A stretch of DNA of 64,000 nucleotides. Origin: Nocardioides bizhenqiangii. Lineage in GTDB: Bacteria; Actinomycetota; Actinomycetes; Propionibacteriales; Nocardioidaceae. This document shows, in pieces, positions 1 to 64,000 of the stretch. A program made the position numbers and the translations under genes. Numbering within the stretch: position 1 is the first letter of the stretch; every line of letters begins with the position of its first letter. The notes below the pieces were generated by a model. That model was not told the DNA's origin. It made no database searches and saw only the letters and a program-made list of their open reading frames with translations. The stretch spans positions 3,347,501 through 3,411,500 of the forward strand of contig NZ_CP141059.1 in NCBI RefSeq assembly GCF_034661235.1. Direction: 5' to 3'.

Positions 1-583
1 GGTCGGCCACGGCCAGCTCCCGGCCGACCATGGCGCCGCCGTCGCTGCCGTGCACGCCGTACGACGAGTAGCCGAGCCGGCGCATCAGCTCGTCGTACGC
101 CCCCGCCACCCGGGCCATCGTCCAGCCGGTGTCGACGACCGGGGTGGACCAGCCGAAGCCGGGCATCGACGGCACGACCACGTGGAAGGCGTCGGAGGCG
201 TTGCCGCCGTGGGCCTCGGGGTTCACCAGCGGGTCGATCATGTCGACGAAGTCGAGCAGCGAGCCCGGGTAGGTGTGGGCCAGCAGCAGCGGCGTCGCGT
301 CCTCGACCTGCGAGCGGATGTGGAGGAAGTGGATCCGCTGGCCGTCGACCTCGGTGACGAAGCCGGGGTGCGCGTTGACCCGCGCCTCCACCTCGCGCCA
401 GTCGAACGACTTCCACTGCTCGACCATGTCCCGCAGGTAGGACTCCGGGGTGCCGTAGTCCCACGAGTCGCCGGGCACGGCCGGCGCGAACCGGGTCCGC
501 TCGAGCCGCGCCCGCAGGTCGTCGAGGTCGGCCTGGGGGACGGTGACGGCGAAGGGGGTGATCTCCTGGTTGGGCTGCGTCAT
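1..583 (-). CDS. Epoxide hydrolase family protein, N-terminal part (cut by window edge)
   Basis: Alpha/beta hydrolase of the epoxide hydrolase family; 194 codons are visible and the C-terminus lies beyond base 1. The start ATG reads MTQPNQEITPF, followed by the typical N-terminal EHN region (about residues 5-110; WDYGTPESYL, MVEQWKSFDWREVEARVN). The nucleophile elbow is HGSDGGAMVG with Asp181 as the probable nucleophile, which fits epoxide hydrolases rather than Ser hydrolases. The catalytic Asp/His pair is not in view. Divergently transcribed from a WYL regulator with a palindrome between them, so that regulator probably controls it. The substrate cannot be told. Confidence 0.88.
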   Translation of the reverse strand, partial: MTQPNQEITPFAVTVPQADLDDLRARLERTRFAPAVPGDSWDYGTPESYLRDMVEQWKSFDWREVEARVNAHPGFVTEVDGQRIHFLHIRSQVEDATPLLLAHTYPGSLLDFVDMIDPLVNPEAHGGNASDAFHVVVPSMPGFGWSTPVVDTGWTMARVAGAYDELMRRLGYSSYGVHGSDGGAMVGRELAVAD

Positions 584-637
584 CGGTCTGCCTTTCGTTG
601 TTCCCTGGTTGGTGAGGACGACGTTATGACCTGTTGC

Positions 638-652
638 GGAACGGTTCGTTCC
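638..652. promoter_or_regulatory. Palindromic operator candidate between hydrolase and WYL regulator
   Basis: GGAACG-GTT-CGTTCC, a perfect 6-bp inverted repeat with a 3-base spacer, lies seven bases before the regulator start and 55 bases before the divergent hydrolase start. A natural autoregulatory site for the HTH protein beside it; function inferred from position only. Confidence 0.5.
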
Positions 653-658
653 TGTTAA

Positions 659-1639
659 ATGGGACTCATGAAGAAAACCTCCGGACGTCTCCTCGAGCTG
701 CTCGGACTGATGCAGGCGCGGGTCGACTGGACCGGCCCCGAGCTCGCCGCGCGGCTCGGCGTCACCGACCGGACCGTGCGCAACGACATCGCCCGGCTCC
801 GCGAGCTGGGCTACCCGGTCGACGCGACGCGGGGACGGGACGGCCACTACCGCCTCGGGGTCGGCGCCAAGCTGCCGCCGCTGCTGCTGGACGACGAGGA
901 GGCCGTCGCCGTCGCCGTGGGCCTCCGCACCGTGACCGGCGTCGCCGGCTTCGAGGAGAGCGGCGGGCGGGCGCTGGCCAAGCTCGAGCACGTGCTGCCC
1001 GACCGGCTGCGCCGCCAGCTGGTCGCACTCCGCGACGCGACCAGCGCGGGCCCGGTCAACACCGACTCCAACGTCGAGGACCCGGAGGTGGACCCGGCCG
1101 TCCTCACCGAGATCGCCGGGGCGATCCGCGACCACCGCGGGCTGCGCGCGTTCTACGGGTCCACAGGGGACGACGAGCGGGTCGAGCTGGAGCCCTACCG
1201 GCTGGTGGGCTGGCAGCGGCGGTGGTACGTCGTCGGCCGCGACCCGGCGACCGGGAGGTGGGCGCCGTACCGCGTCGACTGGCTGACCCTGCGTACGCCC
1301 GGCGGGCGCGGCTTCACCCCGGTGCCGTTCCCGGGCGACCTGACCGAGTTCGTCGTCAGGGAGGTCGCCCGGACCGGGTGGGCGGTCCACGCCCGGATCG
1401 TCGTGGACGCGCCCGCGGACGAGGTCCTCGCCCGGATCAATCCCGCGGTCGGCACCGTGGAGCCGCGCTCTGACGGCAGCAGCGTCCTGGTCACCGGGGG
1501 CGACAGCCTCGAGGTGGTGGCGGTCTGGATCGGCATGCTCGGCCTCGACTTCACCGTCGAGTCACCGGCGGCACTGGTCGACCACCTCGAGGTGCTGGCC
1601 GAGCGCTACGCCGGCGCCGTCGCCGGCAGCGCCCGCTGA
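659..1639 (+). CDS. YafY-type HTH/WYL-domain transcriptional regulator
   Basis: 326-residue DNA-binding regulator. The N-terminus (about residues 5-60) is an HTH_11 winged helix (RLLELLGLMQARVDWTG, LAARLGVTDRTVRNDIARL). The middle and C-terminal parts form the WYL ligand-sensing module (EPYRLVGWQRRWYVVGRD, about residues 180-205) and a WCX extension. WYL proteins respond to small ligands or nucleic acids; no ligand can be deduced. A second ATG lies at 668 (MKKTSGRLLELL) and could be the true start. Divergent from the epoxide hydrolase; likely its regulator and autoregulated through the 638-652 palindrome. Confidence 0.9.
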   Translation: MGLMKKTSGRLLELLGLMQARVDWTGPELAARLGVTDRTVRNDIARLRELGYPVDATRGRDGHYRLGVGAKLPPLLLDDEEAVAVAVGLRTVTGVAGFEESGGRALAKLEHVLPDRLRRQLVALRDATSAGPVNTDSNVEDPEVDPAVLTEIAGAIRDHRGLRAFYGSTGDDERVELEPYRLVGWQRRWYVVGRDPATGRWAPYRVDWLTLRTPGGRGFTPVPFPGDLTEFVVREVARTGWAVHARIVVDAPADEVLARINPAVGTVEPRSDGSSVLVTGGDSLEVVAVWIGMLGLDFTVESPAALVDHLEVLAERYAGAVAGSAR

Positions 1640-1696
1640 TCCGGCCCGCCGAATACTCGGGTGTCCGCTGTCCACGGTGCGACATAGGGTCGCGAC

Positions 1697-3367
1697 ATGA
1701 CCCGACCCGTCGACACCCGGACCGATCAGTACGTCGAGGAAGTCGTCGCCCTCGACCCGCTCACTGCGACCTTCGCCGGCATCGCCGGCCACGACGACAA
1801 GCTGCCCGACCTGTCGCCGGCGGGCTACGACGCCCGCGAGGAGCTCAACCGCCGGGCGCTGGCCGAGGTGCGCGCGCTCGAGCCGACCGACGAGCGTGAG
1901 CAGGTCGCCAAGGACGCGTTCCTGGAGCGGGTCGGGCTCGAGGTGGAGAAGGCCGAAGCGGGGTTCGAGCGCTCCGCGTTCTCGGTGATCAGCAGCGCGG
2001 TCCACGGGGTGCGCGAGGTGTTCGACCTGATGGCGACCGACACCGACGAGGACTGGCAGACCATCGGCGACCGGCTGGCCGCGGTCCCGGCTGCGGTCGC
2101 CGGCTACCGCGAGACGCTCGACGCCGAGGCGGCCGCGGGCAGGGTGTCCGCGCGCCGGCAGTACGTCGAGGTGGCCAGCCAGATCCGCGGGTGGACCGGC
2201 CAGGAGGGGGCGAGCGGCGACTACTTCGGCAACCTCGTCGCGGAGGCGCCCGAGGGGCTGCGCGACCGGCTGGCCTCGGTCGCGGCGGCGGCCTCGGCGT
2301 CGTACGCCGACTTCGGGCGTTACGCCGAGACCGAGCTGGCGCCGCGCGGCCGTGACGTCGACGGCGTCGGTCGTGAGCAGTACGCGCTGGAGTCCCGCTA
2401 CTTCCTCGGCGCCGAGGTCGACCTGGAGGAGACCTACCGCTGGGGCTGGGAGGAGCTCAAGCGGATCGAGGACGACATGGCGTCGACCGCGCAGCGGATC
2501 GTCTCCGGCGGCACGATCGACGACGCGGTCAAGGCACTCGACCTCGACCCGGCGCGCGACTGCGGCAGCCGCGAGGCGTTCGAGGCGTGGATGCAGGAGA
2601 AGGCCGACACGATCCTCGCCAGCTTCGACGGCATGCACTTCGACATCGCCGAGCCGATCCGCACGATCGCGTGCAAGGTGGCGCCGATCAACGACGGCGG
2701 AGCGTGGTACACGCCGCCCTCCGAGGACTTCTCGCGGCCCGGCACCATGTGGTTCTCCTTCACCGACGACCACGACCTCTACTCGAAGTGGAGGGAGACC
2801 ACGACCGTCTTCCACGAGGGCGTGCCCGGCCACCACCTCCAGTGCGCCCAGGTCGTGCACCGCGCCGACCTGCTCAACCGCTGGCAGCGGCTGATGTGCT
2901 GGGTCAGCGGCCACGGCGAGGGATGGGCGCTCTACTCCGAGCGACTGATGGACGAGCTCGGCTACTTCGACGACCCCGGCGACCGGCTGGGCTTCCTCGA
3001 CATGCAGGGCTTCCGGGCGGCGCGGGTGATCGTCGACATCGGCGTCCACCTCGGCCTGACCATCCCCGCCGACAACCCGTACGGCTGGCGACCCGGTGAG
3101 GTCTGGGACGGCGAGAAGGTCTACGAGTTCATGCGCGCCCACTCGCGGATGGAGGACGGCCAGCTCGGCTTCGAGGTCAACCGCTACCTCGGGTGGCCGG
3201 GGCAGGCGCCGTCCTACAAGGTCGGCGAGCGGATCTGGTTGCAGGCGCGCGACGAGGTCAAGGCCCGCAAGGGCGCCGGCTTCGACCTCAAGGAGTTCCA
3301 CACCGCAGCCCTCAACCTCGGCTCGATCGGGCTCGACCCGCTGAAGGCAGCGCTCGGGAGGCTGTGA
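1697..3367 (+). CDS. DUF885 family protein, probable zinc metallopeptidase
   Basis: 556 residues, full length for DUF885. The motif FHEGVPGHHLQ holds the HExxx-H type metal ligands (H373, E374, H379), and the downstream GHGEGWALYSERL motif is characteristic of the family. No signal peptide, so cytoplasmic. Members are thought to be peptidases or carboxypeptidases, but substrates are mostly unknown. TAGGGT at 1685-1690 stands six bases before the ATG with no Shine-Dalgarno between, so the mRNA is probably leaderless. The next gene follows after seven bases and is likely co-transcribed. Confidence 0.88.
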   Translation: MTRPVDTRTDQYVEEVVALDPLTATFAGIAGHDDKLPDLSPAGYDAREELNRRALAEVRALEPTDEREQVAKDAFLERVGLEVEKAEAGFERSAFSVISSAVHGVREVFDLMATDTDEDWQTIGDRLAAVPAAVAGYRETLDAEAAAGRVSARRQYVEVASQIRGWTGQEGASGDYFGNLVAEAPEGLRDRLASVAAAASASYADFGRYAETELAPRGRDVDGVGREQYALESRYFLGAEVDLEETYRWGWEELKRIEDDMASTAQRIVSGGTIDDAVKALDLDPARDCGSREAFEAWMQEKADTILASFDGMHFDIAEPIRTIACKVAPINDGGAWYTPPSEDFSRPGTMWFSFTDDHDLYSKWRETTTVFHEGVPGHHLQCAQVVHRADLLNRWQRLMCWVSGHGEGWALYSERLMDELGYFDDPGDRLGFLDMQGFRAARVIVDIGVHLGLTIPADNPYGWRPGEVWDGEKVYEFMRAHSRMEDGQLGFEVNRYLGWPGQAPSYKVGERIWLQARDEVKARKGAGFDLKEFHTAALNLGSIGLDPLKAALGRL

Positions 3368-3374
3368 GCCGCTC

Positions 3375-4457
3375 GTGATCACGATCGATCGCGACCAGGC
3401 GCTGCGGATCGCGGTCCGTGCGCAGCTGCTCGACGCCTACCGGCCCGAGTCGCTGGTCGCGATGGTCGACCACCTCACGCTGCTCCAGATCGACCCCACC
3501 GCAGCGATCGCGCCCAACGTCGACCTCGTGTCGTGGTCGCGGCTCGGGGTGGGCTACGACCACTCCGACCTGCGGTTCGCGCTCGAGGAGGAGCGCTCGC
3601 TGGTCGAGCACTCGTCCTACGTCCGGCCGATGGACGACATCGGCCTGGTGCTCGCCACCGCCTCCGACCGGCTGCACCCGAGCGCGCTGGGGTGGATCGA
3701 CGCCAACGCCGGCTTCCGCGCCGACGTGATCGGGCTGCTCGCCGCCGAGGGACCGTTGACCGCCGCCGAGGTGCCCGACACCGCGCAGGTGCCGTGGAAG
3801 TCGTCGGGCTGGACCAACGACAAGAACGTCGACCGGATGCTGGAGCTGCTGTGCCGCACCGGCGACGTCGCGATCAGCGGCCGGCGCGGCAAGCTCCGCA
3901 CCTGGGACGTGCCCGAGCGGGTCTATCCGGCCGACCTCGACATCCCGTCGTACGACGAGGCGCGGGTGCTGCTCGACGCGCGGCGACTCGCCTCCCTCGG
4001 GATCGCCCGGTCGACGTCGAAGGTCCAGGGCGAGGAGATCGGCGCCGCCGGCCTCGGTGAGCCGGTCGTCGTCGACGGGATCGACGGCGAGTGGCGGGTC
4101 GACGCCGACGCACTGGCCGCGATCGACGATCCCTTCGAGCCGCGCACCGCCCTGCTGTCGCCGCACGACCGGCTGGTCTACGACCGCGACCGGGCGCTGG
4201 CGCTCTTCGACTTCGAGTACGTCCTGGAGATGTACAAGCCGGCGGCCAAGCGGCGCTGGGGCTACTTCGCACTGCCGATCCTCCACGGCGACCGGCTGGT
4301 CGGGAAGCTCGACGCCAAGGCCGACCGCAAGGCGGGCGTGCTCCGGGTGTTCGCGGTGCACGAGGACTTCCCCTGGGAGCCCGAGATCGGCGACGCCGTC
4401 GACGCCGAGGTCGAGGCACTGGCCACGTGGCTCGGGTGCGAGGTCGTGCGAGGCTAG
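3375..4457 (+). CDS. YcaQ/AlkZ-type winged-helix DNA glycosylase (HTH_42 family)
   Basis: 360 residues matching the winged-helix DNA glycosylase superfamily that unhooks interstrand crosslinks (YcaQ) or removes bulky alkyl lesions (AlkZ). The QxD catalytic motif is present as Q38-I-D40 (LLQIDP). C-terminal signature RVYP, LLSPHDRLVYDRDRALALFDFEY, MYKPAAKRRWGYF and LPILHGDRLVGKLDAKADR are all typical. GTG start chosen because it opens directly on MITIDRDQALRIA. Sits seven bases behind the DUF885 gene. Repair role inferred from family; substrate class undetermined. Confidence 0.85.
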   Translation: MITIDRDQALRIAVRAQLLDAYRPESLVAMVDHLTLLQIDPTAAIAPNVDLVSWSRLGVGYDHSDLRFALEEERSLVEHSSYVRPMDDIGLVLATASDRLHPSALGWIDANAGFRADVIGLLAAEGPLTAAEVPDTAQVPWKSSGWTNDKNVDRMLELLCRTGDVAISGRRGKLRTWDVPERVYPADLDIPSYDEARVLLDARRLASLGIARSTSKVQGEEIGAAGLGEPVVVDGIDGEWRVDADALAAIDDPFEPRTALLSPHDRLVYDRDRALALFDFEYVLEMYKPAAKRRWGYFALPILHGDRLVGKLDAKADRKAGVLRVFAVHEDFPWEPEIGDAVDAEVEALATWLGCEVVRG

Positions 4458-4468
4458 GACCGCGCGGG

Positions 4469-5665
4469 TCAGCGGGCAGCGATCGCCTGCCAGGTCGCGC
4501 CTCCGTCGGTCGAGCTGAACAGGCGGTCGTCGACGGCGACCAGGAGGGTCGGCCCGCCGTCGGTGTCGACCACGTCGACCAGCGTCGAGTCGTCGGCATC
4601 GGTCGCCTCCGGCGCGGAGGAGGGGACCAGCTCCAGGCGGCCCTCGGCCCAGCGGTAGACACCCGACTCCCGGGGTCGTTCGTCGCCCCAGATGTCGCCG
4701 AGGAAGCGGATCTCCCCGTCGACCGTCCAGGCTGCGGAGACCGTCGCCAGCTCTCCGTCGTACGCCGTCTCGGTGAACGCCCCGCCGTCGGCCGGGAGGG
4801 TCAGGACAGAGCCGAGCGGCTTGATCGGTTTGCGGCCCGTGGAGACCGCGATGACGTGGGACGCGCCGGCCTTGGTCGGGACGACGTGGTTGAGGCTGTC
4901 CCAGGCCATCTCGAACGTCGCTGAATACCAGCTGGCACCGCCGTCGTCGGACCAGTGGTAGGTCGTCTCGTCGACCTCACCGCCCGACACGTGGGTCGAG
5001 ATGGCGCTGAGGCGGCCGCCGTAGAACTCGACGTCGTAGAGCCCGGCAGGGTTTGGCACGGGGTGCGCGGTGGCGGTCGCCGGGTCGACCGCGAAGAGTC
5101 CATCGCTCATGGCGACCGGGAACTCGCCGTCGGCGACCGGAGCCTCTGCACCGGCGACCTCGACCCGGGTCCACTTGCCTCCCGCGCCAGCGACCCACAG
5201 CTCGGACATTGCTTCGTCACGGACGAGAAACCGATCACCAGCGGCGAAGACCTCGCCAGGAATGGGCAGCCGCGCCAGGTGGCGGGTGCCGTAGCCGTCG
5301 GCGCTGACGGCCAGTCCCGACTGCTCGCGGTCGGCTGTCCGCCAGAACACCGCGGTCGCACCGTCCTCGGTGACCGCCGCATCGCCGATGAAGGCACTCG
5401 GGGCGTCCACGAACCGGTCCAGCGCGCTGCCGGTCGACGGATCGTCCTCGATCACCGTCGTCGGCGAACTGGGCGCGGGCTGCGGAGCGGTGCTCTCGCC
5501 GGGACCGAGGAGCTGTACCCCGCCGACGATCGCTGCGACCGCGAGCCCGGCCGTACCCACGGTGAGTGCGTGCCGTCGGTTGCGCTGCTGTCGGCCGCGG
5601 GCGAGGACGTCGTCGAAGCTGGGCACGGCCGCGGCGTCTGCGGCAGCGTGCGCGATGTCATGCAT
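4469..5665 (-). CDS. Membrane-anchored protein with BNR/Asp-box-like extracellular domain, probable anti-sigma partner
   Basis: 398 residues: a short cytoplasmic N-terminus (1-34, MHDIAHAAADAAAV), one membrane helix (about 35-53, LTVGTAGLAVAAIVGGVQLL), a Pro/Ser-rich linker and a large exported domain. The exported part has Asp-box-like repeats (YHWSDDGGASWYSATF, LFSSTDGGATWQAI), as in beta-propellers of the sialidase/photosystem assembly type. Its ATG overlaps the 3' end of the ECF sigma gene by eight bases, the usual arrangement for a sigma/anti-sigma pair. No zinc-type anti-sigma motif is seen, so the anti-sigma role is contextual. Confidence 0.7.
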   Translation of the reverse strand: MHDIAHAAADAAAVPSFDDVLARGRQQRNRRHALTVGTAGLAVAAIVGGVQLLGPGESTAPQPAPSSPTTVIEDDPSTGSALDRFVDAPSAFIGDAAVTEDGATAVFWRTADREQSGLAVSADGYGTRHLARLPIPGEVFAAGDRFLVRDEAMSELWVAGAGGKWTRVEVAGAEAPVADGEFPVAMSDGLFAVDPATATAHPVPNPAGLYDVEFYGGRLSAISTHVSGGEVDETTYHWSDDGGASWYSATFEMAWDSLNHVVPTKAGASHVIAVSTGRKPIKPLGSVLTLPADGGAFTETAYDGELATVSAAWTVDGEIRFLGDIWGDERPRESGVYRWAEGRLELVPSSAPEATDADDSTLVDVVDTDGGPTLLVAVDDRLFSSTDGGATWQAIAAR

Positions 5666-6170
5666 GGGAACCTCCGAAGACTTCCTTGGTCCCGAGCGCT
5701 GTGGCGAGTGCGGCGCGGCCGCGGTTGAGCCGGGCCTTGACGGTGCCGACCGGCACCCCGAGCGTCGCGGCGACCTCGGCGACCGGCAGGTCCGCCAGGT
5801 AGTGCAACGCGAGCGTCTCCCGCTGGTGCTCCGGCAGCGAACGCAGCGCGGCGACGAGTGCCATCCGGTCGTCGCTCAGGTCGGGCCGGTGGGTCGGATC
5901 CGTGGCAGTCGCGCGGCCGAGCAGCCGCTCGCCGAGCTTCCCGCGCCGGTGGCGGGACCGGGCGACGTTCACCGCGACCGTGCGCAGCCACGCCTCAGGG
6001 TTGTCGAGCCGCTCGAAGGTGCGGCGCTTGCTCACCGCCCGCGCGAAGGCCTCGGCAACCACGTCCTCCGCCTCCGAGAGGTCGCCGCAGACGCCGTACA
6101 GCTGGCCGACCAGGCGCCGGTACGACGCGTCGAAGCAGCGCTGGATCGGATCCTCCGACTCCCCGCCCAC
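5658..6170 (-). CDS. ECF-type RNA polymerase sigma factor (SigE-like)
   Basis: 170 residues with sigma region 2 (CFDASYRRLVGQLYGVCGD, EAEDVVAEAFARAVSKR, NPEAWLRTVAVNVARSRHRR; about 10-75) and region 4 (LPEHQRETLALHYLADLPV, VAATLGVPVGTVKARLNRGR; about 110-155). Typical length for an ECF sigma factor. The GTG start is preceded by a strong GGAGGAGG ribosome binding site. Translationally coupled to the membrane protein that follows, which probably holds it inactive until an outside signal arrives. The target promoter set is unknown. Confidence 0.92.
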   Translation of the reverse strand: MGGESEDPIQRCFDASYRRLVGQLYGVCGDLSEAEDVVAEAFARAVSKRRTFERLDNPEAWLRTVAVNVARSRHRRGKLGERLLGRATATDPTHRPDLSDDRMALVAALRSLPEHQRETLALHYLADLPVAEVAATLGVPVGTVKARLNRGRAALATALGTKEVFGGSHA

Positions 6171-6252
6171 GGCACCTCCTCCGGTGTTGTCTCACCCCTA
6201 CGACCCGCGAGGGGCCGCGAAGGTTGCCCGGCGGCCGGTTTAGTCTCCTGGC

Positions 6253-6849
6253 GTGCCGACCTTCGTGCTCGCGTCCGCGTCCCCCGCCCGGCTGAAAACC
6301 CTCCGCAACGCCGGCATCGAGCCGACCGTCATCGTGTCGGGTGTCGACGAGTCGCAGGCCGACGGGCTGCCGCCGTTCGAGATGGCGCTCCAGCTGGCCG
6401 AGCTCAAGTGTGCGGCGGTCGCGGAGCGCGACCCGCTGCCGGAGGGCGCGCTGGTGCTCGGCTGCGACTCGGTCCTCGAGCTCGACGGCCAGGCGCTCGG
6501 GAAGCCGGCCGACGACGCTGACGCCGTACGCCGCTGGCAGGCGATGCGGGGTGGCTCCGGCGTGCTCTACACCGGGCACTGCCTGCGCGACACCGCCACC
6601 GGGCGGGTGGCAGCGGCCACCGCTTCGACCACCGTCTTCTTCGCCGACGTCTCCGACGCCGAGATCGACGCGTACGTCGCGACCGGCGAGCCGCTGCACG
6701 TCGCCGGTGCGTTCACTGTCGACGGCCTGGGCGGAGCCTTCGTCACCGGCATCGAGGGAGACCACCACAACGTGGTCGGCGTCAGCCTGCCCCTGCTCCG
6801 CGACCTGGTCCTCGAGCTCGGCCACTCCTGGACCGACCTCTGGAGGTGA
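6253..6849 (+). CDS. maf: Maf-family nucleotide pyrophosphatase
   Basis: 198 residues. The SASPARLKTL signature at residues 8-17 is the Maf substrate-binding motif (S-x-S-x-x-R). Conserved VLGCDSVLELDGQALGKP and YVATGEPLHVAGAF segments follow. Maf proteins hydrolyse non-canonical or modified nucleoside triphosphates to monophosphates and were first linked to septum inhibition. GTG start at 6253; TAGTCT at 6241-6246 sits six bases upstream, suggesting a leaderless transcript. Divergent from the ECF sigma gene. Confidence 0.9.
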   Translation: MPTFVLASASPARLKTLRNAGIEPTVIVSGVDESQADGLPPFEMALQLAELKCAAVAERDPLPEGALVLGCDSVLELDGQALGKPADDADAVRRWQAMRGGSGVLYTGHCLRDTATGRVAAATASTTVFFADVSDAEIDAYVATGEPLHVAGAFTVDGLGGAFVTGIEGDHHNVVGVSLPLLRDLVLELGHSWTDLWR

Positions 6850-6907
6850 CCCGTCGGTCGAGGAGCTCGCGCAGCGAGCGTCTGAACCGCCGGTGGTCGA
6901 GAATCGG

Positions 6908-8113
6908 CTACTCGACGGGGAGGCCGAGCCCGCGGGCGATGAGCATCCGCTGGACCTCGGAGGTGCCCTCGCCGATCTCGAGGATCTTGGCGTCGCGGTA
7001 GAACCGGGCGACGGCGTACTCCTCCATGAAGCCGTAGCCGCCGAAGACCTGGGTGGCGATCCGGGTGGCGGTGACGGCCGACTCTGAGGAGTAGAGCTTG
7101 GCGATCGAGGCGGCGTGCTTGAAGTCCTTCATGCTCGGGCCGCCGGGGGCGCCCATGGCGTCCTTCATCGCGGCCGCCTTGTAGGTCAGCAGCCGGGAGG
7201 CGTGGAGCATCACCTCGAGGTCGGCGATCTGGAAGGCGACCCCCTGCTTGCGGCCGATCGGGCCACCGAAGGTCTGCCGCTCGCCGGCGTACTCGACGCA
7301 GAGGTCGACGCACGCCTGGATCAGGCCGACCGCCAGCGCGGCGATCGCCACCCGGCCGTCGTCGAGGATGGCGAGGAACTGGGCGAAGCCGCGGCCACGC
7401 TCGCCGAGGAGGTGGTCGGCAGGCACCCGGCAGTCCTCGAACGACAGCGGGTGGGTGTCGGAGATGTGCCAGCCGAGCTTGTCGTACGCCGGCTCGGCGG
7501 TGAAGCCGGGCGTCCCGGCCGGGACGACGATCGCGGAGATCTCGGGCGAGCCGTCCTCGCGAGCGCCGGTTCGGGCGGTGACGGTCACCAGCGAGGTGAT
7601 CGACGACCCGGAGTTGGTGATGAACTGCTTGCTGCCGTTGAGGACCCACTCCCCCGACGCAGGGTCGACCTCGGCCCGGGTGCGGGTCGCGCCGGCGTCG
7701 GAGCCGGCGCCGGGCTCGGTCAGGCCGAAGGCGGCCAGGCGCTGACCGGAGACCAGGTCCGGCAGCCAGGCCTGCTTCTGCTCCTCGGTGCCGTAGCTGA
7801 GGATCGGGTTGATGCCGAGGCCGACACCGGCCTCGAGGGTGATGCCCATCGACTGGTCGACGCGGCCGAGCTCCTCGATGGCGAGGCAGAGCGACGTGAA
7901 CGGGCCGTCCTCCGGCGCCAGCCCGGCGCCGCCGTACTCCTCCGGCGCGACCAGCCCGAAGAGCCCGAGGTCGCCCATCTGCTGCACGACGTCGGCCGGG
8001 AAGTGGTGGTCCTTGTCCCACTTCGCGACGTGCGGCGCGATCGCGGTCGCTGCGAAGTCGCGGACGGTACGGCGGAACTCCTCGTGCTCACGGGACAGCT
8101 GGAACGACGTCAT
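6908..8113 (-). CDS. Acyl-CoA dehydrogenase
   Basis: FAD-dependent enzyme of 401 residues. N-terminal helical domain (FQLSREHEEFRRTVRDFA), middle beta domain (AFGLTEPGAGSDAGATRT, FITNSGSS) and C-terminal helical domain (YGGYGFMEEYAVARFYRDAK, EIGEGTSEVQ, the latter carrying the likely catalytic Glu). Oxidises an acyl-CoA at the alpha-beta bond; chain or branch specificity cannot be read. An in-frame ATG three codons upstream (8122) is possible; MTSFQLS is the usual family start. A perfect GTTAAC palindrome lies upstream. The gene ends GTC GAG TAG, with the stop inside a dispersed-repeat-like sequence. Confidence 0.93.
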   Translation of the reverse strand: MTSFQLSREHEEFRRTVRDFAATAIAPHVAKWDKDHHFPADVVQQMGDLGLFGLVAPEEYGGAGLAPEDGPFTSLCLAIEELGRVDQSMGITLEAGVGLGINPILSYGTEEQKQAWLPDLVSGQRLAAFGLTEPGAGSDAGATRTRAEVDPASGEWVLNGSKQFITNSGSSITSLVTVTARTGAREDGSPEISAIVVPAGTPGFTAEPAYDKLGWHISDTHPLSFEDCRVPADHLLGERGRGFAQFLAILDDGRVAIAALAVGLIQACVDLCVEYAGERQTFGGPIGRKQGVAFQIADLEVMLHASRLLTYKAAAMKDAMGAPGGPSMKDFKHAASIAKLYSSESAVTATRIATQVFGGYGFMEEYAVARFYRDAKILEIGEGTSEVQRMLIARGLGLPVE

Positions 8114-8134
8114 GGTCCGCATCGTAACCCGCGA

Positions 8135-8152
8135 GGTTAACGATTGTTAACC
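8135..8152. promoter_or_regulatory. GGTTAAC-N4-GTTAACC palindrome upstream of acyl-CoA dehydrogenase
   Basis: Perfect 7-bp inverted repeat around GATT, the AT-richest stretch in the neighbourhood, between two minus-strand genes and just before the acyl-CoA dehydrogenase. The symmetry is typical of TetR-family operators that control fatty or branched acyl-CoA catabolism. No regulator gene is adjacent, so it would act in trans. Confidence 0.55.
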
Positions 8153-8169
8153 AGCGCGGTCCGCCAGCT

Positions 8170-8817
8170 TCAGCGGACCACCTTCCAGTTGAAGTTGGGT
8201 GTCCCCACCGCCCCGATCACCCGCAACCAGGCCGGCATCAGCCACTCGACGCCGCGCGCCGTCGTCACGTCGCCCAGGTCGAGGATGTCTGTGTGCCCGA
8301 GCTCGCGGAGCAGGCCGGCAACCGTCTCATTCGCAGAGGGGTCGTCGCCGGAGAGGAAGACCGTTCCGGGATCGGGCAGCTGCTCGGGGTGCGCCATCAC
8401 GGCGGCGGTCATCGTGTTGAGCGACTTGACCACCAGCGCCGCGGGGAACGCGCGCTGGACCTGCTCCGCCATCGAGTCGTCCTGCGGGAAGCTGATCAAC
8501 GGCGGGAAGCCGGCCGAGAAGTCCAGGCCGTTGGACACGTCGATCACGACCTTGCCGCCCAGCTCGCCCGCCTGGCCGAGCACGTCGAGCGTCACCGCGC
8601 CGCTCGTCGCGTTGATCACGACCGGAGCCGGCTCCGCGGCGTCGGCGAAGGTGGCGAGGCCGACGTCCGGGTGATCGGCCGCCCAGTCGGCGTACTCCTC
8701 CTTGGCGCCGGTGGCGCCGGGATCACGGGTGCCGACGGTGACGTCGTGGCCGAGCTCGGCCAGACGACCGGACAACGCTCGGCCTACCGCGCCGGTGCCG
8801 AGGACTGCGATCTTCAT
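8170..8817 (-). CDS. NADPH-dependent F420 reductase-like / NAD(P)-binding protein
   Basis: 215 residues with an N-terminal Rossmann fold (MKIAVLGTGAVGRALSGRLAELG, GxGxxG) and the NADPH-type arginine in VGTRDP. Length and motifs (VVKSLNTM, VFLSGDDPSA) match the F420H2:NADP+ oxidoreductase-like family. That enzyme exchanges hydride between coenzyme F420 and NADP+, but many relatives have other or unknown roles, so the specific reaction is not certain. Single gene, 47 bases upstream of the acyl-CoA dehydrogenase on the same strand. Confidence 0.82.
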   Translation of the reverse strand: MKIAVLGTGAVGRALSGRLAELGHDVTVGTRDPGATGAKEEYADWAADHPDVGLATFADAAEPAPVVINATSGAVTLDVLGQAGELGGKVVIDVSNGLDFSAGFPPLISFPQDDSMAEQVQRAFPAALVVKSLNTMTAAVMAHPEQLPDPGTVFLSGDDPSANETVAGLLRELGHTDILDLGDVTTARGVEWLMPAWLRVIGAVGTPNFNWKVVR

Positions 8818-8933
8818 GTGCCCTGTCTACTGCCGGGTCAGCGGGCCGCACAACGTCCGCGCCCCTCTCATATCTGAGCGCCTGGTGCTGGGCCGACACC
8901 GCGTCGCCCTAGACTGCCGGACGATCCATGACT

Positions 8934-8939
8934 AGGAGG
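8934..8939 (+). promoter_or_regulatory. AGGAGG ribosome binding site deciding GTG start
   Basis: Perfect Shine-Dalgarno seven bases before GTG 8947; it fixes the start of the carboxylase gene. TAGACT about 18 bases further up is a possible -10. Confidence 0.7.
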
Positions 8940-8946
8940 CTGTCGA

Positions 8947-10746
8947 GTGCCCGAGACGACGCAGAGTTCGAGGCCGTTGCAGAAGGTCCTGATCGCCAAC
9001 CGTGGTGAGATCGCGGTCCGGGTGATCCGTGCCTGCAAGGACGCCGGGATCGGAAGCGTCGCGGTCTACGCCGACCCCGACCGCGACGCGCTGTTCGTGC
9101 GGCTGGCCGACGAGGCCTACGCGCTCAACGGCGCCACGCCCGCCGACTCCTACCTCGACATCGCCAAGATCCTGAAGGTCGCCGAGCAGGCGGGCGCGGA
9201 CTCCGTCCACCCGGGCTACGGATTCCTGGCCGAGAACGCCGGGTTCGCCCAGGCGGTCATCGACGCCGGGCTGATCTGGATCGGTCCCTCGCCCGAGGCG
9301 ATCGACGCGCTGGGCGACAAGGCGAAGGCCAAGCAGATCGCGCAGAAGGCCAACGCTCCCCTGGCCCCCGGTCTCAAGGACCCGGTCAAGGACGCCGACG
9401 AGATCGTCGAGTTCGCCAAGGCCAACGGGCTCCCGGTCGCGATCAAGGCCGTCTTCGGCGGCGGCGGGCGTGGCCTCAAGGTCGCCCGCACCCTGGAGGA
9501 GATCCCCGAGCAGTTCGAGTCGGCGGTCCGCGAAGCCGTCGGAGCCTTCGGTCGCGGCGAGTGCCTGGTCGAGAAGTTCCTCGACCAGCCGCGCCACGTC
9601 GAGACCCAGTGCCTGGCCGACCAGCACGGCAACGTCGTGGTCGTCTCCACCCGCGACTGCTCGCTCCAGCGGCGCCACCAGAAGCTGGTCGAGGAGGCGC
9701 CCGCGCCGTTCCTCAGCGACGACCAGGTCAAGCGCCTCTACGACTCGTCGAAGGCGATCCTCAAGGAGGCCGGGTACGTCGGCGCCGGCACCTGTGAGTT
9801 CCTCGTCGCCAAGGACGGCACCATCTCCTTCCTCGAGGTCAACACCCGGCTCCAGGTCGAGCACTGTGTCTCCGAGGAGGTCACCGGCATCGACCTGGTC
9901 CGCGAGATGTTCCGCATCGCCGCCGGCGAGGAGCTCGGCTACGACGACCCGGAGATCCGCGGCCACTCGATCGAGTACCGCATCAACGCCGAGGACGGCG
10001 GCCGCAACTTCATGCCCGCCCCGGGCACGCTGACCGCGTGGAACCCGCCGCAGGGCCCGGGCATCCGGGTCGACGGCGGCTACGAGAAGGGCGAGACCAT
10101 CCCGGGCTCGTTCGACTCCCTCATCGCCAAGCTGATCGTCACCGGCCGTGACCGCACCCAGGCGCTCGAGCGCTCGCGTCGCGCGCTCGCGGAGTTCGAG
10201 GTCGACGGCATGCCGACGGTGATCCCCTTCCACCAGGCGGTCATCGAGGACCCGGCGTACGTCGGCGCGTCGACCCCCTCGGGCGAGGGCGAGTTCACGG
10301 TATACACCACCTGGATCGAGACCGACTTCGACAACCAGATCACGCCGTACGGCGGCGACGCCGGCGAGGCGCCCGAGGCCGACGAGCGGCAGAAGGTCGT
10401 CGTGGAGGTGGGCGGGAAGCGGCTGGAGGTCGTGATCCCGGCCGGCCTCGGCGGCCTGGCGGTCGGCGGCACGGCAGGCGCGAAGAAGCCGAAGCGCGCG
10501 GCGAGCAAGAAGGCCGGGGCGGCCGCGAGCGGCGACGCGGTGGCCAGCCCGATGCAGGGCACCATCGTCAAGATCGCGGTCGAGGAGGGCCAGGAGGTCG
10601 CCGAGGGCGACGTCGTGGTCGTGATCGAGGCGATGAAGATGGAGCAGCCGTTGAAGGCGCACAAGGCCGGGACGGTGACCGGGCTCAAGGCCGAGGTCGG
10701 AGCGACCGTCGGCAACGGCGAGGTCCTCTGCGAGCTCAAGGGCTGA
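8947..10746 (+). CDS. Acetyl/propionyl-CoA carboxylase alpha subunit (biotin carboxylase + biotin carrier)
   Basis: 599 residues. Biotin carboxylase N-domain ([20 protein letters not shown]), ATP-grasp ([32 protein letters not shown]) and C-domain ([18 protein letters not shown]) occupy about 13-460. An Ala/Lys-rich hinge (about 512-530) leads to the biotinyl domain with EAMKMEQ, biotin on Lys564. It carboxylates its own biotin with ATP and bicarbonate and hands CO2 to a beta subunit, which is not in this window. Closest in layout to actinobacterial AccA3, which feeds malonyl- and methylmalonyl-CoA synthesis. Confidence 0.93.
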
Positions 10747-10781
10747 GCGGGTCCGCCCAGGTCTCTTCTAGGGTCGGTGTC

Positions 10782-11264
10782 GTGACCGACCTGCGCGAGC
10801 CCGCCCACCGGGTCGACCCTCGCGCGCGGTCGATGTGGGCCGTCGAGTGCGCGGCCGGTGCGGCGGTGCTCGTCGTCGCCGCCCTCGTCGGCGCCGTCGT
10901 CTGGACCGAGTACGCCGCCCGCTGGTGGGGCGTCGCGGTGATCGCGGTCGGAGCTCTGGCCTACGTCCTCGGTGTGCCGCGGTGGCGCTACCTCGTGCAC
11001 CGCTGGGAGATCACCGACACGGCCGTCTACACGCAGCGGGGCTGGTGGGCACGCGAGCGCCGGATTGCGCCGATGTCCCGCGTGCAGACCGTCGACTACA
11101 CGCAGGGGCCGCTGGCCCGACTCTTCGGCCTCGCGACGCTGACCGTCACCACCGCGTCGGCGGCGGGCGCGCTGCGGATCGACGGGCTCGACCGCGCCGA
11201 GGCGCTCGCGCTGGTCGACCAGCTCACGCTGCGCGCGGAGGAAGCCGGCGGGGACGCGACGTGA
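10782..11264 (+). CDS. Bacterial PH-domain membrane protein (YdbS-like, bPH2)
   Basis: 160 residues with two predicted membrane helices (about 20-43, AAGAAVLVVAALVGAVVW; 50-66, WGVAVIAVGALAYVLGV) and a bPH2 domain (about 78-145: WEITDTAVYTQRGWWARERRIAPMSRVQTVDYTQGPLARLFGLATL in several blocks). TAGGGT at 10769-10774 is seven bases before the GTG, so probably leaderless. Its TGA overlaps the next GTG (GTGA), the usual YdbS-YdbT pair. Function of the pair is little known; membrane-associated. Confidence 0.85.
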   Translation: MTDLREPAHRVDPRARSMWAVECAAGAAVLVVAALVGAVVWTEYAARWWGVAVIAVGALAYVLGVPRWRYLVHRWEITDTAVYTQRGWWARERRIAPMSRVQTVDYTQGPLARLFGLATLTVTTASAAGALRIDGLDRAEALALVDQLTLRAEEAGGDAT

Positions 11265-12715
11265 GGGACTGGCAGCGGCTCGACCCCCGGATGCTGCTGG
11301 TCCACCCGCTGATCGAGCTGCGTCGGTTCGTCGTCCCGCTGGTCGGCGTGTTCCTCTTCGGCGCCTCCCAGGGTGGCGTCGGCACCTTCGTCGGCATCGC
11401 GGCGCTCGCGATCCCGGTCACGATCGGTGTCGTGCGCTACCTGACGACGAGCTACCGGATCGCCGACGGCCGGATCGAGCTCCAGCGCGGACTGCTGAAC
11501 CGGCAACGCCTGTCCACCCCCCTCGACCGGGTGCGCACCGTCGACCTGACCGCGTCCGTCGTGCACCGGCTGCTCCGGCTGAGCACGGTGGGCATCGGCA
11601 CGGGCACCGCGGGCACCGACGGGAGCGACCGCCTCGAGCTGGACGCCCTGGCCACGACGGAGGCCGGCACTCTCCGCGACCAGCTGCTGGCTGGTGCGGC
11701 GGTACGAGCCGGGGTCGCGGGCGGACGCGAGGGCGAGGTCGGCGGCGTACCAACCCCGGCGGAGCCGGTGGTCTCGTTCACGCCACGCTGGCTCCTCTAC
11801 GCCCCGTTCACCAGCACCGGACTCGTGATCGTCGGCGGTCTCCTCGGCGGCCTCGGCCAGATCGCCGGCGAGTACGAGGTCGACATCACGATCGACGAGC
11901 GGCTCGCGGCGCCGTCCGGCGTGCTGATCGCCGCGGCAATCGTCGTCCTGCTGCTGGCCGCGCTCGCGATCACCGTCGTCGGCTACCTGGTGGCGAACGG
12001 AGGCCTGACGCTCACCCGGCAGCCGGGATCGTGGCACCTGCGACGCGGCCTGCTCACCACCCGGGAGACCAGCATCGACATCGAGCGCGTCGCCGGCGTC
12101 GGTATCGGCGAGCCGGCCGCCCTGCGGATGGTCCGCGGGGCGCGGCTGTCGGCAATCGTCACCGGCCTCGACCGCACCGACCGCGGCTCGGAGGTCCTGG
12201 TGCCGCCGGCCCCGGCAGCGGTGGCGCGCACCGCGGCGACCGCCGTGCTGGGCACGGCCGCGCCGATCGACAGCCCGCTGACCGGGCACGGCCGGGCGGC
12301 GATCCGCCGGCGGTACGCCCGTGCCCTCTGGCCCGCACTCCTCGTCTCCGTCGCGGTGGCGCTGCTGGTGCTGGCCGGTCTGAGCCCCTGGCTGCTCGTC
12401 GTCACGCCGGTCCCCGTCGCGGCCGCCGTCGCGCTCGCCGCCGACCGCGCCCGCTCGCTCGGCCACGCCCTCTCGGGCGCACACCTGGTGGCGCGCTCGG
12501 GCTCGCTGCTGCGGCGCCGCGACATCCTCGACCGGGAGCATGTGATCGGCTGGACGTTCCGCGACACCTGGTTCCAACGACGCGCGGGCCTGACCACGCT
12601 GGACGCGACGACGGCCGGGGGCCGCGGTCGGGTGACGGTGCTCGACCTGCCCGCCGCGGACGCGACGGCGTTCGCCGATGACGCCCTGCCCGGCCTGGTC
12701 GCCCAGTTCCGCTGA
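11261..12715 (+). CDS. Bacterial PH-domain membrane protein (YdbT-like, several bPH2 domains)
   Basis: 484 residues starting at GTG 11261 inside the preceding stop (GTGA), so translation is coupled. It shows three bPH2-type modules: LTTSYRIADGRIELQRGLLNRQ (about 60-130), LTRQPGSWHLRRGLLTTRETS (about 250-310) and ALSGAHLVARSGSLLRRRDIL (about 400-465). They are separated by paired membrane helices (VPLVGVFLFGA; LIAAAIVVLLLAALAITVVGYLV; LWPALLVSVAVALLVLAGL). Partner of the upstream YdbS-like protein; the biological role is not established. Confidence 0.85.
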   Translation: MRDWQRLDPRMLLVHPLIELRRFVVPLVGVFLFGASQGGVGTFVGIAALAIPVTIGVVRYLTTSYRIADGRIELQRGLLNRQRLSTPLDRVRTVDLTASVVHRLLRLSTVGIGTGTAGTDGSDRLELDALATTEAGTLRDQLLAGAAVRAGVAGGREGEVGGVPTPAEPVVSFTPRWLLYAPFTSTGLVIVGGLLGGLGQIAGEYEVDITIDERLAAPSGVLIAAAIVVLLLAALAITVVGYLVANGGLTLTRQPGSWHLRRGLLTTRETSIDIERVAGVGIGEPAALRMVRGARLSAIVTGLDRTDRGSEVLVPPAPAAVARTAATAVLGTAAPIDSPLTGHGRAAIRRRYARALWPALLVSVAVALLVLAGLSPWLLVVTPVPVAAAVALAADRARSLGHALSGAHLVARSGSLLRRRDILDREHVIGWTFRDTWFQRRAGLTTLDATTAGGRGRVTVLDLPAADATAFADDALPGLVAQFR

Positions 12716-12770
12716 GGTCTCCAAGGCCAGGGGCTCTGCCGGGGACTGCGGCGGGGACTACCGTGCGGGG

Positions 12771-13157
12771 GTGGCCGACTACTCCCCCGAGCCCGACGGG
12801 CGTCCCGATCCCGGCGAGGTCTGCTGGGCGTGGGTGCCCTACGAGGACGACCCGACCCGCGGCAAGGACCGACCGGTGCTGGTGATCGCGGCCCGCGCCG
12901 AGGGCGACGAGCCGGTCGTCGACTGCTTGGTGATGACCAGCAAGGACCACGACCGGGACGAGGCCCAGGAGGCTGCCGCCGGCCGGCACTGGATGGACGT
13001 CGGCGCCGGCGGCTGGGACCGCGAGCAGCGCCCGAGCGAGGTGCGGCTCGACCGGCTGCTGGTGCTGCGCGAGTCCGACGTACGACGCGAAGGCGCAGCC
13101 CTCGACCCGGGGATCTACGCCGAGGTGCTGGCGGCCCGGGCCGCGCTGCCGGGCTGA
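12771..13157 (+). CDS. PemK/MazF-like protein (orphan toxin-family fold)
   Basis: 128 residues from GTG 12771. N-terminal GEVCWAWVPYEDDPTRGKDRPVLVIA matches the MazF/PemK start (G-x-V-W-x-x-x-x... KxRPVLV), and the C-terminus (RPSEVRLDRLLVLRESDVRREGAAL) fits too. TACCGT at 12759-12764 lies six bases before the start, supporting this over a longer in-frame start at 12678. No antitoxin gene is next to it, and the family includes non-toxic housekeeping members, so an mRNA-interferase role is only possible. The last 43 bases overlap the convergent RTX gene. Confidence 0.75.
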   Translation: MADYSPEPDGRPDPGEVCWAWVPYEDDPTRGKDRPVLVIAARAEGDEPVVDCLVMTSKDHDRDEAQEAAAGRHWMDVGAGGWDREQRPSEVRLDRLLVLRESDVRREGAALDPGIYAEVLAARAALPG

Positions 13158-13984
13158 CCCGCGGGTCGGACGCCGGGCACGCCGATCGTCGGCTCGCAGT
13201 CGCCCCACTCGGTCTCGGAGCAGCTGTTGCGCCCGCGGACGACGGCGGCCACGTCGCGGCGGCCGGCGCCGCCGTTGACGATGTCGTTGCCCGCGCCGGC
13301 CGACACCACGTCGTTGCCGCCGTAGGTCGACGCGCTCAGGCTCCCGTCGATCGCGATCACGCTGTCGGGCGCGTCGGTGCCGACGTAGGTCCAGGAGTGG
13401 TCGCCCTTGAGCCAGACCAGCTCCCACCCGCTGAACGCACCGGGCGCGTGCTCCGGCTCCGGGCCCAGGATCAGGATCTCCTCGGCCTGGTCGACGAGCA
13501 CCGGCTGGGTGCCGCTGACGCTCAGCGTCAACAGGTCGAGCCCCTCGTCGCCGATCAGGGTGACCGGGGCGCCCGGTGCGGTGGTGAGGTCGACGGTCTC
13601 GTCGCCGTCGCCGCCGACGACGCGGTCGGCGCCGGCCGCGCTGGTCACCCAGTCGTCGCCGGTGCCACCGATCGCCACGTCGGCGCCGGCGCCGGTCGTG
13701 ATCCGGTCGCCGCCGGGGCCTCCGCACACGACGTCGTCGCCGCCGTAGGAGCGGATGACGTCGTTGCCGCCCTTGGCGACGATGACGTCGGCGCCGGCGG
13801 TGCCCAGGAGGGTGTCCTTGCGGTCGGTGCCGACGATCGTCGCCGTCCGGCCCTCGCAGTTGGCGCCCGCCGCCGTGAGGTCGGCGTCGCGGTCGCCGCC
13901 GTCGCCGGAGACGCCGAAGAGCACTGCCAGCACCGCCAGGCCCAGCAGTGCCACCAGCGCAACGATCACCGCGCGTACGCGCAT
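13115..13984 (-). CDS. Secreted/membrane-anchored RTX-repeat calcium-binding protein
   Basis: 289 residues from ATG 13984. Signal anchor at 1-25 (MRVRAVIVALVALLGLAVLAVLFG), then hemolysin-type nonapeptide repeats GGxGxDxxx (KGGNDVIRSYGGDD, GGPGGDRITTGAGAD, GGTGDDWVTSAAGAD, YGGNDVVSAGAGND), which form calcium-binding beta-rolls. A repeat-free insert (about 150-215) separates two repeat blocks. CEGRTATIVGT near residue 50 closely resembles CQGQTATITGT in the other RTX protein at 17771-18940. Convergent 43-base overlap with the MazF-like gene. Cell-surface role inferred. Confidence 0.82.
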   Translation of the reverse strand: MRVRAVIVALVALLGLAVLAVLFGVSGDGGDRDADLTAAGANCEGRTATIVGTDRKDTLLGTAGADVIVAKGGNDVIRSYGGDDVVCGGPGGDRITTGAGADVAIGGTGDDWVTSAAGADRVVGGDGDETVDLTTAPGAPVTLIGDEGLDLLTLSVSGTQPVLVDQAEEILILGPEPEHAPGAFSGWELVWLKGDHSWTYVGTDAPDSVIAIDGSLSASTYGGNDVVSAGAGNDIVNGGAGRRDVAAVVRGRNSCSETEWGDCEPTIGVPGVRPAGQPGSAARAASTSA

Positions 13985-14099
13985 CCGGCCTCCTCGGCCT
14001 TCGAGGCTAGGCGGACGCGTCACCGCCCTCGGCGCGCAACGCCGGTCCACGGAGGAATTACCGCCAGGTAGCAAGTCGGACGCCGCCTAGGGTTGCCGC

Positions 14100-17000
14100 A
14101 TGTTTTCGAAAGTACTGGTGGCCAACCGGGGCGAGATCGCGATCCGAGCGTTCCGTGCGGCCTATGAGATGGGCGCGCGCACCGTCGCCGTCTTCCCCTA
14201 CGAGGACCGCTGGTCCGAGCACCGGCTGCGCGCCGACGAGGCCCACGAGATCGGCGAGCGCGGCCACCCCGTCCGCAGCTACCTCGATCCCGAGGCCATC
14301 GTCGACGTGGCGGTCCGGGCCGGGGCGGACGCCGTCTACCCCGGCTACGGCTTCTTGTCGGAGAACCCGACGCTCGCCGAGGCCTGCGTCAACGCGGGCA
14401 TCACCTTCGTCGGGCCGCCGGTCTCGGTGCTGGAGCTGACCGGCAACAAGGCCCGCGCCATCGCCGCCGCCAAGGAGGCAGGCGTCCCGACCCTGGCCGG
14501 CGTGGACCCGTCGACCGATGTCGACGCGCTGGTCGAGGCCGCCTCGACGCTGCCGTACCCGGTCTTCGTCAAGGCCGTCGCCGGCGGCGGCGGCCGAGGC
14601 ATGCGGCGGGTGGAGCAGCCGGAGCGGCTGCGGGAGGCGGTCGAGGCGTGCATGCGCGAGGGCGAGGCGGCCTTCGGCGACCCCACCGTCTTCATCGAGC
14701 AGGCCGTCGTCGACCCCCGTCACATCGAGGTGCAGATCCTCGCTGATGCCACCGGCGGCCCGGACGGCGTGATCCACCTCTTCGAGCGGGACTGCTCGGT
14801 CCAGCGCCGCCACCAGAAGGTCGTCGAGATCGCGCCCGCGCCCCACCTCAGCCCGGAGCTCCGCGAGCGGATCTGCGCCGACGCCGTGCGCTTCGGCCGG
14901 TCGATCGGCTACCGCAACGCCGGCACCGTCGAGTTCCTGCTCGACCCCGCCGGCAACTACGTGTTCATCGAGATGAACCCGCGGATCCAGGTGGAGCACA
15001 CGGTGACCGAGGAGGTCACCGACGTCGACCTGGTCCAGTCCCAGCTGCGGATCGCCGCGGGCGAGACGCTCGCCGACCTCGGGCTCACCCAGGACTCGAT
15101 CCGGGTCCGCGGCGCGGCGCTGCAGTGCCGGATCACCACCGAGGACCCCGCCAACGACTTCCGGCCGGACACGGGCAAGATCACGACGTACCGCTCCCCC
15201 GGCGGCCCGGGGGTGCGGCTCGACGGCGGTACGACGTACAACGGCGCCGAGGTCAGCCCGCACTTCGACTCGATGCTCTCCAAGCTCACCTGCCGCGGCG
15301 CCACCTTCGACCAGGCCGTGCAGAAGGCGCAGCGGGCGGTCGCTGAGTTCCGCATCCGCGGCGTGCGCACCAACCTCGGCTTCCTCCAGGCGGTGCTCCG
15401 CGACCCCGACTTCACCGCGGGCGGCGTGACGACGTCGTTCATCGAGACCCACCCGCAGCTCCTGGTGGCGCGGAAGTCCGTCGACCAGGGCGGCCAGCTG
15501 CTGCGCTACCTCGCCGAGACCACCGTCAACCAGCCGTACGGCGAGCCGCCGGTCACCCTCGAGCCGGTCACCAAGCTGCCGCCGCTGTCGCTGGACGTGC
15601 CGGCACCCGACGGCACCCGGCAGCTGCTGCTGCAGGTGGGGCCAGAGGAGTTCGCGCGGCGGCTGCGCGCCCAGGACCGGGTCGCCGTCACCGAAACGAC
15701 GTTCCGCGACGCCCACCAGAGCCTGCTCGCCACCCGGGTGCGCACCATCGACCTGCTCGGCGCTGCCGGCCACGTCGCGCGGATGACGCCCGAGCTGTGG
15801 TCGGTGGAGTGCTGGGGCGGCGCGACCTACGACGTCGCGCTGCGGTTCCTGTCCGAGGACCCGTGGGAGCGGCTCGCGTCGCTGCGCCAGGCGATGCCCA
15901 ACATCTGCCTGCAGATGCTCCTGCGCGGGCGCAACACCGTCGGCTACACGCCGTACCCGACCGAGGTGACCACCGCCTTCGTCGAGGAAGCGGCCGCGAC
16001 CGGCATCGACGTGTTCCGCATCTTCGACGCCCTCAACGACGTGGAGCAGATGCGGCCGGCGATCGAGGCCGTCCGCTCCACCGGCACCGCCGTCGCCGAG
16101 GTGGCGCTGTGCTACACCGGCGACCTCTCCGACCCCGGCGAGAAGATCTACACCCTCGACTACTACCTGCGGCTCGCCGAGCAGATCGTCGAGGCGGGCG
16201 CGCACGTGCTGGCGATCAAGGACATGGCCGGGCTGCTGCGCGCACCCGCCGCGCGGCGGCTGGTGACCGCGCTCCGTGAGCGGTTCGACCTGCCCGTCCA
16301 CCTGCACACCCACGACACGCCGGGCGGTCAGCTGGCGACCCTGCTGGCCGCGATCGACGCCGGCGTCGACGCGGTCGACGCGGCCGCGGCCTCGATGTCC
16401 GGCACCACGTCGCAGCCGTCGCTGACCGCGCTGGTCGCGGCGACCGACCACTCCGACCGCGAGACCGGCCTCGACCTCGGCGCGGTCAGCGCGCTGGAGC
16501 CCTACTGGGAGGCGGTGCGCCGGGTCTACGCGCCGTTCGAGTCGGGCCTGGCCTCCCCCACCGGCCGCGTCTACCGCCACGAGATCCCCGGTGGCCAGCT
16601 CTCCAACCTGCGGCAGCAGGCCATCGCCCTGGGGCTCGGCGAGCGCTTCGAGCAGGTCGAGGACATGTACGCCGCCGCCAACGACATCCTCGGCAACGTC
16701 CCCAAGGTCACGCCGTCGTCGAAGGTGATCGGGGACCTGGCCCTCGCCCTCGTGGGCGCCGGCGCCGATCCCGCCGACTTCGCGGAGAACCCGGGCAACT
16801 ACGACATCCCCGCGTCGGTCATCGGCTTCCTGCACGGCGAGCTCGGCGACCCGCCGGGCGGCTGGCCGGAGCCGTTCCGCGCCAAGGCGCTCGAGGGACG
16901 CGACTGGACCCCGCCCGCCGAGGAGCTGTCCGAGGACGACCGGCGCGGCCTGGACGCGACATCGGGCGAACGCCGGCACACCCTCAACCGGCTGCTGTTC

Positions 17001-17495
17001 CCCGGCCCGACGAAGGACTTCGAGTCCGCGCAGTCGACGTACGGCGACGTCTCGATCCTGCCGACGCTCGAGTACCTCTACGGCCTGCGGGTCGGCGAGG
17101 AGCACGCCATCCACCTCGAGGAGGGCCGGCAGCTGCTGCTCGGGCTGGAGGCGATCGGCGAGCCCGACGAGCGCGGCTACCGCACCGTGATGTGCCTGAT
17201 GAACGGCCAGCTCCGGCCGATCCCGGTGCGCGACCTCAGCATCACCGCCGACGCGGAGGGCTCGGAGAAGGCCGACCCGGGCAATCCCGGCCACGTCGCT
17301 GCGCCGTACCAGGGTGCGGTGACGATCGTGGTCGCCGAGGGCGACCAGGTCGAGGCCGGCGCCACCCTCGCCACGATCGAGGCGATGAAGATGGAGGCGT
17401 CGATCACGGCTCCCCGCGCCGGGAAGATCGCCCGGCTGGGCTTCTCCGGCACCCGCCCGGTCGAGGGCGGCGACCTGGTGGTCGTGCTCGGGTAG
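14100..17495 (+). CDS. pyc: Pyruvate carboxylase
   Basis: 1131 residues, the full single-chain form. Biotin carboxylase (1-450: KVLVANRGEIAIRAFRA, GGGGRGMRRV, ERDCSVQRRHQKVVEIAPAP, EMNPRIQVEHTVTEEVTD), carboxyltransferase (about 525-810: VTETTFRDAHQSLLATRVRT, VECWGGATYDVALRFL, HTHDTPGG), PYC/OADA conserved domain, and biotinyl domain with EAMKMEA (Lys1097). It makes oxaloacetate from pyruvate and bicarbonate to refill the TCA cycle. TAGGGT at 14088-14093 is six bases before the ATG; probably leaderless. Flanked on both sides by RTX-repeat genes pointing the other way. Confidence 0.96.
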   Translation: MFSKVLVANRGEIAIRAFRAAYEMGARTVAVFPYEDRWSEHRLRADEAHEIGERGHPVRSYLDPEAIVDVAVRAGADAVYPGYGFLSENPTLAEACVNAGITFVGPPVSVLELTGNKARAIAAAKEAGVPTLAGVDPSTDVDALVEAASTLPYPVFVKAVAGGGGRGMRRVEQPERLREAVEACMREGEAAFGDPTVFIEQAVVDPRHIEVQILADATGGPDGVIHLFERDCSVQRRHQKVVEIAPAPHLSPELRERICADAVRFGRSIGYRNAGTVEFLLDPAGNYVFIEMNPRIQVEHTVTEEVTDVDLVQSQLRIAAGETLADLGLTQDSIRVRGAALQCRITTEDPANDFRPDTGKITTYRSPGGPGVRLDGGTTYNGAEVSPHFDSMLSKLTCRGATFDQAVQKAQRAVAEFRIRGVRTNLGFLQAVLRDPDFTAGGVTTSFIETHPQLLVARKSVDQGGQLLRYLAETTVNQPYGEPPVTLEPVTKLPPLSLDVPAPDGTRQLLLQVGPEEFARRLRAQDRVAVTETTFRDAHQSLLATRVRTIDLLGAAGHVARMTPELWSVECWGGATYDVALRFLSEDPWERLASLRQAMPNICLQMLLRGRNTVGYTPYPTEVTTAFVEEAAATGIDVFRIFDALNDVEQMRPAIEAVRSTGTAVAEVALCYTGDLSDPGEKIYTLDYYLRLAEQIVEAGAHVLAIKDMAGLLRAPAARRLVTALRERFDLPVHLHTHDTPGGQLATLLAAIDAGVDAVDAAAASMSGTTSQPSLTALVAATDHSDRETGLDLGAVSALEPYWEAVRRVYAPFESGLASPTGRVYRHEIPGGQLSNLRQQAIALGLGERFEQVEDMYAAANDILGNVPKVTPSSKVIGDLALALVGAGADPADFAENPGNYDIPASVIGFLHGELGDPPGGWPEPFRAKALEGRDWTPPAEELSEDDRRGLDATSGERRHTLNRLLFPGPTKDFESAQSTYGDVSILPTLEYLYGLRVGEEHAIHLEEGRQLLLGLEAIGEPDERGYRTVMCLMNGQLRPIPVRDLSITADAEGSEKADPGNPGHVAAPYQGAVTIVVAEGDQVEAGATLATIEAMKMEASITAPRAGKIARLGFSGTRPVEGGDLVVVLG

Positions 17496-17502
17496 CCGCC
17501 TT

Positions 17503-17556
17503 CGCTGGTCGAGTAGCCCGAGCGCTCTGGCGCGAGGGCGTATCGAGACCCCGCGA
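17503..17556. repeat. Dispersed palindromic repeat, copy A
   Basis: 54 bases beginning CGCTGGTCGAGTAGCCCGAG and ending GTATCGAGACCCCGCGA, directly behind pyc. Differs from copy B at one base (GCTCT versus GCCCT). Confidence 0.85.
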
Positions 17557-17574
17557 GCGTCCATGATCCCCTCG

Positions 17575-17628
17575 CGCTGGTCGAGTAGCCCGAGCGCCCT
17601 GGCGCGAGGGCGTATCGAGACCCCGCGA
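17575..17628. repeat. Dispersed palindromic repeat, copy B
   Basis: Direct repeat of copy A at an offset of 72 bases. The ends GGTCGAGTA and GTATCGAGACC are roughly complementary, as are inner CGAGCGC and GCGCGAG, so each copy can fold as an imperfect hairpin. Confidence 0.85.
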
Positions 17629-17661
17629 CCATGCGTGCTCGCCGTCGGGTTCTCGACTCAC

Positions 17662-17718
17662 CGGATCTCGATACGCGCCGTCGCGGGCTCGTGCCTCGCC
17701 CGCGGGCGCTACTCGATT
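17662..17718. repeat. Dispersed palindromic repeat, inverted variant
   Basis: TCTCGATACGC about 50 bases from GCTACTCGAT: the same end sequences in reverse order with a different GC-rich centre. Together with copies A and B it fills most of the 275-base gap between pyc and the RTX gene. Confidence 0.7.
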
Positions 17719-17770
17719 CTTCGCGCCCGTTCGGAGTCCGTCCTCGTTGCCTCGGACGGACTCCGGGCGC

Positions 17771-18940
17771 TCAAGCCTCGCAGCCGACCCTGACCTCGGA
17801 GACGCAGACGTCGCCGCCCGGCCCGCCTTCGGACCGGTCGAAGCCGTGGTCGCCGATGAGCAGGTCGTTGCCGCCCTGCCCGCGGAGCCGGTCGTCGCCG
17901 CCGCCGCCCCTGATGTAGTCGCCACGCCCGGAGCCACCGAGGGTGTCGCGCAGCCGGGACCCGAAGAGCACCTCGACGCTGCTGAAGGCCACCGACCGGT
18001 CCCCCCAACGGGCGTTCCCGGTCGCGAGGCTGGCGGTCACGCCGCGACGTACGGCGGCGAAGGTGATCACGTCGGCTGCAGGTCCGCCGTCGGCGACGCC
18101 GCCACCCTTGGCCAGCACCTGGAACAGGTCCTCCCCGGCGCCGCCTCGCGACGTGCCGCGGCGCATCACGAACCGGTCATCGCCCTGTTCGCCGAGCGCG
18201 GTGCCCGTGCGGAACACGAGCAGCGCGTCGTTGCCGGCGCCGCCCCTGGCGATGCCCGACGAGATCCGCAGCACGTCGCCGCTGCCCCCGCCGAAGATCC
18301 GGTCGTCCCCGCCGCCGCCGGCGAGGTCGTCGGACCCGCCGCTGCCGTTGATGACGTCGGCCTGGCGGCTGCCTTCGAAGCGTTCGACGCGTCCGATCTC
18401 GTCGTGGCCGGCGCCGTCGACGACGCCTGCGCCCCACTGCACCGTCACCGCGGTGGCCGACTCCCGGTAGGTGATCCGGTCCGCGCCGGGTCCGCCGGTG
18501 ACCCGGTCGTCCCCGGCGCCTTCGAAGATGCGGTCCTTGCCTCCTCCGGCACGGACCAGGTCGTCGTCGCCCTCGCCGCGGAGCACGTCGTTGCCGGTCC
18601 CGCCGCGCAGCTCGTCGTTGCCGGGGCCGCCGCGGACGTTGTCGTTGCCGGGCCCGGCGTCGATCCAGTCGTTGTCCTCCCCGCCGAAGATCACGTCCTT
18701 GCCGCCACCGCCGCAGACGATGTCGTCACCCTGACGCCCGTCGAACGTGTCGTTGCCTGCACCGAGCACGACGACGTCCGCGAGCAAGGTGCCGTGGAGC
18801 TCGTCGTTGCCGTTGGTGCCGGTGATGGTCGCGGTCTGGCCCTGGCAGGTCTCCTGGGCGAGCGCCGGCGACGCGAGGCCCACCGGGGCGAGGACGCAGG
18901 CGGGACTGACGAGGACAAGGGCTGCGAGAGTACGGCGCAT
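17771..18940 (-). CDS. Secreted RTX-repeat (hemolysin-type calcium-binding) protein
   Basis: 389 residues from ATG 18940. Signal peptide at about 1-29 (MRRTLAALVLVSPACVLAPV ... ALA-QE). The mature protein is almost wholly GGxGxDxxx repeats (GAGNDTFDGRQGDD, GGPGNDELRGGTGNDVLRGEGDD, GGSGRGDYIRGGGGDDRLRGQGGND). A Cys pair lies near the C-terminus (VCVSEVRVGC). Calcium-stabilised beta-roll, presumably exported by Sec. No protease, lipase or hemolysin catalytic domain is seen, so function is unknown. A paralogue lies on the other side of pyc. Confidence 0.85.
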   Translation of the reverse strand: MRRTLAALVLVSPACVLAPVGLASPALAQETCQGQTATITGTNGNDELHGTLLADVVVLGAGNDTFDGRQGDDIVCGGGGKDVIFGGEDNDWIDAGPGNDNVRGGPGNDELRGGTGNDVLRGEGDDDLVRAGGGKDRIFEGAGDDRVTGGPGADRITYRESATAVTVQWGAGVVDGAGHDEIGRVERFEGSRQADVINGSGGSDDLAGGGGDDRIFGGGSGDVLRISSGIARGGAGNDALLVFRTGTALGEQGDDRFVMRRGTSRGGAGEDLFQVLAKGGGVADGGPAADVITFAAVRRGVTASLATGNARWGDRSVAFSSVEVLFGSRLRDTLGGSGRGDYIRGGGGDDRLRGQGGNDLLIGDHGFDRSEGGPGGDVCVSEVRVGCEA

Positions 18941-19007
18941 GTCTGACTCAACGACGACGGACGGCCCGGGTCCCGAGCGTTTTCCGGCGCCCACGACGTG
19001 AGACGGG

Positions 19008-20153
19008 TCAGGTCTGCCGGAACCAGGTCGATCTCAGGCCGAACTCCTCCCGGAAGTCGTCCCCGTCGATCGTGATCGTGTTGCTGGTGCCGACGACCCG
19101 GATCCGCAGCACCCGTCCGTTCCAGGCGCCGTTGCCGTCGCGGCGCAGGACCCGGAGACGGACGAAGCCACCCAGCGAGGGGAAGACGTCCTGGAACTCG
19201 TTCTCGGTGATCGTGACCCGCCAGCGGTTCACCGGGTCCCAGGGGTCCTGCTTCGCGACCTGGTAGGGCACCGAGCCGGCGACGGTCCACCCTCCGTTGC
19301 TGGAGGAGAACTGGGTGAAGGCCGGCGCGCCGGCGTGGAGCAGCACCTGACCGCCGGTCGCGCGTACGGCGTCGTTGGAGGCCGGGTGCTCGGCCGACCT
19401 GCCGCCGTAGACCTGCGACTGGGTGGTGTCCCAGACGTCGAAGTGCCCGCGGTTGGTGGTGCGGCGCTCGTGCGCGGCGTAGGTGCGCGCGGCGACGGCC
19501 TGGGCCCGGACCGCCTGCGGGTGCCACAACGCCGGCATCTCCCTCGGTACGACGCCGAGTAGGTAGGAGTCGAGCGGGAGGATGTTGACCGTGTCGCGGT
19601 CCCCGCCGTCGATCGCCGAGCGGAGCGCTCCCCGGTAGCGGGTGGTGCCCGCCGGCGTGACCAGGGTGATGGGCTTGCCGCCGGCGTCGAACTGCGCGGC
19701 CCCGGGCAGGTCGCGGACCGTTCGCCACCGCGAGAGCAGGACCGAGACCCGGCTGCCGGCGCCGCCGTCGATCGGTGTGATCCGCCAGCGCTTCGCGCCG
19801 TCGCGCTGGAGCGGGAAGACGTTCCCCGAGCCGAGGCTCCTCACGGTCAGGCCCGGTCGGGCGGCGACGACGACGTCCGCGGAGGTGTCGCCGGTGAGGA
19901 GCACCCGGATCCGGCCGCGTGCCGATCCGAGCTCCAGCCCCGGGTAGTAGAACCGCAGGATCTGCCGGTAGGTCCGGCCGTGCTCGGAGGCCGCGCCCTG
20001 GGCGCCGTACTGCGACATCCCGCGGCCGTGGCCGTAGCCGCGCCCCTCCAGCGTCACCGACGCCGACCCGCCCGCAGCGGCGATCGTCGGCGCGGAGGGC
20101 GCGGCGGCGGTCACCAGCGCTGCGGTGAGGAGGAGGCAGAGGGCCCTGAGCAT
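19008..20153 (-). CDS. Secreted SpoIID/LytB-domain protein
   Basis: 381 residues from ATG 20153. Signal peptide at 1-26 ([25 protein letters not shown]). The mature part has [17 protein letters not shown] (about 38-55) and the core SpoIID domain ([29 protein letters not shown], about 180-330). SpoIID is a lytic transglycosylase acting on stripped glycan strands; in non-sporulating actinobacteria the domain occurs in secreted cell-wall proteins of unclear role. The C-terminal 60 residues are beta-rich ([19 protein letters not shown]). Divergent from valS. Confidence 0.88.
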
Positions 20154-20214
20154 CCGTCCGAGGGTAGTGCGCGAATTCAAGTTCGCTGGCGGCCGCGCCC
20201 TAGGATTTAGGGTT

Positions 20215-22824
20215 ATGACCGAGATCCAGCAGGCCCCCGACCCGACCAGCACCGAGTCCGGTGCGGTCGCGGTACCGGAGAAGCCTGCCCTCGAGGGTCT
20301 CGAGGACAAGTGGGCGGAGCGCTGGAAGGCCGACGCGACGTACGCGTTCGACCGTAGCCAGCCGCGCGAGAACGTCTATGCCATCGACACGCCGCCGCCG
20401 ACCGTCAGCGGCAGCCTGCACGTCGGGCACGTGTTCTCCTACACGCACCCCGACCTGATCGCCCGCTACCAGCGGATGACCGGCAAGTCGGTGTTCTACC
20501 CGATGGGCTGGGACGACAACGGCCTGCCCACCGAGCGCCGGGTGCAGAACTACTTCGGCGTCCGCTGCGACCCGTCGCTGCCCTACGACCCCGACTTCAC
20601 GCCGCCGGAGAAGCCTGATGCCAAGCGGCAGATCCCGGTCAGCCGGCCCAACTTCGTCGCGCTGTGCGAGCAGCTCGTCGAGCAGGACGAGAAGGTCTTC
20701 GAGTCGCTGTGGCGCACCCTCGGCCTCTCCGTCGACTGGGACACGACGTACACGACCATCGGGGAGCGCGCCCAGGCCGTCAGCCAGCGGGCGTTCCTGC
20801 GCAACCTGGCGCGCGGTGAGGCGTACCTCCAGGAGGCGCCGACCCTGTGGGACGTCACCTTCCAGACCGCCGTCGCCCAGGCCGAGCTCGAGGCCCGCGA
20901 CTACGCCGGCCACTACTACCGGGTGGCGTTCCACCGTCCGGACGGCTCGCCGGTCCACATCGAGACCACCCGGCCCGAGCTGATCGCGTCCGTCGTCGCG
21001 CTGATCGCGCACCCCGACGACGAGCGGTACCAGGCGCTGTTCGGCAGCACCGTCACCTCGCCGGTCTTCGGCGTCGAGATCCCGGTGCTCGCCCACCCGG
21101 CGGCCGAGATGGACAAGGGCGCAGGCATCGCCATGTGCTGCACGTTCGGTGACCTCACCGACGTCCAGTGGTGGCGCGAGCTCCAGCTCCCGGTCCGCAC
21201 CGTGATCGGCCGCGACGGACGCCTCCACCGGGAGACGCCGGAGTGGCTCGCGAGCGAGCAGGCCGCGACGGCGTACGCCGACCTGGCCGGCAAGACGATC
21301 TTCTCCGCCCGGGAGGCGATGGCCGCCAAGCTGCGCGAGACCGGCGACCTCGAAGGTGACCCGACCCCGACCCAGCGGATGGCGAACTTCTACGAGCGGG
21401 GCGAGAAGCCGCTCGAGATCGTCTCCACCCGTCAGTGGTACATCCGCAACGGCGGCCGGGACGCCCAGCTCCGCGACCAGATGCTCGCCCGCGGGGCGGA
21501 GATCGACTGGCTGCCGACGCACATGCGGCACCGGTTCGACAACTGGGTCGGCGGGCTCAACGGTGACTGGCTGATCTCGCGGCAGCGGTTCTTCGGCATC
21601 CCGTTCCCCGTCTGGTACCCCCTCGACAGCGAGGGCGAGCCCGACCACGGCCGGCTGCTGCTGCCCACCGAGGCCGAGCTCCCGGTCGACCCGTCGACGC
21701 AGGCGCCGGCCGGCTACACCGAGGACCAGCGCGGCAAGCCCGGTGGCTTCATCGGCGACCCGGATGTGATGGACACCTGGGCGACGTCGTCGCTGACGCC
21801 GCACATCGCCGGCGGCTGGATCGACGACGACGACCTGTGGCAGCGGGTCTTCCCGATGGACCTGTGCACGCACGCGCACGACATCATCCGCACCTGGCTG
21901 TTCGGCCGGGTGGTCCGCGCCCACTTCGAGAACGGCACGGCGCCGTGGTCGCACGCGATGATCTCCGGCTTCATCGTCGACCCCGACCGCAAGAAGATGT
22001 CGAAGTCCAAGGGCAACGTCGTCGTGCCCAACGAGATCCTCGACAAGTACGGCGCCGACGCCGTCCGCTGGCGCGCCGCGATCGCCCGCCCGGGCCTGGA
22101 CTCGCCGTTCGATGAGACCCAGATGAAGGTCGGCCGCCGGCTGGCGATGAAGGTGCTCAACGCCTCGAAGTTCGTGCTCGGCAGCGTCGGCGCGACCAGG
22201 TTCAGCCCGTCGCTGGTCGGCGAGCAGGTCGACACTGCGCTGCTCGGCCGGCTCGCGACCGTGATCACCAGGGCGACCGACGCGTTCGACGCCTACGACT
22301 ACACGACCGCGCTCGAGATCACCGAGAAATTCTTCTGGGAGTTCTGCGACGACTACCTCGAGCTGGTGAAGGAGCGGGCGTACGCCGACGACGGCCACGC
22401 GTCCGACTCCGCCCGGGCGACCCTCGCCTTCGCGCTGCACGTCCAGCTCCGGCTGCTCGCGCCGTTCCTGCCCTACGTGACCGAGGAGGTCTGGTCGTGG
22501 TGGCAGGAGGGCTCGGTCCACCGGGCCGACTGGCCGACGGTCAACGAGCTCGGCTCCGCCGGTGCCGCCGACGGCTCGGCCGTCGACGCCGTCGCCGCCG
22601 CCCTCGCCGGCATCCGCGGCGCGAAGTCGCAGGCCAAGGTCTCGATGCGCACCCCGCTCGACCGCGTCGAGATCAGCGGCCCCGAGCACCTCGTGCGTCA
22701 TGCCGAGCTCGCCACCTCCGACCTGCGCTCCGCCGGCAAGGTGACCGGCGAGCTGGTCTTCACCATCGACGCGGACGCGACCGAGCTCTCAGTGGCCGCC
22801 GAGATCGCTCCGGTGGCCGAGTAG
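20215..22824 (+). CDS. valS: Valyl-tRNA synthetase
   Basis: 869-residue class I synthetase charging tRNA-Val. HIGH motif as HVGH (69-72), KMSKS as KMSKSKGN (594-598), CP1 editing domain (about 190-340), and an anticodon-binding helical domain (about 660-800, [25 protein letters not shown]). ATG 20215 is used: TAGGAT/TAGGGT lies just upstream (20201-20213), consistent with a leaderless mRNA, while a longer in-frame reading from 20125 would run through the promoter. The stop is GAG TAG, running directly into a dispersed repeat. Confidence 0.95.
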
Positions 22825-22863
22825 GCCGAGGCGCCAGCGACGCCGTATCGAGACCCGGCGACG
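22816..22863. repeat. Dispersed repeat variant behind valS
   Basis: GCCGAGTAGGCC ... GTATCGAGACCCGGCGAC overlaps the valS stop codon. It has the same GAGTAG/GTATCGAGA ends as the copies at 17.5 kb. The rest of the 415-base gap (to 23239) holds no gene I can support, only the promoter region of the next operon. Confidence 0.6.
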
Positions 22864-23201
22864 TCCTCGCCCCGCTTTGGTTGAGGAGGTCGCGCAGCGA
22901 CCGCCACGAAACCATTGGCGCCGCGGGTTGACATGCGAGCGCAACTCCGTGGATCGAGGAGGTTGCCGCCTCGGTGGGTTGAAGACGTCGCGCCTGATCC
23001 CCCACTCCGGGGCGCGTCACATCGCCCACAATGACGCGGCATTCTTCAGGGATGACCCCGGATCGGCGAGCGGGTTCCAGGTTCGCTTGGCGCGCACTTC
23101 GGCGGCGGATCGAGATGCAGCATCCCGACCGGGAGACAACCGGTTACGGACGAGCCCTCGTCTCTTGTGGCACGCAGTAGGGAGCCGTATCTTGCAAACA
23201 C

Positions 23202-23217
23202 TGTGACCTGCGTCACT
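23202..23217 (+). promoter_or_regulatory. CRP/FNR-type binding site upstream of redox operon
   Basis: TGTGACCTGCGTCACT: half-sites TGTGA and TCACT around six bases, one base off the CRP/GlxR consensus TGTGA-N6-TCACA. Centred about 30 bases before the first start codon of a four-gene operon. A perfect AGGAGG at 23228-23233 follows. Confidence 0.6.
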
Positions 23218-23239
23218 GTCGTCTGGCAGGAGGCCTCGA

Positions 23240-24598
23240 ATGACCCAGCTGGACCGGCCGGGTCCATCGGACCCATTGTCGGTGCCGTTCACGCCCGGCA
23301 TGCGTGGCAATCCGGACGAGCTGGCGGCGATCCCCGACGAGATCGCCCATGCGCGCGAGCTCCCGATTGAACCGACTCCGACGCAGGAGTTCACCGAGAC
23401 GTGGCGCAATGCGGCGTACAACTGCTTCTCCTCGGGTCACAAGTTCTGCCGTGAGGTCTGCCCGGTGATGCAGGTGACCCGCAACGAGTCGTGGACGCCC
23501 ACCGCCTTCCACGCCAACGTCGTCGCGATGGACAAGGGCGAAATGACGATCGAGGAGATCGCCTCCGACTACGTCAACTGCACGCAGTGCGGCGCCTGCG
23601 AGCTGCGCTGCCCCAACACGCTCTTCACCGGCGATTTCTACCGCTTCCGGACCCGAACCGTCGACGTGGTCAAGGCGGTGCGCGCGTTTGCCGTCGAAAG
23701 TGGTGTGCACCAGCCGGCGTGGCAGTCGTGGAACGAGCGCACCGAGGACCGCACTCACGAGCCGGTGCTGGGCGAGACCCCGGTCAGTCAGGAGCACGTG
23801 CGCGACTGGTCCGACGGGCTCGACCTTTCGATCGGCGGCGAGACGGTGCTGTTCGTCGACTGCGAGGCGGCGTTCTACCGCACCTCCGTTCCCCGCGCCG
23901 TCGCTCAGATCCTGCAGCTTGCGGGCTACGAGTTCGGGCTGATGGGCGAGCAGTGGTGCTGCGGAGGCCCTGCCGCGGAGATGGGGTACGTCGACCAGGC
24001 GAAACGCTTCGCCCAGCACAATCTCGACAACTGGCGCTCGACCGATACCAAGCGGGTGCTCGTGCTGGACCCGCACGACTACATCTCGTTCACGGAGGAC
24101 TATCCCAAGTACTTCGGCGCCGACTTCGACATCGAGGTCGTCCTCGTCGTCGAGCTGTTCGCCGCGCTGATCCGGGACGGAAGGCTGACCCCGTCGGTGC
24201 CCGTCGAGCGCACGATCACCTACCACGACCCCTGTCGGCTCAACAAGCGAAAGGGCATCTGGAAGGAGCCGCGCCAGATCCTGCGGTCGATTCCCGGCCT
24301 GGACTTCAAGGACATCGACCGCGTGACCCAGTGGTCCTACTGCTCGGGAGGCGGTGGCGGGTTGCCGATCGAGAAGCCCGAGCTCACCGCCGCGATCTCG
24401 GCAGGACGGGTGGATAAGGCGGCAGCTCTCGAGGTGGACACCCTGGTGAGCGCCTGCCCCTGGTCCGAGCGGCCACTGGGCGAGGCGGGCCAGGCATCGA
24501 ACATCGACGTCGTCGACCTCCACGAGTTGCTGGCCGAGTCCCTCGGCATCACAGTCGGAGGTTCCCGCAACGGGGGCTCGGAGGGCAGCCCCGCATGA
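23240..24598 (+). CDS. Iron-sulfur subunit, GlpC/GlcF/HdrB-like (CCG domains)
   Basis: 452-residue Fe-S electron-transfer protein. One classical [4Fe-4S] motif is complete: C114-x2-C117-x2-C120-x3-C124-P. The preceding one is unusual, with only C62, C70 and C74; the two expected upstream positions are S64 and H67. Two CCG domains follow (WCCGGPAAEMGY; YHDPCRLNKRKG ... YCSGGGGGLP). Such subunits pass electrons from an FAD oxidase to quinone or another carrier. Strong AGGAGG site; the stop overlaps the next ATG (ATGA). First gene of the four-gene operon. Confidence 0.85.
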   Translation: MTQLDRPGPSDPLSVPFTPGMRGNPDELAAIPDEIAHARELPIEPTPTQEFTETWRNAAYNCFSSGHKFCREVCPVMQVTRNESWTPTAFHANVVAMDKGEMTIEEIASDYVNCTQCGACELRCPNTLFTGDFYRFRTRTVDVVKAVRAFAVESGVHQPAWQSWNERTEDRTHEPVLGETPVSQEHVRDWSDGLDLSIGGETVLFVDCEAAFYRTSVPRAVAQILQLAGYEFGLMGEQWCCGGPAAEMGYVDQAKRFAQHNLDNWRSTDTKRVLVLDPHDYISFTEDYPKYFGADFDIEVVLVVELFAALIRDGRLTPSVPVERTITYHDPCRLNKRKGIWKEPRQILRSIPGLDFKDIDRVTQWSYCSGGGGGLPIEKPELTAAISAGRVDKAAALEVDTLVSACPWSERPLGEAGQASNIDVVDLHELLAESLGITVGGSRNGGSEGSPA

Positions 24599-26106
24599 CC
24601 ATCGCGGTGGAGCGTCTCGACGAGCTGGTCACAGCGCTGCGCAGTGTGCTCAGGGACGAGCAGATCCTCACCTCCAAACCGGACCGCTACAACCGGGCCA
24701 GGGTCCCGGCTCCGTTCCCGGTGCACCGGTGGGCCGAACGACTTCCCGACCTCGCCGTCCTGCCGACGAGCACCGAGGAGGTTGCGGGTGTCGTGCGCAT
24801 CGCCAATGACCTGCGGGTGCCCGTGGTACCCCGCGACGGCGGGACCGGGCTCACCGACGGCGCTGTCCCTCTGCGCGGCGGGATCGTCGTGGACGTCAAG
24901 CGAATGAACGCGATCAAGGAGCTCGACCTCGGGAACCGCACGGTGACCGTCGGGACCGGCATCAGCATGCTGAAGCTCAACGAGCAGCTCGCCCAGCACG
25001 GGCTCTTCTATCCCGACAACCCTGCGTCGTACCCGTGCTCGCTCGTCGGCGGCCGCATCGGAACCAGCGGGTGGTCGCTGATCGGCTCGCGCTACGGCCA
25101 CACCCGTGACCTCGTCCTGAGTTTCGACCACGTGCTGCCCACCGGCGAGGTGATGCACGTCGGCGACGGCATCGGCCACAAGGTTAGCAAGTCCTCGAGT
25201 GGCTACCAGCTCAAGCACCTGTTCATGGGCCATCAGGGCACGCTCGGCATCGCCACCGAGGCCACGCTCAAGCTGTTCCCCAAGCCAGAGGCGGAACTCT
25301 CGCCGTTCTGGGCGTTCGACAACTACGACGACGCGTACGCCTGCGTCGGCGCCCTCGCGCGCGCCGGCGTCGCGACGTTCGCCGGATCGGTGTTGTTCGA
25401 CGAGTGGAAGGTCGCGTACCTCCGCCGCGATGACGAGGCCTACATCCCCCAGCCCAGCGACGTCAGGGCGCTTGTGTGCGCGGTGATGTACGGCTACGAG
25501 GACGAGGTCAGGCCGGCGGGGAAGCGGCTGTTCCGGATCGCGAAGGAGCACGGCGCCCGCTACCTCGGCGACGAGATCTCCGAGGGCGACTGGGCTGCGC
25601 GGCACGACCGCTACGCCACACCGATGCACGGTCGTACCAAGGCCGGTCAGGTGGTGCCGATGAGCTGGCACTGCGAGGACGCGGCGATCAACTACACCAA
25701 CCTCCCATCGGTGACGAAGGCCTGGCACGAGATCGTCGCGGACCTGCGTCGTGGTACCGACGTGTTCGACGACTGGGGGATGTTCGCCTACACGCAGGGC
25801 AACACCGGCGTGGACTACCTCACCGAGATCGACGTCGGCATCTGGGAGCAGCAGCTCGATGACCGGGCCTGGGAGATGTGGGTCAAGGCCAAGCGGGACA
25901 TCGCCGCCGTCGCTCTCGCGCACAACGGCTCGATCAGCGCCTGTCATGGCTCCTGCCGGGAGGGCGAGGTCGACCTCGTCCCCGACGAGCTCGGCCGCGG
26001 CTTCGATGTGATGCTCGACCTCAAGCGCACCCTCGATCCGAACAACATCATGAACCCCGGGAAGTACCTCCTCGACCGCGCCTACGAGCCAGGGACCCCG
26101 TTATGA
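24595..26106 (+). CDS. FAD-binding oxidoreductase (GlcD / D-2-hydroxyacid dehydrogenase family)
   Basis: 503 residues. PCMH-type FAD-binding domain at about 55-230 (VPVVPRDGGTGLTDGAVPLRGG split motif; GGRIGTSGWSLIGSRYGHTRD) and FAD-oxidase C domain to the end (NNGSIS-type AHNGSISACHGSCREGEVD, LKRTLDPNNIMNPGKYLLD). Related enzymes oxidise glycolate, D-lactate or other 2-hydroxy acids and pass electrons to an Fe-S partner, here the upstream gene. The substrate is not readable. Both ends overlap neighbours by four bases, showing translational coupling. Confidence 0.87.
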   Translation: MTIAVERLDELVTALRSVLRDEQILTSKPDRYNRARVPAPFPVHRWAERLPDLAVLPTSTEEVAGVVRIANDLRVPVVPRDGGTGLTDGAVPLRGGIVVDVKRMNAIKELDLGNRTVTVGTGISMLKLNEQLAQHGLFYPDNPASYPCSLVGGRIGTSGWSLIGSRYGHTRDLVLSFDHVLPTGEVMHVGDGIGHKVSKSSSGYQLKHLFMGHQGTLGIATEATLKLFPKPEAELSPFWAFDNYDDAYACVGALARAGVATFAGSVLFDEWKVAYLRRDDEAYIPQPSDVRALVCAVMYGYEDEVRPAGKRLFRIAKEHGARYLGDEISEGDWAARHDRYATPMHGRTKAGQVVPMSWHCEDAAINYTNLPSVTKAWHEIVADLRRGTDVFDDWGMFAYTQGNTGVDYLTEIDVGIWEQQLDDRAWEMWVKAKRDIAAVALAHNGSISACHGSCREGEVDLVPDELGRGFDVMLDLKRTLDPNNIMNPGKYLLDRAYEPGTPL

Positions 26107-26423
26107 ACGACGACACCCCAGACCCGCCGCTCGGCTTCCGCTACGCCGAGCAGTACACGCCGCCGGACCCCGAACGCGTCTCGGACGTCGCCATCACCAC
26201 CCACGAGCACGTCTTCGAGGTCGACCCTCGGTTGATGGAGCGCTGGGTGCTGCAGCAGGAGTTCCCCAACTGGGACAGCCTGCGGATCATGAACAGCCGG
26301 GGCGACCACCTCGAGTGGATGCATCGTCACTTCGCGACCCGCGTGGTCACCGGTTCGGCGCTGCTGGACGAGATCAATGACGAAACCCCGGACAGCCAGG
26401 ACCGACTAGGAGGAGAAGGATGA
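26103..26423 (+). CDS. Small protein of unknown function in redox operon
   Basis: 106 residues, acidic, no signal peptide, no membrane segment, no cysteine. It is Trp/His-rich in the middle (MERWVLQQEFPNWDSLRIMNSRGDHLEWMHRHF, about 52-84). ATG overlaps the upstream stop and its own TGA overlaps the next ATG, so it is certainly translated with the operon. I do not recognise the family. The position between an FAD oxidase and an LLM enzyme suggests an accessory subunit or chaperone. It contains its downstream neighbour's strong RBS (AGGAGGAGAAGG). Confidence 0.75.
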   Translation: MNDDTPDPPLGFRYAEQYTPPDPERVSDVAITTHEHVFEVDPRLMERWVLQQEFPNWDSLRIMNSRGDHLEWMHRHFATRVVTGSALLDEINDETPDSQDRLGGEG

Positions 26424-27469
26424 AGTTCAGCTACGCGATGCTGCCCGACTACCCGTTGAGCGAATCTCTGGCCTCGATCAAAAAGGCGGACGAGCTCGGC
26501 TTCTACGCCGTATACGCCGCGGACGAGACCTGGCACAAGGACCTCTGGCTGCTGTTCGCCGCAGCGGCCGCGCAAACCAGCCGGATCCGGATGGGTCCGA
26601 GCGTGTCGGGCGTCGTGCTACGCGAACCGACCCTGATCGCACAGGCCGCCGCCACGCTGGACGAGCTGACCGGCGGACGGGCGGAGGTCGCGGTGTCGAG
26701 CGGCAACTTCGGCCTGCTGGCGGAGTACGACATCGACTGGGCCAAGACGAAGCCGCTCTCGCGCGTCAAGGAAGCGGTGCACGTGATCCGGACCCTGCTC
26801 GATGACGGCACCATCACCCACGACGGCGAGTTCTTCAATTACAGCGGCCTCTTCACGTTCGCCCGGCCGGTACAGGAGCGGCTGCCGGTCAAGATGGGCG
26901 CGATGCGCGGTCCGAAGTCGTTCGAAGTGGCCGCAGAGTTCTCGGACGGTTGCCACCATGCGCTCAGCTACACCCGCGAGGCCTATGACTACATGATCGA
27001 GCACTGCACCATCGGCGCCGAGCGCGCTGGGAAGAACGTGCAGGACCTCGACCTAGGCGCCTGGATCGTCTTCTCGGTCGCCGAGGACAGTGCCGTGGCC
27101 AAGGACGCCGCCCGCAGCATGGTCGGCCTCTATGCCTCTTCGATGCCGCACGAGCAGCTCAAGCGCAACGGCGTCGACCCCGAGGAGGTGACGCCGATCA
27201 TCGAAGCGATCGGGGCCGGCGACATGGCCAAGGGCATCGAGCTGACCACCCCCGACCTCGCGGAGCGCCTGTCCGTGGCGGGCACCCCGGAGGAGTGCGT
27301 CGAGAAGATGCAGAGCGAGATCGCGGCCGCCGGCGTCAACCACCTGATCCTCGCAATCACTGACAAGGCGCTGGTGAAGGCTCTGATGGGACGCGAGATC
27401 GAGGGAGTCCCCGACGTCGATACCCAGCTACAGCTCGTCCACGACAAGGTGATGCCTGCCTTCGCCTGA
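26420..27469 (+). CDS. LLM-class (luciferase-like) flavin/F420-dependent oxidoreductase
   Basis: 349-residue TIM-barrel enzyme of the bacterial luciferase superfamily (FSYAMLPDYPLSESLASIKKADELGF, GPSVSGVVLREPTLIAQAAATLDELTGGR, VAGTPEECVEKM). The pattern is nearest to the F420-dependent methylenetetrahydromethanopterin reductase-like branch, but FMN use cannot be excluded. Last gene of the operon that starts at 23240, overlapping by ATGA. It suggests a pathway in which a substrate is reduced or oxygenated by one enzyme and oxidised by the FAD/Fe-S pair. Confidence 0.85.
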   Translation: MKFSYAMLPDYPLSESLASIKKADELGFYAVYAADETWHKDLWLLFAAAAAQTSRIRMGPSVSGVVLREPTLIAQAAATLDELTGGRAEVAVSSGNFGLLAEYDIDWAKTKPLSRVKEAVHVIRTLLDDGTITHDGEFFNYSGLFTFARPVQERLPVKMGAMRGPKSFEVAAEFSDGCHHALSYTREAYDYMIEHCTIGAERAGKNVQDLDLGAWIVFSVAEDSAVAKDAARSMVGLYASSMPHEQLKRNGVDPEEVTPIIEAIGAGDMAKGIELTTPDLAERLSVAGTPEECVEKMQSEIAAAGVNHLILAITDKALVKALMGREIEGVPDVDTQLQLVHDKVMPAFA

Positions 27470-27751
27470 CCGGGTTGAGGCCCCTCGACCTCGAGCCGTA
27501 GGCGAACACCGGCCCGCGTCCGCGGTGAGGGCGGCGCGAGCGCTCCTCGACCGAAGAGTTCGGACAAGCCTCGGTTGACCGATGGTCGCGGCCAGTGCAT
27601 CTCCGTCTCCTCAGCGTGTTCCCGTGCACGCCTCAACGGTAGTCACGCGTTCACGCGTTGCCCGTCCGCTACGAGAGCTGAGCGCGTGCGCCCGGCACCG
27701 GGTTCGGCACACCGATTCCGATGTCCATGCCCCCAACCTAGTGTCATCGTC

Positions 27752-28171
27752 ATGGATGCCGCAGCCATGCGATCGATGGTCGAGCCGGCTCGGGTAGCGC
27801 GACTGGCCACGGTGAGTGTCGAAGGTGGGCCCCATCTGGTCCCGGTCTGCTTCGTGCTCGTGGGCGACACGGTGTACTCGGCGGTCGACCACAAGCCCAA
27901 GAAGACGTCGCGGTTACGCCGCATCGCCAACATCAAGGCGACCGGGCGAGCGTGCGTGCTGGTCGACGAGTACCACGACGCCGACTGGACGCGACTGCGG
28001 TGGGCCCGGCTAGACGGCCGGGCCCGCCTCGTGGAGAGCGCCGACGAGGCGGGTCGCGCAAGGACCGCGCTGGTCGGCAAGTACCCGCAATACGCCCGCA
28101 CGCCACCCTCGGGTCCCCTCATCGCCCTTGACATCACCCGCTGGACTGGATGGTCCGCAGACGAGCCCTGA
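27752..28171 (+). CDS. PPOX-class probable F420-dependent protein
   Basis: 139 residues, split beta-barrel flavin/F420-binding fold. Motifs ARVARLATVSVEGGPHLVPVCF, VYSAVDHKPKKTSRLRRIANI and WTRLRWARLDGRARLV match the actinobacterial TIGR03668-type subgroup. TAGTGT at 27739-27744 stands seven bases before ATG 27752, which supports this start and a leaderless mRNA. The 282-base gap before it shows no gene. It lies behind the LLM operon and may share F420 chemistry with it, but has its own promoter. Confidence 0.83.
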   Translation: MDAAAMRSMVEPARVARLATVSVEGGPHLVPVCFVLVGDTVYSAVDHKPKKTSRLRRIANIKATGRACVLVDEYHDADWTRLRWARLDGRARLVESADEAGRARTALVGKYPQYARTPPSGPLIALDITRWTGWSADEP

Positions 28172-28666
28172 TCGGCCGCACTGCGCGTTTCGAGGCCAAA
28201 GTGATGTCCCCGAAGACACGGACGTGCAGCGGCCAGCGTGACACTGACCGCCGCGAAGCGATCGTCCAAGGACGCAGTATCAGCGGGGCGAGCTTTGGAG
28301 ACTTGGCTCGAACGCGTTCCGCACGCTTGGTGCGCCGGCGTTCGCGCTCACGACGAGCCGAAGCACCAGGGGTTCCGGGATCGATGGGGCGACGCCTTCA
28401 GGCTGTCCGTCCACCACGGAACGGGTCGAGAGCCGGGTCGGGATACGGCGGCTTGAGCATGTGCCGGTGCTCGCAGGCCTAGAGTCCGGGTCTGCCTCGC
28501 CGAGGGTGCGTCATAGCGCCGCCTGTGGGCGCGCGCCAAGGACCGTAGGCGATGACGGCGCATTCGTGCCGGGGGCAGAGTGAGGAATCGCGAAGGTCTG
28601 ACCGACTCAGAACTGGCGATGTCGAAATCCCCGCGGGAGACGTCGCAGCACGTAAGTGAGCAACGG
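28172..28666. other. Gene-poor stretch (495 bases)
   Basis: No gene I can support. A 72-codon open frame at 28238-28456 (MTLTAAKRSSKDAV) has no recognisable family and no clear ribosome binding site; it could be a decayed gene end. No repeat or RNA structure stands out. Confidence 0.5.
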
Positions 28667-29530
28667 TTACCCGTACGCCAGTCGCTCCAGCACCGCTCGG
28701 AGGGGCGGCCACCGGTCGCGGCCACGCCGCGTCACGGCGTAGCCGCGCAGCTTCACCTTGGGGTCGCGCAACGGGCGGACCGTTACGCCGCGGCGGGAGG
28801 CGCGCCCCCGGGGCAGGAGCCCGACACCCAGTCCGGCGACGATGAGGTCATCGACGAGCTCCAGTGCGTCGATGCGGTGCACAACCCGGGGGGTGAAACC
28901 CGCCATCGACGCGAGAGTGCGCAGCACCTCCTCATCAGCGGTGTTGCGGGAGTTCACGATCCAGTCGTGGTCGGCGTACTCAGTGAACGGCATCCGCTGT
29001 TGCGATGTCGGCACCCCGAGGCCCCACTCGATCTCCCACAGCGGCGCAATGTCGTGATCGCTGCGCCAAGAGGCGGGCGCGAGGTTGTAGTCGTAGGTGA
29101 TAGCGAGATCAACGTCATCTCGACCAAGCAGGTCGAGGGCCTCCACCGGCTCGTACTCGTGGACACGCACCTCGATATGGGGATGGGTGCGGGCGAGGTC
29201 GCCGATGGCGGGCAGGAGGGATCGGCGGATGCCGGTGGCGAACCCGGCGACGCGCAGCACACCCGCGGGTTCCGCAGCGGGATCGAGGTCGAGGCGGGCG
29301 GTGTCAACGGCCGCGAGGATGGTGACGGCGTGCTCGGCCAGGCGGTGGCCGGCCGGCGTGAGCCGCACTCGTCGGCCGTCGGGCTCGACGAGGGGAGTTT
29401 CGGCGTCGCGGGCGAGCGCGGCGATGCCCTGGGAAACGCTCGAGGTAGTCGTGCCCAGCTCGGCGGCGACCTCGTGCATCGAGCCGAGCCGGGAGAGCTC
29501 GAGCAGCATTTGCAGCCGGCGTACGTCCAC
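28667..29530 (-). CDS. LysR-family transcriptional regulator
   Basis: 287 residues. N-terminal winged helix (MDVRRLQMLLELSRLGSMHEVAAELGTTTSSVSQGIAALARD, residues 1-45) and a LysR substrate-binding domain (about 85-285, AGVLRVAGFATGIRRSLLPAI). GTG 29530 gives the usual family start MDVRRL; another GTG lies two codons upstream. Divergent from an EamA exporter 83 bases away, so it probably controls that gene in response to the exported compound. Confidence 0.9.
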   Translation of the reverse strand: MDVRRLQMLLELSRLGSMHEVAAELGTTTSSVSQGIAALARDAETPLVEPDGRRVRLTPAGHRLAEHAVTILAAVDTARLDLDPAAEPAGVLRVAGFATGIRRSLLPAIGDLARTHPHIEVRVHEYEPVEALDLLGRDDVDLAITYDYNLAPASWRSDHDIAPLWEIEWGLGVPTSQQRMPFTEYADHDWIVNSRNTADEEVLRTLASMAGFTPRVVHRIDALELVDDLIVAGLGVGLLPRGRASRRGVTVRPLRDPKVKLRGYAVTRRGRDRWPPLRAVLERLAYG

Positions 29531-29613
29531 GCCCACATTGTTTCGGTTTTCTGAACGATATGTCCAGCACAATCACGTGGACGTGAACAGATCGAACCCG
29601 TTCACTAGTGCTC

Positions 29614-30507
29614 ATGTCTCACTCCCCCGCTCGCGCGGGCGCCTCGATGGCCGTCGTGTCCATGCTGTGCGTCCAGATCGGCCTGGCGGCCTCCGTCGGG
29701 CTGATCGACCAAGTCGGCGCCGGGGGTGCAGCATGGCTGCGCCTGTTCTGGGCTGGCGTGCTGCTGCTGGTCATCGTGCGGCCGCGGCCCTCGGCGTTCA
29801 ACCGCGAGACGGTCCTCACGAGCACCGCCCTCGGAGTCGTCACCGCAGCCGTGACCCTCCTGTTCATGGCGGCCGTGGCCCGGCTCCCGCTGGGAACGGC
29901 AAGTGCGCTGGAGTTCCTCGGACCACTCGGCGTGGCGGTGGTCCGCAGCCAAGGCGTCGCCCGCGCCTGGGCGCTGGTGGCTGCGGGCGGGGTGCTCTGC
30001 CTCACCCAACCCTGGGCCGGGACCGCCGATCCGGTCGGCGTCGCGTTCGCCCTGGCCGCCGGAGCCTGCTGGGCGGCGTACATCCTGCTGACCCAGAAGG
30101 TCGGCGACGCCGTCAGCGGCATCGGCGGACTCGCGATCTCGATGCCGGTCGCGGCCCTCGTGGCCACCGTCATCGCCGGCCCCGGCGTGGTGGGACAACT
30201 GACCCCCGAACTGCTGCTCGCCGGCGTCGGTCTCGCCATCCTGCTTCCGGTCGTGCCGTTCACCCTCGAACTGCTGGCACTTCGGCGTCTCACCACCGGT
30301 GCCTTCGGCACCCTGATGGCGCTGGAACCGGGATTTGCGCTGCTCATCGGATTCGTCGCTCTGCATCAGGAGCCGAACCTCCTCGGGATGCTCGGCATCG
30401 GTTTCGTGGTCGCGGCGGGCATTGGCGCCGAACGCAGCGGCACCCGAACACACCTTGTCTCTGCAGAGGAGACCGACCGCGCCAAGCCGACACCGATCCC
30501 GGCCTGA
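29614..30507 (+). CDS. EamA/RhtA-type drug/metabolite transporter
   Basis: 297 residues with about ten hydrophobic helices in two EamA halves ([81 protein letters not shown]). [18 protein letters not shown] and [18 protein letters not shown] are typical of the RhtA threonine/homoserine exporter branch; the true substrate is unknown. ATG 29614 is preferred over GTG 29608. Divergently paired with the LysR gene. Confidence 0.88.
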
Positions 30508-30625
30508 GGCGCGGCCCTCAGCCAGGCGCTGCGACCCCTCTGGCGTCCGGAACTAGCCGCGAGATTCGGATGACGGCCGCCGCGTCATACCGCCGCGAAT
30601 CGGCGCGAGCGCCTCGCCGAGCCAG

Positions 30626-30874
30626 CTATCGACGCCTGCCGCGTGGCTCGAGGCCGCTGGTCCCTCCCGGGCGTGACCAGGTCGGATCCCGATCCCACGG
30701 TGGCTTCTTGCCGCTGATTCTCCTAGATGTCAGATGCCAGCCATCGCAGATGTCGCAGGGATACACGCGCACAGGGAGCTTCCGCCATTTCCCGGCACGC
30801 CATTCCCGAACTGTCTCCAGCGCCGTGCGGGCGCGCGCTTGGTCGGGGTAGTAAGCCTTCACGCACCTCGACAT
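30626..30874 (-). CDS. Small conserved zinc-ribbon-like protein
   Basis: 82 residues from ATG 30874. MSRCVKAYYPDQARARTALETVRE and VRVYPCDICDGWHLTSRR form a recognisable pattern in small actinobacterial proteins, with C4, C40, C43 and His as a possible metal site. The tail (about 55-82) is basic and Pro/Gly-rich. Function unknown; nucleic acid binding is possible. No operon partner. The reading frame continues far upstream without a stop, but the upstream part has no protein-like character. Confidence 0.6.
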   Translation of the reverse strand: MSRCVKAYYPDQARARTALETVREWRAGKWRKLPVRVYPCDICDGWHLTSRRISGKKPPWDRDPTWSRPGGTSGLEPRGRRR

Positions 30875-31077
30875 GCGCCAAGCCTTCCATCGGAGTGCAT
30901 TTTCGGCAGACCATTTCGGCGACTCTGCGGCGCACGCCACCGAAGCGGCGTGGCCGGATATCCACCTGCGTCCTAGCGCCGCCTGTCTGGCGCTGCAGCC
31001 GTGACCAATCCGCCTCGCTGAGACACGCTGCGCAAGGCACCCTCGCTGGCGAGCATAAAGTCCTGCATCCTGATCGG

Positions 31078-31875
31078 ATGGAGCAGCGGCTCTACTCGGT
31101 AACGCACGGCGACGGACGCGTCCAGGCGTGGAGCAGCGTGCGGTTGCCGTTCGAGCCGAAGGGGTGGCTGCGCGACTACCGGAGCGAGCTGCAAGGGGCG
31201 CTTCGGGCAACGAGGGCCACCGCCACAAGTGTCCTCTACGCCGAATACGCCGCCCCCGATGCCGCGTTTGCCGACCTTGAGAACGTCCTCCTCTACAACG
31301 TCGGAAGCGGCTGCTACTCCCACCTTGCTCGTCGCGGCATCATCTGCCGGCGAATGCCGAGCGGTGATCATCTCCATCACGTGACCTACGCCAGCATCGA
31401 GTCAACCGATGTCATCGCGCCCACCGGACCAGTGCTCGCCGCGGCTCGACTCGTTGACACGCCATCAGGCGGAACTCCGGCGCACTGGTGGGCCGCATTT
31501 CGTCAGCACCTCCACGTGCCCGGTCGGGCGCCGTACGTAGGCGTTTTCGGTGTCAGGGCCGAGGTGGGATTAGCGTGGCGGCGAACTCTCGCCCCGTCGG
31601 TCAAGGCGCTCTTGGATGGACTGGTCTCGGCCCTTCACGTCCACGACGGCTCAGAACACGACCACGTGACAACTGCGCTGAGCGAGGTAGGCGACGGGGA
31701 GCTTCTTTGGGCTTTGCTGAACGATCCCGCGATCGCGATTTTCGGCCAGCGTCGGCTCGTCCGACCACACGGACCGAAGATCGCCTGGAATCCTGCCGAT
31801 GAGCGATGCGGCTACATCGAAGTCGTGCGAGGCACAAAAGACGACCCAGTGACTGTGACCATCGTGGCGTTGTGA
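31078..31875 (+). CDS. Hypothetical protein, 265 residues
   Basis: Not recognised. It is compositionally protein-like, with no signal peptide or membrane segment. Features: MEQRLYSVTHGDGRVQAWSS start, His-rich centre (SGDHLHHVTYAS; FRQHLHVPGRAP), ALHVHDGSEHDHVTTALSEVGDG near 190-215, and a C-terminus ending GYIEVVRGTKDDPVTVTIVAL. ATG 31078 chosen because the reading frame before it is unlike protein. Lies alone in the accessory region. It may belong to a widespread uncharacterised actinobacterial family. Confidence 0.6.
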   Translation: MEQRLYSVTHGDGRVQAWSSVRLPFEPKGWLRDYRSELQGALRATRATATSVLYAEYAAPDAAFADLENVLLYNVGSGCYSHLARRGIICRRMPSGDHLHHVTYASIESTDVIAPTGPVLAAARLVDTPSGGTPAHWWAAFRQHLHVPGRAPYVGVFGVRAEVGLAWRRTLAPSVKALLDGLVSALHVHDGSEHDHVTTALSEVGDGELLWALLNDPAIAIFGQRRLVRPHGPKIAWNPADERCGYIEVVRGTKDDPVTVTIVAL

Positions 31876-32015
31876 CACCGCGAAGTGGCGTCGATACGAC
31901 CTGCACGACTATGCGTGGTCCTTTCGGCGGGTCGCGTCATTGCGCCGCAAAGCGGCAGCGTCGTGGCCCTCCCCCTGACACCCTCAAAACGCCGGCATCG
32001 GAAGCACAGCGGCGG

Positions 32016-32450
32016 TTACTGCTCAGCGCGCTGCTTGAGCCCCGTGTTGAGATTGTCGTGGTGCGCCTGAACGGCAGCCCGGCCCATCAGCGTCTTGAAG
32101 ACCGGGAAGAAGGCACCGGTGACCTCCTCGGTGTGAGTGACCAGGACGGTGCCGTCGGCCTGCGGCTCGATGTCGAGCGAGCGCTCACCGGCAAAGAACC
32201 GGTCGTGAGCGATGTTCCCATGCCAGGCGAACCGGCGACCCGGGTCAACGTCGGTCAGCGTGACCTTCACCTTCACCGACGGGCGGCCCGGCATCACCAG
32301 CCTCACCGCACAGACGTTGCCGACCTTGAGGTCACCTTTGATCGAGGGCACCGACGGGTTCCACTCCGACCAGCTGTCGAAGTCGCTGATGACCTCCCAC
32401 ACCCGGTCGGCGCTCGCCGCGACAGGGAACGTGGTTCGGTAGGTCGCCAT
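32016..32450 (-). CDS. SRPBCC (START-like) family protein
   Basis: 144 residues with the SRPBCC/polyketide-cyclase pattern: FPVAASADRVWEVISDFDSWSEWNPSVPSIKGD at the N-terminus, then beta strands (VKVKVTLTDVDPGRRFAWHG; TVLVTHTEEVTG) and a C-terminal helix (AVQAHHDNLNTGLKQRAEQ). These form a hydrophobic-ligand pocket; the ligand is unknown. Cytoplasmic. No operon partner within 100 bases. Confidence 0.82.
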   Translation of the reverse strand: MATYRTTFPVAASADRVWEVISDFDSWSEWNPSVPSIKGDLKVGNVCAVRLVMPGRPSVKVKVTLTDVDPGRRFAWHGNIAHDRFFAGERSLDIEPQADGTVLVTHTEEVTGAFFPVFKTLMGRAAVQAHHDNLNTGLKQRAEQ

Positions 32451-32621
32451 GGCGAGACGATACTGGGCTGGGTCAGCGGCGACCGATCGATCGGGCCATG
32501 CTCGCCGCAGACACCGCGAGGCACAGCGCGTGCGGACGGCCTATGCGCTGGGATCGAGGGTCTCGAGATCGTGCGGACGTGCGTCTATCCGCCGCGTGTC
32601 GGCGCACAAGGAGGCCCGACC

Positions 32622-32681
32622 ATGCGGAGGTGCGTGCGGCAAAAGCGGTGCCTCGCCCGTCACGTTGAGTGTCCCGATTGA
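32622..32681 (+). CDS. Possible 19-residue Cys-containing peptide
   Basis: AAGGAGG at 32609-32615 is followed, six bases later, by ATG and the frame MRRCVRQKRCLARHVECPD, with three Cys and strong positive charge. The perfect ribosome binding site in a 282-base intergenic gap is the only support. It might be a leader peptide, but the downstream gene on this strand is far away. Confidence 0.2.
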   Translation: MRRCVRQKRCLARHVECPD

Positions 32682-32732
32682 TCGTTCGATGTCTCCGTAT
32701 GTCCCTGCGCGGTTGCTCCGGCGGTGCATGGC

Positions 32733-33398
32733 TCAGCCGACGCGCGCGGGAGCGAAGCGGGTGTAGACGACGAGGTTCGATTGGTAGCCGCCGCGGGTGG
32801 AGTCGTAGGTTCCGCCGCAGGTGACCAGGTTGAGGCGGCGGCCGTCTTGGGCGGCGTACACGCGATCTGCGGGGAAGTCGGCGTTCTCGTAGAGCATGGT
32901 CCCGCTCACCACGAACCGAACGGTCGAGCCGTCGGCACGCTCGATCGTGACCGCGTCGCCGAGCTGGAGCTCCTGCAGGCGCGCGAAGACAGCGGGGCCT
33001 CGCACTGAGTCGACGTGTCCGAGGATCACCGCGGACCCTCGTTGTCCTGGCACGGGTCCAGGCTGGAACCAGCCGGCCCGGTCAGGATTGCGGGGAACTT
33101 CGACGGTCCGGTCGGGCATCAGCCCGAGTCGGACGAGGGGAGTCGTCACGTCGATGGCCGGGATCTTCAGGCGTGCCGGGGTGAGGGCTTGCCGCTGCGT
33201 GACGGTCACGTCGCGCCCCAACGGCGCCGGAGCGGGCGCCTCAGAGGTGGACCTGGCTGGCGACCTAGCCCCTTCGCCCGCCGGCTGCTGGTCCGGGCGC
33301 GAGAACCCGACGGCGAGGAGGACGCCGCCCAGGGTCGTGCAGATCGCGACGAGAAGCAGCATGCGCCAGGAGTGTGGAAGGGCCCTGCTTCCTGTCAC
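32733..33398 (-). CDS. Class F-like sortase
   Basis: 221 residues from GTG 33398, which overlaps the stop of the ice-binding gene (GTGA): translationally coupled. Membrane anchor at about 13-32 (MLLLVAICTTLGGVLLAVGF), Pro/Ala linker, then the sortase domain (about 72-221) with catalytic His128 (VILGHVDS) and Cys194 (NLVTCGGTYD); R202 or R214 could be the third residue. Sortases join proteins with a C-terminal sorting signal to the cell wall. The upstream gene product, with a PPTG-like motif and C-terminal helix, is the obvious substrate. Confidence 0.87.
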   Translation of the reverse strand: MTGSRALPHSWRMLLLVAICTTLGGVLLAVGFSRPDQQPAGEGARSPARSTSEAPAPAPLGRDVTVTQRQALTPARLKIPAIDVTTPLVRLGLMPDRTVEVPRNPDRAGWFQPGPVPGQRGSAVILGHVDSVRGPAVFARLQELQLGDAVTIERADGSTVRFVVSGTMLYENADFPADRVYAAQDGRRLNLVTCGGTYDSTRGGYQSNLVVYTRFAPARVG

Positions 33399-34600
33399 GG
33401 GAGCCGGATCGATCGGGGATGCCGGGCGGCTGCGGCACCGAACGCGACGCCGAGGATGCACATGCCTCCCCCGACCCAGAGGCCGCCGTCCGAGGGTTCG
33501 GGGACTGTCGGCGCCTGACCCGTCGGCGGGTGCCCGTAGGGGACCCACGGCGGGTAGGAGCGCCCCGGAGGGGTCGGGGTGCCTGGTCCGCCCGGGTTCC
33601 CTGGTCCGTCCGGGTTCCCTGGTCCGCCCGGGTTCCCTGGTCCGCCTCCGGTGCCGGTCGGCGTGGTGGGGTTGCTGGTCGTCGTGGGCGCGGTGGTCGG
33701 CAATGTGGTGGTGGTCGTGGTCGGCGCCGTGGTGGTCGCCGTGGTGGGGGGCGTCGACGCGGGGGGCGTCGTCGTGGGGGGCGCGGCGCAAACGGGCCTG
33801 GTGATCGTGTTGGTGTCCAGGCTGACCTGACCGTTCCGCGCCAGGACGCGGCCGCGGATCGTGGCCTGGGTCTGGACCGTGATGCTGGTCAAGGCCATCA
33901 CCGTGCCGACGAACCTCGTGGAGGTTCCGATGGTCGCCGAGCTCCCCACCTGCCAGAAGACGTTGCACGCCTGGGCTCCGCCCTGGAGTGCCACCCTGCT
34001 CCCGCTCGCCGTGAGCAACGAGGAGCCCGCCTGGAAGATGAAGACGGCCGAGGGGTCTCCCTGTGCGTCGAGGGTGACCGTGCCGGTGAGAGCCATGGTC
34101 GTGTTAGCGCCGTAGACGCCCGGCACCAGAGTCTCCCCACCGAGATCGTCACCGGTCTTGTCGACGACCGGTGATCGTCCTGCAGCGTCGTTGTAGGCCG
34201 TGGTGAGGTCGTTCTGCGCCTGGAGGGCCACCGCGTCCGCGGCGTGGATCACTCCGTTGTCGACCTGTCCGGGTGGGAAGCCGGTGACGGCCGCACCAGG
34301 GCTGACCCCAAGGTCGCCGGAGACTCTCGAGGGGCCGGTGTTGGTGACCGTGGTCCCCGCGAGTACGGCGAACGAGGTCGCGGCGCCCAGGCCCACCGGG
34401 GGTTGCGCGGCGTGGGCAGCTGGCGAGCGTCCCACCGTGACGGCGATGACGATGAGACCGGTGACCAGCAGAATGACGGAGGTCGACATCAGCGTGTGAC
34501 GCAGACCACCGTCGCCGTAGACGCGCTTGCGCCCGACAGATCGAGTGGCCTGAGGGGCGAATGAGGTGCGGGCATGCTTGCCGCCACGAGCGAGCGTCAT
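33395..34600 (-). CDS. Ice-binding-like DUF3494 surface protein
   Basis: 401 residues from ATG 34600 (GGAAGG seven bases upstream). Signal/anchor at about 38-65 (LMSTSVILLVTGLIVIAVTV ... AHAA-QPP), then a DUF3494 beta-solenoid (about 70-255: VGLGAATSFAVLAGTTVTNTG, VFIFQAGSSLLTASGSRVAL, GRVLARNGQVSLDTNTI). After it come a Thr/Pro-rich stretch, GNPGGP repeats, an HPPTG motif, a hydrophobic helix (LWVGGGMCILGVAFGAAA) and a basic tail. DUF3494 proteins bind ice crystals, though some act as adhesins. The C-terminal layout suits sortase anchoring by the next gene. Confidence 0.85.
   Translation of the reverse strand: MTLARGGKHARTSFAPQATRSVGRKRVYGDGGLRHTLMSTSVILLVTGLIVIAVTVGRSPAAHAAQPPVGLGAATSFAVLAGTTVTNTGPSRVSGDLGVSPGAAVTGFPPGQVDNGVIHAADAVALQAQNDLTTAYNDAAGRSPVVDKTGDDLGGETLVPGVYGANTTMALTGTVTLDAQGDPSAVFIFQAGSSLLTASGSRVALQGGAQACNVFWQVGSSATIGTSTRFVGTVMALTSITVQTQATIRGRVLARNGQVSLDTNTITRPVCAAPPTTTPPASTPPTTATTTAPTTTTTTLPTTAPTTTSNPTTPTGTGGGPGNPGGPGNPDGPGNPGGPGTPTPPGRSYPPWVPYGHPPTGQAPTVPEPSDGGLWVGGGMCILGVAFGAAAARHPRSIRLP
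33582..33651. repeat. 18-bp tandem repeat encoding GNPGGP
   Basis: Three full units (33582-33599, 33600-33617, 33618-33635) and a partial fourth, within the stalk of the DUF3494 protein. Units differ by one base. Probably length-variable between strains. Confidence 0.75.
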
Positions 34601-34662
34601 GTCGAGCCTTCCCGGCCCGGGAGTTGGGCCGTCCAAAATCCCCACACCGGGGTCTTGGGCTT

Positions 34663-34703
34663 GAGCCGCTGCGCCGAGCGGCGCAGTCGTCTCGCGTGGG
34701 CTC
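34663..34703 (-). promoter_or_regulatory. Two-step stem-loop in the leader of the ice-binding gene
   Basis: A perfect 7-bp hairpin CTGCGCC-GAGC-GGCGCAG (34669-34686) sits inside an outer GAGCC/GGCTC pairing (34663-34667 with 34699-34703), 63-103 bases before ATG 34600. It may be a structured 5' leader. It does not match the c-di-GMP riboswitch cores I know. The remaining leader and intergenic DNA to 35113 holds no gene I can support. Confidence 0.35.
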
Positions 34704-35113
34704 TACAGCCAACGTACGCCCAAATTTCGATATGTGGTAACGGGGCCCCTCAGTCGGCGAAACCAATACGGCGACCACCAGTGCTAACCCACGTCGAAAA
34801 TGGACATGCCCCCCGAGGACCGAGTGCGGTCCGTTAACGGAAATCGGCGTCGAATACTCAGACTGAGAAAACAAGGACGCCTACGTGCGTCATTCCGCCG
34901 CTAGTGCGACTCATGAGTTGGGCGCACGGGAGATTGCCCAGACCAACGACTGACGGACAGCACGCAGATTTGTGTCTGCTCTTCGGCAATCCAGGTGTGG
35001 CTGCGACCGGACGCCGCCCACTTGAGTTCGACCCAGAGTGACCCGCCTGCGGCGGGGATCCTGGGTGCCCCCGGTTCGTTGTGACGCGCGATGGGGGCCA
35101 GAGCCCGACCGTT

Positions 35114-35611
35114 TCAACGGCGTCGGCGTGAGCCTGCCGAGCGTGGTGGGGCCGCGCGCATGTGGTCGCGCACCGGCGCCAGGAGGTCGCCCAATGCCTG
35201 CGTTTCTGAGCGTGACAGCGCTGCGAACAACTGCTCGCGGAGCACCTCGACGTGGCCGGGGATCACCGTGGCGATCCGAGAGCGCCCCGCGTCGGTGATC
35301 GTGACGGTCACGCTCCGTTCGTCGTCAACGGATGGGGCGCGCACGACGAGGCCCGCCTTCTCGAGCAACCCAGCTTGGTACGTCAAGCCGCTGCGGCTGT
35401 AGACGACGCCGTCGGCCAGGTCGGTCATCCGCTCGCTGCCGGTTGGCGAGTTCAGGCCCAGGCGCGCCAAGAGCTGGAACTGCACGTAGCTCAGGTCGCC
35501 CTCCTCGCGCAGCTGCAGCTCAACGGCGTGGCGCAACAGTCCTGCCACCTCCATCAGCGCGAAATACGCACCGAGCTGGACTGAGTCAAGGGAGGAGGGC
35601 GAGTCGGGCAT
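35114..35611 (-). CDS. MarR-family transcriptional regulator
   Basis: 165 residues: winged helix at about 40-110 (YVQFQLLARLGLNS, GSERMTDLADGVVYSRSGLTYQAGLLEKAGLVVRAPSVDDERSVTVTITDAGR), the typical MarR recognition helix and wing, flanked by dimerisation helices. Divergent from a quinone-oxidoreductase-like gene. Two inverted repeats lie between them, the classic MarR autoregulation layout. The inducer is probably a phenolic or electrophilic compound (inference). Confidence 0.9.
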   Translation of the reverse strand: MPDSPSSLDSVQLGAYFALMEVAGLLRHAVELQLREEGDLSYVQFQLLARLGLNSPTGSERMTDLADGVVYSRSGLTYQAGLLEKAGLVVRAPSVDDERSVTVTITDAGRSRIATVIPGHVEVLREQLFAALSRSETQALGDLLAPVRDHMRAAPPRSAGSRRRR

Positions 35612-35648
35612 GCAACTGAGCCTACAACTGCTTCACCTTCGCAGCACT

Positions 35649-35666
35649 TGCTTTGAGTTCGAAGCA
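35649..35666. promoter_or_regulatory. MarR operator candidate, site 1
   Basis: TGCTTTGAGTTCGAAGCA: 6-bp arms with one mismatch around six bases. 38 bases from the MarR start; sister of site 2. Confidence 0.6.
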
Positions 35667-35683
35667 CATGTACCGTTCCTTAC

Positions 35684-35703
35684 ATGCTTCAACTTCGAAG
35701 CAT
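35684..35703. promoter_or_regulatory. MarR operator candidate, site 2
   Basis: ATGCTTC-N6-GAAGCAT, perfect 7-bp arms, ending 20 bases before the oxidoreductase ATG. Shares TTCGAAGCA with site 1, with 35 bases between the starts of the two sites. Binding here would block the oxidoreductase promoter. Confidence 0.7.
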
Positions 35704-35723
35704 CCATTGAGAAGGAGCTAGCC

Positions 35724-36674
35724 ATGAAGGCCATTCGTTTCCACCAGTACGGCGACGCCGACGTCCTGCGCTACGAGGACGTGGAGGTCCCCATCCCCAG
35801 CGACGGGCAGGTCCGCGTCCGTGTCGCCGGGACGACGTTCAACGGCGTCGACGCCAACATTCGTGCGGGCTTCATGCAGGAGCCGATGCCTCTGACACTG
35901 CCGCACATTCCCGGCCTGGATGTCGCGGGCACGGTGGACGCACTTGGAGACAACGTCAGCAGTCTCCAGGTCGGCGACCGCGTCGTGGGCTTTCTGCCCT
36001 TCGTCGTCGACGGCGCCTCGGCGGACTACGTCCTCGCATCTGCCGAGACCCTGACCACGGCCCCGATCTCGATCCCGCTGACCGAGGCGGCCGCCCTCCC
36101 CCTGGTCGGCCTCACCGCGTGGCAGGCACTGTTCGAGCACGCCGACCTCGGGTCCGGACAGCGGATCCTGATCAACGGCGCGAGCGGGGCGGTGGGTGGC
36201 TACGCCGTTCAGCTGGCGAAGGCCGCCGGCGCCCACGTCATCGCCACGGGCAGCGCAAGCACCAGCGAACACCTCCTGGCCCGCGGAGCAGACGAGGTCG
36301 TCGACCACACCGCCTCCGAGGTGAGATCGGCAGTGACCGAGACGGTCGACGTCCTGCTCAACCTCGCGCCGATCACCCCCGAGCAGTTCGCGACCCTGAC
36401 CACCCTGGTCGGCGACGGCGGCGTGGTGGTCAACACCACCGTGTGGATGCCCGCCCCGAGCGACGAGGCACGCGGCGTGCGCGGCATCGACCTCTACGTC
36501 CGCAGCGACGCACACCAGCTCTCCGAGCTCGTCGCGCGCGTCGACCGCGGCGAGCTGGTCGTCGATGTCGCCGAGCAGGTGGCGTTGCCGGACCTCGCAT
36601 CGGTCCACTCACGCGCCGCCGCGGGAACCCTCACGGGCAAGGTCGTCATCGTCCCGGCCAACGGCCAGCGATGA
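35724..36674 (+). CDS. NADPH:quinone oxidoreductase-like MDR-family enzyme
   Basis: 316 residues of the zinc-independent medium-chain dehydrogenase/reductase family. GroES-like N-domain (MKAIRFHQYGDADVLRYEDV; IPGLDVAGTVDALGDNVSSLQVGDRVVGF) and Rossmann domain (LINGASGAVGGYAVQLAKAAGAHVIATGS, about 150-180). No structural zinc cysteines are seen. Reduces quinones or enals with NADPH. Start ATG 35724 follows AGGAGC. Controlled by the divergent MarR protein through the two palindromes. Confidence 0.9.
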   Translation: MKAIRFHQYGDADVLRYEDVEVPIPSDGQVRVRVAGTTFNGVDANIRAGFMQEPMPLTLPHIPGLDVAGTVDALGDNVSSLQVGDRVVGFLPFVVDGASADYVLASAETLTTAPISIPLTEAAALPLVGLTAWQALFEHADLGSGQRILINGASGAVGGYAVQLAKAAGAHVIATGSASTSEHLLARGADEVVDHTASEVRSAVTETVDVLLNLAPITPEQFATLTTLVGDGGVVVNTTVWMPAPSDEARGVRGIDLYVRSDAHQLSELVARVDRGELVVDVAEQVALPDLASVHSRAAAGTLTGKVVIVPANGQR

Positions 36675-36808
36675 CTCCGGCCTCAAGTGCGCTAGACCCC
36701 CTCACGCTCTCATGTTGGCGCCCTCCACTGTCGCGATGCGGGCGCGTCTTACCGCCGCATCAGCCCGGAGTCAGTTACCGGAACTGCCGAGATCAGTGCA
36801 TGGGTCTG

Positions 36809-37420
36809 TCACGTCGGCGGCGGTGTCTCGAGGGCCTGCTTGACGAGGGCGTCGACCATCCATTGTTGGAGGGCGCTGACTTCTGCGGGCGCGAGTCCGG
36901 CTACGTCGCTCAGCCAGACGCGGGTCTCGATGCCACATGCTGCGCGGAGTGCCAACGCAAGCCGGTGGACGCCTTCTTCGCCGATCGACTTGGCGATGGG
37001 CGCGAGCGCCTCGACGAACCACGGAATGGCGCGGCCCTGGCGCAGCGGCAGCTCGTGTGGCACCTCGCCCAGCGAAAGGCGCAGCATCGCACGCTGCTGC
37101 GGCTCATGCTCCTGCACGCGGCCGATGACGAACCCGGCAACGGCGGCCACGCGCTCTTCAAGGGTTGTCGGCGGCGGGTCGGGAAGGACCGACGCGGCTC
37201 CTGTCTCCGGGTATGCCGCGGCGAGGAGTTCGGCCTGTGACGCGAAGTAGCGGTAGGCGGTGGGGCGAGAGATCCCGGCAGCCTCGGCGACCTCCTCGAC
37301 ACGCGGCGTGTCGCCCGCAGTGATCAGCTCGCGCGCCGCAGCGATCAGTTGGTCGCGGGTCCGTTGCTTCTGCCGTGTGCGACCCGACTCGAGGTAGTCC
37401 GTTGACATGGCCTTCATCAT
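36809..37420 (-). CDS. TetR-family transcriptional regulator
   Basis: 203 residues. HTH at about 18-65 (TRDQLIAAARELITAGDTPRVEEVAEAAGISRPTAYRYFASQAELLAAAY), followed by a variable helical ligand domain containing many aromatic and basic residues. ATG 37420 or the in-frame ATG four codons later may start it. Divergent from a cupin gene, with TGTCA-N6-TGACA two bases from its start codon, so likely regulates both. Confidence 0.9.
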   Translation of the reverse strand: MMKAMSTDYLESGRTRQKQRTRDQLIAAARELITAGDTPRVEEVAEAAGISRPTAYRYFASQAELLAAAYPETGAASVLPDPPPTTLEERVAAVAGFVIGRVQEHEPQQRAMLRLSLGEVPHELPLRQGRAIPWFVEALAPIAKSIGEEGVHRLALALRAACGIETRVWLSDVAGLAPAEVSALQQWMVDALVKQALETPPPT

Positions 37421-37421
37421 A

Positions 37422-37437
37422 TGTCAATCTCATGACA
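37422..37437. promoter_or_regulatory. TetR operator candidate TGTCA-N6-TGACA
   Basis: 5-bp inverted repeat between the divergent TetR and cupin genes. The surrounding sequence is AT-rich for this genome, as in promoters. A further TTGACA lies at 37402-37407 within the TetR gene start. Confidence 0.55.
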
Positions 37438-37470
37438 AGACTCTAGTCTCACGAACGATCGGAGTGTCAG

Positions 37471-37941
37471 ATGACGGAACGGACGACGCTCGCGCCGGTG
37501 ATCCGAAAGGCCGGCGAGGGCGAGAAGCGATGGTTCTTCGGCGGTGGCGTTTTCACCTGGAAGCTCAGCAGTGCTAACGAGGACATCGGCCTGTGGGAGG
37601 TCGACATGGTCGAGGGCAAGTGGACCCCGATCCACACCCACCCGGTCTCGGAGTCCATGTGGGTGCTGGAGGGGCAAATCCAGTACCGCGTCAACGACGA
37701 TGAACACGAACTCGGTGCCGGCGACTTCGTCATGGTGCCCGCAGGCGTACCCCACGCCTTCATCGTCAAGAGTCCCACGGCCAAGGTGCTCGGCATCCAG
37801 CCGACCTGCGAATGCGAACCCTTCTACCGCGGCGCCAGCGAGCCCTTCGAAGGATCGGCCTGCATCGTCGACTTCGCCCGGATCGCGCAGAGCGCCCAGG
37901 AGAACGGCGGCATCGAGATCGTTGGCCCCCCACCGTTCTAG
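37471..37941 (+). CDS. Cupin-domain protein
   Basis: 156 residues with a single beta-barrel cupin (about 45-115). Motif 1 IHTHPVSESMWVLEGQIQYRV supplies H-x-H and Glu metal ligands; motif 2 (VMVPAGVPHAFIV) supplies the last His. Small cupins act as dioxygenases, isomerases or storage proteins; the reaction is unknown. GAGTG just before ATG 37471. Divergent TetR regulator adjacent. The C-terminal 40 residues have two Cys (PTCECEPF). Confidence 0.85.
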   Translation: MTERTTLAPVIRKAGEGEKRWFFGGGVFTWKLSSANEDIGLWEVDMVEGKWTPIHTHPVSESMWVLEGQIQYRVNDDEHELGAGDFVMVPAGVPHAFIVKSPTAKVLGIQPTCECEPFYRGASEPFEGSACIVDFARIAQSAQENGGIEIVGPPPF

Positions 37942-38211
37942 TGCGCACCGATCTGCCGCGGACAGCGCGCGGGCACAAGTGTCTTAACGCCGCCAGTCGG
38001 CGCCGATCTCAAGTGCGCGGATCTGCTTGCCGATGCGCTGATGGATCCTCGGGGCGTCGCCCGCGCGTTCGCCGCCCAGCATGGCCCCTCGGAGCAGAGT
38101 GGCGCACCAGTTCTCTGCCCCTCGATGGGAGGCCGGAACAGAAGCCCAGGCCAGGCCGGCCGGTGGCACTATGGGCTCGACGATGCATCGATCGGGAGAG
38201 CGGTAAGTTCC

Positions 38212-38613
38212 ATGTCCCAGGTGCTCGGCGCCCACGGTCGGTGCCTTTGCGGTGGCATCCGGTACACGGTCCGGGACGAGCTCCGCGAGGTCGTCAACTG
38301 CCACTGCGAGCGGTGTAAGCGGTTCACCGGGCACCACATGGCCACCACCTCGGCGAAGCTGGAGGGCATCAGCGTCGAGGACGAGGACGCGTTGCTCATC
38401 TGGTTCTTCCCGGTGCCGGAGGCCGGCTACGGGTCCTGCTCCCGCTGCGGGTCCTCGTTGTTCTGGCTGTCGTCGGCAGCCGCGGCGCGTCGTGCGGTCT
38501 GCGCGGTCACGCTGGATCCACCGACCGGGCTGAGGACGGTCCAGGCATGGTGGGTCAGCCAACCCAGCGACTACCACGCGCGGCCCGATCTCCCGGAGCT
38601 CGAGACGGAGTGA
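38212..38613 (+). CDS. GFA (glutathione-dependent formaldehyde-activating)-family protein
   Basis: 133 residues with the full cysteine pattern: C11-x-C13-G, C30-H-C32-x2-C35 and C76-x2-C79, which binds two zinc ions. Classical Gfa joins formaldehyde to glutathione; actinobacteria use mycothiol instead, and most homologues have unproven roles. ATG 38212 chosen because the preceding frame is not protein-like. The 270 bases upstream show no other gene. Confidence 0.85.
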   Translation: MSQVLGAHGRCLCGGIRYTVRDELREVVNCHCERCKRFTGHHMATTSAKLEGISVEDEDALLIWFFPVPEAGYGSCSRCGSSLFWLSSAAAARRAVCAVTLDPPTGLRTVQAWWVSQPSDYHARPDLPELETE

Positions 38614-39256
38614 CGTCGGCATTCGCGAGACGTGGTGTCTCGGAGAAACCGCTCATGCCGCGATCGCTCGTTCGTGCGCCGCACCGACCAGCGCTTACCG
38701 CCGCTACAGGCGCCAGAGTCCCCCGCCGCTCGTGAACCGAACGGCGGCCCGGGCGGTACGGAAAACCGCACCCCGCGGGTCGTGCTGACCGCACCGGGAA
38801 GCGCCCCCAACATGGCGGTCACCACCCCCGGCCGTGCGCCTGGCCCGATCGCCCGTTGGCGACAAAAGGCGTGTGCTGGAGCCATCCCAACGCAGCGAGA
38901 GGCAAGGCAATGGACCGGATCATCGAGGAACAGAGCGGCACCTACACCCCCCGCAGCGCGAACCCGCACAACGGCTACTACGCGGGCGACTTCTCCTCGG
39001 TTCCGTTCAAGCAGCCCGACCTGCAGCTGCTGCTCACGCTGACCCGACGGGCGAGGTGACATCCACCCCGATCTTTCGCATCAACGGGGTTGTCGAGAAT
39101 CAGCCAAGGTTCGGCGTCACTCGGTGTCGGCAAGGACCTTCTTCCACGGTGACCCAGACGTCCAGTGTTACGACCCGAACCTGCATCCTTCCGGCGCGAG
39201 AAGGGCAACGCAGGTGTCCAGATACCGATCGTGCCGGGGAGCGTGACGGGGTGCGT
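38614..39256. other. Longest gene-poor stretch (643 bases)
   Basis: Both flanking genes point into it, so it is a convergent intergenic region. Apart from the small open frame at 38910-39059 I see no gene, tRNA or clear terminator. It is likely a site of decayed sequence within the accessory region. Confidence 0.5.
38910..39059 (+). CDS. Possible 49-residue orphan protein
   Basis: ATG 38910 follows GAGAGGCAAGG. MDRIIEEQSGTYTPRSANPH and YYAGDFSSVPFKQPDLQLLL are more protein-like (Tyr, Asn, Phe) than chance frames in this GC-rich DNA. No family recognised. It could be the start of a truncated gene. Confidence 0.3.
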   Translation: MDRIIEEQSGTYTPRSANPHNGYYAGDFSSVPFKQPDLQLLLTLTRRAR

Positions 39257-39949
39257 TCAGGCTTCTGACCGCGTCCCCCGGGACCCGCGGGCTGTTGCTC
39301 GCCGGCGCGTGTCAAGCTCGATCTCCGCGCGGGGATGGCGCGGTTGGACGAGCCCGATCAGCCAGCCGGCGAGGGCGAGACCGGCGGCGCCGGCGAGGAG
39401 GGGTGAGACCGCCCACAGTCCGGTGGCGGAGAGCCCCACGATCGCGAGGACGACCAGTATCCAGCCACGAAGGCCACCGATGGCACGCCCCAGCATCGCT
39501 GCAGCCGCGACCGTGACCAGCATGCCCAGCACGAAGACCATCCACCCCGCGAAGCTCCCCCAGAACGCCTCCGGCTCCCCGAGCCGAGCGGCGCTCTTCT
39601 CTGTGTGCAGACCGCTGAGCAGCACCATCCAGAACTCTAGAACGTTCCCGGCGAGCAGGAGGACCGACCCCACCACCAGCACCACTGGACCCTTCCTGCT
39701 GGCGCCGGGTGGCGAAGTCCGCAGTAGGACCGCGTAGCCGACGAGGAGCAAGAGGGGGAGGGTGAGTGCGCGATTGGCTGCGTCGTACCCGGCACCGACT
39801 GGGTCGCTGCCGGCCTGGGTGGCGACCAGCGTGACGCCGACGACCCAGAGAGCGCCGACCGCCACGGCAAGCACGGAGAGCATGCGAAAGGACGGTGCGT
39901 GAGAAGCGACAGCGGCGCCAGGCGCCGGCTGGCTTGATGTCTTTGCCAT
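39257..39949 (-). CDS. Hypothetical integral membrane protein
   Basis: 230 residues from ATG 39949 (MAKTSSQPAPG); an in-frame start four codons upstream is also possible. Six hydrophobic helices: MLSVLAVAVGALWVVGVTLV, ALTLPLLLLVGYAVLL, GPVVLVVGSVLLLAGNVLEFWMVLL, FAGWMVFVLGMLVTVAAAAML, GWILVVLAIVGLSATGLWAV and LLAGAAGLALAGWLIGLV. Basic C-terminal tail. Divergent from the two-component sensor and so a candidate target or signal partner. Family not recognised. Confidence 0.75.
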   Translation of the reverse strand: MAKTSSQPAPGAAVASHAPSFRMLSVLAVAVGALWVVGVTLVATQAGSDPVGAGYDAANRALTLPLLLLVGYAVLLRTSPPGASRKGPVVLVVGSVLLLAGNVLEFWMVLLSGLHTEKSAARLGEPEAFWGSFAGWMVFVLGMLVTVAAAAMLGRAIGGLRGWILVVLAIVGLSATGLWAVSPLLAGAAGLALAGWLIGLVQPRHPRAEIELDTRRRATARGSRGTRSEA

Positions 39950-40065
39950 GCCCGCAGTCAACCCGCCCGGACCTCGGGCAGAGTCAGGCCGGAGGACGAC
40001 ATGCGCCTACCCGGGTCATCCTCAGGGACGACCCGGGTCGCCAGATGGTCCCGTACCGTCGTGCC

Positions 40066-41205
40066 ATGCGCTCGACCGGCGAGGATCACGTCCCGGCGGC
40101 CGGCCCGACGGCCGGGTTCACCGTGCTGGTCGGCCTGGTGCTCGGCGGCCTGGCCCTGATCGAGATCTGGGTGCAGCCGATCTTCCAGACCGGCATCCCC
40201 GGCCCCCGAGTACCGCTGACTGTCCTCGTCGCGATCATGGTCACGGCGCTTGCCAGTCACGAGCGCTGGCCGCTCGCAGGCGCCGCAGCGTTCTCCGGAA
40301 CGGTGGTCGCGATCGGCTGGGTCGGTCAAGAAGACCAGTCAGCGTTCGAACTGGCCCTTGGCAGCCTGGTGGTCGCGTACACCCTGGCCAAGACCACGGC
40401 CGGTCCACGCGCGTGGATTGGAGCCGGCCTGCTTTTCGGCGGCTTCCTGGGCTGGTTCTGGCTCACCTACACGGCTGACGACCGGCCCGACGACTTCGTG
40501 GTCCCCGCGCTGCTCATCAGCGCCGCGTGGTACGTCGGTCGGGAGGTCCGCCACCACCGTCAGCGTGCGGCGTCGGTCGCGGCCGCGAGCGTGGAGGAGG
40601 AGCGCAGTCGGATTGCGCGCGAGCTCCACGACGTGGTGGCACACGGCGTCAGCGTGATGGGCCTGCAAGCGAGCAGCGCTCGGGCCGGCCTGCCACCCGA
40701 GCTGGTGGATCAACGCGCCACGCTGGAAGCGATCGAGTCGCTGGGCCGCGCCACACTCGAGGAGCTGCACCGGATGCTGGGGGTGCTCCGATCCGGCACC
40801 GATCATGCGGCGCCTGTCCAGCCGCTCCCCCGGCTCGACCAGCTGGCCAACCTGTGCGCGGGCAGCGGAACGCCTCCCGTGGTCCGGCTCTCGGTCGAGG
40901 GCCACCCCCGCAACCTGTCGACTGGGCTGGAGCTGTCGGCATACCGAATCGTGCAGGAGGCCCTGACCAACGTTCGGCGCCACGCGAATGCCGAGGTGGC
41001 GTGGGTGAGGCTGAACTACCTGCCGGACACCCTCAACATTGAGGTCGCGGACGACGGTGATGGTTCCGCGAACCCTGTCCGGTTCGGGCATGGCCTGGTC
41101 GGAATCCGCGAACGGGTAGCCCTGCACGGCGGATCCCTCGTCGTGGACCCCACGGCGCACGGATACCGGGTTCAGGTTGTGCTTCCGACCGGTGGAGACA
41201 CGTGA
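40066..41205 (+). CDS. DesK/NarX-type sensor histidine kinase
   Basis: 379 residues. About five membrane helices in the first 140 residues (TVLVGLVLGGLALIEIWV; VPLTVLVAIMVTAL; WPLAGAAAFSGTVVAIGWV; WIGAGLLFGGFLGWFWL), then HisKA_3 with the phospho-acceptor His188 (EEERSRIARELHDVVAHGVSVM) and a HATPase (RIVQEALTNVRRHANAEV; GHGLVGIRERVALHGG). TACCGT at 40054-40059 lies six bases before ATG 40066, favouring it over ATG 40045. Overlaps its response regulator by four bases (GTGA). The stimulus is unknown. Confidence 0.9.
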   Translation: MRSTGEDHVPAAGPTAGFTVLVGLVLGGLALIEIWVQPIFQTGIPGPRVPLTVLVAIMVTALASHERWPLAGAAAFSGTVVAIGWVGQEDQSAFELALGSLVVAYTLAKTTAGPRAWIGAGLLFGGFLGWFWLTYTADDRPDDFVVPALLISAAWYVGREVRHHRQRAASVAAASVEEERSRIARELHDVVAHGVSVMGLQASSARAGLPPELVDQRATLEAIESLGRATLEELHRMLGVLRSGTDHAAPVQPLPRLDQLANLCAGSGTPPVVRLSVEGHPRNLSTGLELSAYRIVQEALTNVRRHANAEVAWVRLNYLPDTLNIEVADDGDGSANPVRFGHGLVGIRERVALHGGSLVVDPTAHGYRVQVVLPTGGDT

Positions 41206-41876
41206 GCATCCGACTAGTTGTGGCCGATGACGACCCGCTCGCCCGCACCGCGCTGACCACGATCCTGGGATCCGCTTCGGACCTGGACGTCGTGGGCAGC
41301 GCAGGCAACGGTGCGGAGGCGGTGCAGGCCGCCACTCGTCTGCGGCCCGACGTCGTGGTGATGGATATCCGGATGCCCGTCATCAACGGCATCGACGCCA
41401 CCAGGCACCTCACTTCCCTCTCGCCGACGGCGGGGCGAGTTCTCGTGCTGACGACGTTCGGTGACGAGGAGTACCTGCTGGAAGCGCTTCGGGCTGGCGC
41501 GAGCGGCTTCCTGCTCAAGAACTCGTCCGCGGACCAACTCATCGGCGCAGTGCGCACCGTCGCGGCAGGCGAAGCCCTGCTCGCACCCGGCGTCACCCGG
41601 ATGGTCATCGAGCGCTACCTCGCCGCCACGGGTCCGACTCGCTCAGCCGTCTCGGTGCTCAAGCGGTTGACGCCGCGGGAGACCGAGGTCATGGCCTTGA
41701 TGGCGCGCGGCCTGAGCAACCGCGAGATAGCCGACCGGCTTGTACTCGGCGAGACGACGGTCAAGACGCACGTGGCCCGGATCCTCACGAAGTTGGCGGT
41801 CCGCGATCGCGCTCAGGTAGTGATCGCCGCGTACGAATCCGGCCTGGTGGTCGCGGGCAGAACGGACGGTTCCTGA
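41202..41876 (+). CDS. NarL/LuxR-type response regulator
   Basis: 224 residues: receiver domain (1-120, phosphorylated on Asp55 in VVVMDIRMP; acidic pocket VVADDDP) and LuxR HTH (about 150-215: RLTPRETEVMALMARGLSNREIADRLVLGETTVKTHVARILTKL). GTG start in GTGA overlap with the kinase stop; a cognate pair. Probable target: the divergent membrane protein gene at 39257-39949 (inference). Confidence 0.93.
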   Translation: MSIRLVVADDDPLARTALTTILGSASDLDVVGSAGNGAEAVQAATRLRPDVVVMDIRMPVINGIDATRHLTSLSPTAGRVLVLTTFGDEEYLLEALRAGASGFLLKNSSADQLIGAVRTVAAGEALLAPGVTRMVIERYLAATGPTRSAVSVLKRLTPRETEVMALMARGLSNREIADRLVLGETTVKTHVARILTKLAVRDRAQVVIAAYESGLVVAGRTDGS

Positions 41877-41972
41877 CCAGTCCTGCACCGTGCGCCCCGC
41901 GAGGTGCGCCACTTCGCCTCGAAGCGGCAGCCTCCGTTTCCGCTGCGAGACGACCATTGGGCAGTAGCGAAT

Positions 41973-42605
41973 CTAGAACTGGCGCGCATGACTCGTCGAA
42001 CCTCCCGCTCCTCGGGACAGTTCGGCTCGCCACCAGGTGCCGCTCTCAATCCGTTCGACGCCGCGCAGGATGAGGCCGCCGCTCGCAAACTCCTCGAGCT
42101 CTGCACGGGTCAGCGGCCACGGCGGTCCCTTCACCTCGGACCCTTCGTCCCGTGTGGTCGCGAGGACCAGCAGTGTGCCTTCTGGAGCCACTAGAGCGGC
42201 GATGTTCTGCGCGGCTGCCGTGTGCTGCTCAGGCGGCATCGACTGCACGGTAAGACTCTCTACAACCAGGTCGAACCGACGCTGCCACTTACGCGGAAGG
42301 TCCAAGACGTCGGCAACGAGGTAGTTCACCTTGCTGGCGGGATACATTCGCCGCGCTGCAGCAATTGCGGTCGGCGCGAAGTCAAAGCCCGTGGTGCGAA
42401 ATCCCAACAGCGCTAGGAACTCGGCGTCGGCGCCGTAGCCGCATCCCACCACCAGCGCCTCGCGGCCACCGCCCGCCAGGTCTCGCGCCTCAGCCCACTC
42501 CACGAGCTGTGGACGAGGGGCGCCGTAGTCCCAGGGCGGCTTGGCTTCACCGGCCTCCGCGCCTGCGTAGATCGCCTCGAACATGCTGGAGGGCTCGCCC
42601 GTCAT
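41973..42605 (-). CDS. SAM-dependent methyltransferase (thiopurine methyltransferase-like)
   Basis: 210 residues. Motif I EALVVGCGYGADAEFLALLGFRTTGFD (about 49-75), motif II with VNYLVADVLDLP and a VVESLTVQSMPP segment. The PWDYGAPRPQLVEWAE N-terminus is common in the TPMT-like class I enzymes of bacteria. The acceptor is unknown. Convergent with the response regulator; start ATG 42605. Confidence 0.85.
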   Translation of the reverse strand: MTGEPSSMFEAIYAGAEAGEAKPPWDYGAPRPQLVEWAEARDLAGGGREALVVGCGYGADAEFLALLGFRTTGFDFAPTAIAAARRMYPASKVNYLVADVLDLPRKWQRRFDLVVESLTVQSMPPEQHTAAAQNIAALVAPEGTLLVLATTRDEGSEVKGPPWPLTRAELEEFASGGLILRGVERIESGTWWRAELSRGAGGSTSHARQF

Positions 42606-42721
42606 GATTCGAGGCTACCGACGACGTTGGACCCCGGTCCCCAGTCGGCCACGAAGACGGAACATGATCACTCGGCTCGCTGTCCCATCCAGCGACATTC
42701 CGCCGCGATCGAAGCCTGGCG

Positions 42722-45700
42722 TCACTCCAGCAGGTGATCGAGGGCCCTCCCCATCACCTCGTTGCGCTCGTCCGCGGTCGAGACGCCCTCCAGGCCGAAG
42801 CCCAGCAGCAAGGAGCGCGGGGTCGCGATCGCGTTGCCGACCGGGAAGCCGGAGGCGTCGGTGCGGATGAAGTTGTTGGAGTTGGGCGCACTGCCGGGGG
42901 GTGGGCCGGTGACCTCCCAGCCGCCGAGGTCGCCCTCGAACGACGTCGACGTGCCGTCGGGGAGAGTGATGTCGTCGACGAAGACGCCGAGGTTCTGGGT
43001 GCCCCAGTCACTGACGTAGGCGATCGAGATCTCGACCGACCCGCCGGCCCACTCCGAGAGGTCGACGCTCCACTCCTGCCAGCCGCTCGAGCTGCCGCTC
43101 GCGGCGTGCCACTCGCCGCTGGAGCCGGTCGCCGTGCAGTTCCCGGCGCCGTCGGACGTCTGGTAGTGCGCCAGGTGCGGGTGCAGCTCCTCGATCCACC
43201 CCGAGGCGCAGCTCTCGCCGGTCGACGGGGAAGTGTGACCGTTGGCATCGGGCAGAGTGGTCCAGTCATCGTCACCCGGCGTGCGGGCCTCGACTGTCAA
43301 GAAGTCCCAGTCCGGCTCGGTGTCGTACGACGTCCAGAAGCTCAGCGAGCCTCCACCGGCGGGGACCGCGACTTCCCGAGTCAACCGCTTGTAGGACACG
43401 TCGGCGATCTGGGAGTACACGTACTGCGTGCCGCTGTGCGGGTCGAACGGCCCGCCCGGCTTGTCCCAGCGCGCCGCCGGCCAGCTCTCGAACTGCTTGA
43501 ACTCGTCGACCGGGAGGATGCCGCTCGTGGAGATGAACGAGCCCGTGTGGTCCTGGTTGTCCGCGCTGTCGGGCCCGTTGAGCGACGCCAGGATCCCGTC
43601 CAGCGGCTCGTCGATGCCCGTGACGTCGAACGCCGTACCGTCCTCGGCGATCCCGTCGCCCCCGACGGCGAGGTAGCCGCCGAAGTAGTACTGCAGCACG
43701 TCGTTCGTCCCGTCGCCGGAGCCGCGCAGGAGCAGGCACCGACGCGAGTCGGTGCCGGGCGGCAGGGGGTTGCAGGCGATCTCGCCCTTGGGGTCGTAGT
43801 ACTGGTTGCCGACGACGGCCGTGTACTGCTGCCCGGCCCAGTTGCCGGTGTAGAGGACCTTGCCGCCCTCGTTCATGTAGGAGCGCATCTCGAGCATCTC
43901 GTCGAGGGCCAGCCGGTCGGCGTTGCCGGCGCCCGTGCCTGTCCTGCGGGTCACGATGTCGTCACCGGAGTACCAGATCACCGCGTCGTAGTGGCTCAGC
44001 ACACCGAGCACGTCCGGGGCGACCCGGCCGTTGGCGTCGACGTCGTAGACGTCGCCGGTCTCGCCGTTGGCCTCGAGCGCGTCCAGGTAGTAGTCGGTGT
44101 AGTGCGGTCCGGGTGCCTGCACGGGCGATGCGCCCGTGTAGTCCTCCGCGGCCACGACGAGCACCCGGTTGCCGGTCTCCGAGACGGCGTCGTAGGTGAA
44201 CGAGTCGCTCGTCTCGCCGCCGCCTTCGAACCAGACCTCGACCGAGTCACCGGGGTCGGTGCCGGTCACCACGCCGCGCATCTGGTGGTAGTGCACCGAG
44301 GCGGGGGTGTACGTCTCCCCGCCGTCCCACTCCGCCGTCGGAGCCGACTGCACGGCACCGTCGTTGATGCGGTACTTCAGCGTCACCGGGCCGAGGCTGC
44401 GCTTGGCGATCACGGCCACCGGCTGCGGGTCGCCGTACGACTTGGTGAAGCTGAACTGCGCCTCCGGGATACCGCGCTTGTAGGGGTCGGCGCTGTCGAC
44501 GTAGAACGGCTCGGTCTCGATGCCGGTCACGGTCTTCGGGTCGTCGGGGTCGACCGCGGATCGGGCCACGGAGTGCGCGAACGGCAGGTTGCGCAGGAAC
44601 TCCTCCTGCACCAGCTGCTCGTCGTCCGGGAAGACGAAGCCGCACCCGTCGCAGCCCGCAGACAGCTCGGGCGTCCAGGCGAGCGCGCCGGTCTGGGCGT
44701 GGGCGTAGTCGGTGGTCTCGCCGTTCGTCACGTAGAGGACGTCGGACGACAGCCCGGGATGGAAGTCCTCGATCGCGGGCTCGTCGAGGTTCCCCGACAG
44801 TGCGTAGTAGATCGGATCGTCGGACGTCGGGGTCCCGATCTGCCAGCCCTCGGCGTAGAGGATCCACCGGCCGTTGGAGTGGTAGTTGATCTGGAACGCG
44901 AAGCCGATCCGGTCGAGCAGCCCGACCATCGCCTTGGTCTCCGGCTCGGAGAGCGGAGCCGGGCCGCGGTAGGTCTGGCTGGACTGGATCGAGGAGGATC
45001 CCTCGTTGTCATAGCCCCAGTGGTTGGGGAAGTTGCGGTTGGGGTCGACACCGTCGACGCCGGTGATCTGGCCGTCGCCGTTGTTGTCGCGCAGGTTCTT
45101 CCGCCACAGCCGCTCGACGTCGAAGGAGTACTGGTAACCGTCGGGGTTGGCGACCGGCACGAACCACAGCTCGGTCGTCTTCAGAAGGTTCCGCACCGCT
45201 TTGTCGTTGGCTCGCCAGCGATCGATGTAGTGCTTCATCAGCCGCCGCGTCACCTCGGTGGCGATCCACTCCCGGGCGTGCTGGGTGCCGCTGTACAACA
45301 CCGCCGGACGGCTGCCGTCGACCTTGCCCCGCGCCCCTTGGGTGAGCTTGAGCGCCAGGATCTCGCGGCCCTGGTGGGTCGTTCCGATCTTCACCAGCTT
45401 CGCGATCTGCGGGTTCGCTCTGGCCGCCGCACGGAGCTGGTCGCGGATGCCACCCGGCTCGTCGTAGGACCGCCAGACGTTGTAGCCGCCGACAGCCTGG
45501 GAGTTCGCGAACTGGCGGACGGTCTGCCCGCCCTTGACCCGGGTCAGCTTCAGGTCGAAGCCCTGGGAGCGCAGACGCGCAGCGTCCGCGCGGTCGACGA
45601 TCAGCTCGACCTCGACCCGTTTGCCGGCTTGATCCGAGTGCGGCTGCTCGCCGAGGTCGAAACCCTGCGCGGCGAGGCTGGACCACTGGTCCGGCGTCAC

Positions 45701-45829
45701 CATCGTCGTGTAGACGTCGAGCGGGCCTCCCGCTTTGTCCGGAGGGGCGGGGGCAGCGCCTCCCGGGACCGCGGCGAGCGCGGCGATGAGGATGGCAGCA
45801 GCAAAGACGATTCCGAGTAGACGACGCAT
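42722..45829 (-). CDS. Large secreted M14 zinc carboxypeptidase
   Basis: 1035 residues. Signal peptide at 1-25 (MRRLLGIVFAAAILIAALAAV ... AA), propeptide-like segment (about 35-110), then the M14 catalytic domain (about 112-410) with zinc ligands H184 and E187 (GTQHAREW), H317 (INYHSNG) and the catalytic Glu388 (TPELS). Repeat domains follow: a beta-sandwich, a ThuA-like/Ig-like region (VLVVAAEDYTGASPVQ) and a C-terminal immune-inhibitor-A-like jelly roll (VEVWFEGGG; EWSVDLSEWAGGSVEISIAYVSDWG). Exported peptidase for protein scavenging. GGAGG precedes ATG 45829. Confidence 0.9.
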   Translation of the reverse strand: MRRLLGIVFAAAILIAALAAVPGGAAPAPPDKAGGPLDVYTTMVTPDQWSSLAAQGFDLGEQPHSDQAGKRVEVELIVDRADAARLRSQGFDLKLTRVKGGQTVRQFANSQAVGGYNVWRSYDEPGGIRDQLRAAARANPQIAKLVKIGTTHQGREILALKLTQGARGKVDGSRPAVLYSGTQHAREWIATEVTRRLMKHYIDRWRANDKAVRNLLKTTELWFVPVANPDGYQYSFDVERLWRKNLRDNNGDGQITGVDGVDPNRNFPNHWGYDNEGSSSIQSSQTYRGPAPLSEPETKAMVGLLDRIGFAFQINYHSNGRWILYAEGWQIGTPTSDDPIYYALSGNLDEPAIEDFHPGLSSDVLYVTNGETTDYAHAQTGALAWTPELSAGCDGCGFVFPDDEQLVQEEFLRNLPFAHSVARSAVDPDDPKTVTGIETEPFYVDSADPYKRGIPEAQFSFTKSYGDPQPVAVIAKRSLGPVTLKYRINDGAVQSAPTAEWDGGETYTPASVHYHQMRGVVTGTDPGDSVEVWFEGGGETSDSFTYDAVSETGNRVLVVAAEDYTGASPVQAPGPHYTDYYLDALEANGETGDVYDVDANGRVAPDVLGVLSHYDAVIWYSGDDIVTRRTGTGAGNADRLALDEMLEMRSYMNEGGKVLYTGNWAGQQYTAVVGNQYYDPKGEIACNPLPPGTDSRRCLLLRGSGDGTNDVLQYYFGGYLAVGGDGIAEDGTAFDVTGIDEPLDGILASLNGPDSADNQDHTGSFISTSGILPVDEFKQFESWPAARWDKPGGPFDPHSGTQYVYSQIADVSYKRLTREVAVPAGGGSLSFWTSYDTEPDWDFLTVEARTPGDDDWTTLPDANGHTSPSTGESCASGWIEELHPHLAHYQTSDGAGNCTATGSSGEWHAASGSSSGWQEWSVDLSEWAGGSVEISIAYVSDWGTQNLGVFVDDITLPDGTSTSFEGDLGGWEVTGPPPGSAPNSNNFIRTDASGFPVGNAIATPRSLLLGFGLEGVSTADERNEVMGRALDHLLE

Positions 45830-46031
45830 GACGCACCTCCGGAGACAGGCCTACACCCGCGTCAGCAGTTGCCGCAAGAGCTGCTGCGACGGGATATTCG
45901 CCGTGGCCGCCGGCGGATGCCCGAACGATTCGCCGGAGACGGACGCTCGAATGCGCCTTCATTCGGCTCGTCCAGCCGGGCTCCACCTAGACCAAGAACC
46001 GCATCCAGGCCCTTCCAGGCCGCTCCCCGCA

Positions 46032-47267
46032 TCAGCGGAAGGCGGGCGGACCGCCCTGGAGCGCCCGGCCTGCGGCCTCGTTGTCGGCGAGGAAGTTCGG
46101 CACCTGGTTCTCGGCTTCGTAGTAGCGGTGGAAGACCGGGGTCTGCGAGCCGGACATCGGCGGCACGATCCAGCTCCAGTCGGCAGGGCAGCGGCGACCC
46201 GCCCGCTCCTCCCGCTCCAAGTGGGTGAGGAACCTGCGGGACTCGGTGTGGTGGTCGGTGATGGTCACGCCGGTCACTCGGAACGAGTGCAGTACCGCAC
46301 GATTGATCTCGACCAAGGCCTGGTCTCGCCACAGGGTCGCCTCGTCCGAGGTGTCGAGCCCCATTCGTTTCGCAACTTCCGGTACCAGGTCATAGCGGTC
46401 GCTGTCGCCCAAGTTGCGGGCCCCGATCTCCGTGCCCATGTACCAACCGTTGAATGGCGCAGCCGGGTAGGAGACACCGCCGATGACAAGCAGGCTGTTG
46501 CTGATGACCGGGACCGCGTGCCACCGCATGCCCATACCGGCGAACCATGTCAGCTCGGGGTGCTCAAGCGGGACCTCATGTACCGCTTGGCCGGGGACCT
46601 GGAACAACCGCGGTCCCTCCTCGACGGTCTCCACCACAAGCGGGAGCACGTCAAAGGCACTCGGGAACTCGGGCGGCCGCCACCCGCGCTGGATCAGTTT
46701 GCTCGTGAAAGTTCGGTAGCGTGGGTCCCCGAGGACATCCCCGTCCGGCTGCTCGTATCCGGCGTACCGGATGAGTTGCTCGTTCCAGATCCTGGGGGCA
46801 GGTCTGGAGGGGGACTCGGGAGCGAACACGCTGATCATCGGCCGGATCTTCCCGCCGTTGTGAGCCTCTCGCAGATGCTCGAAGCAGCGCGCGGCCACGC
46901 TGCCGGCGTCGGAGACCGTCCTCAGGTCGCGCACCTGCAGGCTCTGCCAGTACAGCCGACCGATGCACCGTGCGTTGTTGCGCCAGGCGACGCGGGCGCC
47001 GAAGGCCAGCTCCTCAGCGGTGTGCCAGTAGGTCCCGGTCATGTCGATTTCGCGCATCACCGCGGCGATCCGCGGCCCCAACGGCCCGGGCTGGGGGTTC
47101 TCGGCGTGGAAGAGCTCGAGGAACTCCTCGGCCTCCGCCCGATCTACCTCGATGTCGGCGCTACCGGGGCTTCGCTCGGGGTCGGGCTGGCTCAGGCGAT
47201 TTTGTGTCACCGGCTGGTCGGTCGGGTCGGTGTGGGCAGGGCAGCACTCGTGGTGTTGCGTCGTCAT
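46032..47267 (-). CDS. nos: Bacterial nitric oxide synthase (oxygenase domain)
   Basis: 411 residues. Heme thiolate Cys101 in WRNNARCIGRLYW and the arginine-binding Glu280 in FNGWYMGTEIGARN are intact; MGMRWHAVPVISN and VFHRYYEAENQVPNF (pterin/C-terminal region) also match. It makes NO and citrulline from arginine but lacks the reductase half of animal enzymes, so needs an outside electron donor. The N-terminal about 45 residues exceed the usual bacterial form and carry HHECCPAH. Follows the DivIVA-like gene by 69 bases, last of a three-gene operon. Its ribosome binding site lies in a perfect 20-bp palindrome. Confidence 0.95.
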   Translation of the reverse strand: MTTQHHECCPAHTDPTDQPVTQNRLSQPDPERSPGSADIEVDRAEAEEFLELFHAENPQPGPLGPRIAAVMREIDMTGTYWHTAEELAFGARVAWRNNARCIGRLYWQSLQVRDLRTVSDAGSVAARCFEHLREAHNGGKIRPMISVFAPESPSRPAPRIWNEQLIRYAGYEQPDGDVLGDPRYRTFTSKLIQRGWRPPEFPSAFDVLPLVVETVEEGPRLFQVPGQAVHEVPLEHPELTWFAGMGMRWHAVPVISNSLLVIGGVSYPAAPFNGWYMGTEIGARNLGDSDRYDLVPEVAKRMGLDTSDEATLWRDQALVEINRAVLHSFRVTGVTITDHHTESRRFLTHLEREERAGRRCPADWSWIVPPMSGSQTPVFHRYYEAENQVPNFLADNEAAGRALQGGPPAFR

Positions 47268-47268
47268 G

Positions 47269-47288
47269 TCCCTCCCCCGGGGGAGGGA
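47269..47288 (-). promoter_or_regulatory. Perfect 20-bp palindrome covering the NOS ribosome binding site
   Basis: TCCCTCCCCC joined to GGGGGAGGGA, ten perfect base pairs, ending one base before the NOS ATG. The 3' arm is the Shine-Dalgarno, so folding would hide it. Could equally be a protein-binding operator. Confidence 0.65.
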
Positions 47289-47336
47289 TTCCCTGATCCA
47301 CCCATCCGAGAGGGTCTCAGAAGATCTCGCACCCGA

Positions 47337-47954
47337 TCAGTCCGAGCCAGGCGACTCCGGTCCGCTCCCGTTGCGGGCGCGGACCTGCCAGTCGCTCAAG
47401 TCGTCGAACAGGGGGTCGATCTGGTGGGTCGCCGCGGAACCCGACTCGGTGGCCGGATGGGTGCTCCCAAGCCGGTCGACCTCGGTGGCGAACGAGTCCA
47501 TGATCGACTTCATCTGTGCCTGGGCCGTCTGTGCGTAGGAACGAACCTGCTGCCCGGCCGTGTCCATGGCCTCCTCCACGACTTTGCGCTCGTGTGCGCG
47601 CGCTTGGCCGATGCGGTCGCGGGCGTCCCGGCTGACGTCCTCGACCATCTCCTCGGCCACGAGCTGTGCTTGGCTGAACAGTTGGACGACCTGTTCGTTG
47701 ACGCGGTCGCCGACCTGTTCGTACTCGTCTAGCGCCGCCTGCACGCGCTGCAACTCTGTCCGGAGACGGTCGTTCTCGGCCCGGCTCTCGCGGAGCTCGC
47801 TCTCTGTGGCTTGCACCTGGCCAGCCAACAGGTCGAGGTACTCGTACACCTCAGCCGCGTCGATGCCACGCATCCGGCGCCGGAAGGTCTCGTCGCGGAT
47901 CGACTCGGGTGACCGGTAGTGCGGAGAGTCCTGGCGGTCGTTGGTGTTCGTCAC
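47337..47954 (-). CDS. DivIVA-domain coiled-coil protein
   Basis: 205 residues. N-terminal DivIVA-type segment (SPESIRDETFRRRMRGIDAAEVYEYLDLLAGQVQATE, about 14-50), then a long coiled coil (about 50-165: ESELRESRAENDRLRTELQRVQ; SQAQLVAEEMVEDVSRDARDRIGQARAHERKVVEEAM) and a polar tail. DivIVA/Wag31 proteins mark curved membrane at poles and septa in actinobacteria. This is a shorter, divergent member sitting between NO genes; its job may be to place or scaffold NO metabolism at the membrane (inference). Its first 104 bases overlap the flavohemoglobin gene. Confidence 0.85.
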   Translation of the reverse strand: MTNTNDRQDSPHYRSPESIRDETFRRRMRGIDAAEVYEYLDLLAGQVQATESELRESRAENDRLRTELQRVQAALDEYEQVGDRVNEQVVQLFSQAQLVAEEMVEDVSRDARDRIGQARAHERKVVEEAMDTAGQQVRSYAQTAQAQMKSIMDSFATEVDRLGSTHPATESGSAATHQIDPLFDDLSDWQVRARNGSGPESPGSD

Positions 47955-49125
47955 TTGTTGTCTCCTGCCTGTTCAGCGCTCGCTCGGCGGTGTGATCGTC
48001 CGCGGCCGCGTAGTAAAAGTGCTCGTACTTGATGTGCTCGGGGTGCATGCCCCTACTAGCCAACTGCTCCAGCGTGTGCGCGACCATCTGCGGACCGCCG
48101 CACACCATCGCCGTGCGCCCGTCCAGCGTCTGCCGGGCCGCGACCGTGCCGACCTTCCCGCGCGTCCCGGGATAGGACGAATCGTCAGACACGACCTCCG
48201 TGTAGTCGAACCACGGCCGCTTCTGGGCCAGCTCTCGCAACCGGGGGCGGTCGTAGAGGTGCCAGGGCATTCGGACGCCGTGGAGGAGATGGACCCGCGG
48301 CGCGGTGCGAGACCGCTGCCACTCGTGATCGATCTGCTCGAGGACCGCGAGGAGTGGGGCGAGACCCGTTCCACCAGCGACCATCAGCAGATCTTTCGAG
48401 TCCTCTGCCCGCCGGGTCAGCCGCTCGCCCACCGGCGCCCCCAACTTCACGACGTCGCCGACCTTCAGGGACCGCACCGCGGTCGGGCTCACCTGGCCAC
48501 CGTCGATCTGTTGCACATGCAGGTCGATCGAGCCGTCCCGGCGCGGAGCGTTGGCCGGGCTGAAGTACCGCCACAGCCGAGGGCGTTGCGGGATCTCCAT
48601 GGACACCGACTGGCCGGGAAGGAACCCGAACGCGCGCCGGGGCCGGACCGTCAGCAGCGTGAGGTCCATGGTCCGTCGCTCGACCGAGACCACATCGGCG
48701 TCCCACCAGTCAGGGCTGGACTCCGAGGACGTCTCCGCTGCCTCGACCATCATCCGCGCGATCACCTGGTAGGCCGCCGTCCAGTGCGCGGCGAGCTCCT
48801 CGTCCCATTCGGACCCCAGGAAGTGCTTCAGGGTTGCGCACAGCGAGGCGCCGACTGCGTTGTAGTGATCCGCGACCACGGCGTACTTACGGTGGTCGCG
48901 GCCGAGGTGTTGCAGGAACGCCGCATCATTCTCGATCTGGTCGGCGTGGCTGACAATCCTGCCGAGTGCGCTGACAAGCTTGTCCCGCTGGTTCGACATG
49001 GAGAGCGGGAACATCGACCGCACCTCAGGATGGGACACGAAGAGGTGCGAGTAGAAGTACAGCGGCACCTGTTCCCCGTGCTCCGTCACCCGATCCCAAC
49101 TGCGCTGCAGGGCATATGCATCCAT
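47851..49125 (-). CDS. Flavohemoglobin (globin + FAD/NAD reductase), probable NO dioxygenase
   Basis: 424 residues. Globin at 1-135: B10 Tyr25 (FYSHLF), Gln46 (MSNQRDK), proximal His78 (GRDHRKY). FAD domain (WRYFSPANAP, about 190-200) and NAD domain (VAGGTGLAPLL; VCGGPQMVAH). FAD motif and spacing differ from E. coli Hmp and recall the mycobacterial type II forms. It converts NO plus O2 to nitrate, or could lend electrons to NOS. The last 30 or so residues lie past the reductase fold and overlap the DivIVA-like gene by 104 bases. First gene of the NO operon. Confidence 0.9.
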   Translation of the reverse strand: MDAYALQRSWDRVTEHGEQVPLYFYSHLFVSHPEVRSMFPLSMSNQRDKLVSALGRIVSHADQIENDAAFLQHLGRDHRKYAVVADHYNAVGASLCATLKHFLGSEWDEELAAHWTAAYQVIARMMVEAAETSSESSPDWWDADVVSVERRTMDLTLLTVRPRRAFGFLPGQSVSMEIPQRPRLWRYFSPANAPRRDGSIDLHVQQIDGGQVSPTAVRSLKVGDVVKLGAPVGERLTRRAEDSKDLLMVAGGTGLAPLLAVLEQIDHEWQRSRTAPRVHLLHGVRMPWHLYDRPRLRELAQKRPWFDYTEVVSDDSSYPGTRGKVGTVAARQTLDGRTAMVCGGPQMVAHTLEQLASRGMHPEHIKYEHFYYAAADDHTAERALNRQETTSDEHQRPPGLSALPVTRVDPRRDLPAPDAWHRRG

Positions 49126-49291
49126 CGGGCTTCGCTATCCGTCTCGTGGAGGCAGCTCCTCGAACGAAACGGGCGGCCCATCAGCGGGCACATTGCGCTG
49201 CCGGTCGTCGGCAGCTCGAGCGGATAGGTACTGCTTTGACAAAGGGTTCCCTCCCTGTCCAGTCCCCCGTCCCTCCCCGCCACCGGCTCCC

Positions 49292-49621
49292 TCAAGCCAG
49301 CGGGGCGAAACGGGCGGATCGGAATGAGTCGCGGAGTCTAACAGGCGTCGAGGAACGCAGCATCAGTCGACCGTCGACGTCCAGCTCCATCGTCCAGTCG
49401 GCGAGCGAGGGGACGTCATGCATCACGTGGAGGAGGACCTCCTCGATGATGGACCGCAGGCCGCGGGCTCCGGTGGCGCGCTCCATCGCCTTGTCGGCGA
49501 TGCCCTCGATGGCGTCGTCGGTGAACTCGATATCGACGCCACGGAGCAACCGGCGGACCAGCCTGAGCCCTCGCCTAGCGGCTCGGGCTACTCGACCAGC
49601 GGCGGGTAGGGGCCTCGACAA
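49292..49621 (-). pseudogene. Truncated duplicate of clpX 3' region
   Basis: Bases 49407-49540 repeat clpX bases 49746-49879 at an offset of 339, with seven differences by my count. They encode [20 protein letters not shown] and [19 protein letters not shown], the ClpX C-terminal small domain. Both flanks are unrelated: upstream is dispersed-repeat sequence ([17 protein letters not shown]), downstream an unrelated tail ([20 protein letters not shown]). It lacks AAA and zinc domains and cannot work as an unfoldase. Marks the border between accessory DNA and the clp locus. Confidence 0.85.
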
Positions 49622-49642
49622 GCTCGACCAGCGGGAGAAGGG

Positions 49643-50932
<1,290 letters not shown>

Positions 50933-51032
50933 GGGCGGTACTCCTCACGTAATGCGGACTCCCCGACCGTACTCCCTGGTACCCCTTCCACGGGAGGGGA
51001 CACGAGGGGCGCGGCGGGATGGTCATGATCGG

Positions 51033-51641
51033 TCAGGTGAGCGCCGGAGTGCCCTTGAGCGACTCCAGCACCGAGTCGATGAGACCGTACTCGATCGCCT
51101 GCTCTGCGGTGAGGATCTTGTCGCGTTCGATGTCGCGGCTGACCTCTTCCATCGTCTTGTTGCTGTGGTCGCTGATCATCCGCTCGAGCATCTCCCGCAT
51201 CCGGAGGATCTCGTTGGCCTGGATCTCGATGTCCGAGGTCTGGCCGAAGGTGCCCTCGGTGTAGGGCTGGTGGATCAGGATCCGGCTGTTGGGCAGCGCC
51301 AGTCGCTTGCCCTGGGTGCCGGCGGCGAGAAGGATCGCGGCCGCGGACGCAGCCTGACCGATGCACACCGTCTGCACGTCCGGCTTGATGAACTGGATCG
51401 TGTCGTAGATCGCGGTCAGCGCCGTGAACGAGCCACCGGGGCTGTTGATGTAGATGCTGAGGTCCTGGTCGGGGTTCATCGACTGGAGGCACAGCAGCTG
51501 CGCGATCACCGCGTTGGCGACGTCGTCGGAGATCGGCGTGCCGAGGTAGATGATGCGGTCCTCGAACAGCTTCGCGTAGGGGTCGATCCGCCGGAAGCCG
51601 TACGACGTGCGCTCTTCCCACTGCGGGATGTAGTAGTTCAT
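51033..51641 (-). CDS. clpP2: ATP-dependent Clp protease proteolytic subunit ClpP2
   Basis: 202 residues. Catalytic Ser99 (IGQAASAAAILL) and His124 (RILIHQP), with Asp in the IERDKILTAEQA segment. The MNYYIPQWEERTSYGFRRIDPY start and SAAA context mark it as the actinobacterial ClpP2 ring subunit, which pairs with ClpP1 and docks ClpX. Five bases separate it from clpP1, so co-transcribed. Confidence 0.95.
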   Translation of the reverse strand: MNYYIPQWEERTSYGFRRIDPYAKLFEDRIIYLGTPISDDVANAVIAQLLCLQSMNPDQDLSIYINSPGGSFTALTAIYDTIQFIKPDVQTVCIGQAASAAAILLAAGTQGKRLALPNSRILIHQPYTEGTFGQTSDIEIQANEILRMREMLERMISDHSNKTMEEVSRDIERDKILTAEQAIEYGLIDSVLESLKGTPALT

Positions 51642-51646
51642 CTGCG

Positions 51647-52282
51647 TCAGTCCTTGTTCGAGTGGGCCGGGCGGCCCTCGTCGGCGGCGTCACGGGCACT
51701 CTTGACGACCTTGTCGACCAGTCCGTAGTCGACGGCCTCGCTAGCGGTGAACCAGCGGTCGCGGTCGGCGTCCTCACTGACCTGCTCGACGCTCTGGCCG
51801 GTGTGCTGGGAGATGAGCTCGAAGAGCACCTTCTTGATGTGCAGCGACTGCTGGGCCTGGATCTTGATGTCCGAGGCCGAGCCACCCATGCCGGAGGACG
51901 GCTGGTGCATCATGATCCGCGCGTGCGGCAGCGCGTAGCGCTTGCCCTTGGTGCCCGCGCAGAGCAGGAACTGGCCCATCGACGCCGCGAGCCCCATGCC
52001 GACGGTGGCGACGTCGTTGGGGATGTAGTTCATGGTGTCGTAGATGGCCATCCCCGCGTCGACCGAGCCGCCGGGCGAGTTGATGTGGAGGAAGATGTCC
52101 GCCTCGGGGTCCTCCGCCGACAGCAGCAGCAGCTGCGCGCAGATCGCGTTGGCGTTCTGGTCGCGGACCTCGGATCCGAGGAAGACGATCCGCTCCTTGA
52201 GCAGCCGGCTGTAGATGTTGTCGTCGAGAAGGTTGAGTCCGGGCGCGCCGTTCATCACGGGGCCGCTGGGATTCTGAGTCAC
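51647..52282 (-). CDS. clpP1: ATP-dependent Clp protease proteolytic subunit ClpP1
   Basis: 211 residues. Ser101 (MGLAASMGQFLL), His126 (RIMMHQP) and the Asp of EDADRDRWF complete the triad; HINSPGGSVDAGMAIYDTM is strongly conserved. Forms a mixed ClpP1P2 tetradecamer. GTG start; TAGTGT (52289-52294 on the minus strand) is six bases upstream, so the clpP1-clpP2(-clpX) transcript may be leaderless. An upstream tandem repeat reaches to within about 100 bases of this promoter region. Confidence 0.95.
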   Translation of the reverse strand: MTQNPSGPVMNGAPGLNLLDDNIYSRLLKERIVFLGSEVRDQNANAICAQLLLLSAEDPEADIFLHINSPGGSVDAGMAIYDTMNYIPNDVATVGMGLAASMGQFLLCAGTKGKRYALPHARIMMHQPSSGMGGSASDIKIQAQQSLHIKKVLFELISQHTGQSVEQVSEDADRDRWFTASEAVDYGLVDKVVKSARDAADEGRPAHSNKD

Positions 52283-52399
52283 GTGGCGACACTAGCCGTC
52301 CCGCGCCCCGGAACCACGGGATCTCGGCCCCTGTTCGCCGACAGCAGATTTGCGAGCCCGGTGTCGTCCGAGGGACGAGGACGGCACCGTTGGGCGAGC

Positions 52400-52462
52400 A
52401 GGTCGAGTAGCGCCCGCGAGCGAGGAACGAGCTCGCGACGGCGCGTATCGAGACCCGGTGAC
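52400..52462. repeat. Dispersed palindromic repeat, long variant
   Basis: GTCGAGTAGCGCCCGCGAG ... GCGTATCGAGACCCGGTGAC: same ends as copies A/B with a longer centre (GAGCGAGGAACGAGCTCGC, itself palindromic). Confidence 0.75.
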
Positions 52463-52501
52463 GTGCCCAGCGACGGTGGGGACGGCCACACCGAAGGTTG
52501 C

Positions 52502-52545
52502 GGCGTCTCGATACGCCCTCGCGCAGAGCGCTCGGGCTACTCGAC
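52502..52545. repeat. Dispersed palindromic repeat, inverted copy leading into tandem array
   Basis: GGCGTCTCGATACGCCCTCG ... GCGCTCGGGCTACTCGAC is the reverse complement of the copy A type. Its last part, GCTCGGGCTACTCGAC, is the unit amplified in the following array. Confidence 0.8.
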
Positions 52546-52685
52546 GACCGAAGCGGCTCGGGCTACTCGACGACCGAAGCGGCTCGGGCTACTCGACGAC
52601 CGAAGCGGCTCGGGCTACTCGACGACCGAAGCGGCTCGGGCTACTCGACGACCGAAGCGGCTCGGGCTACTCGACCACCGAAGGC
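52530..52685. repeat. 26-bp tandem repeat, six units
   Basis: Units begin at 52530, 52556, 52582, 52608, 52634 and 52660. The first five are identical (GCTCGGGCTACTCGAC then GACCGAAGCG); the sixth has changes near its end. Derived from the end of a dispersed repeat. The last unit contains the stop codon of the SRPBCC gene. With the flanking copies it fills the 384-base gap to clpP1. Confidence 0.95.
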
Positions 52686-53161
52686 GCTTCCGCGGCGGCC
52701 TTCAGGCCGGCGACGGTGCGGGCCATGCCCTGCTCGAGCTCGTCGGCGTGCTCGACGTTGCCGCCGAGGAAGGCGGGCGCGAACGCCCTGCTCATCAGGG
52801 TGACGCCCTCGGGGACCGGGCGCCGGTGCACGACCCGGGTGCCACCGTTGACCGCGTCGAGCTCCCAGATCCACTGGGCGCCGCTGGACTTGGTGTCCCA
52901 CACCAGTCGGCGACCGTGGTCCACCGCCGCAACGACCGAGCGGGATGGCCAGATGACGGCCTTGCGGCGGTTGATCCCGAGGTACCACTGGCCGACACGC
53001 AACCCACCACGCTTCAGGGGCACCATCCGCATCACCTCCGGGCTCCACTGCGGCAGCTGGGAGAAGTCGGTCAGCAGCTCCCAGACCCGCTCCGGCGGCG
53101 CCTCGACGATCGCTTCCGCGCGCAGCTCGCGGTCTGCTCGTGCTTCGGTCACAACCCGCAT
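52667..53161 (-). CDS. SRPBCC (START-like) family protein
   Basis: 164 residues. ELRAEAIVEAPPERVWELLTDFSQLPQWSPEVMRM at the N-terminus, DHGRRLVWDTKSSGAQWIWELDAVNGGTRVVHRR strands and a C-terminal helix match the polyketide-cyclase/dehydrase group. The ligand is unknown. The gene ends GTG GTC GAG TAG, whose last nine bases are part of a repeat unit, so its C-terminus (about PSVVE) is repeat-derived. Confidence 0.85.
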   Translation of the reverse strand: MRVVTEARADRELRAEAIVEAPPERVWELLTDFSQLPQWSPEVMRMVPLKRGGLRVGQWYLGINRRKAVIWPSRSVVAAVDHGRRLVWDTKSSGAQWIWELDAVNGGTRVVHRRPVPEGVTLMSRAFAPAFLGGNVEHADELEQGMARTVAGLKAAAEAPSVVE

Positions 53162-53200
53162 GGTGGCAGACCGGGGCGATCGGCGTTACCGGGTCTCGGC

Positions 53201-54415
53201 CTACGCGAGCCAGCGCTTGAGGCCGGCGAGGACCTCGGGGTGGTTGAGGATGCCGAAGTGGTCGGTGCTGCCGACGTGGAGGGTCTCGGCGTCCGGGAAC
53301 ATCTCGGCGCCGCGCCGGTCTCGACCCACCGCGGACCGGGGTCGCACCAGGTAGTCACCCAACACGTTGCCGATCGGGTGCCGCGCCGACTCCGTGATGG
53401 TGGCGGCCACCAGCCGGTAGCGCGCCTCCTTGAGCGGCGGCAGCTCGTCGACGTACCCGTCGACGAGGTCGCGGACCCCCTCGGAGCGCTTGTCGAGGAT
53501 CCGGCCGAACGCCGAGGTCTCCGGCAGCAGGGCGAGCAGCCGGCTCCCGTGGCCGATGCCCCAGGCGATCGGCGCGCCGCGGTGGGGCGATCCGAGCGTG
53601 ACCACGTCGGTGACGCGGTCGGCCCAGGTCTCGACAGGCGCGACCGGCGAGGAGGCGTCGTCGAGCGCGAGCACGTTGAGCGCGGCCCGCATGATCAGGC
53701 CGCCCATCGAGTGACCGACCAGCGCGATCCGCTCGACCTCGACCGGCCAGGCGTCGACGACGTCGCGCAGGAGCGCGGCGAGGATGACGCCGTTCTCGCG
53801 GATCGGGAGACCGGTGTTCGCGCGGAGGTAGACCGGGGTCCAGCCGAGCTCCGCGAGCGCCTCGCCGTACGTCGTGCCGGTGCGCTCGCGGTGCAGGTTC
53901 CAGTACGCCTCGTTCTCGCACAGCCCGTGCATGAACACGACCAGGCGGCCGGTGGCGCCAGGGAAGGCCTGGGCGAGGTCGTCGGTGGTCACCCGGACGT
54001 CGCGACCTCCGGACCGGACCGTCATCGGGATCGCCAGCTGCGGCCGGTCGCGGAGCAGCTCGTCGCCGATCAGGCCGTTGACCGCGGACGAGACGAACCG
54101 ACCGCGGGCGCCGTCCTCGAGCCGCGGCCCGACCCCGGTCGAGGCCAGCTTGTCGAGGCCGGCGCTGCTCTTGCGCAGGGCCAGCCCGAGCCCGCCGTAC
54201 ACCGCCGCCGCGGCGCCGCGGTGGACGGTCTCGATCGGGGTCGCAGCAGATCCCAGGCCCAGGCGGAGCACGCCGTGCACCCGTCGCGTCACGGCGTCGT
54301 GCGTGTCCCGGGCGCTGCCGACGACGAGCTCGTCGGTGACCGAGGCGAGGAGCGAGAGCGCGTCGACGACGCTGGCTCCGGGTGCCGGTGGCGGCGCGGT
54401 GTGCATGACCGGCAC
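53201..54415 (-). CDS. Alpha/beta-hydrolase, lipase-like
   Basis: 404 residues. An N-terminal helical region (1-135), then the hydrolase core: LVVFMHGLCENEAYW oxyanion segment, nucleophile elbow GHSMGG (about 236-241), VTLGSPHRGAPIAWG, and a C-terminal His in STDHFGILNHPEV. The type resembles PGAP1-like/triacylglycerol lipases. Same position as lipP between tig and nei in mycobacteria, though the sequence class differs. No signal peptide. A strong hairpin separates it from tig. Confidence 0.87.
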   Translation of the reverse strand: MPVMHTAPPPAPGASVVDALSLLASVTDELVVGSARDTHDAVTRRVHGVLRLGLGSAATPIETVHRGAAAAVYGGLGLALRKSSAGLDKLASTGVGPRLEDGARGRFVSSAVNGLIGDELLRDRPQLAIPMTVRSGGRDVRVTTDDLAQAFPGATGRLVVFMHGLCENEAYWNLHRERTGTTYGEALAELGWTPVYLRANTGLPIRENGVILAALLRDVVDAWPVEVERIALVGHSMGGLIMRAALNVLALDDASSPVAPVETWADRVTDVVTLGSPHRGAPIAWGIGHGSRLLALLPETSAFGRILDKRSEGVRDLVDGYVDELPPLKEARYRLVAATITESARHPIGNVLGDYLVRPRSAVGRDRRGAEMFPDAETLHVGSTDHFGILNHPEVLAGLKRWLA

Positions 54416-54421
54416 AGTAGC

Positions 54422-54449
54422 GCCTCAGTGCACAGTCGTGCACTGAGGC
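54422..54449 (-). terminator. Perfect 12-bp hairpin after tig
   Basis: GCCTCAGTGCAC-AGTC-GTGCACTGAGGC, no mismatch, immediately behind the trigger factor stop and six bases upstream of the hydrolase start. No U-run follows, as is common in actinobacterial terminators. Confidence 0.75.
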
Positions 54450-54462
54450 CTCTCGGCGTGTC

Positions 54463-55881
54463 TCAGGCCTCGGTCTGCTCGTCGTCGTCGGCCGGTGCCT
54501 CGGGCTCGACGACTGCCTCGGCCTCGGCCTCGGGGTCGCCGATCGTGCCGTCGGGGCGAAGGTTCTTGAGCTCGACGGGGTTACCGGAGGCGTCCTTGAC
54601 GGTCGCGCCCTCGACCAGCTGCGCGAGCGCCTTGCCGCGGCGGATCTCCTGCACCATCTCGGGCACGTGGTTGTGCTCGAGCATGTGGTTGACGAACTCC
54701 TGCGGGTCCTGGCCGGACTGCTGCGCGCGCCGCACCATGTGCTCGGTCAGCTCGCCCTGGTCGACGCCGATCTCGCCCTTGTCGGCGATCTCGTCGAGCA
54801 GGAACTGGGCGGCGACCGCGTCGCGGACCCGGCGGTCGAGGTCGGCCTCGAACTCCTCCTGGGTCTGGCCCTCCTCCTCGAGGTAGGCGTCCAGGGTCAT
54901 CCCGGCGTAGGAGAGCTGCTGCTCGACGCTCTCACGCCGGGCGTTGAGCTCCTCGGTGACGAGGGTCTCGGGCAACGGGATCTCGACGCGGTCGAGCAGC
55001 GCCTCGAGGACGGCGTCGCGCGCGGCCGCGGCCTGTTCGAGCCGCTTGCCGCGGGCCAGCCGCTCCCGGACGTCGTCCTGGAGCTCGGCGAAGGTGTCGA
55101 ACTCGGAGGCCATCTGCGCGAAGTCGTCGTCGAGCTCGGGGAGCTCCTGCTCCTGGACCTGGCTCACGGCCACGGCCACCTCGACGTCCTCGCCGACCAG
55201 GTCGCCGTTGACGAGCTGGGAGGTGAAGACCTTCTCCTCGCCGGCGGAGACGCCGACGAGCGCCTCGTCGAGGCCGTCGATCATGCCACCGCGGCCGACC
55301 TGGTAGGAGAAGCCGGAGATCTCGGCGCCCTCGACGGCCTCGCCGTCCTTGGTCGCCTTGAGGTCGAGGACGACGAAGTCGCCGTCCTGGGCCGGACGCT
55401 CGACGTCGATCAGGGTGCCGAACCGGGCGCGCAGCGCGTCGACCTGCTCGGTGACGTCGTCCTCGCTCACCTCGATGTCGTCGACCGACACCTCGAGGCC
55501 GTCGGTCTCCGGCAGCACGATCTCGGGCTTGATGTCGACCTCGGCGGTGAACTCGAGGGGGCCGTCGTCGTCGTACTTGACGACCTCGACGTCGGGCTGG
55601 GCGAGCGGGACCAGGTCGTTGGCCTGCAGCGCCTCGATGTACTTGGTGCCGAGGACGTCGTTGAGCGCCTCCTCGCGGGCGGCGCCGGGGAACTGGCGGT
55701 CGATGATCGCGGGCGGCACCTTCCCCTTGCGGAACCCGGGGATGTTGATCTGCTTCGCGATCTTCTGGTACGCCGCGTCGAGGCTCGGCTTGAGCTCCTC
55801 GAAGGGCACCTCGACGGTCAGCTTGGCCCTGGTCGGGCTCAAGGTCTCGACGGCGCTCTTCACAGGCTTGTTCTCCTTCAT
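54463..55881 (-). CDS. tig: Trigger factor (ribosome-bound chaperone/prolyl isomerase)
   Basis: 472 residues. N-terminal ribosome-binding domain (VETLSPTRAKLTVEVPFEELKPSLDAAYQKIAKQINIPGFRKGKVPP, GFRxGxxP signature), FKBP-type PPIase domain (about 160-245, DGDFVVLDLKATKDG; VGRGGMIDGLDEALVG), and helical chaperone arms. An acidic C-terminal tail (about 440-472) is typical of actinobacteria. ATG 55881 is used, since a longer frame would run back through the tRNA-Pro gene. Confidence 0.95.
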   Translation of the reverse strand: MKENKPVKSAVETLSPTRAKLTVEVPFEELKPSLDAAYQKIAKQINIPGFRKGKVPPAIIDRQFPGAAREEALNDVLGTKYIEALQANDLVPLAQPDVEVVKYDDDGPLEFTAEVDIKPEIVLPETDGLEVSVDDIEVSEDDVTEQVDALRARFGTLIDVERPAQDGDFVVLDLKATKDGEAVEGAEISGFSYQVGRGGMIDGLDEALVGVSAGEEKVFTSQLVNGDLVGEDVEVAVAVSQVQEQELPELDDDFAQMASEFDTFAELQDDVRERLARGKRLEQAAAARDAVLEALLDRVEIPLPETLVTEELNARRESVEQQLSYAGMTLDAYLEEEGQTQEEFEADLDRRVRDAVAAQFLLDEIADKGEIGVDQGELTEHMVRRAQQSGQDPQEFVNHMLEHNHVPEMVQEIRRGKALAQLVEGATVKDASGNPVELKNLRPDGTIGDPEAEAEAVVEPEAPADDDEQTEA

Positions 55882-55897
55882 GGATATGAGTGATGCG

Positions 55898-55970
55898 TCG
55901 GGGCGACAGGACTCGAACCTGCGATCTCCTGCTCCCAAAGCAGGCGCGCTAGCCACTACGCTACGCCCCG
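55898..55970 (-). tRNA. tRNA-Pro (anticodon TGG)
   Basis: Acceptor arms CGGGGCG/CGCCCCG, anticodon stem CCTGC-TTTGGGA-GCAGG giving TGG, T-arm GGTTCGAGTCC, discriminator A. 3' CCA not encoded. Lies 16 bases upstream of tig. Confidence 0.95.
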
Positions 55971-56039
55971 CCAAGAGGCTTCCGACGAGGCGCCGGATCC
56001 CGCCCGAAGGCGGCACCGGCAAGCCCGACGAAGGCTCCT

Positions 56040-56113
56040 TGGAGCGGATGACGGGAATCGAACCCGCGTAGCCAGTTTGGAAGACTGGGGCTCTACCATT
56101 GAGCTACATCCGC
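56040..56113 (-). tRNA. tRNA-Gly (anticodon TCC), CCA encoded
   Basis: Acceptor GCGGATG/CATCCGC, anticodon loop CTTCCAA giving TCC, T-arm GGGTTCGATTCCC, discriminator T, followed by CCA in the DNA (56040-56042). 69 bases from the tRNA-Pro gene. Confidence 0.95.
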
Positions 56114-56222
56114 GCACGTGCAAACGCGGATGTCATGGTGCCACAGGCACGGTCATCGGCCCCAACCAGCGAGCGCCCTGAGACCGTCCGAGGACGAGGC
56201 CGGTCTCAGAGCAGGTGCGAAG

Positions 56223-56280
56223 ATCGAGTAGCGCCACGGCTGAGCCTGCGAGGCCGTGACGCGCGTATCGAGATCCGGTG
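56223..56280. repeat. Dispersed palindromic repeat near tRNAs
   Basis: ATCGAGTAGCGCCACGGCTG ... GCGTATCGAGATCCGGTG, between tRNA-Gly and the end of the phosphatase gene. Confidence 0.7.
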
Positions 56281-56299
56281 AGACGGACGCTGACCGCAA

Positions 56300-57349
56300 T
56301 CAGCGGCGGTGCACCAGCAGCAGTGCCCGGTCGTCGTCGCGCGAGCCGACCTTGGCCGCGAGCCGTTCCGCGAGGCCGTCGAGCGAGTTGCGGAAGAGCT
56401 GCTCGGCGACACCCAGCATCTCGTCGATGCCGAGCTCGATGTCGCGCCGCGGCTCCTCCACCATGCCGTCGGTGTAGAGCAGCAGGACGTCGCCGGAGCC
56501 GAGCCGCCCCCGCCTCGGCTCGTAGTCGACCGAGGGGATGAGGCCGAGCACCGGGCCCTCCGTCTGGATCGCCAGCCAGCGTCCGGACCCGGCGAACCGC
56601 TGCACCGGCGGCGGATGACCGGCCGTCCGGAGCTCGTAGTCACCGGTCGCCAGGTCGAGCGAGAGGTGCACCGCCGTGGCGAAGCCCTCGTCCCAGTCGC
56701 GCTGGAGCAGGTAGTCGTTGGCGGCGGGCAGGAAGTGCCGGGGAGGGAGAGCACCGATCAGGCCGCCCATGGCGCCCGAGAGCTGGAGCGCCCGGGTGCC
56801 GGCCGCCTCTCCCTTGCCCGAGACGTCCACGACAGCCACCTCGAGCCGCCGGCCGTCCTCCCGCGTGGTCGCCACGACGAAGTCCCCGGCGAACGGCGAG
56901 CCGCCGGCCGAGGACAGGGCGGACTCGACCAGCCAGTTGTCCGGCAGCCGCGGGATCGTCCCCTGCGCCAGGATCCGGTCGCGCAGGTCGACGAGCATCG
57001 ACTCGCCGCGCCGCTGGCCGATCCCGAGCGTGCTGCGGCGCACGCTGATGACCAGGGCGATGACGCAGAGCAGGATCAGGATCGCCATCGCCGCGATCAG
57101 CCGCGGCGTGCTGGTGGGCTGCTGCATCTGGGCGATGAGGAGCGCGACGATGAGGAGGGCCAGCAGCCAGGTCATGGTCCGCGGACCCAGCAGCAGCGCT
57201 CCGAGCACCAGCGGCACGCTGAGCGCGGTGAACGGGACCTGCATCGGGTACATGCCGACGCCGAGGAGGATCGCGACAGCGAGCAGCACCAGCCCGAACA
57301 GGATCCAGAGCTCCGTGCCGAGTGACGTGATCGACCTGCGCGGGCTCAC
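56300..57349 (-). CDS. Membrane-bound SpoIIE/PP2C-type Ser/Thr phosphatase
   Basis: 349 residues from GTG 57349, overlapping the nei stop (GTGA). Four membrane helices in residues 10-110 (LWILFGLVLLAVAILLGVGM; TALSVPLVLGALLLG; WLLALLIVALLIA; LIAAMAILILLCVIALVISV), then a SpoIIE domain (about 150-348: GDFVVATTREDG, VAVVDVSGKGEAAG, LLLYTDGMVEEPRRD). Removes phosphate from anti-sigma antagonists in partner-switching pathways; no RsbV/RsbW gene is nearby. No GAF or PAS sensor, so the membrane part may sense. Confidence 0.88.
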   Translation of the reverse strand: MSPRRSITSLGTELWILFGLVLLAVAILLGVGMYPMQVPFTALSVPLVLGALLLGPRTMTWLLALLIVALLIAQMQQPTSTPRLIAAMAILILLCVIALVISVRRSTLGIGQRRGESMLVDLRDRILAQGTIPRLPDNWLVESALSSAGGSPFAGDFVVATTREDGRRLEVAVVDVSGKGEAAGTRALQLSGAMGGLIGALPPRHFLPAANDYLLQRDWDEGFATAVHLSLDLATGDYELRTAGHPPPVQRFAGSGRWLAIQTEGPVLGLIPSVDYEPRRGRLGSGDVLLLYTDGMVEEPRRDIELGIDEMLGVAEQLFRNSLDGLAERLAAKVGSRDDDRALLLVHRR

Positions 57350-58188
57350 CGCGCGGACCTCGACCGGAACGCCGGCTGGCACCGGCTGCACCAGAACAGG
57401 TTGCGACCGCCGAGCACCGTGGTGCTGACCGCGCGACCGCAGACGTGGCACGGCTGGCCGGCCCGGCGGTAGACGTAGACCTCTCCCCCGTGATCGTCGT
57501 CGCGCGGCGGACGGCCCATCGCCTCGGGCTCGTGCTCGGGACGGACCGTGTCGATGATGCCGGTGCGCACGCCCTCGGCCATCAGCACCACCAGGTCGTC
57601 CCACATCGCCTGCCACTGCCCCGACCGCAGGGTCCGTCCCGCGCGCAGCGGGTGGATCCGGTGCCGGAACAGCAGCTCGGCGCGATAGACGTTGCCGACG
57701 CCGGCGACCACGGACTGGTCCATCAGCAGCGTCCCGATCGGCGCCGCACTGCGGCTGATCCGCGCCCACGCGCGGTCCGGGTCGGCGTCCGGCCGGAGCG
57801 GGTCGGGGCCGATCCGGGCGACGACCGCGTCGCGCTCGGCGGTCGTGACCAGCGCGCAGATCGTGGCGCCCCGGAGGTCGGCGTACGCCTTGCCGTCGAC
57901 GCGGACCAGACGCAGCCGGACCTCCCCGACCGGCGCCGGGACGTCGGACACCAGGTCGTGGACGTCGAAGCTGCCGTAGAGGCCGAGGTGGACGTGGATG
58001 TGGCGGTCGCCGCCGACGTCGATGAAGAGGTGCTTGCCCCAGGTCTCGGCGCCGCGCACCTCGGTGCCGTCGAGCTGGGCGGCCGCCTCCGCGAACCGTC
58101 CCTGCGGACTCCCGACCCGCACCTGCTGGTCGCCGAAGACGTCGGTGACCTGGCGGGCGAGCCGGTGCAGGGTATGGCCTTCAGGCAT
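57346..58188 (-). CDS. nei: Formamidopyrimidine/endonuclease VIII-type DNA glycosylase
   Basis: 280 residues. MPEGHTLHRLAR start supplies catalytic Pro2/Glu3; GKHLFIDVGGDRHIHVHLGLYG holds the conserved Lys; H2TH (IGTLLMDQSVVAGVGNVYRAELLFRHRIHP) and C-terminal zinc finger (CHVCGRAV ... WCSRCQ) complete the enzyme. Excises oxidised pyrimidines or formamidopyrimidines. Resembles mycobacterial Nei1, also next to rpiB. Overlaps rpiB by eight bases upstream and the phosphatase downstream. Confidence 0.92.
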   Translation of the reverse strand: MPEGHTLHRLARQVTDVFGDQQVRVGSPQGRFAEAAAQLDGTEVRGAETWGKHLFIDVGGDRHIHVHLGLYGSFDVHDLVSDVPAPVGEVRLRLVRVDGKAYADLRGATICALVTTAERDAVVARIGPDPLRPDADPDRAWARISRSAAPIGTLLMDQSVVAGVGNVYRAELLFRHRIHPLRAGRTLRSGQWQAMWDDLVVLMAEGVRTGIIDTVRPEHEPEAMGRPPRDDDHGGEVYVYRRAGQPCHVCGRAVSTTVLGGRNLFWCSRCQPAFRSRSAR

Positions 58189-58702
58189 CGTCAGCCGGCC
58201 CGCCGGGGACCGAGCGGGCCGATGCGGGCAACGGAGGGAGCTCTCCGGTGGCTTCGTACGACGACATCTGGCCGATCCTGCGGGCGTGCCGCTCGTCGCC
58301 CGGGAACGGTGTGGTGAGGAAGACCTCGACCAGCCGGACCAGCTCCTCGAGCGAGTGCATCCGTCCGCCGACCGCGACCACCCAGGCGTCGTTGTGCTCG
58401 CGGGCCAGGGACGCGGTGTCCTCCGACCACGCGAGCGCCGCCCGGATCCCCTTCACCTTGTTGGCCGCGATCTGCTCGCCGTTGCCCGATCCGCCGATCA
58501 CCACGCCGAGGCTGTCGAGGCCGGCGGCCCGATCCCTCGCCACGCCCTCGGCCGCGCGCAGGCAGAAGACCGGGTAGTCGTCGAGGGCGTCGTACACGAA
58601 GGGACCGTGGTCGACCGGCTCGTAACCGTGTTCGGTCAGCCACCCGGTGAGGTGGCTCTTGAGGTCGAGACCGGCATGGTCGCAACCGAGGTGCACGCGC
58701 AT
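58181..58702 (-). CDS. rpiB: Ribose-5-phosphate isomerase B
   Basis: 173 residues. MRVHLGCDHAGLDLKSHLTGWL start, catalytic-site GGSGNGEQIAANKVKGIRAALAW, and HNDAWVVAVGGRM: the RpiB/LacA family. Interconverts ribose-5-P and ribulose-5-P. The usual Cys of Mycobacterium-unlike (E. coli) RpiB is replaced by Ser in GGSGNG, as in actinobacteria. An in-frame ATG three codons upstream is possible. Overlaps nei by eight bases. Confidence 0.94.
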   Translation of the reverse strand: MRVHLGCDHAGLDLKSHLTGWLTEHGYEPVDHGPFVYDALDDYPVFCLRAAEGVARDRAAGLDSLGVVIGGSGNGEQIAANKVKGIRAALAWSEDTASLAREHNDAWVVAVGGRMHSLEELVRLVEVFLTTPFPGDERHARRIGQMSSYEATGELPPLPASARSVPGGPADDA

Positions 58703-58737
58703 GGCGGACATCCTGGCAGAAACGACCGTCGCCCTTG

Positions 58738-60138
58738 TCAGAAGTGGTGCAGGCGGCGGGCGGCCTCCGCCACCGAGCCGCTCATCGACGGGTAGACCGT
58801 GAACGCCTGGGCGAGCTGGTCGGCCGTGATCGACTCCGCGACCGCCAGCGACACCGGGTGGATCAGCTCGCTCGCCCGAGGTCCGACCACGACCCCACCG
58901 ACGACGATCCCGGTGCCCGGCCGGCAGAACAGCTTCACGAAGCCGTCGTGCACGCCCTGCATCTTGGCGCGCGGGTTGCCGCGGAGCGGGAGCATCACCG
59001 TCTCGGCCTGGATCTCGCCCGCGTCGATGGCGCGCTGCGACCATCCGACGGTCGCGATCTCGGGGGCGGTGAACACGTTCGACGAGACCCGCTTGAGGTC
59101 GAGCGGCGCCACGGCGTCGCCGAGGAAGTGCCACATCGCGATCCGGCCCTGCATCGCGGCGACCGACGCCAGCATCAGGACTCCCGTGCAGTCGCCGGCC
59201 GCGTAGACGCCGCGCGCCGACGTACGCGACACCCGGTCGACCTTGACGAAGCCGCCGTCGTCGAGCGTCACCCCCGCCTCCTCCAGGCCGACGCCGGCGG
59301 TGTTCGGGACCGAGCCGAGCGCCAGGATGCAGTGCGATCCCTGGACCTCGCGGCCGTCGGTGAGCCGGACGGTCACGACGTCGCCGGAGCGGGTGACCGA
59401 CTCCATCCTCGACTGCCCGAGCACCTTCATGCCGCGGCGGGTGAGGACGTCCTCGAGCACCTGCGCCGCGTCGGCGTCCTCGCCGGGGAGCACCCGGTCG
59501 CGGGACGACACCAGGGTGACCGGGATCCCGAGCGCGAGGTAGGCGCTGGCGAACTCCGCGCCGGTCACGCCGGAACCGACCACGATCAGCTCGGTGGGCA
59601 CCTCGGTGAGGTCGTAGACCTGCTCCCAGGTGAGGATCCGCTCCCCGTCGGGCACCGCGCTCGGCAGGGTGCGCGGTGCGGCCCCGGTCGCCACCAGGAC
59701 CGCGTCGGCCGTGAGCGTCTCGGTGCCACCGTCGGCGAGCTCGGCGACGACGGCGCCCGGGCTGTCGAGCAGCCCGCGGCCGGGTACGACGCGCACCTTC
59801 TCCCGCTCGAGCCGGCGCGCGATGTCGGCGGACTGGTCGGAGGCGAGGCGCTTGACCCGGGCGTTGACCTTCGCCAGGTCGACCTCAAGCGTCGTGCTGA
59901 GGTCCCCCTGGTGGTCGCGCGCCTCGATGCCGAGCTCGGCGGCCTCCGCCATGTCGGTCATCAGCTCGGCTGTCGCGATCAGTGTCTTGCTCGGCACGCA
60001 GTCGGTGAGGACCGCCGAGCCACCCACCCCGTCGGTGTCGACGACGGTCACGTCGGCTCCGAGCTGCGCGGCGACCAGCGCCGACTCATACCCGCCAGGA
60101 CCGCCGCCGATGATCACCACGCGAGACATGGCGCTCAT
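58738..60138 (-). CDS. lpdA: LpdA-type NAD(P)H quinone dehydrogenase (flavoprotein disulfide reductase family)
   Basis: 466 residues. FAD site (VVIIGGGPGGYESALVAAQLG), NAD site (IVVGSGVTGAEFASAYL), second FAD site (GVYAAGDCTGVLMLASVA). The redox motif reads GGSAVLTDCVPSKT: only one Cys, where true dihydrolipoamide dehydrogenases have CxxxxC. This and the rest match mycobacterial LpdA (Rv3303c type), reported to reduce quinones with NAD(P)H rather than act on lipoamide. Start ATG 60138 or 60129. Distinct from the genuine lipoamide enzyme 660 bases away. Confidence 0.88.
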   Translation of the reverse strand: MSAMSRVVIIGGGPGGYESALVAAQLGADVTVVDTDGVGGSAVLTDCVPSKTLIATAELMTDMAEAAELGIEARDHQGDLSTTLEVDLAKVNARVKRLASDQSADIARRLEREKVRVVPGRGLLDSPGAVVAELADGGTETLTADAVLVATGAAPRTLPSAVPDGERILTWEQVYDLTEVPTELIVVGSGVTGAEFASAYLALGIPVTLVSSRDRVLPGEDADAAQVLEDVLTRRGMKVLGQSRMESVTRSGDVVTVRLTDGREVQGSHCILALGSVPNTAGVGLEEAGVTLDDGGFVKVDRVSRTSARGVYAAGDCTGVLMLASVAAMQGRIAMWHFLGDAVAPLDLKRVSSNVFTAPEIATVGWSQRAIDAGEIQAETVMLPLRGNPRAKMQGVHDGFVKLFCRPGTGIVVGGVVVGPRASELIHPVSLAVAESITADQLAQAFTVYPSMSGSVAEAARRLHHF

Positions 60139-60148
60139 TGTTGCAGCC

Positions 60149-60748
60149 TCAGTTGAGCCGGTTGCGGTAGCTGGGCAGCCGGAACGCCCGCTCGTAGTGC
60201 CCGCCCGCGAAGTCGGTCGAGCGGTTGCCGACCATTGCGATCACCGTGTGGCCCGCCCGCTCCAGCTCGCGGCGGCAGCGAGTCTTCCCATGGGCGATCG
60301 ACTCGGACCGGTATCGGCCGCAGACGGCTGCGAACCGGTAGCCCGCCCTCCCCAGCACCCGCGTGATGTCCGTCAGCTCGGACCGCCGTCGCGCCGTCGC
60401 GAAAGAGACCTTCACCCCATCCCGACGGGCGTGGGTGGCGAACCTCAGCACCGGCCGCACCGGCTCGGGGAACGCGTAGTGGCTGGCGATCGCCGTGTTG
60501 TCGATGTCCAGCACGATCGCCAGTCGTCCGCCGCCGCGCTCCACCCGGCGGTCCAACCACCTGTGGGATCCCCTCATCGCGGCCCGCACGTCGGCGAGCC
60601 ACTGCTTCTTCGTCGGCAGTGGTCGTGCGGCGGCGGGTACGGCCGGCTGGAGCGCGAGGAGAAGCACGAGGCAGAGGAGGACACGGATCAGGGAACGGAG
60701 ATCTCGATACGTCCGGTCGCGGGCTCGCAAGCTCGCCCGCGCGGACAC
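60149..60748 (-). CDS. Exported HAD-family acid phosphatase-like protein
   Basis: About 199 residues from GTG 60748. Signal-type hydrophobic stretch LIRVLLCLVLLLALQPAVPA ending AAARP, then HAD motif I LAIVLDIDNTAIA (DxDxT), motif II region VSFATARRR and motif III/IV IAMVGNRSTDF. Resembles the class B/plant acid phosphatase-type HAD group. The start is uncertain: the basic N-region before the signal is encoded by a dispersed repeat (60701-60757), and GTG 60793 is also in frame. Follows lpdA's start by ten bases on the same strand. Confidence 0.75.
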   Translation of the reverse strand: MSARASLRARDRTYRDLRSLIRVLLCLVLLLALQPAVPAAARPLPTKKQWLADVRAAMRGSHRWLDRRVERGGGRLAIVLDIDNTAIASHYAFPEPVRPVLRFATHARRDGVKVSFATARRRSELTDITRVLGRAGYRFAAVCGRYRSESIAHGKTRCRRELERAGHTVIAMVGNRSTDFAGGHYERAFRLPSYRNRLN

Positions 60749-60757
60749 TCGATCTCT
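60701..60757. repeat. Dispersed palindromic repeat at HAD gene start
   Basis: ATCTCGATACGTCCGGTCGC ... GCGCGGACACTCGAT: inverted-type copy that overlaps the 5' end of the HAD gene and lies just downstream of lpd. Confidence 0.65.
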
Positions 60758-60800
60758 TCGTCCGACGGCGCCCGCTCGCAGGCTCGCGGCCACCTGGACT

Positions 60801-62198
<1,398 letters not shown>

Positions 62199-62314
62199 AG
62201 GCGCCAGCGTAATGGCCGCGCCAGCGCTTGTGCTCACCGCGGCCGTGCGCGAGAGTGCCCGCAGAGTCGGCGGTATCTCGTGGCCGCCGGCACGTCTCGA
62301 AGGAGCTCCCTCTC

Positions 62315-63478
62315 GTGTCCATCATCCGTGCCCTTCTTCTCACCTGCGCGCTCGTGGCGACCGGCCTGGTCGCGGCTCCCGCTCCGCCGGCGACCGCCGG
62401 CCCGGCGGTCAACGTGATCGTCACGCTCGCCCCCTCCGCCGATCCTGGATCGGCGTCGCGGGCTCTCCTCGGCAGCAGCGGCGAGGTCAGCCACATCTAC
62501 CGCCACGCCATCAACGGCTTCGCGGCGTCCGTCCCCGAAGCCCTCCTCTCCGTCCTGCGCGGCGACGCCCGCGTGCGGAGGATCGAGATCGATCGCGGTG
62601 TCCGTGCCAGCGACACCCAGACGCCGACGCCGAGCTGGGGCATCGACCGGATCGACCAGCGCGACCTGCCGCTCAACAACTCCTACACCTACGGGCCGAC
62701 CGGCAGCGGCGTGAACGCCTACGTGGTGGACACCGGGATCCTGACCACCCACCCGGACTTCGGGGGGCGGGCGTCCCACGGCACCGACACTGTCGACGGC
62801 GACGCGAACGCGACCGACTGCAACGGACACGGCACGCACGTGGCCGGCACCGTCGGCGGGTCGGCCTACGGGGTGGCCAAGAGCGCGCGGCTGATCGCGG
62901 TGCGCGTCCTGGGCTGCGACGGCTCCGGCAGCACCGCCGGCGTGATCGCCGGGCTCGACTGGGTCGTCGCCCACCACCAGGCAGGCGTTCCTGCCGTGGC
63001 GAACATGAGCCTGGGCGGCGCCGCCTCGCTGGCGCTGGACGACGCGGTCCGCCGCGTCATCGCCGACGGCGTGACCATGGCCGTCGCCGCGGGCAACGAG
63101 AACACCGACGCCTGCCGCAAGTCACCGGCGCGCACCGCGCAGGCGCTCACGGTCGCCGCCAGCGACCGCAACGACGCCCGCGCGTCGTTCTCCAACAGGG
63201 GCAGCTGCGTGGACCTGTTCGCGCCCGGCGTCGACATCACGTCGGCGTGGCTCGCCAACGGGTCGCAGACGATCAGCGGGACGTCGATGGCCGCACCGCA
63301 CGTGGCCGGCGTGGCTGCGCAGTACCTCACCACCCACCCGGGCGCCTCGCCGAGCGAGGTCTCGGCGGCAGTCCTCGCCCGCACCACCAAGGACAAGATC
63401 AGCGGGACCGACCGGACCTGCGTGCTGATCCTGTGCTCGGTCGCCACGCCGAACAACGATCTCCTCGTCAGCTACTGA
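62315..63478 (+). CDS. Secreted subtilisin-like serine protease (S8)
   Basis: 387 residues from GTG 62315 (AAGGAG nine bases upstream). Signal peptide ([22 protein letters not shown] ... ATA-GP), inhibitor I9-like propeptide (about 30-105, [19 protein letters not shown]), then the proteinase K-type catalytic domain: Asp in AYVVDTGI, His in NGHGTHVAG, Ser in [11 protein letters not shown]. Four or more Cys suggest disulfides. Extracellular protease; no operon partner. Confidence 0.93.
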
Positions 63479-63529
63479 CGCCACCGCGGCGGCGTACGAC
63501 GCGCCGTGCAGGTCCTCTAGCCTGTGCGC

Positions 63530-63982
63530 GTGACGTCGTACGCCGCCTACGGGACCAACCTGGACCCTGCCCGGATGGGCGAGCGGTGTCCCCACTCCCC
63601 GCTCCAGACGACGGGCTGGCTCACCGGGTGGCGGCTGACCTTCGGCGGTGAGGAGCACGGGTGGGACGGCTCGCTCGCGACCATCGTCCAGGATCCGCTG
63701 GAGCAGGTCTTCGTCGCTCTGTACGACCTGAGCCCGCAGGACGAGCCGCTGCTGGACCAGTGGGAGTCGGCTGACTCCGGTCTCTACCGCAAGACGAAGG
63801 TCCGGGTCGCGACCCTGACCGGCTCGGTCGTCGCGTGGACCTACGTGCTCGACGCCTACGAGGGCGGGCTGCCCTCGGCGTCGTACCTCGGCGTGCTGGC
63901 CGACGCCGCCGAGGCCGCCGACGCACCCGACGACTACGTCGCCGCGCTCCGGCGCCGCCCCTGCCGCTCGACGGGCCTGTAA
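63530..63982 (+). CDS. Gamma-glutamylcyclotransferase-like (GGCT) protein
   Basis: 150 residues from GTG 63530. YAAYGTNLDPARM is the substrate-loop signature (YGSN type), and LYDLSPQDEPLLDQWES fits the acid-base region of the BtrG/GGCT fold. Cleaves gamma-glutamyl amides in known relatives; substrate here unknown. TAGCCT at 63518-63523 lies six bases before GTG 63530, which supports it over GTG 63524. 18 bases remain to the window end, with no feature. Confidence 0.8.
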   Translation: MTSYAAYGTNLDPARMGERCPHSPLQTTGWLTGWRLTFGGEEHGWDGSLATIVQDPLEQVFVALYDLSPQDEPLLDQWESADSGLYRKTKVRVATLTGSVVAWTYVLDAYEGGLPSASYLGVLADAAEAADAPDDYVAALRRRPCRSTGL

Positions 63983-64000
63983 CCCGTCCCGCCCCGGGGT

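Follow-up and report, generated by a model that had tools for sequence, protein, structure and literature searches.

A conserved operon-like unit of globin-reductase, DivIVA-like and nitric oxide synthase genes in Nocardioides and related actinobacteria

The window, a stretch of 64,000 nucleotides from Nocardioides bizhenqiangii (contig NZ_CP141059.1), carries three intact open reading frames on the minus strand in the order FHB, DIV, NOS, and their positions are as the original prediction had them (Table 1). FHB and DIV share the last 104 nt of FHB in different frames, and 69 nt separate DIV from NOS. The palindrome in front of NOS includes the purine-rich ribosome-binding stretch of the gene and is a possible translational control element. 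The anchor stretch upstream of the operon is present in 15/32 upstream regions of the compared operons, and in some relatives the stretch is followed by an inverted repeat, GTCGGC-N7-GCCGAC, which is not intact at this locus. A DevR/DosR-type box in the upstream region was considered and rejected, as its best matches (10-14 of 20 positions) were no better than those in shuffled sequence (up to 15). The genes flanking the operon resemble carboxypeptidase and clpX/clpP, as named by eye.

Table 1. Features of the locus, in window coordinates
Feature	Position	Strand	Description
FHB, globin–FAD-binding–NAD-binding fusion	47851..49125	minus	424 aa as ORF; Pfam Globin, FAD_binding_6, NAD_binding_1
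DIV, DivIVA-like protein	47337..47954	minus	205 aa; DivIVA N-domain begins near residue 15, long helix follows
NOS oxygenase	46032..47267	minus	411 aa; without reductase domain; PF02898
Perfect palindrome CCCTCCCCCGGGGGAGGG	47270..47287		18 bp; directly 5' of NOS start codon; read from sequence
Operon upstream region	49126..49290	minus	contains CCCTTTGTCAAAGCAGTACC, a form common to other NOS-type operons

The assignment of NOS is straightforward. It scores 494 bits with NO_synthase PF02898 (cut-off 22.7), matches solved NOS chains at E ~1e-110 and retains Ile255 as well as the two key residues previously named, Cys101 and Glu280, which we take to be the haem ligand and the substrate residue. 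The window NOS has no hydrophobic extension and no membrane segment. In 19 of 33 NOS-type operons, counted from the operon loci and not from the protein-database search, NOS is extended at its N terminus by a segment in which one or two membrane helices are predicted. This segment looks translated, because mismatches among 22 overlapping pairs fall 393/233/623 at codon positions 1/2/3. The AF2 model of one long NOS has helices at 32-51 and 59-87 with pLDDT there of only ~46-72, and a protein-database search for the segment, limited by low-complexity words, gave at least two proteins. The NOS of many relatives is probably itself membrane-anchored. A possible NOS start lies -4 to +9 nt from the DIV stop in 28/33 operons, the first possible start being taken, which favours short distances.

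DIV was predicted to be a coiled-coil protein of the polar-growth type, and its membership in the DivIVA family is borne out by scores of 43.3 bits with Pfam PF05103 (cut-off 28) and 28.4 bits with TIGR03544 (cut-off 22). It scores 32.6 bits with the GpsB equivalog NF010725, below the cut-off of 91. Solved structures are matched only weakly, and by the N-terminal domain alone: a DIV profile reaches GpsB 4ug1 with an E-value of 0.0012 and DivIVA 2wuj with one of 0.019, and a PDB search with the DIV sequence alone gave no match at E 0.001. The AF2 model has a helix at 33-164 with pLDDT mostly 85-98. No significant BLAST similarity was found between DIV and a second DivIVA-family protein of the same genome. 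Neither the domain match nor the long helix by itself implies polar targeting.

FHB combines the domains Globin (57 bits), NAD_binding_1 (54 bits) and FAD_binding_6 (45 bits); many of its homologues are ~391 aa long, compared with the 424 aa open reading frame of the window. Across a ten-member alignment Tyr25, Phe39, Gln46, His78 and Tyr88 are invariant and Glu131 is nearly so; the first four presumably correspond to the haem-pocket positions B10 Tyr, CD1 Phe, E7 Gln and F8 His. FHB therefore carries haem-pocket residues of NO dioxygenases and, from its sequence, looks able to destroy NO. Its closest PDB sequence relatives include flavohemoprotein 1gvh and, for the globin part, the hemoglobin-like flavoprotein globins 3wfw/3s1i, which we take to be from Methylacidiphilum. 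The original description of an NO dioxygenase-type flavohemoglobin stands as far as domains and haem pocket are concerned, but not at the level of the NO-inducible flavohemoprotein (Hmp) equivalog NF009805, with which FHB scores 123 bits against a cut-off of 432. The label fits the architecture and needs to be used with care.

The trio recurs beyond this genome. In a sample of 391 genomes of the source organism's order, NOS is present in 31, a close DIV occurs in the same 31 and in 0/360 NOS-free genomes, and the NOS form is limited to two genera. All 30 NOS loci returned, the window's included, read FHB-DIV-NOS on one strand; in the 31st genome adjacency was established by coordinates, and its locus is also colinear. 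Because all 31 NOS genomes have the colinear trio, the adjacency exceeds chance, and the arrangement is not peculiar to one genome; the first refuting condition of the original prediction, adjacency in this genome alone, does not hold. FHB–DIV–NOS is thus shown by gene order to be a conserved, tightly packed operon-like unit. NOS in general is independent of it, since among 80 kept NOS loci on genome contigs only the 10 with the highest identity (78-88%) have the trio and the other 70 do not. By tblastn, neither FHB nor DIV was found beside NOS in 68/80; in locus L028 an FHB of 31% identity lies immediately 5' of NOS, with no DIV detected, and L071 has a globin match near NOS on the opposite strand. 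No recurrent partner of non-module NOS appeared among the 25 of 82 Pfam families listed for 42 chosen neighbour proteins; the commonest (FAD_binding_3, POTRA_1 and NAD_binding_8) reached 3/42 each.

FHB and DIV also occur together without NOS. With four candidates scored per genome, FHB was found in 55/391 genomes of the order, 31 with NOS and 24 without, and no genome held both kinds. A DIV homologue adjoins FHB in all 24 NOS-free genomes; 23 of these have the order truncated hemoglobin-FHB-DIV, and in the remaining one (L149) another globin-reductase-like gene, identified by eye, comes after FHB-DIV. Among 40 further FHB loci fetched at the class level, 16 read truncated hemoglobin-FHB-DIV and 2 more FHB-DIV, while neither DIV nor truncated hemoglobin was detected in 22 by small HMMs that could miss divergent members. 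One of these 22, L266, on a long branch within the module clade, has NOS instead. The window FHB and DIV are adjacent and related to those of this module; a truncated hemoglobin directly upstream is absent, and NOS lies downstream instead. Two PF01152 genes are present elsewhere in the source genome, one scoring 50 bits with the HMM of the module's truncated hemoglobin.

NOS-linked FHBs form one clade (100/100) nested inside the clade of the truncated-hemoglobin module, and 17 module NOSs form one clade (100/100) near the NOS of Saccharopolyspora. Together these phylogenies suggest that the FHB–DIV pair is older than its link to NOS and that NOS joined a widespread globin–scaffold operon once. 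It is very improbable that the neighbourhood reflects descent only, the genes travelling together without working together. The restriction of the NOS form to two genera of the order sample would fit such a history, and so would the FHB tree, which separates the NOS form from the truncated-hemoglobin form of its own Kribbella-like genus and so indicates that the NOS form may spread as a block; however, NOS and FHB stem from different trees and were then joined, adjacency holds in 31/31 genomes, and a possible NOS start lies close to the DIV stop in 28/33 operons. As for DIV, its place as a DivIVA-like partner in a conserved operon is upheld, but because the NOS-free module is common and the NOS form branches within it, DIV belongs primarily with the globin-reductase and secondarily with NOS.

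The same nesting bears on the source of electrons. The reductase of FHB could be a dedicated donor to NOS, passing electrons from NAD(P)H through FAD to the NOS haem, with the globin as brake or shuttle. This NOS lacks a reductase domain and is a haem-thiolate enzyme, and the best PDB matches of the reductase part, besides flavohemoproteins, are cytochrome P450 reductase 5ogx and benzoate dioxygenase reductase 1krh; an FHB-type gene also stands beside NOS without detected DIV in the two other lineages L028 and L266. We nevertheless regard this role as rather doubtful. The same FHB is found in 24 genomes of the order without a NOS match, so the reductase domain did not arise for NOS, and the nesting of the NOS form in an older module weakens the idea that it evolved to feed NOS. 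FHB moreover has FAD and NAD domains only, and lacks the FMN or flavodoxin step that is usual for NOS.

The reading we favour, which we consider about equally balanced between right and wrong, is that a bacterial NOS was plugged into an older DivIVA-organised globin/NO-dioxygenase module, making NO and turning it to nitrate locally. NOS would make citrulline and NO from arginine; FHB, near the NO source, would use NAD(P)H and O2 to convert NO to nitrate as an NO dioxygenase; and DIV would hold FHB, and NOS along with it, at the membrane or the growing pole or septum. Locally, the sum of these steps would lead from arginine to citrulline and NO and on to nitrate, and DIV would determine the site of NO action. 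NirB is encoded in the source genome, so nitrite could be reused. Counting against this reading are the window NOS, with no membrane segment and at a distance from DIV, the FHB score far below the Hmp equivalog cut-off, and the class-level FHB loci (22/40) with neither partner detected. A more specific version is tentative, and doubt outweighs belief in it: the DIV scaffold would place membrane-associated NOS and NO-consuming FHB at hyphal tips or septa, NO would act only locally in polar growth or division, as a bacterial equivalent of NO signalling targeted in space, and truncated hemoglobin would have been swapped for NOS in an older globin-DivIVA module that, in actinobacteria generally, links haem/NO chemistry to the pole. 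It seems unlikely that the genes form an ordinary operon for NO or nitrosative stress, in which DIV is a general coiled-coil without polar role and NO a soluble signal or cytoprotectant. The third partner in the order varies but is a haem protein (truncated hemoglobin, NOS or the globin-reductase-like gene of L149), and the long helix of DIV alone gives no localisation; against this, the DivIVA N-domain passes curated cut-offs, DIV adjoins FHB in genomes of nine families, and no DevR/DosR-type box stood out upstream.

If NOS was indeed added to a DivIVA-organised module, some soil actinobacteria may make NO and contain it at a defined cellular site. The operon gives genetically linked candidates for the NOS reductant and for survival of the cell's own NO, and in DIV a scaffold that could determine where NO is released. 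The exchange of NOS and truncated hemoglobin is a natural experiment on module function, and the globin-reductase–DivIVA link is testable in laboratory actinobacteria. Among the papers listed by full-text searches none describes a NOS–FHB–DIV operon, in agreement with the earlier statement that no described system is known to join all three, and the wider NOS-free link is apparently undescribed as well.

Several known systems share parts of this arrangement. In Staphylococcus aureus, NO from NOS is proposed to be converted to nitrate by the flavohaemoglobin Hmp, likewise a pairing of a bacterial NOS oxygenase with a flavohaemoglobin, and the relevant passages of these sources mention no shared operon or DivIVA partner (PMC5539425; PMC6104048). 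PMC6950321 counts trHbN, a truncated globin of M. tuberculosis, among NO dioxygenases. TxtD and RufN are NOS oxygenases of the thaxtomin and rufomycin clusters whose NO, according to the passages concerned, serves a nitrating P450 (PMC9500659), whereas the immediate flanks of the window operon are the carboxypeptidase-like and clpX/clpP-like genes named by eye. Like Hmp-type flavohaemoglobins, FHB has Globin, FAD and NAD domains in one chain and a conserved haem pocket; it differs in that its globin part scores with 3wfw/3s1i as high as the whole of FHB does with 1gvh. DIV resembles the DivIVA/GpsB family in its N-terminal DivIVA domain and long helix, and differs in adjoining a globin gene. 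SyNOS of Synechococcus PCC 7335 has a globin fused to NOS, and arginine nitrogen ends as nitrate, as described in PMC6104048; there, as at this locus, a globin, a flavin reductase and a NOS oxygenase are combined. In SyNOS, however, they form one polypeptide, while this locus has separate open reading frames, a globin whose attached reductase has FAD and NAD domains only, and an additional DivIVA-like protein.

Locus comparisons, alignments and trees establish the composition, gene order, conservation and ancestry of the operon, together with conserved haem-pocket residues. Its genes encode a globin-FAD-NAD reductase fusion (FHB), a DivIVA-like coiled-coil protein (DIV) and a nitric oxide synthase oxygenase (NOS).

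Features of the operon and its surroundings in the window
Feature	Coordinates	Strand	Remarks
FHB-DIV-NOS trio	49125 to 46032	minus	three genes, one strand
FHB		minus	globin, FAD-binding and NAD-binding domains
DIV		minus	DivIVA family
NOS	46032-47267	minus	oxygenase only
Partial clpX copy	49397-49540		between clpX and FHB; 144 nt, 93% identical to part of the clpX 3' region
clpX	49643-50932		name by eye
Tandem repeat	52530-52683		26 bp, 5.9 copies, 99% matches
1035-aa ORF	42722-45829	minus	downstream of NOS; secreted zinc carboxypeptidase look, name by eye from sequence

The NOS carries both key residues named in the original prediction, Cys101 and Glu280, and in an alignment by eye Ile255 sits where animal NOS have Val, a difference between bacterial and animal enzymes described in PMC9500659. 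An NO dioxygenase-type flavohemoglobin had also been predicted; the domains of FHB and its haem-pocket residues agree with this (Tyr25, Phe39, Gln46, His78 and Tyr88 are invariant and Glu131 nearly invariant in a 10-member alignment, and the residues were also aligned to solved globins and flavohemoproteins), but with 123 bits against an NCBIfam cut-off of 432 the protein does not class as an Hmp equivalog by that model. Position labels such as B10 and E7 presumably apply to these residues. The second gene proves DivIVA-like as proposed, since its product clears the DivIVA domain cut-offs and its profile matches the N-domains of GpsB (E 0.0012) and DivIVA (E 0.019) among known structures; the single sequence gave no GpsB/DivIVA N-domain match to solved structures at E 0.001, and a helix is predicted across residues 33-164. 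The genome encodes one PF00042 globin, the FHB of the operon, and two DivIVA-family proteins. The 3' end of FHB overlaps DIV by 104 nt in another frame (47851-47954). Among the matches listed, FHB homologues fall mostly into two length classes, ~391 and 423-434 aa; where FHB ends thus varies.

A NOS search of genome contigs kept 80 loci from at least 593 candidates encoding a relative. The trio lies on one strand in the 10 loci of highest identity, from Kribbella and Nocardioides plus one record that bears the label Streptomyces sp. SID13031, and is absent from the other 70. Within the order of Nocardioides (Propionibacteriales), NOS occurs in 31 of 391 genomes and 2 of 40 genera, and FHB-DIV-NOS is colinear in all 30 NOS loci returned, the window's included; in the 31st genome, G051, the genes adjoin by coordinates, with HMM matches ordered NOS-DIV-FHB on the minus strand. 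The adjacency sought across actinobacterial genomes is thereby borne out. Close DIV (168 bits or more) is confined to exactly these 31 genomes; the remaining 360 lack it. The claim that no described system joins the three also finds support: among the matches listed from the open-licence literature (titles and abstract openings), neither the operon nor its NOS-free form is described, and neither truncated hemoglobin with DivIVA nor globin, DivIVA and nitric oxide together gave a match there. A single paper, PMC4255298, names all of NOS, flavohemoglobin and DivIVA; in the part available, NOS appears once, most actinobacteria being without an obvious one, and flavohemoglobin just in a cited title.

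The FHB-DIV pair also exists as a module without NOS. FHB at E 1e-30 or better is found in 55 of the 391 genomes, one being seen in each (from four scored candidates per genome), with identities of 79-100% in the 31 NOS genomes and 54-62% in the 24 NOS-free genomes; that of G087 is split by a frame break. When all 24 NOS-free loci were fetched and searched with HMMs each built from five sequences, truncated haemoglobin, FHB and DIV followed one another on one strand in 23, and in the remaining locus (L149) a second globin-reductase-like gene came after FHB-DIV. Pfam confirmed Bac_globin, Globin/FAD/NAD and DivIVA on examples from L145, L148 and L150, and FHB and DIV overlap by 4 nt in four of seven NOS-free loci inspected. 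At class level, FHB reaches E 1e-60 or better in 96 of 394 genomes. Forty loci were chosen, 20 of them the top matches from outside the order and 20 ranking lower, representing 38 genomes in all; they comprise 16 with truncated Hb-FHB-DIV, two with FHB-DIV and another FHB-HMM match upstream, and 22 in which the HMM search detected neither DIV nor truncated Hb. FHB-DIV occurs in nine families and the truncated-Hb form in eight; the Kribbella-like genus has the NOS form in 28 sampled genomes and the truncated-Hb form in 9. On sequence comparison, the FHB-DIV link predates the link to NOS.

In the maximum likelihood FHB tree (108 rows, 97 different, drawn rooted at midpoint), the 43 NOS-linked rows form one clade (100/100), nested in a module clade of 86 rows (99/93) with module-less FHBs taken as outside. 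Their neighbours are truncated-Hb forms of family f4 (90/84, fork not starred), and not those that the Kribbella-like genus itself carries. The 17 module NOSs in the 88-row NOS tree likewise form one clade (100/100), which adjoins Saccharopolyspora (94/96) within a Pseudonocardiaceae group. The two trees therefore indicate separate histories of NOS and FHB-DIV, which most simply would have joined a single time in the lineage. Neither tree places the two further NOS/globin-reductase neighbour pairs, L028 and L266, within the NOS clade; both are long branches, and the FHB of L266 lies inside the wider module clade. The pairs suggest that NOS has paired with globin-reductases more than once, L266 probably being an independent pairing. 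At this locus (genome G480, L266:2731-5063) NOS is followed directly by the FHB-type gene and no DIV is detected.

The NOS frame of many relatives opens just past DIV, placing 60-152 extra residues ahead of the NOS domain. By a Kyte-Doolittle rule (19 residues, mean 1.6 or more), at least one membrane helix is predicted in this segment in 19 of 33 operons (two in 17) and none in 13, the window among them, G051 being in neither group. Mismatches at codon positions 1/2/3 number 393/233/623 (22 overlapping pairs, 2464 codons), and the segment thus looks translated and constrained; AF2 models two helices in it with low confidence. The first possible NOS start lies -4 to +9 nt from the DIV stop in 28 of 33 operons, by a rule that favours short distances, and at +69 nt in the window, where an 18-bp palindrome covers the NOS ribosome-binding stretch. 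Close to its N-terminus the window NOS has CCPAH, an instance of a CP(A/V/F)H motif that several relatives share; the motif resembles Cys-Pro haem-regulatory motifs.

In the window, clpX and two clpP genes lie shortly upstream of the operon (49643-52282; names by eye), and at L005:9637-14230 NOS is followed by a tig-like gene, then by two clpP genes and clpX (names by eye). Nine loci have a tig-like gene next to NOS; they come from eight genomes, as L005 and L092 are identical, and all belong to the Kribbella group that the FHB tree places closest to the window. The window and tig-adjacent operons occupy opposite sides of the same chromosomal region, and the partial clpX duplication may mark the insertion site. 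Among 32 regions upstream of FHB (49126-49290 in the window; loci L152-L181, L002, L006), 15 contain a CCTTGTCAACGCAGTACC-like stretch. In 11 of the 15 a GTCGGC-N7-GCCGAC-like inverted repeat comes next, and in two of them a change on one arm is matched on the other; this is a possible operator or hairpin.

As to function, FHB would act as an NO dioxygenase, DIV would keep it at the membrane or pole, and NOS would make NO next to it. The NOS-free modules, in which a truncated Hb replaces NOS, favour a core function in which the globins handle NO or O2 and argue against a reductase made for NOS; donation of electrons to NOS by the FHB reductase, as first proposed, is rather unlikely. The truncated-Hb form fits the counting of trHbN, a truncated globin, among NO dioxygenases in PMC6950321. 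Since NirB is encoded in the genome (1045 bits), the cell is probably able to reduce nitrite. The operon has parallels in SyNOS, a globin-NOS fusion through which, according to PMC6104048, arginine N ends as nitrate, and in the NOS-Hmp pairing proposed for S. aureus in PMC5539425.
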